Positions 1 through 34,580 of a DNA stretch of 34,580 nt are shown in pieces. The notes below the pieces were generated by a model. That model saw only the letters and a list, made by a program, of their open reading frames with translations, did not search any database and was not told the origin of the DNA. The stretch lies in the IMG/VR virus record IMGVR_UViG_3300047997_000006, positions 1 through 34,580 of that record; one strand, written 5' to 3'. The DNA is from a virus. Numbering within the stretch: position 1 is the stretch's first letter; each line of letters begins with the position of its first letter. Made by a program: the position numbers and the translations under genes.

Positions 1-95
1 GAGGAAACTTCAAGCAGTATAATGATGAGCGTGTCAATAAGTTAAGAGATAAAATGTCTTATCAATTAATTCCTAGCGCAGAAAGTTGGAAATGA
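1..95 (+). CDS. C-terminal end of an unidentified gene (5' truncated)
   Basis: Only one plus-strand frame is open from the window edge (codons starting at base 3). It ends in TGA at 93-95 after about 30 residues that finish SAESWK. The stop overlaps the ATG of the next gene at 92, the same coupled arrangement seen throughout the window. The visible part is hydrophilic, with a run of charged residues (NDERVNKLRDK), and shows no motif. In T4-like cyanophages the genes upstream of the terminase large subunit are neck proteins and sometimes a small terminase subunit, so it could be one of these. That is positional inference only. Confidence 0.6.
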   Translation, partial: GNFKQYNDERVNKLRDKMSYQLIPSAESWK

Positions 96-298
96 ATTTA
101 TTATTACGTCCTTTAGATAATCCAGATGATCCTGTGTGGTCAGTAATTATTATGGTAATCCTTGCTGTGGTTGGTGCGGTTTATACCATCATATACATAC
201 TAGGAATAGATGAGAGGGAATCCCATGGGAGCATTGACACCACCAAGCAGGAAGAGTTGCTACAACTTCCGAGTGACGGAGATCAACCGTGTCCTTGA
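92..298 (+). CDS. Small single-pass membrane protein, function unknown
   Basis: This 68-residue protein starts at ATG 92, which overlaps the previous stop; an in-frame TTG at 86 is less likely. Residues about 15-39 form one strongly hydrophobic segment (VIIMVILAVVGAVYTIIYIL) preceded by an acidic loop and followed by a charged tail, so a single inner-membrane helix is predicted. Its last about 74 nt overlap the start of the thermonuclease-like gene in another frame. Nothing in the sequence gives a function. A late membrane protein near packaging genes could act in lysis or at the assembly site, but this is a guess. Confidence 0.65.
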   Translation: MNLLLRPLDNPDDPVWSVIIMVILAVVGAVYTIIYILGIDERESHGSIDTTKQEELLQLPSDGDQPCP

Positions 299-683
299 TG
301 GTGATACTATTGATGTTACTATCGACCTCGGGTTTGATTTATACAAGAAAGAAAGAGTTAGAGTTGCTGGAGTTGATACGCCAGAGAAGAGAACGAGAAA
401 TCTAGAGGAGAAAGCTCTTGGAATCGACGCAACCAACTGGCTCAAAGAAAAACTCGAAGGCACGTTGGCTGGTGATGATGAGTTGTCTGTTAGGACTGAA
501 CTTGTTGGTGGCACTGGCAAATATGGGCGTCTTCTGGGTTGGTTATACATCGGGGATGACACAGTGTCACTCAACGAACAAATGATCACAGAAGGTTATG
601 CTCACGCATACGATGGTGGCACCAAGGATATGAATTTAGAAGCACTACGAGAGATAAGGAGAAAACATGGAACCCTCATCTAA
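225..683 (+). CDS. Thermonuclease-like (SNase family) nuclease
   Basis: Residues about 14-150 match the staphylococcal-nuclease (OB-fold) family: a RVLDGDTIDV strand, then RVRVAGVDTPEKRTR carrying the metal-binding Asp and the Arg and Glu of the active site, and a later KYGRLLGWLYI strand. Family members cleave DNA or RNA with Ca2+. I chose ATG 225 because GAGAGG lies 7-8 nt upstream; ATG 210 in the same frame (five more residues) is also possible. No secretion signal is visible, so it probably acts inside the infected cell, plausibly in host DNA breakdown or DNA processing near packaging. The start overlaps the membrane protein gene and the end overlaps the next ORF. Confidence 0.85.
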   Translation: MGALTPPSRKSCYNFRVTEINRVLDGDTIDVTIDLGFDLYKKERVRVAGVDTPEKRTRNLEEKALGIDATNWLKEKLEGTLAGDDELSVRTELVGGTGKYGRLLGWLYIGDDTVSLNEQMITEGYAHAYDGGTKDMNLEALREIRRKHGTLI

Positions 684-873
684 AGAAAATGAATGGTATT
701 GTACCATGACATTAGGAATCGATGAAGTCCGATGTCTGTATGATCACTATGATTATTCAATTAAGATGTGGCCAGGTTCCCCTGCACGTCCTGCTGAAGA
801 ACAAGTTCTTCTGGATATAATGAAGAAGAGAATGTTTGCTATGATGGCAGAATACAATTTTACGGAAATGTAG
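667..873 (+). CDS. Conserved-looking small protein, function unknown
   Basis: A 68-residue protein starts at ATG 667 inside the end of the nuclease gene, with AGGAG about 6 nt upstream (656-661), so it is translationally coupled. It contains aromatic and acidic patches (WYCTMTLGIDEVRCLYDHYDY), a WPGSPARPAEEQ turn and a C-terminal amphipathic helix. There is no recognisable catalytic motif. The composition and the conserved-looking WPGSPARP segment resemble small proteins of T4-like cyanophages, but I cannot assign a role. Confidence 0.7.
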   Translation: MEPSSKENEWYCTMTLGIDEVRCLYDHYDYSIKMWPGSPARPAEEQVLLDIMKKRMFAMMAEYNFTEM

Positions 874-924
874 ACAATACACAAATTGTTAGTATTCTTT
901 ACACGATTTTTACCTACATAGTCC

Positions 925-930
925 TATAAT
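925..930 (+). promoter_or_regulatory. Possible -10 box upstream of the 954 gene
   Basis: A perfect TATAAT lies 24 nt before ATG 954 in an 80-nt AT-rich gap. No convincing -35 element sits 16-18 nt upstream. Support is weak and rests on the box and its position only. Confidence 0.3.
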
Positions 931-953
931 ACTTTGTAGCGTAGTGTAACACA

Positions 954-1175
954 ATGCTCGGACTCTATGTATTAATCACTTGTTTTATTCTACTTGTAGC
1001 ATATGCAGGTATGGAAGAAACGGTGCGTCTATTCGCGTACATTGATCTAGTAATTAGATATCAATGGGTTAAATTTAGAATGTTTATGATGAGGCGTAAA
1101 TTAGAACAACAACTCATAAAGGATCTACCTGATTACAATAAACTCATAAAGGAATTAAAAGATGACCAACGATAA
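954..1175 (+). CDS. Small N-terminally anchored membrane protein
   Basis: This 73-residue protein begins with a hydrophobic stretch (residues 1-19, LGLYVLITCFILLVAYAG), followed by a strongly basic, helix-prone region (VKFRMFMMRRKLEQQLIKDL). That is the layout of an N-terminal signal anchor with a cytoplasmic coiled tail. It overlaps the next gene by 14 nt (ATG 1162). It follows an 80-nt gap holding a possible -10 box. The function is unknown. Confidence 0.65.
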   Translation: MLGLYVLITCFILLVAYAGMEETVRLFAYIDLVIRYQWVKFRMFMMRRKLEQQLIKDLPDYNKLIKELKDDQR

Positions 1176-1461
1176 GGAACTGTCGGATCTCAAAATTGAG
1201 AGAAAAGAATGTCCTAAATGTGGTGCTGCTTGGATTAACGGCAAACATGTGTTTAGAGGTACTGCTGCCTCTTACGACAAGAGTGAACTAGACCTAGCTG
1301 GTTTGGTTTGCAATAAACTAGGTGACGAAACATGCATCAATCCTAGGAAAGGACAAGATGGTGGAACTACCTGGGAATATAGGTCTGGATACATTGATGG
1401 TGTGTACTCCGCAAAGAAAAAATCAATGGAAGAAATGCGTGATCAATTTGGAGATCTCTAA
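1162..1461 (+). CDS. Cysteine-containing small protein, possible zinc ribbon
   Basis: A 99-residue protein starts inside the end of the previous gene. Residues 17-20 are CPKC, a typical zinc knuckle. Two further cysteines (in LVCNKLGDETC, near residues 50 and 58) could complete a four-Cys site, although the spacing is not that of a standard ribbon. The C-terminal third is charged and helical. It lies directly upstream of the terminase gene, whose late promoter overlaps its stop codon. No function can be assigned. Confidence 0.7.
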   Translation: MTNDKELSDLKIERKECPKCGAAWINGKHVFRGTAASYDKSELDLAGLVCNKLGDETCINPRKGQDGGTTWEYRSGYIDGVYSAKKKSMEEMRDQFGDL

Positions 1462-1464
1462 ATA
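1458..1464 (+). promoter_or_regulatory. Late promoter box (CTAAATA) for the terminase gene
   Basis: CTAAATA matches the T4-type late -10 core (TATAAATA) and recurs before many structural genes here. It overlaps the end of the upstream ORF and lies 22 nt before ATG 1487. Two ACTAGT hexamers (1464-1469 and 1475-1480) follow it and could form a short hairpin in the leader. Confidence 0.6.
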
Positions 1465-1486
1465 CTAGTGGTGAACTAGTTTTCTT

Positions 1487-3136
1487 ATGGCAACCGATCA
1501 GATTTATCTTGGTAATCCGCTTCTAAAAAAAGCAAATGTCAAGCAAGACTTTACCAAAGAACAAATTGCAGAGTATGTAAAGTGTGCTCAAGATCCAATA
1601 TACTTTACAAAAAACTATGTAAAAATTGTTTCTCTTGATGAAGGTCTGGTGCCATTTAAGATGTGGGACTTCCAAGAGGAGTTAATTAAAAAATTTCATA
1701 GAAGTAGATTCAACATTGCGAAGCTACCTCGTCAGACTGGAAAGTCTACGACGGTGGTTTCGTATTTGTTGCATTATGCGTTGTTCAACGATAGCGTAAA
1801 CATTGGTATCCTTGCTAACAAAGCAAGTACGGCAAGAGATCTACTTGGTAGATTACAAACAGCATATGAGAATCTACCGAAGTGGATTCAACAGGGTGTG
1901 GTATCATGGAACAAAGGTTCTATGGAGTTGGAGAATGGCAGTAAGATATTGGCAGCTTCTACATCTGCAAGTGCTGTCCGAGGTATGTCGTTTAACATCA
2001 TCTTCCTCGATGAGTTTGCGTTCGTACCAAACCATATTGCAGAGTCGTTCTTTGCCTCTGTTTATCCTACTATTACTTCTGGTAAGTCAACGAAAGTAAT
2101 TATCATCTCTACCCCACAGGGTATGAACCACTTCTATAAGTTGTGGACTGATGCACAGAATGATAGGAATGGATATACCTGGCATGAGGTACACTGGTCG
2201 CAGGTGCCTGGACGTGATGAGAACTGGAAAGCAGAAACAATTAAGAACACGTCCGAGAGACAGTTCACACAGGAGTTTGAGTGTGAATTTCTTGGATCTG
2301 TTGACACACTAATCTCTGCTGCTAAACTGCGAGCACTGACTTTTATTGATCCCATCTCTACAAACAAGGGACTTGACATCTATGAAAAACCAACAACCAA
2401 CGGGGAATATATTATTACGGTGGATGTTTCTCGCGGTATTGGGGGAGATTACTCTGCTTTCATTGTTTACGATATTACTACAGTTCCATATAGGATAGTA
2501 GCAAAGTATAGGAACAATGAAATCAAACCGATGTTGTTTCCCAATGTCATTAATGATGTTGCCAGAGGATATAATAATGCATGGGTTATGTGTGAGGTAA
2601 ACGACGTAGGGGACTCTGTGGCGTCGATTCTAAATTATGACCTTGAGTATCCTAATGTGCTTATGTGTGCCATGAGAGGGCGAGCAGGGCAGATTGTAGG
2701 GCATGGATTTTCTGGATCTAAAACACAGCTTGGTGTCAAGATGAGTGTCACCGTGAAGAAGGTTGGTTGTGCTAACCTCAAACAAATTATTGAAGATGAC
2801 AAACTTATCTTTAATGACTACGAAATTATATCAGAACTTACCACGTTCATTCAGAAGAAGCAATCCTTTGAAGCTGATGAAGGATTCCATGATGACTTGG
2901 TAATGTGTATGGTAATCTTTGCTTGGTTAGTCCAACAAGATTACTTCAAAGAACTTACTGATAACGATGTTCGTAAACGTATCTACGATGAACAAAAGAA
3001 TCAGATCGAACAAGACATGGCACCATTCGGATTTATTACCACAGGTCTAGAAGGTGATGAAGGATTTGTAGAAGATGGATCTCATTGGGAGTATGGTGAT
3101 ACACAGGAAGATGTATCATACATGTGGAGTATCTAA
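1487..3136 (+). CDS. gp17: Terminase large subunit (packaging ATPase/nuclease)
   Basis: This 549-residue protein has both domains of a T4 gp17-type terminase. The N-terminal ATPase shows a Walker A (RQTGKST, residues 82-88), Walker B FLDEF (D175, E176) and a coupling motif STPQG. The C-terminal RNase H-like nuclease shows D313 in VDVSRG, E370 in CEVNDVGDS and D469/D470 in FHDDLV, giving the acidic triad. T4 gp17 is somewhat longer (610). The protein docks on the portal, drives DNA into the prohead and cuts concatemers. It is expected to be expressed from the CTAAATA box at 1458. Its stop shares one base with the next start. Confidence 0.97.
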   Translation: MATDQIYLGNPLLKKANVKQDFTKEQIAEYVKCAQDPIYFTKNYVKIVSLDEGLVPFKMWDFQEELIKKFHRSRFNIAKLPRQTGKSTTVVSYLLHYALFNDSVNIGILANKASTARDLLGRLQTAYENLPKWIQQGVVSWNKGSMELENGSKILAASTSASAVRGMSFNIIFLDEFAFVPNHIAESFFASVYPTITSGKSTKVIIISTPQGMNHFYKLWTDAQNDRNGYTWHEVHWSQVPGRDENWKAETIKNTSERQFTQEFECEFLGSVDTLISAAKLRALTFIDPISTNKGLDIYEKPTTNGEYIITVDVSRGIGGDYSAFIVYDITTVPYRIVAKYRNNEIKPMLFPNVINDVARGYNNAWVMCEVNDVGDSVASILNYDLEYPNVLMCAMRGRAGQIVGHGFSGSKTQLGVKMSVTVKKVGCANLKQIIEDDKLIFNDYEIISELTTFIQKKQSFEADEGFHDDLVMCMVIFAWLVQQDYFKELTDNDVRKRIYDEQKNQIEQDMAPFGFITTGLEGDEGFVEDGSHWEYGDTQEDVSYMWSI

Positions 3137-3354
3137 TGAACGTAGAAGATATGTTCGATCTAGGTACTGTTCTTTTCCAACAAAGAAAGTGTAGAGCTTG
3201 TGGAAAAACTAAAGATTTAACTACAGATTTCTATAGGTCTAGACCAGACAGGACATCTTTGTCTGCGTGGTCCTATGAATGTAAGGACTGTACCAAACAA
3301 AGAGTAACGAATAAAAGAAGAAAATATAAGGAAGATATCTATCCAGACTGGTAA
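3136..3354 (+). CDS. Zinc-ribbon miniprotein (endonuclease VII-like Zn site)
   Basis: ATG 3136 overlaps the terminase TAA and has GGAG 5 nt upstream; an in-frame GTG at 3124 is less likely. The 72-residue product has a CRACGKTKDLTTDFY knuckle and a second CKDC about 30 residues later, followed by a basic tail (KQRVTNKRRKYKED). CxxC-K-x-L-xx-FY...CxxC is the zinc-binding arrangement found at the start of many phage endonuclease VII/HNH proteins. The catalytic HNH part is absent here, so this is either a stand-alone zinc-binding nucleic-acid protein or the remnant of an endonuclease. Confidence 0.75.
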   Translation: MNVEDMFDLGTVLFQQRKCRACGKTKDLTTDFYRSRPDRTSLSAWSYECKDCTKQRVTNKRRKYKEDIYPDW

Positions 3355-3395
3355 AGGGTTCGTGCATTGTTTCCCCACTTGAACTTTCCAAAAAT

Positions 3396-3402
3396 CTAAA
3401 TA
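3396..3402 (+). promoter_or_regulatory. Late promoter box (CTAAATA) for the sheath gene
   Basis: CTAAATA lies 37 nt upstream of ATG 3440 in an 85-nt gap. A strong Shine-Dalgarno, AAGGAG (3427-3432), precedes the start. The box matches those before the other structural genes. Confidence 0.65.
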
Positions 3403-3439
3403 CCTATAGATCAAATTTGGTTACTCAAGGAGAAAATAC

Positions 3440-5866
3440 ATGGCAAGTCAAGTCTCGCCTGGAATTAGATTAAGAGAGCGTGACCTATCTAATGCTGTTG
3501 TCGTAGGTGCATCGGAGATTACCGCTGCTCACGCATCAACTTTCCGTAAAGGTCCGATCGGAAAGGTAGTGAATATTTCATCACAGAAAGAATTAATTTC
3601 AGTTTTCGGTGCTCCCACCGACGCAAACGCCGAGGACTTTTTCGTAGCATCGGAATTCCTAGGATACGGCGGTCGCCTAGCAGTCGTTCGTGCTGCTACT
3701 GGCGTAAATAGTGCATCCGTAGCTGGCGGCACAGTTGTAGTCAAGAATGACGATGACTGGGCAGCAGGTAATGGTGCAGGCAACATGCTAGTTGCAAGAA
3801 CACCTGGTACATATGGCAACGCACTTAAAATTGTTACTGTTGACCGTGGTGCTGACCAGCTGGCAACATTGACCGCAGCACCTGCAGGACTCGCTGTTGG
3901 TGATACAGTCACGTTCACTGGTGGTAAGAAAGCAGTCGTATACGGATGGGATGCTGGAACACTTACTGCTTCACTAATTCTGGATGATCCTAACACCAGA
4001 CTAACAACTGCTGATAGCATCGACACACCTGATACTGGTGTTGTTTCAGGTCTTACTGCAGTCACCGCTGGTGGTACTCTTTATGAGACCGCATCTGCTG
4101 TTGCAACATCTGGTGGATCTGGTACTGGACTTACCCTAGACCTCACAGTTTCTGCAGGTCTTCCTCTAACACTAAATGGTGGTGCTGGTGGTTCTTCCTA
4201 CGTTACAGCAACTGCTCAAGCAACCACAACTAATGGTACTGGTAGTGGACTCACTGTTGATATCACAGCTGCTGGCGGTTCTATCGTTTCTCTCGCAATC
4301 AATGCCCCAGGTAGTGGTTATGCAGTAGGAGACACGATCACCGTTGCTGGTGGTGGTAACGACGGTGGCGGTTCTATCGCTACTGTACGTGGTGGCGTTA
4401 CTAGCGTTGCCGTAGCAGCAGGTGGATCTGGATACGTTAGTGGCGATACAATCACAATTGCTGGCGGTGGCGCAGACGCAACCGTCGATATTGCATCCGT
4501 AACTGATACTGCAATCACAATCACTACAGTCAAAGATTGGTACACCAACACTCTAATCCCTGGCACAAGTCTAACACTTGGTGCTATCGGTCCTCGTCCT
4601 GGTACTTCCCAGTTCGCTGCTGACAGAGGTGTTTCTTTTGACGAAATGCACTTCGCAGTTATTGATGCTGATGGATCAATTTCTGGCGCAGCAAATACTG
4701 TACTAGAAAGAGTTCTGTTTGTTTCCAAACTGTCTGACGGTAGAAACACTGAAGGCGCTGCTAACTTCTACAGAGATGTAATCGAACAGCAATCAAGCTT
4801 CTTCTTTAACGGCACAGTAATTCCTGCTGGAACACAACCTGCATCTGCTGGTGGTGGTACTTCACTAGATCAACCTTCTGCATCTTCTGCTGGCAAGTTG
4901 CTCCTAGTTGGCGCAAAAGCATGGACCCTAACTGGTGGTGCTGACGACTACGTATACACCCCTGCTGAAATTGAAGCAGCATTTGATGAGTTCTCTGATA
5001 CAGAACTAGTTCCTAACCTGAACTTTGTTCTAATGGGTGGTTCGCTCGCTACCGAAACTGACACCAAAGCAAAAGCAAATAAGGTTATCAGTATCGCAGC
5101 AGCAAGAAAGGATTGCATCGCATTCGTTTCTCCACACAAAGGCAACCAAGTTGGAACTGCTGGCGCACTAACTGCGATCCAGCAAAGAGAGAACACTCTC
5201 AACTTCTTTAACGGCATGACTTCTACGTCATACGCTGTATTTGATAGCGGTTACAAGTATTTCTACGACCGCTTCAATGACAAGTATCGCTACATTCCTT
5301 GCAATGGCGATATCGCTGGTCTGTGTGTTGCTACTAGTAGCCTCCTCGATGACTGGTATTCCCCTGCTGGTGTCAACAGAGGTTCCCTCCGTAACGCTAT
5401 CAAACTAGCATACAATCCAAGCAAGGCAGACAGAGACGAACTTTATCAGTCCAGAGTCAACCCTGTTGTTGTATTCCCTGGTAGTGGCGTCACTCTGTTT
5501 GGCGACAAGACTGCACTTGCATCACCTTCTTCCTTCGATCGTATTAACGTTCGTCGCCTCTTCCTCAATGTTGAGAAGAGAATTGGAGATCTTGCCAAGA
5601 CAGTTCTATTTGAGCAAAACGATGCGACAACCCGTTCTTCATTCCTAGCAGCTGCAAGCAGCTACATGTCCGAAGTTCAGGCACGTCGTGGCGTAACTGA
5701 TTTCCTCGTGGTATGTGATGAGTCCAATAACACCCCTGACGTAATTGATCGTAACGAGTTTGTTGCAGAACTATTCCTGAAACCAACTCGCTCTATTAAC
5801 TACATCACAGTTACATTCACAGCAACGAAGACTGGCGTCTCGTTCTCTGAAGTAGTCGGTTCCTGA
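3440..5866 (+). CDS. gp18: Contractile tail sheath protein with a glycine-rich inserted domain
   Basis: The N-terminus (VSPGIRLRERDLSN), the GPIGKV...FGAP region and the C-terminal domain (GDKTALASPSSFDRINVRRLFLNVEKRI, then FVAELFLKPTRSINYITVTF) identify a T4-type sheath subunit. At 808 residues it is longer than T4 gp18 (659). The extra length lies largely at residues about 115-385, which are rich in Gly, Ala, Thr and Val. Two GSGYxxGDTIT units are seen there, with GSGY at 291-294 and 329-332, as well as paired GTGLTLDLT/GSGLTVDIT segments. The insert probably forms beta-rich surface domains on the outside of the sheath. Expression is late, with a strong SD. Confidence 0.95.
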   Translation: MASQVSPGIRLRERDLSNAVVVGASEITAAHASTFRKGPIGKVVNISSQKELISVFGAPTDANAEDFFVASEFLGYGGRLAVVRAATGVNSASVAGGTVVVKNDDDWAAGNGAGNMLVARTPGTYGNALKIVTVDRGADQLATLTAAPAGLAVGDTVTFTGGKKAVVYGWDAGTLTASLILDDPNTRLTTADSIDTPDTGVVSGLTAVTAGGTLYETASAVATSGGSGTGLTLDLTVSAGLPLTLNGGAGGSSYVTATAQATTTNGTGSGLTVDITAAGGSIVSLAINAPGSGYAVGDTITVAGGGNDGGGSIATVRGGVTSVAVAAGGSGYVSGDTITIAGGGADATVDIASVTDTAITITTVKDWYTNTLIPGTSLTLGAIGPRPGTSQFAADRGVSFDEMHFAVIDADGSISGAANTVLERVLFVSKLSDGRNTEGAANFYRDVIEQQSSFFFNGTVIPAGTQPASAGGGTSLDQPSASSAGKLLLVGAKAWTLTGGADDYVYTPAEIEAAFDEFSDTELVPNLNFVLMGGSLATETDTKAKANKVISIAAARKDCIAFVSPHKGNQVGTAGALTAIQQRENTLNFFNGMTSTSYAVFDSGYKYFYDRFNDKYRYIPCNGDIAGLCVATSSLLDDWYSPAGVNRGSLRNAIKLAYNPSKADRDELYQSRVNPVVVFPGSGVTLFGDKTALASPSSFDRINVRRLFLNVEKRIGDLAKTVLFEQNDATTRSSFLAAASSYMSEVQARRGVTDFLVVCDESNNTPDVIDRNEFVAELFLKPTRSINYITVTFTATKTGVSFSEVVGS

Positions 5867-5891
5867 TCAAATATCCATAGAGGCAAAAACA

Positions 5892-6476
5892 ATGGCTGGT
5901 ATTAATTCTTTTATTTCAAAAATTGGTGAAGGCGTCAAGCCTAATATGTTTATGGTGAAGATTCCTTTCCCAGGTGGACAGGAAGATGCAGATGTAAATC
6001 TACTCTGCAAATCCACAGCACTCCCAGCATCTAACCTGGGAGTGATTGAGGTTCCTTTCAGAGGAAGAACAGTTAAGATCGTTGGTGATCGTACATTCGA
6101 CACCTGGTCTGCAACCTTCTTCAATGATAAGGAAATGAAGATCCGTGGTAAGTTTGAGACTTGGTTGGCTTCGATGAACGCTCACGAAGCTAACAATGCA
6201 CCTCTCTTCACACCTAGTGAAGCAGATCCTGGTTACATGAAGAAGATGATTGTCCAACAATTGAGAAAGGACAGCAACCCAACCAATGACGATGGTACTG
6301 GCGCAACAATTCTTCGCCAGTATGACCTCCACTATGCATTCCCAACTAGCATCTCCCAGATCGATCTTGCTTATGACAGCAACGATCAGATTGAAGAGTT
6401 CACAGTTGAGTTCCAGTATTCTTACTGGACAGCAACGTCTGGAGAGAAAGCGTTCAGTTCAGATGTAAAGGGATGA
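5892..6476 (+). CDS. gp19: Tail tube protein
   Basis: This 194-residue protein follows the sheath gene, as in T4 (gp19, 163 residues). It has the tube beta-barrel pattern: an N-terminal helix (INSFISKIGEGVKP), a strand FMVKIPF, CKSTALPASNLGVIEVPFRGR, then TFDTWSATFFNDKEMK and a helix KFETWLASMN. A strand region near the C-terminus (IDLAYDSNDQIEEFTVEFQYSYW) closes the barrel. Hexameric rings stack to form the channel for DNA ejection. It is separated from gp18 by only 25 nt and is probably co-transcribed. A second protein with the same pattern is encoded at 12533. Confidence 0.93.
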   Translation: MAGINSFISKIGEGVKPNMFMVKIPFPGGQEDADVNLLCKSTALPASNLGVIEVPFRGRTVKIVGDRTFDTWSATFFNDKEMKIRGKFETWLASMNAHEANNAPLFTPSEADPGYMKKMIVQQLRKDSNPTNDDGTGATILRQYDLHYAFPTSISQIDLAYDSNDQIEEFTVEFQYSYWTATSGEKAFSSDVKG

Positions 6477-6483
6477 TTTTCTG

Positions 6484-6507
6484 ACCTGATAAATAGTATT
6501 ATCAGGT
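6484..6507 (+). promoter_or_regulatory. Late promoter box inside a perfect hairpin, upstream of portal gene
   Basis: ACCTGATAA (6484-6492) and TTATCAGGT (6499-6507) form a perfect 9-bp inverted repeat with a 6-nt loop. The late-type box ATAAATA (6489-6495) spans the left arm and loop. ATG 6525 follows 29 nt after the box. There is no T-run, so this is not a normal intrinsic terminator. Confidence 0.6.
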
Positions 6508-6524
6508 AATCAGATCGATTAATT

Positions 6525-8222
6525 ATGAGTCAACTATTTGGTTTTTTAATCAAAGACGGCGGGGGGAATAAGGGACAATCCCCTGTTCCCCCTAATAGTG
6601 ATGACAGCGTAGCCACCGTAGCAGGTGGTTATTTTGGTACATATGTAGATGTTGAAGGCGTCTCCAAGAATGAGTATGAACTACTCAAGCGATATAGAGA
6701 CATGTCGCTACACCCAGAGGTAGACACCGCAATCGATGAAATTGTAAACGAGTTTGTTGTCAGTGATGCTGACGATGCACCCGTTGAAATTGAATTGTCA
6801 AATTTAGGTATGGGTGCAGGGGTCAAGAAGAAGATCCGTGATGAGTTCGATCACATCTTAAAGATGCTGAATTTTGACAAGAACGCTCACCAGATTATTC
6901 GGAATTGGTATGTGGATGGTAGGGTATATTACCACAAGGTCATTGATCTTGAAAACCCAAAGCAAGGAATTTTAGAACTACGAAACATTGATGCAGTCAA
7001 GATTCGTAAAGTTCGTCAAAAGATTGTTAATCCAGAAGTAGCAGCAAATCCTCAAGCAGTCAAAGGTACTGCACTTGCATATGACTGGGGTGATTATGTA
7101 GAGTATTACATTTATCAACCAAAGGGTTTCTCTGGTTCGATGACGATGCCACACAATAGTGCATCAGATTTCTCAACCAATAATGGAATCAAGATTGCTT
7201 CAGACTCTATCGCCACAGTAAACTCTGGCGTTATGGATCTTAACAAGAAGTACAGTCTGTCCTTCTTGCATAAAGCAATCAAGTCTCTCAATCAACTCCG
7301 CATGATTGAAGATAGTCTAGTTATTTACAGACTATCAAGAGCACCAGAACGTAGAATCTTTTATATTGACGTTGGTAATCTCCCCAAAGTTAAAGCGGAG
7401 CAGTACCTACGTGATGTCATGGCACGTTATCGTAACAAGCTTGTATACGATGCTAGCACTGGCGAGATTCGTGACGACAAAAAGCATATGAGTATGCTTG
7501 AGGATTTCTGGTTGCCCCGTCGTGAAGGCGGTCGTGGTACAGAAATCACAACTCTACCTGGTGGTCAGAACCTAGGCGAGCTTAAGGACGTTGAGTATTT
7601 TAGAAAGAAACTATACAACTCTCTGAATCTCCCACCCTCTCGTCTCACTGACGACAACAAAGCATTCAACCTTGGTAAGTCTACAGAGATCCTACGCGAT
7701 GAACTGAAATTTAGTAAGTTCATTGGTCGTCTCCGTAAACGTTTCTCTCGTTTGTTCCATGACATTCTTAAGACTCAACTGATTCTCAAGGGCGTTATCG
7801 CTCCTGAAGATTGGGAGGACATGGAAGAGCATATTCAATATGACTTCCTGTTTGACAATCACTTCAATGAGTTGAAGAAACAGGAGATGATGATGCAACG
7901 CATCACTCTCGTTACACAAATGGATCCTTTCGTTGGTAAGTATTTCTCCACAGAATACATCCGTCGTCAGGTTCTCATGCAGACCGAGAAGGAATACAAA
8001 GAAATCGATAAGCAGATGCGTGTTGATATTGACAGCGGTATGGTAATTGACCCTGTTGATGTTACATCTATGGATATGATGGATCGTCAAAACGATGCTT
8101 TCAAACCTGAACTAGATGCACAGTCTGCGGAAGACGATGCTACTAGAGAACTAGACAAGGCAAAGGAAATGGAGAAGCTAAAACCTGCTGCTTCGCCTGC
8201 AAAACCTAAAGCTGATAAATAA
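6525..8222 (+). CDS. gp20: Portal vertex protein
   Basis: The 565-residue protein (T4 gp20: 524) has the expected features. An NEYELLKRYRDMSLHPEVDTAIDEIVNEF segment opens the portal wing domain, followed by a central region with LSRAPERRIFYIDVGNLPK and a DFWLPRREGGRGTEITTLPGG loop. A C-terminal stem/crown region has LPPSRL and FSRLFHDILKTQLILKG, and the tail is acidic and charged (residues about 525-565). Twelve copies form the ring through which gp17 pumps DNA and on which the prohead nucleates. The position between tube and prohead-core genes is canonical. The C-terminal Ala/Lys/Pro-rich tail looks disordered. Confidence 0.96.
   Translation: MSQLFGFLIKDGGGNKGQSPVPPNSDDSVATVAGGYFGTYVDVEGVSKNEYELLKRYRDMSLHPEVDTAIDEIVNEFVVSDADDAPVEIELSNLGMGAGVKKKIRDEFDHILKMLNFDKNAHQIIRNWYVDGRVYYHKVIDLENPKQGILELRNIDAVKIRKVRQKIVNPEVAANPQAVKGTALAYDWGDYVEYYIYQPKGFSGSMTMPHNSASDFSTNNGIKIASDSIATVNSGVMDLNKKYSLSFLHKAIKSLNQLRMIEDSLVIYRLSRAPERRIFYIDVGNLPKVKAEQYLRDVMARYRNKLVYDASTGEIRDDKKHMSMLEDFWLPRREGGRGTEITTLPGGQNLGELKDVEYFRKKLYNSLNLPPSRLTDDNKAFNLGKSTEILRDELKFSKFIGRLRKRFSRLFHDILKTQLILKGVIAPEDWEDMEEHIQYDFLFDNHFNELKKQEMMMQRITLVTQMDPFVGKYFSTEYIRRQVLMQTEKEYKEIDKQMRVDIDSGMVIDPVDVTSMDMMDRQNDAFKPELDAQSAEDDATRELDKAKEMEKLKPAASPAKPKADK
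8215..8221 (+). promoter_or_regulatory. Late promoter box (ATAAATA) overlapping the portal stop
   Basis: ATAAATA overlaps the TAA of the portal gene and lies 22 nt before ATG 8244, the same distance as at the terminase gene. An AT-rich leader follows. Confidence 0.5.
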
Positions 8223-8243
8223 AATATAACTCTTGATTATAAT

Positions 8244-8429
8244 ATGGACACACCATTAGAGTCTGAACTCGTTGACATTGTTGATTTGATTGCTGACAAG
8301 AAGCGTGGCGATGCGTTAGATAAGATTAACGATTATCTATACGGCAAAGCACAAGACGTTATTGATCAGTACAAGCAAAGTGTAGCATCTAGCTACTTTG
8401 ATGAACCTACAGATACTCCAGAAGAATGA
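8244..8429 (+). CDS. Small acidic protein, probable prohead core component (gp67/68-like position)
   Basis: A 61-residue, strongly acidic, helical protein with the sequence LVDIVDLIADKKRGDALDKINDYLYGKAQDVIDQYKQ. T4 encodes the small prohead core proteins gp67 and gp68 between the portal and protease genes, and this ORF occupies exactly that slot with similar size and charge. The assignment rests on position and composition, not on a visible signature. The stop overlaps the gp21 start by 4 nt (ATGA), implying coupled expression of core protein and protease. Confidence 0.75.
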   Translation: MDTPLESELVDIVDLIADKKRGDALDKINDYLYGKAQDVIDQYKQSVASSYFDEPTDTPEE

Positions 8430-9070
8430 AACTCATTACAGAAAACATTGAGGAGGTCAAACTTTTGACCGAAGAAAAAGACGGTCAAAAGTGTCTCTAC
8501 ATTGAGGGTGTATTCCTCCAATCGGAAGTAAGAAACCGTAACGGAAGAGTATATCCATTTTCTGTTCTGGAAAAAGAAGTAGGTCGTTATAATGAAGAGT
8601 ACGTATCGAAAGGTCGTGCGCTAGGAGAATTAGGTCACCCCGATGGTCCTACTGTAAACCTTGATCGTGTATCCCACAGGATCACAACACTCAAGGCTGA
8701 AGGTAATAACTTCGTGGGCAAGGCAAGAATTCTTGACACACCAATGGGCAACATTGCCAAATCTCTCCTTGGTGAGGGTGTGAAACTTGGTGTTTCTTCT
8801 CGCGGCATGGGTAGCATTGATAAGCGTGAAGACGCTAATTATGTTATGGATGACTTTATGCTTGCGACTGCTGCTGATATCGTAGCAGATCCTTCTGCCC
8901 CTGATGCATTTGTAAACGGCATCATGGAAGGAAAGGAGTGGGTATGGGACAACGGTCTCCTAAAAGAGAAAACAGTTGCTAAATACCAGGGATACATTAG
9001 TGAATCATCCAAGAAAGATTTGGAAGCGAGGACTCTAAAAGTCTTTGAACACTTCCTGTCAAATCTCTAA
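8426..9070 (+). CDS. gp21: Prohead maturation protease
   Basis: This 214-residue serine protease of the T4 gp21 type (212 residues in T4) has a strand region YIEGVFLQSEVRNRNGRVYP, then GELGHPDG with the catalytic His at residue 71. The segment LGVSSRGMGS carries the nucleophile Ser124 or Ser125. It degrades the scaffold and trims capsid proteins at (L/I)xE sites before DNA packaging. A fitting site, LNE, is present near the N-terminus of the capsid protein encoded at 10329. The gene is coupled to the preceding core protein. Confidence 0.93.
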   Translation: MKLITENIEEVKLLTEEKDGQKCLYIEGVFLQSEVRNRNGRVYPFSVLEKEVGRYNEEYVSKGRALGELGHPDGPTVNLDRVSHRITTLKAEGNNFVGKARILDTPMGNIAKSLLGEGVKLGVSSRGMGSIDKREDANYVMDDFMLATAADIVADPSAPDAFVNGIMEGKEWVWDNGLLKEKTVAKYQGYISESSKKDLEARTLKVFEHFLSNL

Positions 9071-9074
9071 CTTA

Positions 9075-9081
9075 ATAAATA
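9075..9081 (+). promoter_or_regulatory. Late promoter box (ATAAATA) for the scaffold gene
   Basis: ATAAATA lies 39 nt before ATG 9121 in a 50-nt gap. The start has a good Shine-Dalgarno, AAGGGGA (9107-9113). The arrangement matches that before the sheath gene. Confidence 0.5.
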
Positions 9082-9120
9082 ATCATAGAAATAGCTATAG
9101 AAATTCAAGGGGAAACTCAC

Positions 9121-10299
9121 ATGTCAGATATGTTAAAGGAAAAATTTGAGGAGTTTGTAACTGAATCAGGTCTAGTTGTTGAAGCTGGCGATCCAATGCC
9201 AACAGTATCTGCAGCAGTTATTCCTGGTGGTGGCGGTTACGAAGCGTCTAGTCAGTCCAAGACCGAAGTCAACTCCAAAGCTGGAGCTGGCGAAGGTAAG
9301 GCTACTGTAGGCACCGACGCTGTTAACGGTTACGGAGCTCAACAGTCAGTCACCGATAACGGTGGTCCACGTCCAGACGGAAACGATGAGGGCGAGGATA
9401 ATCCTGGTGCTAAAGCATCTGCCCCTGTTGGTGCTAAAGGCGCACAGAGCGATGGTACTGCACAGACCTCTAGCATCAACGATGCTGGCGACCAGGGCAA
9501 GACTGTTACCGTTGGTGCTGATGTAGCATATGCAACCAGCACTGGTCCTGATGTAACATATCCCATCAAGCCTTCCTTTGAATCCCTTGACATGAGTGCA
9601 GATGTTGCAGCACTCACCGAAGGAACAGAACTCACTGAAGAGTTCAAAGAAAAAGCAACAACAATTTTTGAAGCAGCAGTCAAATCCAAACTATCTGAAG
9701 AGTGGGCAAAACTCGAAGAGCAGTTTGAGACTCGTGTCTCCGAGCAAGTAACATCTGTTAAGGCAGAACTTGCAGAAGAGGTAGGTGGTACTATCAAGTA
9801 CGCCATTCAAACATGGTTGGAAGAGAACCAAGTATCCATCGATCGTGGTATTCGTAACGAAATTACTGAAGACTTCATCGCTGGACTCAAGAATCTCTTC
9901 CAAGAACACTACATTAATATTCCCGATGACAAAGTTGATGTTGTTGAAGGAATGACTGAAGATATTCGTAAGATGGAAGACAGCCTCAACGAACAGATTG
10001 AGCGCAACGTGAAACTTCAAGGTCGTCTAGATGAGTCTGCAAAAACTGTAATTCTGAACATCGTTTCAGAAGGTTTGGTAGACACTCAAAAAGACAAGTT
10101 GGCATCTCTAGCAGAAGGCGTAGAGTTTGAGTCGGAAGAGAAGTTTGCAGAGAAGGTTAAGACCCTCCGCGAATCATACTTCCCAGCAAACCCTGCTACA
10201 CCTGCAGCAGAAGCTACTGATGAAGCACCAGTTGAAGGCGGAGAAGTAACCCCAGCAATGGCGGCATACCTCAATGCTATCAGTCGCTGGAACTCATAA
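9121..10299 (+). CDS. gp22: Prohead scaffold core protein
   Basis: A 392-residue acidic protein sits between protease and major capsid protein, the gp22 slot. Residues about 25-150 are a low-complexity Gly/Ala/Asp/Thr region. Residues 165-350 are almost entirely helical and coiled-coil-like (EEFKEKATTIFEAAVKSKL, EDIRKMEDSLNEQIER). A short conserved end follows (TPAMAAYLNAISRW), which is likely the capsid-binding tail. Several LxE/IxE tripeptides offer cleavage sites for gp21. T4 gp22 is shorter (269), and the extra length is mainly the N-terminal Gly-rich part. It fills the prohead interior and is degraded during maturation. Confidence 0.9.
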   Translation: MSDMLKEKFEEFVTESGLVVEAGDPMPTVSAAVIPGGGGYEASSQSKTEVNSKAGAGEGKATVGTDAVNGYGAQQSVTDNGGPRPDGNDEGEDNPGAKASAPVGAKGAQSDGTAQTSSINDAGDQGKTVTVGADVAYATSTGPDVTYPIKPSFESLDMSADVAALTEGTELTEEFKEKATTIFEAAVKSKLSEEWAKLEEQFETRVSEQVTSVKAELAEEVGGTIKYAIQTWLEENQVSIDRGIRNEITEDFIAGLKNLFQEHYINIPDDKVDVVEGMTEDIRKMEDSLNEQIERNVKLQGRLDESAKTVILNIVSEGLVDTQKDKLASLAEGVEFESEEKFAEKVKTLRESYFPANPATPAAEATDEAPVEGGEVTPAMAAYLNAISRWNS

Positions 10300-10328
10300 T
10301 AATTTAACTCCCTAATCCAATAAAGAAA

Positions 10329-11735
10329 ATGTTTAACGCAGAACATCTTCAGGAAAAGTGGGCACCTGTTCTTGGTCACGAAGGCTCCTCGCCTATCGAT
10401 AACCGTTACAAGAAAGCTGTCACATCTGTCCTCCTGGAGAACCAAGAAAGATTTATGCGCGAAGAGCGCGGTATGCTAAACGAAGTTGCAGTTAACAGCC
10501 TTGGCGCTGGTACTGTTTCTCCTTCTGGCAGCGCACTCGGCAACGCTAACACCGCTGGTCTTGCAGGTTTCGACCCTGTACTTATCAGCCTCGTCCGTCG
10601 TGCAATGCCTAACCTAATGGCATATGACGTTTGTGGCGTCCAACCAATGAGCGGTCCTACTGGACTAATCTTCGCAATGCGCTCACGCTACGAGAACCAA
10701 GGCGGCGAAGAAGCCTTGTTCAACGAGCCTGACAGTGCATTCTCCACAGCACATGACGCAACAGCTGGTGCTTATACACCTAGAACTGGCGCTGGTGTCG
10801 GTGGCGATTCAGAGGGTAACAACCCTGCACTTCTTAACGACTCCTCACCTGGAACCTACGAAGTAGGTCGTGGCATGAGCCGTGAGAACTTGGAGAAGAT
10901 GGGCGAAGCTTCCCGTCTGTTCCGTGAGATGTCATTCAGCATTGAGAAGACTTCTGTGACTGCAAAGTCCAGAGCTTTGAAAGCAGAATACACCTTGGAA
11001 CTAGCACAAGACCTCAAGGCTATTCATGGTCTAGATGCAGAGCAAGAACTTGCTAACATCTTGTCCAGTGAAGTCCTTGCAGAAATCAACCGTGAAGTTG
11101 TACGTACAGTATATCAGGTTGCTAAAGTCGGTGCTCAAAACAACGTTGCTAACGCAGGTATCTTTGACCTAGACGTTGACTCCAACGGCAGATGGTCAGT
11201 TGAGAAGTTCAAAGGACTTCTATTCCAGATTGAGCGCGATGCTAACGCAATTGCTCAAGAGACTCGTCGTGGCAAAGGCAACTTCCTCATCTGTTCTGCA
11301 GACGTTGCAAGTGCCCTAGCAATGGCAGGCGTCCTTGACTACTCCTCTGGTCTAACTGGTGCTGGTGGTCCTTCCATCGGTGATGTTGATGACACTGGCA
11401 ACCTTTCGGTTGGCACAATCAACGGTCGCATCAAGGTCTACGTCGATCCTTATGCTGCTAACCTTTCCGACAAGCACTACTACGTCATCGGATACAAAGG
11501 TACTAGCCCTTATGACGCAGGACTATTCTACTGTCCTTACGTTCCCCTCCAAATGGTTCGCTCGATCGACCCTGACACCTTCCAACCAAAAATTGGTTTC
11601 AAGACTCGTTACGGCATGGTCAGCAATCCTTTCGTCACCACCAACGGAACCTACAATGGTACTCCAGATGGCGAAACACTTTCGGCAAACGCCAACATGT
11701 ACTACAGAAGAGTACAAGTTATCAACCTCATGTGA
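10329..11735 (+). CDS. gp23: Major capsid protein
   Basis: The 468-residue HK97-fold capsid protein of T4 type (T4 gp23: 521) has a scaffold-binding N-terminal segment that ends at MLNE (residues 49-52), a gp21-type cleavage site. The mature protein would begin near VAVNSLGAG. Further marks are the DPVLISLVRRAMPNLMAYDVCGVQPMSGPTG segment, the long E-loop-like charged region, FLICSADVASALAMAGVLDY and a C-terminal GFKTRYGMVSNPF. No obvious Shine-Dalgarno precedes ATG 10329 (the upstream sequence is CCAATAAAGAAA) and no TAAATA box lies close by. It may be expressed by read-through from gp22. A strong terminator follows. Confidence 0.97.
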   Translation: MFNAEHLQEKWAPVLGHEGSSPIDNRYKKAVTSVLLENQERFMREERGMLNEVAVNSLGAGTVSPSGSALGNANTAGLAGFDPVLISLVRRAMPNLMAYDVCGVQPMSGPTGLIFAMRSRYENQGGEEALFNEPDSAFSTAHDATAGAYTPRTGAGVGGDSEGNNPALLNDSSPGTYEVGRGMSRENLEKMGEASRLFREMSFSIEKTSVTAKSRALKAEYTLELAQDLKAIHGLDAEQELANILSSEVLAEINREVVRTVYQVAKVGAQNNVANAGIFDLDVDSNGRWSVEKFKGLLFQIERDANAIAQETRRGKGNFLICSADVASALAMAGVLDYSSGLTGAGGPSIGDVDDTGNLSVGTINGRIKVYVDPYAANLSDKHYYVIGYKGTSPYDAGLFYCPYVPLQMVRSIDPDTFQPKIGFKTRYGMVSNPFVTTNGTYNGTPDGETLSANANMYYRRVQVINLM

Positions 11736-11755
11736 TTCATCACCAGGTTTCTTAC

Positions 11756-11784
11756 AGACCTCCCTTCAAGGGGGGTCTTTTTTT
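11756..11784 (+). terminator. Rho-independent terminator after the capsid gene
   Basis: The stem AGACCTCCC (11756-11764) pairs with GGGGGGTCT (11770-11778), with one G-T pair and a TTCAA loop, followed by a run of seven T. It ends the structural transcript 20 nt after the capsid stop. Confidence 0.9.
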
Positions 11785-11786
11785 GT

Positions 11787-11793
11787 CTAAATA
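11787..11793 (+). promoter_or_regulatory. Late promoter box (CTAAATA) right after the terminator
   Basis: CTAAATA follows the terminator T-run by 2 nt and precedes ATG 11820 by 26 nt. It restarts late transcription for the membrane protein gene. Confidence 0.6.
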
Positions 11794-11819
11794 ATTAAAG
11801 ACTATACCATGGGGTTATT

Positions 11820-12509
11820 ATGCCATCCCTAGATGAGGCAGCTGCGAAAAGAGAACAAGCAGCAGCACAGAAAGAACAGAATAAACCAAAACAAATCGAA
11901 AAAGTTACCGAGCAAGTACCGAGCAAGTCACCAGTCAAAACGATTGCGTTGACACTAGGTGGACTCTTTGCCTTGGCACACATTGGTTTGTTAGGTTATG
12001 TAATTCACAGACCAGAAAAACCACAAGTTCCACAAGTACCTACAATCAATATCCCTCGTGGAGATTATTCGTCATACAGAATTAAAGCTGGTAAGGATGG
12101 ATATGAGATTGAGTATCGTGCAAACGATCCTAAAGTTCTAGAGTCACAAAAAGCATTAGACCTCAATAAAAGTAAGAAAGGATTTTTTGGTGGTCAGCAA
12201 GTTGAAATGCGCCGCGAGTTCCGTCGTGATCAATTCACTATGGAAGGCACCCGTAATATGGGGGTAGGAGGCGCTGTAGACGGCGAGGGAAAGTTGACTG
12301 CCCGAGAAGAAGAGTGTTTAGTGGCGGACGCTGGCGCACGGTCCCAGGGTGCAATGGCAGGTAGTGCTATCGCTGCTGGTGTTGCTGTTCCTGCTGCTAT
12401 GAGTATTCCATATGTAGGATGGTTGGCTGGTGGATGGGCTCTACTCCTCGGTCAAAAAGCAGGTTCCAGTCTAGGTTCTACCGTAGGTACAGTCTTTAAT
12501 GACTGCTAA
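11820..12509 (+). CDS. Late-expressed membrane protein with glycine-zipper C-terminus, unknown function
   Basis: The 229-residue protein has three parts. Residues 1-38 are a charged Ala/Glu/Lys/Gln helix. Residues about 41-62 are a clear membrane helix (TIALTLGGLFALAHIGLLGYVI). A polar middle region follows. Residues about 177-229 are Gly/Ala-rich and hydrophobic (GSAIAAGVAVPAAMSIPYVGWLAGGWALLLG), resembling glycine-zipper or pore-forming segments. It has its own late promoter and follows the capsid gene. It could be a minor virion protein, an ejection-related protein or part of lysis; the sequence does not decide. Confidence 0.8.
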   Translation: MPSLDEAAAKREQAAAQKEQNKPKQIEKVTEQVPSKSPVKTIALTLGGLFALAHIGLLGYVIHRPEKPQVPQVPTINIPRGDYSSYRIKAGKDGYEIEYRANDPKVLESQKALDLNKSKKGFFGGQQVEMRREFRRDQFTMEGTRNMGVGGAVDGEGKLTAREEECLVADAGARSQGAMAGSAIAAGVAVPAAMSIPYVGWLAGGWALLLGQKAGSSLGSTVGTVFNDC

Positions 12510-12512
12510 ATA
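12506..12512 (+). promoter_or_regulatory. Late promoter box (CTAAATA) for the second tube-fold gene
   Basis: CTAAATA overlaps the stop codon of the membrane protein gene and lies 20 nt before ATG 12533. The extended sequence TAAATAGTA also occurs at the portal and hsp20 promoters. Confidence 0.6.
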
Positions 12513-12532
12513 GTAGTGCTTGGGATGCTGAC

Positions 12533-13045
12533 ATGTCTGCTGATTGGTACAAAAAATTACCGCAAAACAGAAATTTCTTAACACCTACAGGGTTTAAATT
12601 TACCCTAGAAAGATTTGGTGGTGTTGATTTTTTCTGTCAATCAGCTAGTATTCCAGATGTTTCTATGCCAACTATTGAAGTGGCAACACCCTTTAGAGGT
12701 GTACCCATTATTCCTGGTGGTGGTGTAGAATACAGTGATCTAACGGTTCGGTTTATTATTGACGAAGATCTATCCAACTACATGACTGTATGGAACTGGA
12801 TCAGAGACAATGGTAATTCAGAATCATTTGATGGAGAAGGAGAAGGATACTCTGATGGTATTCTACAGATACTAACGTCTAACTTCAATCCAAAATATAG
12901 TGTAAGATTTGAACGATTAATGCCAGTGCAACTTACTAGTATTCCATTTGATTTTTCAGTGGGAGAAGTTGAGTTCTTTACAGCTAACGTTACTTTCAAA
13001 TACACACGTTATACAGTATGTGATTTAGGATTACAACCTCTATGA
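12533..13045 (+). CDS. Tail tube-fold protein, paralogue of gp19 (possible gp3/tube-end protein)
   Basis: This 170-residue protein shares the gp19 pattern strand for strand. FKFTLERFGGVDFFCQSASIP matches FMVKIPF...LLCKSTALP of gp19. TIEVATPFRGVPI matches VIEVPFRGRTV, and YSDLTVRFIIDEDLSNYMTVWNWI matches the FDTWSATFFNDKEM...FETWL block. It is therefore a second tube-type beta-barrel subunit. In T4-like phages such proteins serve as tube initiators or terminators, and T4-like cyanophages tend to have gene 3 (tail completion) between 23 and uvsY, so a tube-end role is plausible. The box at 12506 indicates late expression. The stop overlaps uvsY. Confidence 0.85.
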   Translation: MSADWYKKLPQNRNFLTPTGFKFTLERFGGVDFFCQSASIPDVSMPTIEVATPFRGVPIIPGGGVEYSDLTVRFIIDEDLSNYMTVWNWIRDNGNSESFDGEGEGYSDGILQILTSNFNPKYSVRFERLMPVQLTSIPFDFSVGEVEFFTANVTFKYTRYTVCDLGLQPL

Positions 13046-13515
13046 ATTTTAGTTCATTACATCAACGCTTCCAAAAAATTAAGGAAGAGTGGACCAAGGA
13101 TACACAAATCGATTTTCAATTTAAGAACAAACAATACTCCGAAGATCTAGCACGACTTGCGTTGGAGATTCCTTTCCAGCACAATAAATATCTGAATCAT
13201 TACACAGATCTTTCTCAAATTAAAACTTCATTAGAGTTTGAACATCGTAAACTCTTAAGAGATAAGAGAGAATATTATGGCGGTGAAGCTGACGCTAAAA
13301 CATACGCAGAAAAACCTTTTGGTACTCACATCAAAACATCAGAGAAGATGAAAGTCTATCTGGAGTCAGATGATGAACTTATTAACACAGAAGCAAAAGT
13401 CAAGTACATTGATCAGATGCTTTACTTTCTCGATCATGTTATGAAACAAATCTCTAACCGTGGGTTTCAGATCAAAAGTGCTATTGAATGGGAAAAATTT
13501 ATTAATGGAAACTAA
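13042..13515 (+). CDS. uvsY: UvsY-like recombination mediator
   Basis: A 157-residue, highly charged helical protein lies directly upstream of uvsW. The C-terminal block KQISNRGFQIKSAIEWEKFINGN is the typical UvsY ending, and the central YIDQMLYFLDHVMKQI helix fits the oligomerisation region. UvsY loads the UvsX recombinase onto gp32-coated single-stranded DNA. T4 UvsY is 137 residues. Its ATG overlaps the stop of the late tube-fold gene by 4 nt, so late transcripts may continue into recombination genes. Its own stop shares a base with the uvsW start. Confidence 0.9.
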   Translation: MNFSSLHQRFQKIKEEWTKDTQIDFQFKNKQYSEDLARLALEIPFQHNKYLNHYTDLSQIKTSLEFEHRKLLRDKREYYGGEADAKTYAEKPFGTHIKTSEKMKVYLESDDELINTEAKVKYIDQMLYFLDHVMKQISNRGFQIKSAIEWEKFINGN

Positions 13516-14975
13516 TGTCACATCTAGTTGTCAAGAAAAAGAATGAGGTCTATCTACAGATCTCATCAGAGCCTCACGTCCATCGTGAGTTGGCAGACTA
13601 CTTTTCTTTTGAATTGCCAGAGGCAAAGTTTCTAAAACGCCAACCAAGATTTAGATATTGGGATGGTATGATCCATCTGTATTCTCCTGGTACAGGTGAA
13701 CTGTATCATGGTCTCTTACCTCACTTGAAAGAGTGGTGTAGAGAAAGAGAATATGGTATTAAATTTGAGAACAATGATTGGTACGGGGAAGTAGAGGTAA
13801 GTAACGATTTCGTTTCTCCACCTGCTGTTGCAGATTGGATGAAACATATCTGCAAGTACAAACCAAGAGACTACCAGTACATGACTGTGTATAAGGCTCT
13901 CAAAAATAACAGAGGTTTGTTCCTGTCTCCAACAGGATCTGGCAAATCCCTTATGATTTATTCCATCGTTCGTTACTACGCAGCGGCTGATAAGAAGATT
14001 CTACTGATCGTGCCTACGACTTCTTTGGTAGAACAAATGATAAAGGATTTTAAAGACTATGGATGGAATGCAGATGAGTTCTGTCACACCATATATTCAG
14101 GCAAAGATAAGAATACTGACAAACCAGTTGTCATCTCAACATGGCAGTCAATCTACAAGTTTCCGAAAAGATACTTTGATGACATTGATTGTGTTATCGG
14201 AGATGAAGCACACTTATTTAAGGCAAAGTCCCTCACAGGTATCCTCACCAAACTCCACAACGCAAAGTATCGTTTTGGGTTCACGGGTACACTTGACGGT
14301 AGCAAAACTCATAAGTGGGTTTTGGAAGGATTGTTTGGTGCATGTGAACAGGTTACAAAGACAGATACTCTCATTAAGAAAGGGTTCCTTTCCAGCTTGC
14401 GAATTAAAATCCTAGTCTGTAAGCATGACTACAAATACTTCGCTGACTTTCATGAGGAGATGGAGTACATTGTAACACATGAAAAGCGAAACAACTTGAT
14501 TAAAAATATTGTTAACGACATAGAAGGTAACACATTAGTTTTGTTTAACTATGTGGAAAAACATGGTGAACCTTTGTATGAGTTAATAAATAATTACATC
14601 AGTAACGACAGATCTGTATTCTTCGTTCATGGTGGTACTGATACCGAAGATAGAGAACAAGTAAGAGCAATCACAGAATGCGAATCCAACGCTGTCATTA
14701 TCGCATCTTACGGTACGTTTTCCACAGGCATCAACATTAAAAAATTACATAACATCGTATTTGCTTCTCCCTCCAAATCCAGAGTTAGAAACCTACAATC
14801 TATTGGTAGAGTTCTACGTAAAGGAGATGGAAAAGATATTGCTACCTTGTATGATATCGCTGATGATATCTCTGGGCGTAACTATAACTATACTTTAAAA
14901 CATCTTATTGAAAGGATTGCAATATATCAAGAAGAGAACTTTAAGTACGAAACTATAAACATAGACTTAAGGTAA
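13515..14975 (+). CDS. uvsW: UvsW-type superfamily 2 DNA/RNA helicase
   Basis: A 486-residue SF2 helicase. After a UvsW-type N-terminal domain (residues 1-110, with FRYWDGMIHLYSPGTGELYHGLL) comes a Q-motif-like KPRDYQ, Walker A PTGSGKS (G141-S145), motif II DEAH (230-233), motif III GFTGT and motif VI QSIGRVLRKGDG. UvsW unwinds R-loops and branched recombination intermediates and so turns off origin-primed replication late in infection. T4 UvsW is longer (587), mainly at the C-terminus. The gene is coupled to uvsY. Confidence 0.95.
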   Translation: MSHLVVKKKNEVYLQISSEPHVHRELADYFSFELPEAKFLKRQPRFRYWDGMIHLYSPGTGELYHGLLPHLKEWCREREYGIKFENNDWYGEVEVSNDFVSPPAVADWMKHICKYKPRDYQYMTVYKALKNNRGLFLSPTGSGKSLMIYSIVRYYAAADKKILLIVPTTSLVEQMIKDFKDYGWNADEFCHTIYSGKDKNTDKPVVISTWQSIYKFPKRYFDDIDCVIGDEAHLFKAKSLTGILTKLHNAKYRFGFTGTLDGSKTHKWVLEGLFGACEQVTKTDTLIKKGFLSSLRIKILVCKHDYKYFADFHEEMEYIVTHEKRNNLIKNIVNDIEGNTLVLFNYVEKHGEPLYELINNYISNDRSVFFVHGGTDTEDREQVRAITECESNAVIIASYGTFSTGINIKKLHNIVFASPSKSRVRNLQSIGRVLRKGDGKDIATLYDIADDISGRNYNYTLKHLIERIAIYQEENFKYETINIDLR

Positions 14976-14978
14976 AGA

Positions 14979-15365
14979 ATGGAAGAAGAATTTTATGCAA
15001 CGTTAAAGCTAACATCAAATGAGGAACTACTTGCTAAAGTATGTTACTTGACTGAAGAAGAATGTTTACTTGTGGAAAAACCCTTGCTGGTTATTCGTGC
15101 CACTCAAAAGAAAAGTGGTAGGCTTGTGGAAGGATTCTCATTAAGTGACTGGGTGATGTCTTCTTATGAAGAACTATACGTTCTAAAAATGGAACAAGTA
15201 GTAACCATTACTGAAATGGATAAGAAGATAAAAGGATTCTATACCAGTCACTTATCTAGAGAAGATGATGATGTACCTACAGATAAGATGTCAAAAGAAA
15301 TGGGGTATCTAGGATCAGTAACAGATCAAAAAAGTAAATTAGAAGATCTATTTAATAGAAGCTAG
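14979..15365 (+). CDS. Sm-like (LSM-fold) small protein, paralogue 1
   Basis: The first 45 residues of this 128-residue protein (FYATLKLTSNEELLAKVCYLTEEECLLVEKPLLVI) have the Sm1 pattern: strand, S-x-E-E-x-x-A-x-V turn, strand, E-x-P-L-x-V strand. A second block, FSLSDWVMSSYEELYVLKMEQVVTITEMDKKIKGFY, aligns with the second half of the proteins at 24274 and 27485 (F..W...V.......L..Y). The C-terminal tail is charged. Sm-like proteins form rings that bind RNA. A Sm-like protein of putative cyanophage origin has been reported by structural genomics, as I recall. The partner and target here are unknown. It follows uvsW by 3 nt. Confidence 0.8.
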   Translation: MEEEFYATLKLTSNEELLAKVCYLTEEECLLVEKPLLVIRATQKKSGRLVEGFSLSDWVMSSYEELYVLKMEQVVTITEMDKKIKGFYTSHLSREDDDVPTDKMSKEMGYLGSVTDQKSKLEDLFNRS

Positions 15366-15443
15366 TATGTCTCTGTAACCCTTAACAGAGTTATTCTATA
15401 GGTGTTAGGTGTATTTGTCAAGCCCCTGTGGAAAACTATTGAC

Positions 15444-15472
15444 TTGACACCAAAACAAATTTGTAGTATACT
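15444..15472 (+). promoter_or_regulatory. Early sigma-70-type promoter of gp55
   Basis: TTGACA (15444-15449), a 17-nt spacer and TATACT (15467-15472) form a near-consensus host promoter in the 128-nt gap before ATG 15494. Transcription would start about 14 nt before the ATG, leaving almost no room for a Shine-Dalgarno; none is visible. Confidence 0.85.
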
Positions 15473-15493
15473 AGTAAAAGCAAACAGAAAATT

Positions 15494-15988
15494 ATGGTAA
15501 GAAAGCCAAAAACCGAATACTATGTAAATAACAAAGAGTTTTTGGAAGCCCTTGTTGCCTATAAGTTTCGTGTTAATAGAGCAAAGGATGCTGGAGACAG
15601 TAGACCTATCGTCCCCAATTATGTTGGTGAGTGTTTCCTTAAGATCGCTACACACCTATCATACAAACCAAACTTTGTCAACTACATGTTTCGTGAGGAC
15701 ATGATCTGTGACGGCATTGAGAATTGCCTACAGTATATTGACAACTTCAATCCAGAGAAGTCTTCTAACCCGTTTGCTTACTTCACTCAAATTATCTATT
15801 ATGCTTTCCTTCGTAGGATTCAAAAAGAGAAGCGTCAACTAGAGATCAAGAGTAAGATCCTAGAGAAGTCTGGTCACCAGGAGATCATGCACACTGATAC
15901 GTATGATGGTGACATGGCAGGGATGAATGCTTCCTACTCTGACATGGGTAGTATTAAAGAAAACATTGAGACGAGAATGAACCGATGA
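15494..15988 (+). CDS. gp55: Late-transcription sigma factor
   Basis: This 164-residue protein is of the T4 gp55 type (185 residues), a minimal sigma factor. Residues about 92-115 (NPFAYFTQIIYYAFLRRIQKEKRQ) form the region-2-like core-binding and -10-recognition helix pair, typical of gp55. There is no domain 4, consistent with late promoters that have only a TAAATA box. It directs host RNA polymerase to late promoters together with the sliding clamp gp45 and gp33 (gp33 not in this window). It has its own early promoter and overlaps the gp47 start by 4 nt. Confidence 0.93.
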   Translation: MVRKPKTEYYVNNKEFLEALVAYKFRVNRAKDAGDSRPIVPNYVGECFLKIATHLSYKPNFVNYMFREDMICDGIENCLQYIDNFNPEKSSNPFAYFTQIIYYAFLRRIQKEKRQLEIKSKILEKSGHQEIMHTDTYDGDMAGMNASYSDMGSIKENIETRMNR

Positions 15989-17028
15989 CAGTAGCACTTA
16001 TTACAGATCAACATTTGGATGGTCGTAAAGGTTCTCTGGTATTCTGGAATTACTTCCTTAAGTTTTATGATGATGTGTTCTTCCCTACGCTAGAGAAGAA
16101 AGGTATTACAGAGATCATTGACCTAGGTGATACGTTTGATAACCGTAAAACCATTGACTTCAATGTCTGGAATCGAATTCGTACTCACTACTTCGATAGA
16201 CTGAATGAGATGGGCATCACAGTCCATACCATTCTGGGTAATCACTGTGTCTACTACAAGAATACAAACGCTATCAACTCTCCTGATCTGTTGCTAGGTG
16301 ACTATGATAATATTCGTGTCTACGATGAGACTTGTACTGTTACTATTGAGGGTACGAAAATTTGTTTTGTCCCTTGGATCAATAGGGAGAACGAAGAAGC
16401 GACAATGGAGCATCTCAAAAATACAGATGCAGAAATAGTCATGGGACATCTTGAGCTTGATGGGTTTGAAATGACTCCAGGCATGAAGATGGAGCATGGC
16501 ATGGATCCCAAGATCTATAAGAATTTTAAGCAGGTCTATTCGGGACATTTCCATCACAAGTCAAGCAAGGGTAACATCACATACCTTGGCAATCCTTACC
16601 AGATGTTCTGGAATGACTACGCTGACACTAGAGGGTTTCATCTTTACGAACCAGCATCTAATAAACTGCGTATGGTAAAAAATCCTTATGACATCTTTAA
16701 AAAGATCTACTATAACGATGTAGATAAGGACATGGTTCTAGACTACACCCAGTTTAAGGATACTTTTATTAAAGTCATTGTTGAAGAGAGGCGTGACTAT
16801 TACAAATTTGAAAAAATGATTGACCAGTTGTATAACTCTGGCGCTCATGATATCAAAATTGTAGAGACTTTAGTTGATGAAGATACTGTAGAAGAACCTA
16901 ATCTAGAAGTCAAAGATACACTGACATTACTTAACGAGTATATCGATGAGGTAGAAATGTCCGTAGAGAAATCTGACCTTAAGAAACTTATGAGATCGCT
17001 ATATATTGAGAGCTGTGAAATGGTTTGA
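15985..17028 (+). CDS. gp47: SbcD/Mre11-like recombination nuclease subunit
   Basis: A 347-residue calcineurin-like phosphoesterase with the metal-binding motifs in order: D8 and H10 in ITDQHLD, DLGDTFDNRK, GNH (85-87), GHLELDG and SGHFHHK. T4 gp47 is 339 residues. With gp46 it resects DNA ends for recombination-dependent replication and also takes part in host DNA degradation. The C-terminal part (residues about 250-347) is acidic and helical, as expected for the gp46-contacting region. Its stop overlaps the small ORF that separates it from gp46. Confidence 0.96.
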   Translation: MTVALITDQHLDGRKGSLVFWNYFLKFYDDVFFPTLEKKGITEIIDLGDTFDNRKTIDFNVWNRIRTHYFDRLNEMGITVHTILGNHCVYYKNTNAINSPDLLLGDYDNIRVYDETCTVTIEGTKICFVPWINRENEEATMEHLKNTDAEIVMGHLELDGFEMTPGMKMEHGMDPKIYKNFKQVYSGHFHHKSSKGNITYLGNPYQMFWNDYADTRGFHLYEPASNKLRMVKNPYDIFKKIYYNDVDKDMVLDYTQFKDTFIKVIVEERRDYYKFEKMIDQLYNSGAHDIKIVETLVDEDTVEEPNLEVKDTLTLLNEYIDEVEMSVEKSDLKKLMRSLYIESCEMV

Positions 17029-17297
17029 TGTCTTTCATCTTAACTCTCAAAGACTTGCCAGAAGGAGTTTTCTCTGTTGTCGATAAAGACACAGGAGATC
17101 ATGTCATTCCTATCTTTGATGATAGAGACGACTGTGAAAGATATGCTGAACAACTATCTGATTCAGCATCTCAACTGGAATTGCAGATGATTCAAATTGA
17201 AAAACAACTAATTGTTTTCGCTTGCGAGCAGCGAGAGCAGAGATATGCTATAATCACTATAGACGACTTCATCATACCACCTGACGACTTAACATGA
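17028..17297 (+). CDS. Small acidic protein between gp47 and gp46 (weak DUF3110-like resemblance)
   Basis: An 89-residue protein starts at ATG 17028, which overlaps the gp47 TGA; an in-frame TTG lies at 17025. The segment VFSVVDKDTGDHVIPIFDDRDDCERYAEQL resembles the cyanobacterial DUF3110 pattern (strand, loop, hydrophobic strand, F-E/D-x-x-D-D-x-x-R-Y-A). The end, YAIITIDDFIIPPDDL, would be its second strand set. This likeness is by eye and weak. Its place inside the nuclease operon, coupled on both sides, suggests it is made in step with the gp46/gp47 complex, perhaps as a modulator. Confidence 0.7.
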   Translation: MSFILTLKDLPEGVFSVVDKDTGDHVIPIFDDRDDCERYAEQLSDSASQLELQMIQIEKQLIVFACEQREQRYAIITIDDFIIPPDDLT

Positions 17298-19024
17298 TTA
17301 CGTTTGAAAAAGTTCGCTGGAAGAATTTTCTTTCTACTGGCAACACATATACTGAAGTTGATCTGACCGCTAGTAAGACTAACCTTATTATTGGTACTAA
17401 CGGAGCTGGTAAGAGTACCATCTTGGATGCTCTTACCTTTTCTTTGTTTGGCAAACCTTTTCGTAAGGTCAACAAACCAATGCTGGTCAACAGTGTTAAC
17501 GAAAAAGATTGTCTAGTTGAGATTGAATTTACTACAGGACCAAATAAATTTCTTGTTAAACGTGGCATCAAGCCAGGTGTGTTTGAGATCTGGCAAAACG
17601 GATCTATGCTAGATCAATCCAGTAATGTCTCTGACTATCAGAAACATCTGGAGCAAACGATTCTGAAGATGAACTATAAGTCCTTCACACAAATTGTTGT
17701 GCTAGGTTCGTCCACGTTCGTTCCGTTTATGAGATTACCTCTAGCACAACGTAGAGAAATTATTGAAGACATCTTGGACATTCAGATCTTTTCTGTGATG
17801 AACACAGCACTGAAAGATAAGATGAAAACTTCTAACGAAGAGATGCGTGATGTTGACTACAGTGTTGACATGGCGGAGCAAAAGATTTCTATGCAACGTC
17901 AGATGATTGAACAATTATCTACTCGTGACGAAGCAAATATCAAAGAGAAACAATCACGTATTGAAGAGTTGTTGGTGGAAGAAGAAACCTGTCAACGATC
18001 TGTATCTACACTATGTGAAGAATCTGAAAGACTTTGTGAAGATATGAAAAGTCTTTCAGCAGCAAATAAAAAATTGATAACTTTAAATAACTTGAAAGGA
18101 AAACTAACAAACAAGTTTTCTAGTTATAAGAAACAGCACGAATTTTTTGCAAAGAATGATACATGTCCTACGTGTAGTCAGTCAATCACACATGAGTTGA
18201 AAGAACAAAAGACTAGTGAGATTACCTCAAAGTATAAAGAACTTGTCTCGGCAATCGAAGAGATTCATTCTAACATTGAAGACGAGCAGGCAAGAGACCA
18301 GCAGTACACTGTAAAAAATCAAGAAATGAATGGCATTCAACAGCAGATTGCTGGGTATAATGCTACTGTTAATCGTATCCATAAGAACGTCAAGCAACTC
18401 TTTTTGGATGTAGAAACATTACAAAATTCCAAGGATGATAAGTCTGAAGAGTATGAGAAGTTAAAATATCTAGAGAAGGAACATGATGATCTGAAAAAAC
18501 AGATTGCTGTTGTCAAGAAAGAACGAAACACTTTACTTGCAGCTGGACAACTACTTAAAGATAATGGTATCAAAACCAGAATCATTAAAAGGTATCTACC
18601 AGTGATGAATAAACTCATCAATCAGTATCTGCAGAACATGGACTTCTATATTAACTTCGCACTAAATGATAGTTTTGAAGAAACCATCAAGTCAAGGTTC
18701 AGGGATATCTTTTCCTACGAGTCTTTCTCGGAAGGAGAGAAAGCTCGTATTGATATCGCTTTGCTGCTTACTTGGCGTTCTATTGCTAAACTTAAGAATT
18801 CTGTTGATACTAACATCTTGATCCTGGATGAGATCTTTGACGGATCTCTTGACAACAATGGTACAGGAGAACTTGGGTGGATACTACGTAACTTTGATGA
18901 CAACACAAACGTCTTTGTCATCAGTCATAAGGAGAGTTTGGAAGGAAAGTTCGACCGAACACTCACCGCAATCAAAGAAAAGAACTTCAGCATTATGCAG
19001 GAGACACTTTCCGAAGCGGCATAG
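17294..19024 (+). CDS. gp46: SbcC/Rad50-like recombination nuclease ATPase subunit
   Basis: A 576-residue SMC-like ATPase. Walker A is GTNGAGKST (34-42). Long coiled coils flank a zinc hook CPTC (291-294). The ABC signature is FSEGEKAR (S479-E482 core), followed by Walker B LILDEIFDGSLD and an H-loop ISHKE. T4 gp46 is 560 residues. It forms the Mre11-Rad50-type complex with gp47, processing ends for strand invasion. It is the last gene of the gp55-47-46 unit, which ends in the terminator at 19026. Confidence 0.96.
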   Translation: MITFEKVRWKNFLSTGNTYTEVDLTASKTNLIIGTNGAGKSTILDALTFSLFGKPFRKVNKPMLVNSVNEKDCLVEIEFTTGPNKFLVKRGIKPGVFEIWQNGSMLDQSSNVSDYQKHLEQTILKMNYKSFTQIVVLGSSTFVPFMRLPLAQRREIIEDILDIQIFSVMNTALKDKMKTSNEEMRDVDYSVDMAEQKISMQRQMIEQLSTRDEANIKEKQSRIEELLVEEETCQRSVSTLCEESERLCEDMKSLSAANKKLITLNNLKGKLTNKFSSYKKQHEFFAKNDTCPTCSQSITHELKEQKTSEITSKYKELVSAIEEIHSNIEDEQARDQQYTVKNQEMNGIQQQIAGYNATVNRIHKNVKQLFLDVETLQNSKDDKSEEYEKLKYLEKEHDDLKKQIAVVKKERNTLLAAGQLLKDNGIKTRIIKRYLPVMNKLINQYLQNMDFYINFALNDSFEETIKSRFRDIFSYESFSEGEKARIDIALLLTWRSIAKLKNSVDTNILILDEIFDGSLDNNGTGELGWILRNFDDNTNVFVISHKESLEGKFDRTLTAIKEKNFSIMQETLSEAA

Positions 19025-19025
19025 G

Positions 19026-19050
19026 GAGGGTCTTCGGACCCTCTTTTTTT
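19026..19050 (+). terminator. Rho-independent terminator with TTCG tetraloop
   Basis: GAGGGTC (19026-19032) and GACCCTC (19037-19043) form a perfect 7-bp stem closed by a C(TTCG)G loop, the very stable tetraloop. Seven T follow. It ends the gp55-gp46 transcript directly after the gp46 stop. Confidence 0.93.
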
Positions 19051-19053
19051 GTA

Positions 19054-19080
19054 TATAATATATGCATCAACGCAAGAGAC
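19054..19080 (+). promoter_or_regulatory. -10/leader element, copy 1 (repeated at 21237)
   Basis: TATAAT followed by ATATGCATCAACG and AGAGAC lies just after the terminator and ends 3 nt before ATG 19084. It is identical at 23 of 27 positions to the sequence before the AAA+ gene at 21265. No good -35 element is visible, because the expected place falls within the terminator stem-loop. Confidence 0.55.
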
Positions 19081-19083
19081 CCG

Positions 19084-21195
19084 ATGAACACCGCAGAAAT
19101 CAAAGGTAACCTCGCTCGCCTGCTAGCCACCGAGAACCTGGTGGTTGAGCATCGTAAGGTCTCCACTGCATCTTTCAACGTAGACACCCGTGTCCTCACC
19201 CTACCCCTCTGGAACGCCTCTAACAGCGTCTATGACCTGCTTGTAGGACACGAGGTAGGTCATGCCCTCTATACCCCTAACATCGACTGGGCAGAGGTTG
19301 CACAGGTGCCTAAAGATTATGTCAACGTGGTTGAAGATTCTCGTATCGAGAAACTGATGAAGAGAAAGTATCCTGGACTTACCAAAACTTTCTTCAAAGG
19401 TTATCAAGAACTTGATAACGATGACTTCTTTAATATTAAGGACGAAGAACTAGAAACCATTTCTTTTATCGATCGTATTAATCTTCATTGTAAGATTGGT
19501 GCCTTTTCGGTTATGCCTTTTAATGAAGTAGAACGTGAGCTGGTTCGTGAGGTAGAGAACTGTGAGACTTTTGATGAAGTCATTGTTGTTTGTCAAAAAA
19601 TTTATGAGTATTCACAGCAAGAAAAAATTGCTGATGCAAATCAAAATGCAACTGCTCAAGGTACTACAGAAAAAGTTGAGTCTTCAGATACTACAGAACC
19701 ATCCAACACTGAAACTACTGATCAGGGGCAATCCATACAGCAAGATGGTGATGATGAGGGAGAACAGTTAGATGAAAACATTGCTGCTGGTGGAAATGCT
19801 GGTGGTGATAGAGCTGAAACACAACGTTCGTTTGATGAAAACATACAGGACTTAACTGAAACTGCTCCATATTTTAGAGATCCTGTATACGTAGAGATTC
19901 CAAAGATTAATCTTGAGAATATTATTGTGGACCAGGCAGTGCTTCAAAAACATATTGATGCTCACTACAGTTGCCGTGATCACAAACGTTATGATAATCC
20001 TCTAGAATTTGCTGACAATAGTTTTGATCTCTTTAAAAAAGACTCGCAGAAGGAAGTCAACTACCTAGTCAAAGAGTTTGAATGTAAGAAAGCAGCAGAC
20101 TCCCATGCTCGCACATCAACTGCACGTACTGGTGTTCTTGATTGTACCAAGCTTCACACATACAAGTACAATGAAGATCTATTCAAGAAAGTTTCTGTAA
20201 TTCCTGATGGTAAAAATCATGGAATGATCTTTATTCTTGACTGGTCTGGATCTATGGCAAACTATTTGCAAGATACAATCAAGCAATTGTTGTCTCTGGT
20301 GATGTTCTGTCGTAAGGTAAACATTCCTTTTGAGGTCTATGCTTTCACTTATGAATGGAACAATCGTTTTCTCGATCCTGAAGAGCATGACTATGATCCA
20401 GATGCAGTACAGGACAGATGCGTTCGTGAAGAAAATAAATTCATGTTCCATAAACGATTCTCTCTCCTGAATTTGTTGTCATCTCGTTCAAACAGTAAGA
20501 ACTTTGACAGTCAGTGTCGCAACATCTTTCGCATCGGTTTCTTCATGAACTCCTATGGTGTTTCTACACCTCCTGGTATTGACTTGAGTGGTACACCTCT
20601 CAATGAATCTATCATTGTGATGCATGAAATTATCCCAATGTTTAAAAAAATGACTGGGGTTCAGAAGATCAACACTGTAATTTTGACTGATGGTGAGTCA
20701 AACAATATCAGCTACAATGTTACTATTGGTGCTGGTAGTGAGTATACTTACTGGGGTCAACGTGCTGTTGATGGTGATGTTCGTCTTCGTGATCGTAAGA
20801 CAGGTCATGTCTATAGACGGTGCGGATCTAATTTTAATGATTCCATCACTACCATTTTGCTTGAGAATTTATGTCACAATTTTCCTGAAGTAAACTTCCT
20901 TGGATTCCGAATCTTAACTGGTAATGATTTTTCTTACCTTTATCGCAATACATATAATCAACCTGCTGATGATGTTCTTAAAAAATGGAGGAAAGATAAG
21001 TCCTTTGTGTTTAAGAAACAACTTGGATACAATTCTCTGTACTTAATTGCATCTACTTCAATTAATAAATCATCCGACTTTGAAGTCAAGGATGATGCTA
21101 CTAAAGCACAGATTGCTAAAGCATTTAAGAGCATGTTGAAAGCAAAGACCACGAACAAGAAAATCCTTTCTTCCTTTGTCGATATGGTCGCCTGA
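19084..21195 (+). CDS. Metallopeptidase-like plus VWA-domain protein (CobT-like partner of the AAA+ ATPase)
   Basis: This 703-residue protein has three parts. The N-terminal domain carries HEVGHALYT (H56, E57, H60) followed by NVVEDSRIEK (E84), the ligand set of a gluzincin-type zinc peptidase. Residues about 182-255 are an acidic Thr/Gln/Asp linker. The C-terminal half is a VWA domain with a MIDAS: DWSGSM (D386, S388, S390), and TDGE (T535, D536) later. VWA proteins encoded beside MoxR/CobS-type ATPases normally work with them, and such an ATPase is the next gene. CobT of the aerobic cobalt chelatase has a similar acidic-linker-VWA layout. All key residues look intact. The substrate is unknown, and the peptidase activity is inferred from the motif. 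Confidence 0.88.
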   Translation: MNTAEIKGNLARLLATENLVVEHRKVSTASFNVDTRVLTLPLWNASNSVYDLLVGHEVGHALYTPNIDWAEVAQVPKDYVNVVEDSRIEKLMKRKYPGLTKTFFKGYQELDNDDFFNIKDEELETISFIDRINLHCKIGAFSVMPFNEVERELVREVENCETFDEVIVVCQKIYEYSQQEKIADANQNATAQGTTEKVESSDTTEPSNTETTDQGQSIQQDGDDEGEQLDENIAAGGNAGGDRAETQRSFDENIQDLTETAPYFRDPVYVEIPKINLENIIVDQAVLQKHIDAHYSCRDHKRYDNPLEFADNSFDLFKKDSQKEVNYLVKEFECKKAADSHARTSTARTGVLDCTKLHTYKYNEDLFKKVSVIPDGKNHGMIFILDWSGSMANYLQDTIKQLLSLVMFCRKVNIPFEVYAFTYEWNNRFLDPEEHDYDPDAVQDRCVREENKFMFHKRFSLLNLLSSRSNSKNFDSQCRNIFRIGFFMNSYGVSTPPGIDLSGTPLNESIIVMHEIIPMFKKMTGVQKINTVILTDGESNNISYNVTIGAGSEYTYWGQRAVDGDVRLRDRKTGHVYRRCGSNFNDSITTILLENLCHNFPEVNFLGFRILTGNDFSYLYRNTYNQPADDVLKKWRKDKSFVFKKQLGYNSLYLIASTSINKSSDFEVKDDATKAQIAKAFKSMLKAKTTNKKILSSFVDMVA

Positions 21196-21209
21196 CAAAC
21201 CGTCCACTG

Positions 21210-21230
21210 CCCCCTAGTCTTGGGGGTTTC
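21210..21230 (+). terminator. Weak hairpin after the VWA gene, possible partial terminator
   Basis: CCCCC (21210-21214) can pair with GGGGG (21222-21226) around a 7-nt loop. It is followed by only three T and then CC. The short stem and poor T-run suggest attenuation or partial termination. Confidence 0.45.
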
Positions 21231-21236
21231 CTGTTC

Positions 21237-21263
21237 TATAATAAATTCATCAACGAAAAAGAC
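21237..21263 (+). promoter_or_regulatory. -10/leader element, copy 2 (repeat of 19054)
   Basis: TATAATAAATTCATCAACG followed by AAAAAGAC ends 1 nt before ATG 21265. It has the same spacing logic and 23/27 identity to the copy before the VWA gene. No -35 element of note is present. Confidence 0.55.
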
Positions 21264-21264
21264 A

Positions 21265-22323
21265 ATGCCTCGTTCCGCTAACATCGATCCCAGCGCACTC
21301 CAAGAGTTTTTTGCTGACAACTATGGCAATGAGTTTGATAGTCAAGCAGTTCTGAAAGCTGCTGATCAATTTGGTGTTTCCTACCCTACCATTTGCAAAC
21401 GTCTTGAAAAGTATAAAGTTAGTTACGGTAAGTGGAGTCTCACTGCCGAGCAACTAGAGCAAACCTATCAGGCACCCACTGCACAACCTGCTATTGAACT
21501 AAATCTTATTCCTGAAAAAGATGATTCCTTCATCCAGTTTGGTGATTTCGCTGATATTAAAAAAATTATTAAGTCCCGTATTTTTTATCCTACGTTTATC
21601 ACGGGTCTTTCTGGTAATGGCAAAACGTTCAGTGTCGAGCAAGCATGTGCTCAACTCGGTAGAGAACTCATCCGTGTCAATATCACAGTAGAAACTGATG
21701 AAGATGATCTTATTGGCGGTTTCCGTTTGGTTGACGGTAATACTGTCTGGCACAATGGTCCTGTCATTGAAGCTCTTGAGCGTGGTGCTGTTCTCCTTCT
21801 GGATGAAATCGATTTGGCATCCAACAAAATTCTTTGTCTCCAATCTATTCTTGAGGGTAAAGGTATCTTCTTAAAGAAGATTGGTAAGTTTATTCAACCT
21901 ACAGAAGGGTTTACTATCCTTGCTACTGCTAATACTAAAGGTAAAGGTAGTGATGACGGTCGTTTCATTGGTACTAATGTATTGAACGAAGCATTCCTTG
22001 AGCGTTTCTGTGTCACTTTTGAGCAAGAGTATCCTACTCCTGCTATTGAGTCCAAGATTCTTTTAAAACTATGTGATGATGCACAGTTTGTTGGAAAACT
22101 GGTAGACTGGGCTGACATTATTCGCAAGACTTTTAAAGATGGTGGTATTGATGAGGTAATTAGCACCCGTCGTTTGGTTCACATCGTCCAAGCTTATGAG
22201 ATCTTCGGTAAACGTCGCATGAAAGCTATCGAAGTCTGTACTAATCGTTTTGACGAAGAAACTAAAACGTCGTTTATTGAACTCTATTGCAAAATTGATG
22301 AAAATGCAGATTACACATGGTAA
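21265..22323 (+). CDS. cobS: CobS/MoxR-type AAA+ ATPase
   Basis: The start is ATG 21265; an in-frame TTG at 21220 would run through the leader repeat and hairpin. The 352-residue protein begins with a helical, HTH-like region (FGVSYPTICKRLEKYKVS). An AAA+ core follows: Walker A GLSGNGKT (114-121), Walker B LLLDE (177-181), a sensor-1 region ILATANTKGKG and a C-terminal helical lid. The ETDEDDLIGGF and ILEGKG segments are typical of the MoxR/CobS clade. Cyanophage homologues are usually annotated cobS, after the cobalt-chelatase ATPase subunit. With a VWA-peptidase neighbour and no CobN in view, a chaperone- or remodelling-type machine is an alternative reading. Confidence 0.92.
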   Translation: MPRSANIDPSALQEFFADNYGNEFDSQAVLKAADQFGVSYPTICKRLEKYKVSYGKWSLTAEQLEQTYQAPTAQPAIELNLIPEKDDSFIQFGDFADIKKIIKSRIFYPTFITGLSGNGKTFSVEQACAQLGRELIRVNITVETDEDDLIGGFRLVDGNTVWHNGPVIEALERGAVLLLDEIDLASNKILCLQSILEGKGIFLKKIGKFIQPTEGFTILATANTKGKGSDDGRFIGTNVLNEAFLERFCVTFEQEYPTPAIESKILLKLCDDAQFVGKLVDWADIIRKTFKDGGIDEVISTRRLVHIVQAYEIFGKRRMKAIEVCTNRFDEETKTSFIELYCKIDENADYTW

Positions 22324-22328
22324 ACCAC

Positions 22329-22357
22329 TTGACGTATCCATACATGGATGCTATCAT
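22329..22357 (+). promoter_or_regulatory. Sigma-70-type promoter with a dyad in the spacer
   Basis: TTGACG (22329-22334), a 17-nt spacer and TATCAT (22352-22357) make a good host-type promoter 26 nt before ATG 22384. The spacer contains the inverted repeat ATCCAT-AC-ATGGAT (22336-22349), placed where a repressor could bind. It would drive the DUF3310-45-44 run. Confidence 0.7.
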
Positions 22358-22383
22358 AATCAATTGAGGTACATCTATCAAGC

Positions 22384-22671
22384 ATGACTTTAAAATATAA
22401 TGAAGAAGTTCTTCTCAAAGAGCTACGTGACTACATTACTGGAACCTATGGACAACACTATTCAGCAGGCAATGACGCAATTCAGACGTTAGATCTAATT
22501 GAAGCTTGTGGTGATGCAGAAGCATTTTGTCGCTCTAACATTCTGAAGTATGCTTCGCGGTATGACAAGAAAGGAACTGCCCGTCGTGACATCATTAAGA
22601 TCCTTCACTACGGTCTTCTTCTCCTTCACTTCTCTGACAAATCTCAAATTACTGAAACATATTCTCAATGA
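22384..22671 (+). CDS. DUF3310-like small protein
   Basis: The 95-residue protein contains the spacing typical of the phage DUF3310 (SaV-like) family: QHYSAGNDAIQTLDLIEACG, then FCRSNILKYASRYDKKG and a final helix DIIKILHYGLLLLHF. In that family HY..., GN/SN-IxKYxxR and K-x-L/I-HY are the conserved blocks. The biochemical role of the family is unsettled; some members are labelled nucleotide-kinase related. It is the first gene after the promoter at 22329 and overlaps the sliding-clamp start by 4 nt, so it is co-expressed with the replisome. Confidence 0.8.
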   Translation: MTLKYNEEVLLKELRDYITGTYGQHYSAGNDAIQTLDLIEACGDAEAFCRSNILKYASRYDKKGTARRDIIKILHYGLLLLHFSDKSQITETYSQ

Positions 22672-23333
22672 GCAAACTCATTTTATCTAATGACACTCAC
22701 GCAATCCTGAAGAACTTTGCTACAATCAATAGTTCTATCATGATTCGTGAGGGTAATACTCTGAAGACTATTAGCGTGGGTGAGAACTCTATTGCAGAGT
22801 TCAATTGCGAAGAGACTTTTCCACAGAGCTTTGGTATCTATGATCTGTCAGAATTTCTGACTGGCATGAGTTTGTTTGATTCTCCTGTTCTGGAGTTTGC
22901 CGAGCAGCATGTCAACATCATTGGTAATGGTCGTAAGGCACGTTACTATTTCTCTAACCCAGAGATTACTCTCAAGGCAGCACCAGAAAAGAATGTCAAA
23001 TTCCCTGGCGCTGATATTGAGTTTAATATTTCTGCTGAAGACATCAAAGCTTTGAAGACTGCTAGCACGGTATACAGTCTCCCCGATCTATCATTCACTT
23101 CTGATGATGATCGTAACATCGCAATCAAACTCTTCAACAAAGAGGATGCTACTAGCAATGTATACGAGCAGACTGTCACTGGTAACTCTACGGGCGTTCA
23201 TAATCTTTGTATGAAGATGGATAACCTCCGACTTCACAACGGTGATTATCATGTAGAAGTTTCCCAGAAACTAGTGAGCATGTGGAAGCATCAACGTCTT
23301 GACTTGAAGTATTTTATTGCACTTGAACCTTGA
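22668..23333 (+). CDS. gp45: Sliding clamp
   Basis: A 221-residue protein of T4 gp45 size (228). It lies directly upstream of the clamp-loader ATPase and has the clamp-like alternation of strands and two amphipathic helices per repeat. Recognisable parts are SNDTHAILKNFATINSSIMI, EFLTGMSLFDSPVLEF and a second-domain INAEDIKALKTAS-like block (FNISAEDIKALKTAST). It forms a trimeric ring that tethers polymerase gp43 and, in T4, activates late transcription through gp55/gp33. It is coupled on both sides by ATGA/TGATG overlaps. Confidence 0.93.
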   Translation: MSKLILSNDTHAILKNFATINSSIMIREGNTLKTISVGENSIAEFNCEETFPQSFGIYDLSEFLTGMSLFDSPVLEFAEQHVNIIGNGRKARYYFSNPEITLKAAPEKNVKFPGADIEFNISAEDIKALKTASTVYSLPDLSFTSDDDRNIAIKLFNKEDATSNVYEQTVTGNSTGVHNLCMKMDNLRLHNGDYHVEVSQKLVSMWKHQRLDLKYFIALEP

Positions 23334-24277
23334 TGAACAAGAAATTTTTATGGGTGGAAGAGTATCGTCCTCATACAATTGATGACTGTATTCTTCCTGC
23401 GAGCATTCTCAACGTGTTCAAAGGTTTTGTCGAACAGGGTGAACTCCCTAACCTGCTACTCCCTGGTAGTGCAGGTATTGGCAAGACCACTGTTGCGAAA
23501 GCATTGTGTGAGGAGATTGGTGCCTCATACATCGTTATCAATGGTAGTGACGAGGGTCGCTTCCTAGACACCATCCGACAGAAGGTGCGTACATTTGCTA
23601 GCACTGTCTCTCTGTCCTCTAGCAGCGCCCACAAGGTCGTTATTATCGATGAGGCAGACAACACCACCAACGACGTTCAGCTGTCGTTGAGGACCGCTAT
23701 CGAAGAGTTCCATAGCAACTGTCGGTTCATCTTTACCTGTAACTTTCCTAATAAGATTATCGAACCACTGCATTCTCGATGCACTGTGGTTGATTTTAGG
23801 ATCAAGAATGAGGACAAGCGAGAGATTCAGGGACAGTTTTATGTAAGACTGACCAAGATTCTTAAAGAGAATAATGTTACCTTCGACAAAGATGTCATTG
23901 GTAAGTTAGTCATGCGTTACAGCCCTGACTGGCGTCGTTTGATCAATGAGTGTCAAAGACATGCAGCTGCTGGTGAGATCAATGTAGATATCCTATGTGA
24001 TATCGCAGATATCAAACTAGATGACCTTGTGAAAGCAATGAAGAACAAGGAGTTTACTACTATTAAAAGATGGGTAGTAGAAAATACTGACAATGACCCA
24101 AACATTGTCATGCGTAAAATTTATGATATCCTTTATGCTAACCTTAAAGGATCATCTATACCTGAAGCAGTTCTGGTTCTAGCCAAGTACCAGTATCAAA
24201 TTGCTTTTGTTGCCGATCAGGAGATCAACCTGTTGGCATGTTTAACCGAAATTATGCTAGGATGCGAATTTAAATGA
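23333..24277 (+). CDS. gp44: Clamp loader large subunit (AAA+ ATPase)
   Basis: The start is ATG 23333, overlapping the gp45 TGA; an in-frame TTG lies at 23330. This 314-residue AAA+ protein begins LWVEEYRPHTIDDCILP, typical of RFC/gp44. It has Walker A GSAGIGKTT (45-53), Walker B IIDEAD (D106-D109), a sensor/arginine-finger region ending LHSRC (the SRC motif), and a helical collar domain. T4 gp44 is 319 residues. Four copies with one gp62 open and load the gp45 clamp. Here gp62 is separated from gp44 by five small or accessory genes. Confidence 0.96.
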   Translation: MNKKFLWVEEYRPHTIDDCILPASILNVFKGFVEQGELPNLLLPGSAGIGKTTVAKALCEEIGASYIVINGSDEGRFLDTIRQKVRTFASTVSLSSSSAHKVVIIDEADNTTNDVQLSLRTAIEEFHSNCRFIFTCNFPNKIIEPLHSRCTVVDFRIKNEDKREIQGQFYVRLTKILKENNVTFDKDVIGKLVMRYSPDWRRLINECQRHAAAGEINVDILCDIADIKLDDLVKAMKNKEFTTIKRWVVENTDNDPNIVMRKIYDILYANLKGSSIPEAVLVLAKYQYQIAFVADQEINLLACLTEIMLGCEFK

Positions 24278-24555
24278 CTGTACTACTGCGACTGTACTCT
24301 GGCGAAGATGTTATCTGCCAGATCAAAGAAGAGAATGACGAACGCTATCTTGTAGAGAATGCTGTTGTTGCTGTGCCTATGGAACGTGGACAACTGTCCT
24401 TTGCTCCCTGGTCTCCTCTTGCCAAAGAAGGAATTCCTTTGACTATCCCCAAAAACTATGTGGTGTATCAAACAGAATTGAATGAAAGTTTGACTCAATC
24501 TTATGAAGGATTGTTTTCTAAAGTAATTACTCCTCAAAAGAACATTATTATCTAA
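24274..24555 (+). CDS. Sm-like (LSM-fold) small protein, paralogue 2
   Basis: This 93-residue protein has a clear Sm pattern. LLRLYSGEDVICQIKEENDERYLVENAVVAV covers strands 1-3, followed by QLSFAPWSPLAKEGIPLTIPKNYVVYQTELNESLTQSYEGLF. The F.xW...V......L..Y block aligns with the proteins at 14979, 27485 and 27867. It overlaps the gp44 stop by 4 nt and the next start by 1 nt, so it is made together with the clamp loader. By family it should form a ring and bind RNA. Its length (93 residues) fits the cyanophage-type Sm protein I recall from structural genomics. Confidence 0.85.
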   Translation: MTVLLRLYSGEDVICQIKEENDERYLVENAVVAVPMERGQLSFAPWSPLAKEGIPLTIPKNYVVYQTELNESLTQSYEGLFSKVITPQKNIII

Positions 24556-24782
24556 TGAAAGTACCAAGTAAAGAAGAACTACTACACTTAAAAATTCAGG
24601 CAGCAATGCGTGAAAACTTTTTTGATACAGATCAGATGAAGTATCTTGGTGAACGTGTAGGTCACCATTGGTATCTGATTGGTGGTGTACATGAAGTTTC
24701 TGTAAGTGACATTGAAGATTTTGAATTCGCAGGCTATGTCGATGAAGAAGACAACTCCCCAGAACGTAAAGGAAGCGAATGA
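24555..24782 (+). CDS. Small protein of unknown function in the clamp-loader cluster
   Basis: This 75-residue protein has a basic helical N-terminus (KEELLHLKIQAAMRENFF), a GERVGHHWYLIGGV beta-turn region and an acidic C-terminal tail (DIEDFEFAGYVDEEDNSPE). The start shares one base with the previous stop. The last about 44 nt overlap the next small gene in another frame. No motif is recognised. Confidence 0.75.
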   Translation: MKVPSKEELLHLKIQAAMRENFFDTDQMKYLGERVGHHWYLIGGVHEVSVSDIEDFEFAGYVDEEDNSPERKGSE

Positions 24783-25002
24783 AGCTCTCTTTTATGCTAC
24801 AATGAATCTACCTCATGCTGCAGCTCATTGTGGTATGACAGAACGTGAAATGAAAATGATCTTTCGTGAGTACCTTAAATATAATGACAAAAACTTTGAA
24901 GTCACTGAAGACGCCGTTGAGATACCCAGGAGGGAAGAGCAGGGCGGTAAGCAAACTGTTCCAGTACCTCCCAGACCTTTCCCTGGTAAGCGAGTATCGT
25001 GA
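24739..25002 (+). CDS. Small helical (HTH-like) protein, C-terminus overlapping the methyltransferase gene
   Basis: The start is uncertain: ATG 24739 (MSMKKTT) or ATG 24745, both overlapping the preceding gene. The N-terminal half, NVKEANEALFYATMNLPHAAAHCGMTEREMKMIFREYLKY, looks like a helix-turn-helix, with the AAHCGMTEREMKMIF recognition-helix style. From about residue 50 the frame runs over the start of the methyltransferase gene. There it becomes Glu/Pro/Arg-rich (PRREEQGGKQTVPVPPRPFPGK), a composition suggesting that this tail is constrained mainly by the other frame. The overlap is 119 nt. Confidence 0.7.
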   Translation, partial: SMKKTTPQNVKEANEALFYATMNLPHAAAHCGMTEREMKMIFREYLKYNDKNFEVTEDAVEIPRREEQGGKQTVPVPPRPFPGKRVS

Positions 25003-25723
25003 ACCATTTCTTGGTGGTGGTTCTGTTGCCATCGAGATTGGTAAACGTTATCCAAAACTAGACATCTGGGTGAATGATCTGTATGAACCACTCTATAACT
25101 TCTGGAGAGAACTCCAGGAGAATGGTAGAGAGATGCGTGATCAGTTGGTACAACTGAAGCAACGTTATTGTGAACCAGTATCAGCTAAAGTATTATTCCA
25201 ACAAGCGAAAGGAAAAGTAAACGATGATCAGACATCCAATTTATCTCGTGCTGTTGCTTTTTACGTTGTTAACAAGTGCTCTTTTTCTGGTCTCACTGAA
25301 TCCAGTTCCTTCTCAAAGCAGGCTTCAGAGAGCAATTTCTCAATGCGAGGCATTGATAAACTCCCAGACTATTCGTTGATGATTAAGAACTGGAAAATTA
25401 CTAACTTATCTTATGAAGAGCTCTTCACCGACAATCGAGATACCTTCATCTATCTCGACCCCCCATATGATATTAGAGATAACCTCTATGGACGGCGGGG
25501 GAATATGCACAAGTCCTTCTGTCATGATACCTTTGCTAGTGACTGTGATCGCTTCATCTGTCCTCAACTTGTATCTTACAATTCGTCTCAACTGGTCAAA
25601 GATCGGTTCCAAGGGTGGACAGTAGGAGAATTTGCACACACTTATACCATGAGGAGCGTGGGGAGTTATAATACAGATCAAGCAGCTCGCAAGGAACTAG
25701 TCCTTACTAATTATGAAGTGTGA
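24884..25723 (+). CDS. dam: Dam-type DNA adenine N6-methyltransferase
   Basis: The start is ATG 24884 (MTKTLKSLKTPLRYPGGKS); an in-frame GTG lies at 24866. The 279-residue protein has the D12-class motif order: TPLRYPGGKS, motif I EPFLGGGSVAIEI (SAM binding), VAFYVVNKCSFSGL and the catalytic DPPY of motif IV in FIYLDPPYDIRDNLYG. T4 Dam is 259 residues and methylates GATC, but the target here cannot be read from sequence. Methylation could protect phage DNA from nucleases or mark replication origins. It overlaps the previous ORF by 119 nt and the next by 11 nt, and looks like a late arrival in an otherwise compact clamp-loader cluster. Confidence 0.93.
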   Translation: MTKTLKSLKTPLRYPGGKSRAVSKLFQYLPDLSLVSEYREPFLGGGSVAIEIGKRYPKLDIWVNDLYEPLYNFWRELQENGREMRDQLVQLKQRYCEPVSAKVLFQQAKGKVNDDQTSNLSRAVAFYVVNKCSFSGLTESSSFSKQASESNFSMRGIDKLPDYSLMIKNWKITNLSYEELFTDNRDTFIYLDPPYDIRDNLYGRRGNMHKSFCHDTFASDCDRFICPQLVSYNSSQLVKDRFQGWTVGEFAHTYTMRSVGSYNTDQAARKELVLTNYEV

Positions 25724-25853
25724 AGTCACCCTATTCGTAGCAGGCACCGTCTTTAAAGAAGAGGTGATTGCACGTAACTATTCAGAAGCAAGAGAAGTTG
25801 CTCTTGCTCGCAATCCAAATGCAAAAGTGATGAGTGTTACTGCTAAATTATGA
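25713..25853 (+). CDS. 46-residue small protein upstream of gp62
   Basis: A short ORF starts at ATG 25713 inside the end of the methyltransferase gene and ends in TGA that overlaps the gp62 ATG by 4 nt. The product has a well-formed pattern: MKCEVTLFVAGTVFKEEV (strands), then an ARNYSEAREVALARNPNAKV helix-turn and a final strand VMSVTAKL. It fills the only gap between two real genes and keeps the overlap style, so it is very likely expressed. The compact beta-alpha-beta pattern is conserved-looking, but no function is known to me. Confidence 0.75.
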   Translation: MKCEVTLFVAGTVFKEEVIARNYSEAREVALARNPNAKVMSVTAKL

Positions 25854-26236
25854 GTTATAAACTTACTGATTATTTGTATTCAATTAATCAGTCGAAGAAA
25901 AATATACTGCATGGAGATAAGGAAGCTGTAAAAGGTTATCCTCCCTTCATTATTAATAAGTGCATGTCACATCATATTGATTCGATATTGTACGCCAATG
26001 AAATGAATATGCATCCTGAATTAGATAAGCAGATGCAATATGATTTTTTTATAAATAGTTTGAAACCTAGGAAGCGTTTCGCTCCTTGGGCGAAGAAGGA
26101 AACTCTTGAGCATCTTGACTTGGTGAAGCAATATTATGGATATAACCATAACAAAGCACTTGCCGCTTTAAGAATTCTCACGAATTCTGATCTTGAAACA
26201 ATAGCAAAACTATTAGATACAGGCGGAACAAGATGA
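25850..26236 (+). CDS. gp62: Clamp loader small subunit
   Basis: This 128-residue protein is identified by YPPFIINKCMSHHIDSILYANEMN, then YDFFINSLKPRKRFAPWAKK and VKQYYGYNHNKALAALRILT, the block order of T4-type gp62. T4 gp62 is larger (187), and the cyanophage-type protein is reduced at the C-terminus. One copy joins four gp44 subunits. It lies 1.6 kb from gp44 but directly before regA, which it overlaps by 4 nt as in the T4 order 44-62-regA. Confidence 0.88.
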   Translation: MSYKLTDYLYSINQSKKNILHGDKEAVKGYPPFIINKCMSHHIDSILYANEMNMHPELDKQMQYDFFINSLKPRKRFAPWAKKETLEHLDLVKQYYGYNHNKALAALRILTNSDLETIAKLLDTGGTR

Positions 26237-26655
26237 GCACTGAAATTGAAGTACAATGGCAACCTTCTGATATGGTAGAAGTTAGTCTGTCTGAACCAGA
26301 CGATTTTCTGAAGGTTCGTGAGACGCTAACCCGTATTGGTGTTGCTTCAAGAAAAGAACGCAAGCTATATCAATCATGTCATATTCTACACAAGCAGGGT
26401 AGATATTATATCGTCCACTTTAAAGAGTTGTTTGCATTAGATGGCAAAAAAACAAACTTTACTGTCAACGATGTTCAACGAAGGAATCGTATTACCCAAC
26501 TGTTGTCAGACTGGGGTCTCGTATCTGTAGTCGAAGCAGAACGTATTGAAGACATTGCTCCTCTCAATCAAATTAAGGTGCTATCATTTAAAGATAAAGA
26601 CGATTGGATCCTAGAGTCCAAATACAATATCGGTCGTAAGAAGACTGAAGTATAA
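26233..26655 (+). CDS. regA: RegA translational repressor
   Basis: A 140-residue protein (T4 RegA: 122) with the family blocks VEVSLSEPDDFLKVRETLTRIGVASRK, LYQSCHILHKQGRYYIVHFKELFALDGK and NDVQRRNRITQLLSDWGL. RegA binds near the start codons of many early mRNAs, including clamp loader and polymerase messages, and blocks ribosome binding. It is the last gene before the terminator at 26665. Many genes of this window lack strong Shine-Dalgarno sites, so a repressor that reads the start region could have wide effects here. Confidence 0.93.
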   Translation: MSTEIEVQWQPSDMVEVSLSEPDDFLKVRETLTRIGVASRKERKLYQSCHILHKQGRYYIVHFKELFALDGKKTNFTVNDVQRRNRITQLLSDWGLVSVVEAERIEDIAPLNQIKVLSFKDKDDWILESKYNIGRKKTEV

Positions 26656-26664
26656 TCCGAATTC

Positions 26665-26696
26665 AAAGGTAGGGTTTTACCACTCTACCTTTTTTT
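26665..26696 (+). terminator. Rho-independent terminator after regA
   Basis: AAAGGTAG (26665-26672) pairs with CTACCTTT (26685-26692) around a 12-nt loop, and the T-run extends to 26696. It closes the DUF3310-regA unit. Confidence 0.85.
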
Positions 26697-26705
26697 GTGT
26701 CTTGG

Positions 26706-26712
26706 TTAAATA
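26706..26712 (+). promoter_or_regulatory. Late promoter box (TTAAATA) for hsp20
   Basis: The extended sequence TTAAATAGTATT resembles the portal-gene box (ATAAATAGTATT). It lies 54 nt before ATG 26767, after the regA terminator. A strong Shine-Dalgarno AAAGGAG is at 26755-26761. Confidence 0.55.
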
Positions 26713-26766
26713 GTATTGGATGCCTTCGGGGTCCACACAAAACACTCGCTAATAAAGGAGTTACTA

Positions 26767-27201
26767 ATGGATAAGTTTGCATGGGATTCATATTCCCCAC
26801 ACTTTGTAGGGCTCGATGATATCTTTCATCGTCTAGATAGTATGTCAAATCATAATACAAACTACCCCCCTTACAATTTAATCAAGCATGACACCAGTAA
26901 GTATACTATTGAAATCGCTCTGGCTGGATTTAAACCAGAAGAGATTGAAGTATCTACAGAATCAAACATTCTCAAAGTTGCCACGAAAAATACAAGAAGA
27001 GATCCTGATGTCCAGTATCTCCACCGTGGAGTATCAAAGCGTTCCTTTATTAATACGTGGCAACTCGCAGACGATGTTAAAATTGGAGAGGTTACGTTCC
27101 TAGATGGTCTATTGGTTGTTCACTTAAACAAATATATTCCAGAGCATCAAAGAAAAATTGTTTATGACATTGCTGGTATTAAAGAGTTATTGTTAGAATG
27201 A
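26767..27201 (+). CDS. hsp20: Small heat-shock protein (Hsp20 family)
   Basis: The start is ATG 26767, with AAAGGAG 5 nt upstream. The 144-residue protein has a variable N-terminus (FAWDSYSPHFVGLDDIF) and an alpha-crystallin domain over residues about 35-130: YTIEIALAGFKPEEIEVSTESNILKVATK, FINTWQLADDVKIGEVTFLDGLLVVHL. It binds unfolding proteins without ATP. Cyanophages commonly carry hsp20, thought to assist capsid assembly or protect host photosystems. The late-type box fits an assembly role. The stop overlaps the next small gene. Confidence 0.95.
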   Translation: MDKFAWDSYSPHFVGLDDIFHRLDSMSNHNTNYPPYNLIKHDTSKYTIEIALAGFKPEEIEVSTESNILKVATKNTRRDPDVQYLHRGVSKRSFINTWQLADDVKIGEVTFLDGLLVVHLNKYIPEHQRKIVYDIAGIKELLLE

Positions 27202-27389
27202 AATCATTAATTATTCACTTGGTAGCCTTCTGGAATGTTGCTGTGGTAAATTGCGTCCAACCAGTCAACTGGCAGTATTGTTATCGAGTGGATCAATGGT
27301 TGATACCTGAAATGATACAAGGATACAAACTTTGGTCTGGTCAAACTAAACCATATCAAAACGAAAAAGAATATCTCATTACTAAATAA
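27198..27389 (+). CDS. Small secreted or membrane-associated protein, unknown
   Basis: This 63-residue protein is coupled to hsp20 by an ATGA overlap. The N-terminus MKSLIIHLVAFWNVAVVNCVQPVNW has a basic residue, a hydrophobic core and a cysteine at position 19, so a signal peptide or a short anchor is possible. The rest is rich in Trp, Tyr and Gln. It is followed by a strong terminator. No family is recognised. Confidence 0.6.
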   Translation: MKSLIIHLVAFWNVAVVNCVQPVNWQYCYRVDQWLIPEMIQGYKLWSGQTKPYQNEKEYLITK

Positions 27390-27408
27390 AGACATATCGT
27401 CGCCGCAC

Positions 27409-27450
27409 GGGGGGTAACTGGCAAAATCCAGTTGACACCCCCCTTTTTTT
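27409..27450 (+). terminator. Strong long-stem terminator containing the next promoter's -35 box
   Basis: The outer stem is GGGGGGT (27409-27415) with ACCCCCC (27437-27443). The inner stem is AACTGG (27416-27421) with CCAGTT (27428-27433), with a 3-nt bulge GAC between them on the right side. Seven T follow. It ends the hsp20 unit. Confidence 0.92.
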
Positions 27451-27460
27451 GTGTTAAAAT
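27432..27460 (+). promoter_or_regulatory. Sigma-70-type promoter overlapping the terminator
   Basis: TTGACA (27432-27437) is formed by the right arm of the terminator, followed by a 17-nt spacer that includes the C-run and T-run, and then TAAAAT (27455-27460). It gives an expected start near 27467, 18 nt before ATG 27485, and drives the Sm-like pair and DNA polymerase. Confidence 0.75.
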
Positions 27461-27484
27461 AAAGCAGTTCAATACTTTTCTATT

Positions 27485-27889
27485 ATGGCAAACGCAATCG
27501 TAGTCCTGTCTGGTTCACACGAACGTCTTATTTGTGACCTTCAGGAAGTACGTGAAGGAGATGACAAAGAGGGTAAGCCTATTTGTCTCATCATGATTCG
27601 ACCCTACACTTTGAACCTAGAACCAGGGTCTAACCCAGGCAACCAAGAAGTGCAAGTTCGATTCAATAAGTGGCTTCCATTCTCTATTGATACACAATTT
27701 AAAATTCCATTTTCTTCAGTGACATGTGTTGGAGCAGTGGATCCTGGTTTGGAAGAAGCTTATACAAGAACTGTAGAGCAAGCAGTAGCACAAGAACAAG
27801 CACAGGTGGAAGCGATGGCAGCAGCTGCTGACACTGGATTTGTTCCAGCAGTTGAGGAGGTAACTGATGCTGAAGCTCCTGCGGTTTGA
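27485..27889 (+). CDS. Sm-like (LSM-fold) protein, paralogue 3
   Basis: Residues 1-90 of this 134-residue protein follow the Sm pattern: AIVVLSGSHERLICDLQEVRE, ICLIMIRPYTLNL, then VQVRFNKWLPFSIDTQFKIPFSSVTCVGAVDPGLEEAY. The F.xW.P...V......L..Y block matches the proteins at 14979 and 24274. The C-terminal about 40 residues are Ala/Glu/Gln-rich and probably disordered. It is the first gene of the polymerase operon behind a host-type promoter, and no Shine-Dalgarno is visible. It overlaps the next gene by 23 nt. RNA binding is inferred from the fold family only. Confidence 0.8.
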   Translation: MANAIVVLSGSHERLICDLQEVREGDDKEGKPICLIMIRPYTLNLEPGSNPGNQEVQVRFNKWLPFSIDTQFKIPFSSVTCVGAVDPGLEEAYTRTVEQAVAQEQAQVEAMAAAADTGFVPAVEEVTDAEAPAV

Positions 27890-28112
27890 GAGTCGCTGGA
27901 TAGTCAGCGAAGTTGAAGAGATTCCTGGTGTTGAGTTCGGGGATCCCGATTGTGTGCTAAAATACCCCTGTGAGGTAACGGAAGATGGTCTCACCACCTT
28001 CCCACCTTTTTCCGATGACCGTGAGTTGGCGGTCAGGTCTTCAGACATCACTTTGATTGCTGAACCTGATAGCAAAACCGCATCGCTTTTTTACGAAACA
28101 AAATCTGAATGA
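27867..28112 (+). CDS. Small protein, probable diverged Sm-like paralogue 4
   Basis: This 81-residue protein starts at ATG 27867 with GGAGG 6 nt upstream inside the previous gene. The pattern WIVSEVEEIPG, DPDCVLKYPCEVTEDGL, TTFPPFSDDRELAVRSSDITLIAEPDSKTASLFY repeats the layout of the other Sm-like proteins: two strands, a P-containing third strand, an F-x-P-F block and a final V/I...EP...L..Y. Homology is less certain than for the other three. The stop overlaps the DNA polymerase ATG by 4 nt, which couples the two translations tightly. Confidence 0.75.
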   Translation: MLKLLRFESRWIVSEVEEIPGVEFGDPDCVLKYPCEVTEDGLTTFPPFSDDRELAVRSSDITLIAEPDSKTASLFYETKSE

Positions 28113-30601
28113 AGTTTTACACCAGTGTTGAGCAAACAGGCAATACGATCCTAGTCCGTGGCTATGACCATGGTCTGCCTTTTGAGGATCGTGTCAAGTT
28201 TAATCCTACACTGTTTCTTCCTTCTAGAGTGAAGGAAGAATGGAAAACACTTGACGGTCGAAGTGTGCGCCCTGTGCAACAGGGTTCTATCGTGGATGCA
28301 AAATCCTTTATGGAAGCACATCGAGACCTAGAAGACTATGAAATCTGTGGTCAAACTCGTTTCCTTAATCAGTACATCTTTGAGACGTACCCTGATGAGG
28401 ACATGAAGTTTGATATGAATCAGATTCGTATCTTTACTCTTGATATTGAGACGGGTGCCGAGAATGGTTTCCCTGACATCGAGTCTGCTGACCAGGAGAT
28501 CCTTCTGATTAGTATCAAAGACTCTACAACGGGCAAGATCACAGTGTATGGTTCACGTCCCTTCATGAACACAGAGAAGGACGTGCAATACCTACAGTTC
28601 CAGACCGAGGAAGGTCTGCTGAAAGGATTCCTTCATGACTGGCAGGCAAACTGCCCTGATGTGATCACTGGATGGAACGTACAACTGTTCGATATGCCGT
28701 ATATCATCCGCCGTATAGAGCGTATCCTTGGTGAGAAAGAAGCAAAGCTTCTCTCGCCTTGGAAGAACATCTATCCACGTAGGATCTTTATCAAGGGTCG
28801 TGAGCAACTTGCTTATGACATCACTGGTGTAGCAACACTAGACTATCTTGAGTTGTATCGTAAGTTTACTTACACCAACCAAGAGTCTTATCGTCTAGAT
28901 CATATTGCATTCGTAGAACTAGGTCAGAAGAAACTAGACCACAGTGAATATGACACCTTCAAAGAGTTCTATACAAAAGACTGGCAGAAGTTTGTAGAGT
29001 ACAACATCATTGACGTTCGCCTGGTTGACAGGTTGGATGACAAGATGAAACTACTAGAACTAGCTGTCACCATGGCATATGATGCCAAAGTAAATTTTGA
29101 GGATGTGTATTCACAGGTCCGTATGTGGGATAACATCATCTATGTGTATCTTGCACGTCAGAAGATTGCTATTCCACCTAAACGTAAATCACAAAAGGAT
29201 GCAAAGTATGCTGGAGCGTATGTTAAGGAACCTATTCCAGGGATCTATGACTGGGTTGTCTCTTTTGACCTCAACTCCCTATACCCTCACCTCATTATGC
29301 AGTACAATCTCTCGCCAGAGACGCTGCTACCTACCCGTCACCCTAGCGCAAACGTCGAGAAACTACTTGCCAAGGAAATAGACACAAGATCCCTGGAGGG
29401 CGTCACAGTGTGTCCTAATGGCACCTATTATGACACAAAAACCCAGGGTTTCTTACCCAAGCTGATGGAGAAGATCTATCAGGAACGAACCATCTATAAA
29501 AAGAAGATGCTTACTGCCAAGCAGCAGTATGAGAAGACACCTACTGTCGAATTACAGAAAGAAATTTCTCGCTGTAACAACATTCAGATGGCAAGGAAGA
29601 TCCAACTCAACTCTGCTTATGGTGCTATTGGTAACGAACACTTTCGATACTTTCGATTAGAGATTGCCGAAGCAATTACTTTGTCTGGTCAGTTGTCTAT
29701 TCGTTGGATCAGTGACAAGACTAACAAATACTTAAACAATATTCTGAAGACAAATGACATTGATTACGTTATTGCTTGCGACACCGATTCTATGTATCTT
29801 AACCTCGGTCCTTTGGTGCAGGAGGTATTCAAGGGACGAGAGGCAAATGATGAAGTCATTGTTGGGTTCCTTAACAAGGTGTGTGAGGTGGAATTTGAGA
29901 AGTTTATTGAAAGTTCTTACCAAGAACTCTCCACTTATGTTCGGGCATACGCGCAGAAGATGAAGATGAAGCGGGAGAACATCGCTTCCAAGGGCATCTG
30001 GACCGCCAAGAAACGATATATCCTCAACGTCTGGGACAGTGAGGGTGTTCGTTACAATGAACCAAAGATGAAGATCTGTGGTATGGAAACGGCACGTTCA
30101 TCCACCCCTGCATTCTTCCGTGATAAACTTAAGAAAGCTTATACCATCATTATCAATGGTGACAATGATGATGTGATTAAATTCATTGATGAAGTAAGAG
30201 AAGAGACAAAAAACCAAGAGTATCAGGATATTGCTTTCCCTCGTGGTTGTAATAATCTCTCCAAGTATCAGTCAAGAACTGATATCTATTCTAAAGGTAC
30301 ACCTATTCACGTTAGGGGTGCTCTTCTGTATAATTTTTACGTGAAAAAACACAAGATTCAAAATAAACATGCGTTGATACAAGAGGGTGAGAAGATTAAG
30401 TTCTTATATTTGAGAACTCCCAATCCAATCATGGAGAATACCATCTCCTTCATGGGTAGAATACCCACAGAGTTCAATATCGAAAAGTATATCGATCATA
30501 AGATGCAGTTTGAGAAATCATTCTATGAACCTCTCAAGAATGTGCTAAACTGTATTGGCTGGGACTCCGAGAAAACTATTTCACTACTATCATTTCTTTA
30601 A
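28109..30601 (+). CDS. gp43: Family B DNA polymerase
   Basis: An 830-residue family B polymerase of T4 type (898). The 3'-5' exonuclease begins with Exo I DIETGAE (D112, E114). The polymerase motifs are [15 protein letters not shown] (D387), [14 protein letters not shown] (K497) and C CDTDSMY (D558, D560). The C-terminal segment ([16 protein letters not shown]) resembles the clamp-contacting tail region. It replicates phage DNA with gp45 and gp44/62. It appears intact with no intein or intron, which is worth noting since T4-type polymerase genes sometimes carry them. It is coupled to the upstream Sm-like gene and lies 2 nt before uvsX. Confidence 0.98.
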
Positions 30602-30603
30602 TT

Positions 30604-31635
30604 ATGGACTTCTTATCTTCTATCCTCAAGGACACCAAGAATGAGTTTGCTTCTCGTGCATCTGATGGCATTGCTGCTGGTGACGTTGAAACTTTTGTTG
30701 ATACTGGCAGTTATATCTTTAATGCCCTGGTTAGTGGCAGCATTTTTGGAGGTATTCCCTCCAATAAGATCACTGCTCTTGCAGGAGAATCAGGGACTGG
30801 AAAGACTTTCTTTTGCCTTTCTGTCGTTCGTAATTTCCTTGATCTTGATCCTGACGCTGGCGTCTTATATTTTGAAACCGAGTCTGCCATTAGTAAGCAG
30901 ATGATTGAGTGTCGTGGCATCGACTCTAAACGTCTGGTAATCTTCCCTGTTAATACAGTGGAGGAGTTCAGGACCCAGGCAGTCAGGATCATTGACAAAT
31001 ATATGGAAACACCTAAAGATGAACGCAAACCTCTCATGTTTGTGTTAGACTCTCTGGGTATGCTAGCCACCAACAAAGAAGTGCAAGATGCTGCGGACGA
31101 CAAACAAGTTCGTGACATGACAAAATCTCAATTGATTAAGTCTTGTTTCAGAATTCTTACATTAAAACTTGGCAAAGCTAACATACCTATGTTAGTTACT
31201 AATCACACCTATGATGTCATCGGTTCTTATGTCCCTACAAAAGAAATGGGAGGAGGTAGTGGTCTCAAATATTCCGCCTCTACAATCGTTTATCTCGGAA
31301 AGAAAAAGGAGAAAGATGGAACGACTCTCGTCGGAAACATTATCAAATGCGAGGCTAAAAAGTCTCGTCTGACAAGAGAAGGTTCCAAGATTGAAACAAG
31401 ATTGTTCTTTGATGAGCGTGGACTAGAAAAATATTATGGATTGCTTGAACTTGGTGAGGCAGGGGGTTTGTGGAAGAATGTTGCTGGTCGATACGAAATG
31501 GATGGTAAGAAAGTCTATGCAAAGGCAATCTTGAAAGATCCCGAGCAGTATTTCACACCCGAAGTTCTTGCCAAACTAGATAAACAGGCGCAGAAGACGT
31601 TCTTGTATGGAGCAGACGATGACGGAGAAGCTTGA
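30604..31635 (+). CDS. uvsX: UvsX recombinase (RecA-like)
   Basis: A 343-residue RecA-family strand-exchange protein. Walker A is GESGTGKT (61-68), and a Walker B-like [11 protein letters not shown] follows, with [31 protein letters not shown] and the L2-like loop [20 protein letters not shown]4 UvsX is 391 residues. It invades homologous DNA for recombination-dependent replication, loaded by UvsY (encoded at 13042). Its 3' end overlaps the gp41 start, linking recombinase and helicase expression. Confidence 0.96.
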
Positions 31636-33016
31636 ACATTCTGTATTAAGAAACCTGCTTTGTAATGAAGAGTATTTTCGTAAGGTAGTCCCCTTTATTA
31701 AAGGTGAATACTTTCAGGAACCATCAGAGCGAGTTCTCTTTGAGGAGATTCAAGATTTCTCTAACAAGTATGACAAGTATCCGACTAAAGAAGTCTTAAT
31801 CATTAATCTAACTCAAAGGAATGATCTTACTGAAGAAACTTACACGCAAACTGTATCGTATATTAATTCGCTTGGTACAGAGTTTATCGAGACGAAGTGG
31901 TTGGTCGATGCGACGGAGAAATGGTGTCAGGAGAGGGCAGTATACAACGCCCTCCTCGAATCTATCAAAATCGCAGAGGGATCGGGTGAACAGGAAGTAT
32001 CAAAGGATGCGATCCCAAGTATCCTACAGCAGGCTCTCGCAGTATCGTTTGATGAACACATCGGACACGACTACATTCAAAATGTAGACGAAAGATATGA
32101 CTATTATCACCTTGAAGAGCATAAGATTCCCTTTGATATCGACAAGTTGAATCTAATCACCAAGGGTGGTATTCCTAACAAGACACTTAACGTTGCTCTT
32201 GCTGGTACAGGTGTGGGTAAGTCACTATTCATGTGTCATATGGCAGCAGCATGTCTTTCTATTGGATATAATGTTCTCTACATCACACTAGAGATGGCAG
32301 AAGAAAAGATTGCTGAACGTATCGATGCTAATCTTTTGAATGTTAATATCCAAGAGATTGGTGAGATGCCTGAAGCTATATTCAAAAGTAGAGTCAATGA
32401 GATTGGTAGGAAGTCTCAAGGTAAATTGATTATCAAAGAGTATCCTACTGCTGCAGCACACTCTGGACACTTCAAGTCATTGTTGAGTGATCTCTCACTT
32501 AAGAAAGACTTCAGACCTAACATAATCTTTGTTGATTATCTAAACATCTGTGCTTCATCACGATACAAAGGACACATTGTTAACTCTTACACCTATGTCA
32601 AAGCGATTGCGGAAGAGTTACGAGGTCTGGCGGTCGAACATGACCTACCTGTTGTCACTGCTACTCAAACTACTAGGAGTGGTTTTGGTAATAGTGATGT
32701 TGACCTTACAGATACTAGTGAATCTTTTGGTCTTCCCGCTACTGCCGATCTTATGCTTGCTCTCATATCTACTGAAGAGTTAGAGCAGTCAGGTCGTATC
32801 ATGATCAAGCAACTCAAGAACAGATATAACGATGCTGCCTATTACAGACGCTTCACTGTAGGCATTGACAGATCAAAAATGAAGCTGTATAATGTCGATG
32901 ACTCTGAAGGTGATATCTTATCTTCTGATGCTCCCGAAGAAGAGACCATGGACCGCCTAGATGATATCTCTGACAGGCAATCTAGACTAGACAAATTTTC
33001 CCAATTCGTAATTTAA
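31619..33016 (+). CDS. gp41: Replicative DNA helicase (DnaB-like)
   Basis: The start is ATG 31619 (MTEKLEHS) with GGAG 6 nt upstream; ATG 31607 in frame is an alternative. The 465-residue protein has an N-terminal helical domain and a RecA-type core with Walker A AGTGVGKS (195-202). The H1a glutamate is in [16 protein letters not shown], Walker B is [11 protein letters not shown] and the DnaB-family ATQTTRSG follows. T4 gp41 is 475. It unwinds the lagging-strand template and recruits primase. The C-terminal acidic tail may contact partner proteins. It overlaps uvsX by 17 nt. Confidence 0.95.
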
Positions 33017-33018
33017 AC

Positions 33019-33423
33019 ATGACCATTCAATTTGAACGCTATGAAGAATTTGTGGCAGCAGTTACTTCAGAGTGCTCTACAAATTTCGTTGACTTTGCTG
33101 ATCGTATTGGTGCTCTTGATAGACAAGGTGCCAATATTGAGAGACTTCTTACTGCTGGGGTTGGAATTAATGCTGAAGGGGGTGAGTTCCTGGAGATCAT
33201 TAAGAAAATGGTCTTCCAAGGAAAACCGTGGAACGAAGATAATCGTGAGCATCTCATTATTGAGTTGGGTGACGTTATGTGGTATGTTGCTCAAGCTACA
33301 ATGGCACTTGATATTTCCTTCGATGAGGTGATTGAAACTAACGTCAACAAACTCAAGAAGCGTTACCCTGGTGGTGAGTTTAACGTTCATAATTCAGAAG
33401 TTCGTGCAGCAGGTGATCGTTAA
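33019..33423 (+). CDS. mazG: MazG-like nucleotide pyrophosphohydrolase
   Basis: The 134-residue all-helical protein has the MazG metal site: E53, E56 and E59 in NAEGGEFLEI, and E82 and D85 in IELGDVMWYV, the ExxE...ExxD arrangement. A following helix, DEVIETNVNKLKKRYPGG, completes the family core. MazG enzymes cleave NTPs or dNTPs to monophosphates. Cyanophage versions were proposed to lower (p)ppGpp, but work on one of them found preference for deoxynucleotides, so a role in recycling host nucleotides fits its place behind gp43-uvsX-gp41. It starts 2 nt after gp41. Confidence 0.92.
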   Translation: MTIQFERYEEFVAAVTSECSTNFVDFADRIGALDRQGANIERLLTAGVGINAEGGEFLEIIKKMVFQGKPWNEDNREHLIIELGDVMWYVAQATMALDISFDEVIETNVNKLKKRYPGGEFNVHNSEVRAAGDR

Positions 33424-33492
33424 AATATTATAAAGAACCCTCCATTTGTGAGGATTTCGTGATAATATAGATATGTCAGCAACAAACTGCCA

Positions 33493-33690
33493 ATGATCAA
33501 CCTGCATGAAAAATTTAATCACTACCTCCATACTAATAAGACACCTGATTGTGGAAATATTAACGATAGCTTGATTGGGTATGGTTGGCGTGATGATGGT
33601 AAAAAGATTGTAGGATACTATCTCTTGACCAAACGACATAGGCATCATTACACCTTGACTCACGAGTATGTTGGTAAAGAATCTAACTAA
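33493..33690 (+). CDS. Small basic protein, unknown
   Basis: A 65-residue, His/Tyr-rich protein (NHYLHTNKTPDCG, GYGWRDDGKKIVGYYLLTKRHRHHYTLTHEY) starts after a 69-nt gap. The gap holds a GATAATATAG sequence and a CAGCAAC leader loosely like the elements at 19054 and 21237. No Shine-Dalgarno is seen. The product looks like a small beta-sheet protein with a histidine cluster; no family is recognised. A terminator follows. Confidence 0.6.
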   Translation: MINLHEKFNHYLHTNKTPDCGNINDSLIGYGWRDDGKKIVGYYLLTKRHRHHYTLTHEYVGKESN

Positions 33691-33696
33691 CTTTAT

Positions 33697-33726
33697 ACCT
33701 CCTCTAAATATTAGGGGAGGTTTTTT
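33697..33726 (+). terminator. Terminator hairpin with a late promoter box in its loop
   Basis: ACCTCCTCTAA (33697-33707) pairs with TTAGGGGAGGT (33711-33721), with one G-T pair, around a 3-nt loop ATA. A run of six T follows (33721-33726). The upstream gene ends at 33690. Confidence 0.88.
33704..33710 (+). promoter_or_regulatory. Late promoter box (CTAAATA) in the terminator loop
   Basis: CTAAATA spans the left arm and loop of the terminator and lies 19 nt before ATG 33730. The right arm GGGGAGG (33714-33720) also serves as the Shine-Dalgarno, 9 nt before the ATG. Confidence 0.6.
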
Positions 33727-33729
33727 CGT

Positions 33730-34580
33730 ATGAAGTTAGCAGATCTCTGCCGTAATGGCAAAGAATATGACATGCGTATCACCAAGATGATCAAGAAGGT
33801 TGCTTCTGGTGGTCGGTTTTTGCTTGATGATAGCATGGGTGATGTTGAAGTTTATGACGTTACAGTCACTTTCAAAGATGGAAGTGCGTCTTCGTATGAT
33901 GCTGCACATTTACAGGATACTGCTATACAAAGGTATCTGCGGCAGGACATTTTGTCGCTAGCAAACAATGGTGGTTTTCGTGGCAAGGGAAACATTGAAG
34001 TGACTGGTGCTGTTAGCCATACACCACACGTTGCTACCTTTGACTTCCAAGATTTAGTAAAGACAGCAGAATTTGGTGGTCAAGGTAAGAAGGGTGGTAA
34101 AACAAATAAAGGTAATGACTATGAAAAAGATCTCTTCACTAGTTGCGAGCACTACTTTGAAGAGGGTGGTCCTTACCCAGAGCATGCAAAACAAATCATT
34201 GAGAAGATAACTAAAGCAACAAGACTTACATACAAGGGTGCTAAACACGCTGGTGGTGACAATAGTTCTAGACCATTGCGGATGAGAAATACTAATGACA
34301 TATACATCTCTGCGGGTGGTTCTAGTTCACTGGATATGGGTAAAACCCTGACTGATATTACATTGTTATTCGGACCAGCAAACGGTAAAGTAACTAAAGA
34401 AATTTATTTGTCAGTTAAGATGGGAGACACGCTGTCTTTCTTTAACTGTGGTGTTAGAGGTGGTGGCAAGGAAAATTTGTCATTGTTTCCAACTAGTGCT
34501 TTTAAAACGGGAGTGATACCACCAGCTGGTATGACATATTTAAATATGTTTGGTATCAATCCTGAAGATTTTAAGACAGT
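33730..34580 (+). CDS. Large protein of unknown function (3' truncated), possible nuclease-like fold
   Basis: The frame is open from ATG 33730 to the window edge (283 complete codons, no stop). The N-terminal part (residues 1-110) is beta-rich, with a G-rich patch. Residues about 118-130 are a basic Gly/Lys linker (GGQGKKGGKTNKGNDYEKDLF). Later, TDITLLFG is followed by EIYLSVKMGDTLSFF. The D...(x)SVK arrangement is reminiscent of restriction-type PD-(D/E)xK folds with an S-x-K variant, but the evidence is slim. A late box and Shine-Dalgarno precede it, so it is probably expressed late. Confidence 0.85.
   Translation, partial: MKLADLCRNGKEYDMRITKMIKKVASGGRFLLDDSMGDVEVYDVTVTFKDGSASSYDAAHLQDTAIQRYLRQDILSLANNGGFRGKGNIEVTGAVSHTPHVATFDFQDLVKTAEFGGQGKKGGKTNKGNDYEKDLFTSCEHYFEEGGPYPEHAKQIIEKITKATRLTYKGAKHAGGDNSSRPLRMRNTNDIYISAGGSSSLDMGKTLTDITLLFGPANGKVTKEIYLSVKMGDTLSFFNCGVRGGGKENLSLFPTSAFKTGVIPPAGMTYLNMFGINPEDFKT

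Follow-up and report, generated by a model that had tools for sequence, protein, structure and literature searches.

A core gene pair of cyanomyoviruses couples a CobS/MoxR-type AAA+ ATPase to a CobT-like VWA protein with a predicted zinc-peptidase domain

The cobS gene belongs to the 25 core genes of cyanophages (PMC3037559). It serves as a marker gene in work on marine viral communities, and its function in infected cells has been stated to be unknown (PMC9983427). Liu et al. named the pair that it forms with its neighbor cobST in 2021, and regarded cobT as "mistakenly annotated as a peptidase" (PMC8651126). Is the partner of CobS a cobaltochelatase subunit or a peptidase? The question is raised by a 34.6-kb fragment of a T4-like cyanomyovirus (the whole stretch of DNA that we analyzed, referred to here as the window). 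Its genes encode terminase, tail sheath, portal, gp21-type protease, major capsid protein, helicase, late sigma factor, gp47, and gp46, then the two proteins of interest, gp45, gp44, a second clamp-loader subunit, RegA, DNA polymerase, UvsX, and a DnaB-type helicase. The pair occupies positions 19084..21195 (VWA protein) and 21265..22323 (AAA+ protein) on the plus strand, as do its parts and leaders described below, and its nearest named relative is in Synechococcus phage S-CAM1 (78% and 86% identity, respectively). The preliminary description of this locus saw in it a candidate for an undescribed system, which the literature contradicts: the same adjacent pair is recognized among cyanomyovirus core genes as viral cobST, with its members (PHROG_249 and PHROG_459) named cobS/cobT or CobS/peptidase (PMC8651126).

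The first gene encodes a 703-amino-acid protein that matches PHROG_459, "peptidase" (E = 1.7e−266). No Pfam or NCBIfam model matched the protein, and a sequence search of solved structures returned nothing significant. Its N-terminal domain (residues 1 to 188; 19084..19647) contains the motif HEVGH at residues 56 to 60 (19249..19263), in which H56 and H60 are predicted zinc ligands and Glu57 is the predicted catalytic residue. The motif NVVED at residues 81 to 85 (19324..19338) likely supplies the third zinc ligand, either E84 or D85. By composition alone, HExxH is expected 0.02 times in a protein of this size. An acidic flexible linker (residues 184 to 245; 19633..19818), with 16 D/E versus 2 K/R over 62 residues, leads to a C-terminal VWA domain. 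The MIDAS of this domain is complete, consisting of D386, S388, and S390 of the motif DWSGS (residues 386 to 390; 20239..20253), T504 (20593-20595), and D536 (20689-20691). The combination of zinc-ligand motifs, acidic linker, and full MIDAS that the preliminary description reported in one protein is thus present in a single reading frame.

In the full-length model (pLDDT 79.5), an ordered N-domain and the VWA domain are separated by a disordered linker (pLDDT <50 for residues 191 to 240). The N-domain folded alone reached a pLDDT of 89.1. No structural match of this domain is strong by itself (best E 0.02, best Z 7.3), yet nearly all of them are zinc peptidases or other zincin-fold proteins: abylysin, jannalysin, selecase, ArdC, ZMPSTE24, BepA, BlaR1, Wss1, IrrE/PprI, LTA4H, and M1 aminopeptidases. 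Because the fold matches are consistent and an independent motif is invariant in homologues, the modeled N-domain is well supported as a zincin domain, and we infer that it is catalytic. Residues ~270 to 703 match the MIDAS domains of Rea1/MDN1 (Z 13.9 to 16.1) and the VWA domain of NorD bound to NorQ (Z 11.7 to 15.3), and most of these matches outrank other VWA domains. Solved CobT structures (9uka and 21vu) were absent from the Foldseek matches, and these entries may postdate that library.

Residues H56, E57, H60, N81, E84, D85, R87, and E89 show no substitution in any of the 143 viral homologues covering this region. This invariance covers the three positions proposed earlier as zinc ligands (H56, H60, and E84); E84 is plausible as the third of them, but D85 is equally invariant. 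We found the signature HExxH...NxxED.R in 161 loci, with identities as low as 20%, and the loss of HExxH from most homologues, considered at the outset as a possibility, does not occur within the family. In 15 of the 16 loci without the signature, the AAA gene is so near the end of the contig that this portion of the partner gene would not fit. The remaining one (L184:4209-4514), a distant relative on a gammaproteobacterial MAG contig, reads HEGAGH, with one extra residue, and keeps NVIEDVRIEK. The HExxH and N/E/D residues are also retained in Pelagibacter and Ochrobactrum phage homologues of 20 to 33% identity, as HEVGH in HTVC008M, HECAH in Mosig, and HESAH in Ochrobactrum phage vB_OspM_OC (20% identity). 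The HExxH and a downstream acidic third ligand, as found in zincins, are thus conserved in the family, and we consider the peptidase label of the 703-amino-acid protein justified. In Klebsiella, Vibrio, Microcystis, and Gordonia phages, neighbors of CobS-like genes likewise combine HExxH with a MIDAS-type DxSxS. Pseudoalteromonas phage XG4, whose record is marked UNVERIFIED, has the VWA and HExxH domains in separate genes of swapped order (L161:3869-6111), followed by the AAA gene, gp45, and gp44. A role of the protein as the capsid maturation protease was rejected, the gp21-type protease being encoded separately at 8426-9070.

Two scans of IMG/VR yielded 157 loci. Both genes occur in 145 of them; the two share a strand in every case and are adjacent in most. 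In 11 of the 12 exceptions, the missing partner falls at or beyond the contig end. The one possible true exception (L068) shows no AAA gene in the 2.7 kb that follow; in other loci this gene can be up to 4 kb away. Frequent occurrence of the AAA+ gene without the VWA gene, also considered at the outset, is therefore not seen within the family. Among named-phage records, the counts of VWA and AAA genes are equal for Synechococcus phages (365/365), records named "Cyanophage" (61/61), and Prochlorococcus phages (24/24), and in pelagiphages (phages of SAR11) the pair is found at the same position. We rejected a cellular origin for this exact family: all 16 loci from a genome scan are on MAG or bin contigs, none from an isolate, and look like misbinned phage DNA. 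A scan of viral contigs gave no locus with the protein of the Ochrobactrum phage as query and a single weak one with that of the Microcystis phage. CobT/CobS genes of the type found in the Klebsiella phage p4727 are widespread in IMG/VR records ~110 kb long (L204-L232), and in one locus (L162) they adjoin a DNA polymerase gene.

The second gene encodes a 352-amino-acid CobS/MoxR-type AAA+ ATPase (PHROG_249). We place its start at the ATG at 21265; the mechanical open reading frame list extends the gene to a TTG at 21220. The protein matches AAA_5 (PF07728, 1.3e−16) and has the complete Walker motifs attributed to it in the preliminary description: Walker A GLSGNGKT (21604..21627), invariant in the AAA+ alignment, and Walker B LLLDEID (21793..21813), of which L177-E181 and D183 are invariant. 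Sensor and arginine-type motifs are also present. The protein is CobS-like by its matches to TIGR01650 (CobS, 4.6e−20) and to a solved CobS structure (1.5e−18, by sequence), but its TIGR01650 score is far under the cut-off of this CobS equivalog model (72 versus 558.55 bits). Its N-terminal extension of ~110 residues (21265-21600) includes a stretch that weakly resembles a helix-turn-helix (Pfam HTH_23/DUF2089, below cut-off) and could be a DNA-binding part.

The same promoter-like leader, as had been noticed earlier, stands ahead of both genes, as TATAATATATGCATCAACG at 19054..19072 and TATAATAAATTCATCAACG at 21237..21255. Their shared pattern, TATAATAnATnCATCAACG, occurs exactly twice in the window, against an expectation of 0.09; it was derived from these two sites, and its informative part is the absence elsewhere in the window. 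A terminator-like hairpin precedes each gene, that of the upstream gp46 gene at 19023..19046 and one after the VWA gene at 21209..21227. Because each gene has both a leader and a preceding hairpin, each probably has its own transcript start. A literature search on expression timing gave no usable paper.

How does the 703-amino-acid protein relate to cellular CobT? Aerobic cobaltochelatase (CobNST), like the phage pair, joins an AAA_5 motor (CobS) to a VWA/MIDAS partner (CobT), and CobT shares the layout of N-domain, acidic linker, and C-terminal VWA domain. In contrast to cellular CobT, which is recognized by PF06213 and CobT_C, the phage protein matches neither model; its VWA/MIDAS and adjacent CobS-type AAA+ partner are as in CobT. 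The peptidase site also differs. None of 24 alphaproteobacterial CobT sequences has HExxH at the equivalent site, as judged by eye, where the sequence typically reads RGxxDxxALRxxHHD...AR...(D/E)A.E.AR.E..GA. In one CobT (L260), an HExxH is found elsewhere, in an upstream-extended frame. Direct homology of the N-domain to bacterial CobT was rejected, as the hhalign score of 22.1 was reached by several of 150 column shuffles (maximum 26.2). The link is instead made by the p4727-type phage CobT, which matches Pfam CobT (1.4e−22) and CobT_C (6.6e−100), retains HEVGH or HEVAH together with NALED, and aligns with the cyanophage N-domain with the motifs in register (E = 3.6e−7). Our conclusion is that the phage protein, as a distant relative of CobT, keeps a peptidase site that cellular CobT lost or never had.

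Cyanobacterial DUF2201 proteins (PF13203) resemble the phage protein in having HExxH, an N..(A/C)D motif, and a VWA domain with DxSGS, and a P-loop/MoxR-like ATPase is a neighbor (adjoining in L235 and L236). A profile comparison with the N-domain over residues 18 to 64 scored 37.0, above all 150 shuffles (maximum 30.9). DUF2201 proteins are, however, cellular, and the similarity is at the profile-profile level, with no match of the 703-amino-acid protein to DUF2201_N (PF13203). We regard the phage protein as DUF2201-like in its way of working, and at most as a possible member of that family. NorQ-NorD and Rea1/MDN1, in which a VWA/MIDAS partner also serves an AAA_5/MoxR-type motor, provide the best structural matches of residues ~270 to 703. 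They act on NO reductase and pre-60S ribosomes, respectively, and we know of no peptidase domain in the MIDAS partners NorD and Rea1/MDN1.

On balance, we think it probable, by a modest measure, that the pair is a two-component MoxR/CobS-type AAA+ machine whose VWA partner has a probably active zinc peptidase, and that it remodels or cleaves a target rather than inserting cobalt. If the pair resembles NorQ-NorD and Rea1, the AAA+ protein would assemble into an ATP-driven ring. The C-terminal VWA/MIDAS domain of the 703-amino-acid protein would dock on this ring, as NorD docks on NorQ, and would link it to the target. The acidic flexible linker may give the zincin domain, probably an active zinc metallopeptidase, access to a substrate that ATP hydrolysis has pulled or exposed. 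In this way, a specific protein or complex would be unfolded, remodeled, and/or cleaved in the course of infection. The preliminary description had suggested such a machine in place of a cobalamin enzyme. We confirm the peptidase site, which does not vary, and also find a role in cobalamin synthesis unlikely, but proteolysis and the target remain at the level of inference.

The target would most likely be in phage DNA replication or recombination, or in host takeover. In the window the pair is flanked by gp47/gp46 and gp45/gp44, and in pelagiphages and the Ochrobactrum phage, as in cyanophages, it lies between gp46 and gp45. The CobS/CobT-like pairs seen in unrelated phages are beside or near genes for DNA polymerase, ligase/Pol III alpha, primase, or a RecA-family protein. 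This position in a replication/recombination module favors a target in DNA metabolism, which is the weakest step of the proposed mechanism: because early phage regions are generally rich in replication-type genes, the proximity may be a mere early-region effect.

It is unlikely that the machine is a non-proteolytic remodeler, with the zincin domain in a structural role, binding zinc or substrate, and the pair limited to remodeling or assembling a complex. The closest structural partners, NorD and the Rea1 MIDAS domain, do serve remodelers, and the CobT-like partner in Pseudomonas phage Nican01 has no HExxH, from which it follows that the machine can work without a peptidase in at least one lineage. 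Structural zinc binding, however, does not require a catalytic Glu, and Glu57 is as invariant as the histidines.

In the published proposal, viral CobST would combine with host CobN into a hybrid aerobic cobaltochelatase, making more cobalamin (pseudo-B12) for ribonucleotide reductase (PMC8651126). This is possible in Synechococcus-family hosts because 147 of 151 of their genomes have CobN/ChlH-type proteins, as counted with a model that covers both types, and the AAA+ protein is CobS-like. We nevertheless consider it distinctly improbable. The AAA+ score is far under the CobS cut-off, and the 703-amino-acid protein has no Pfam CobT match and carries an invariant peptidase site that is missing in cellular CobT. 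No CobN-type protein was found in the window, in agreement with the preliminary description, or in seven phage genome records. The pair is also carried by phages of SAR11, which is reported to be B12-auxotrophic (PMC9296465), the lack of CobN in Pelagibacter being taken from the literature. An enterobacterial (Klebsiella) phage carries p4727-type CobT, and the control genome of Escherichia coli has no CobN. Even among 58 alphaproteobacterial genomes, 20 of the 41 with CobT have no CobN-type gene, some perhaps through incompleteness, and CobT in cells may often serve a purpose other than cobalamin synthesis. In a Caulobacter control, CobT was detected and CobN was not. The invariant peptidase site, the co-inheritance of the pair, and the absence of CobN from the phages are supported, as is the earlier suggestion that a cobalamin role is unlikely. 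Where the viral cobST paper treats the peptidase label as the mistake and assigns a cobaltochelatase role (PMC8651126), our analysis supports the peptidase fold and site and disfavors the cobalamin role.

That the pair unfolds or cleaves a host defense protein is very improbable: the N-domain resembles the antirestriction protein ArdC in structure, but typical counter-defense genes are variable, whereas this pair is core and syntenic in nearly all cyanomyoviruses, and it had no match in PADLOC, a library of defense rather than counter-defense proteins, a result on which a known defense system was also rejected.

We propose that this is a known gene pair with an intact zinc-peptidase domain whose functional label is probably wrong. 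Among cyanophage auxiliary metabolic genes, cobS is widely listed under vitamin B12. Should the pair be a protease or remodeler, this metabolic reading of ocean viromes is wrong, and the pair would represent a core, near-universal function of cyanomyoviruses that is testable by single active-site mutations. We tentatively suggest, at a likelihood a little short of even, that the most widespread marine myoviruses encode an ATP-driven AAA+/VWA metalloprotease, mislabeled as vitamin B12 genes, that processes a phage-replisome or host protein, and that bacterial CobT is a relative whose peptidase site was lost.
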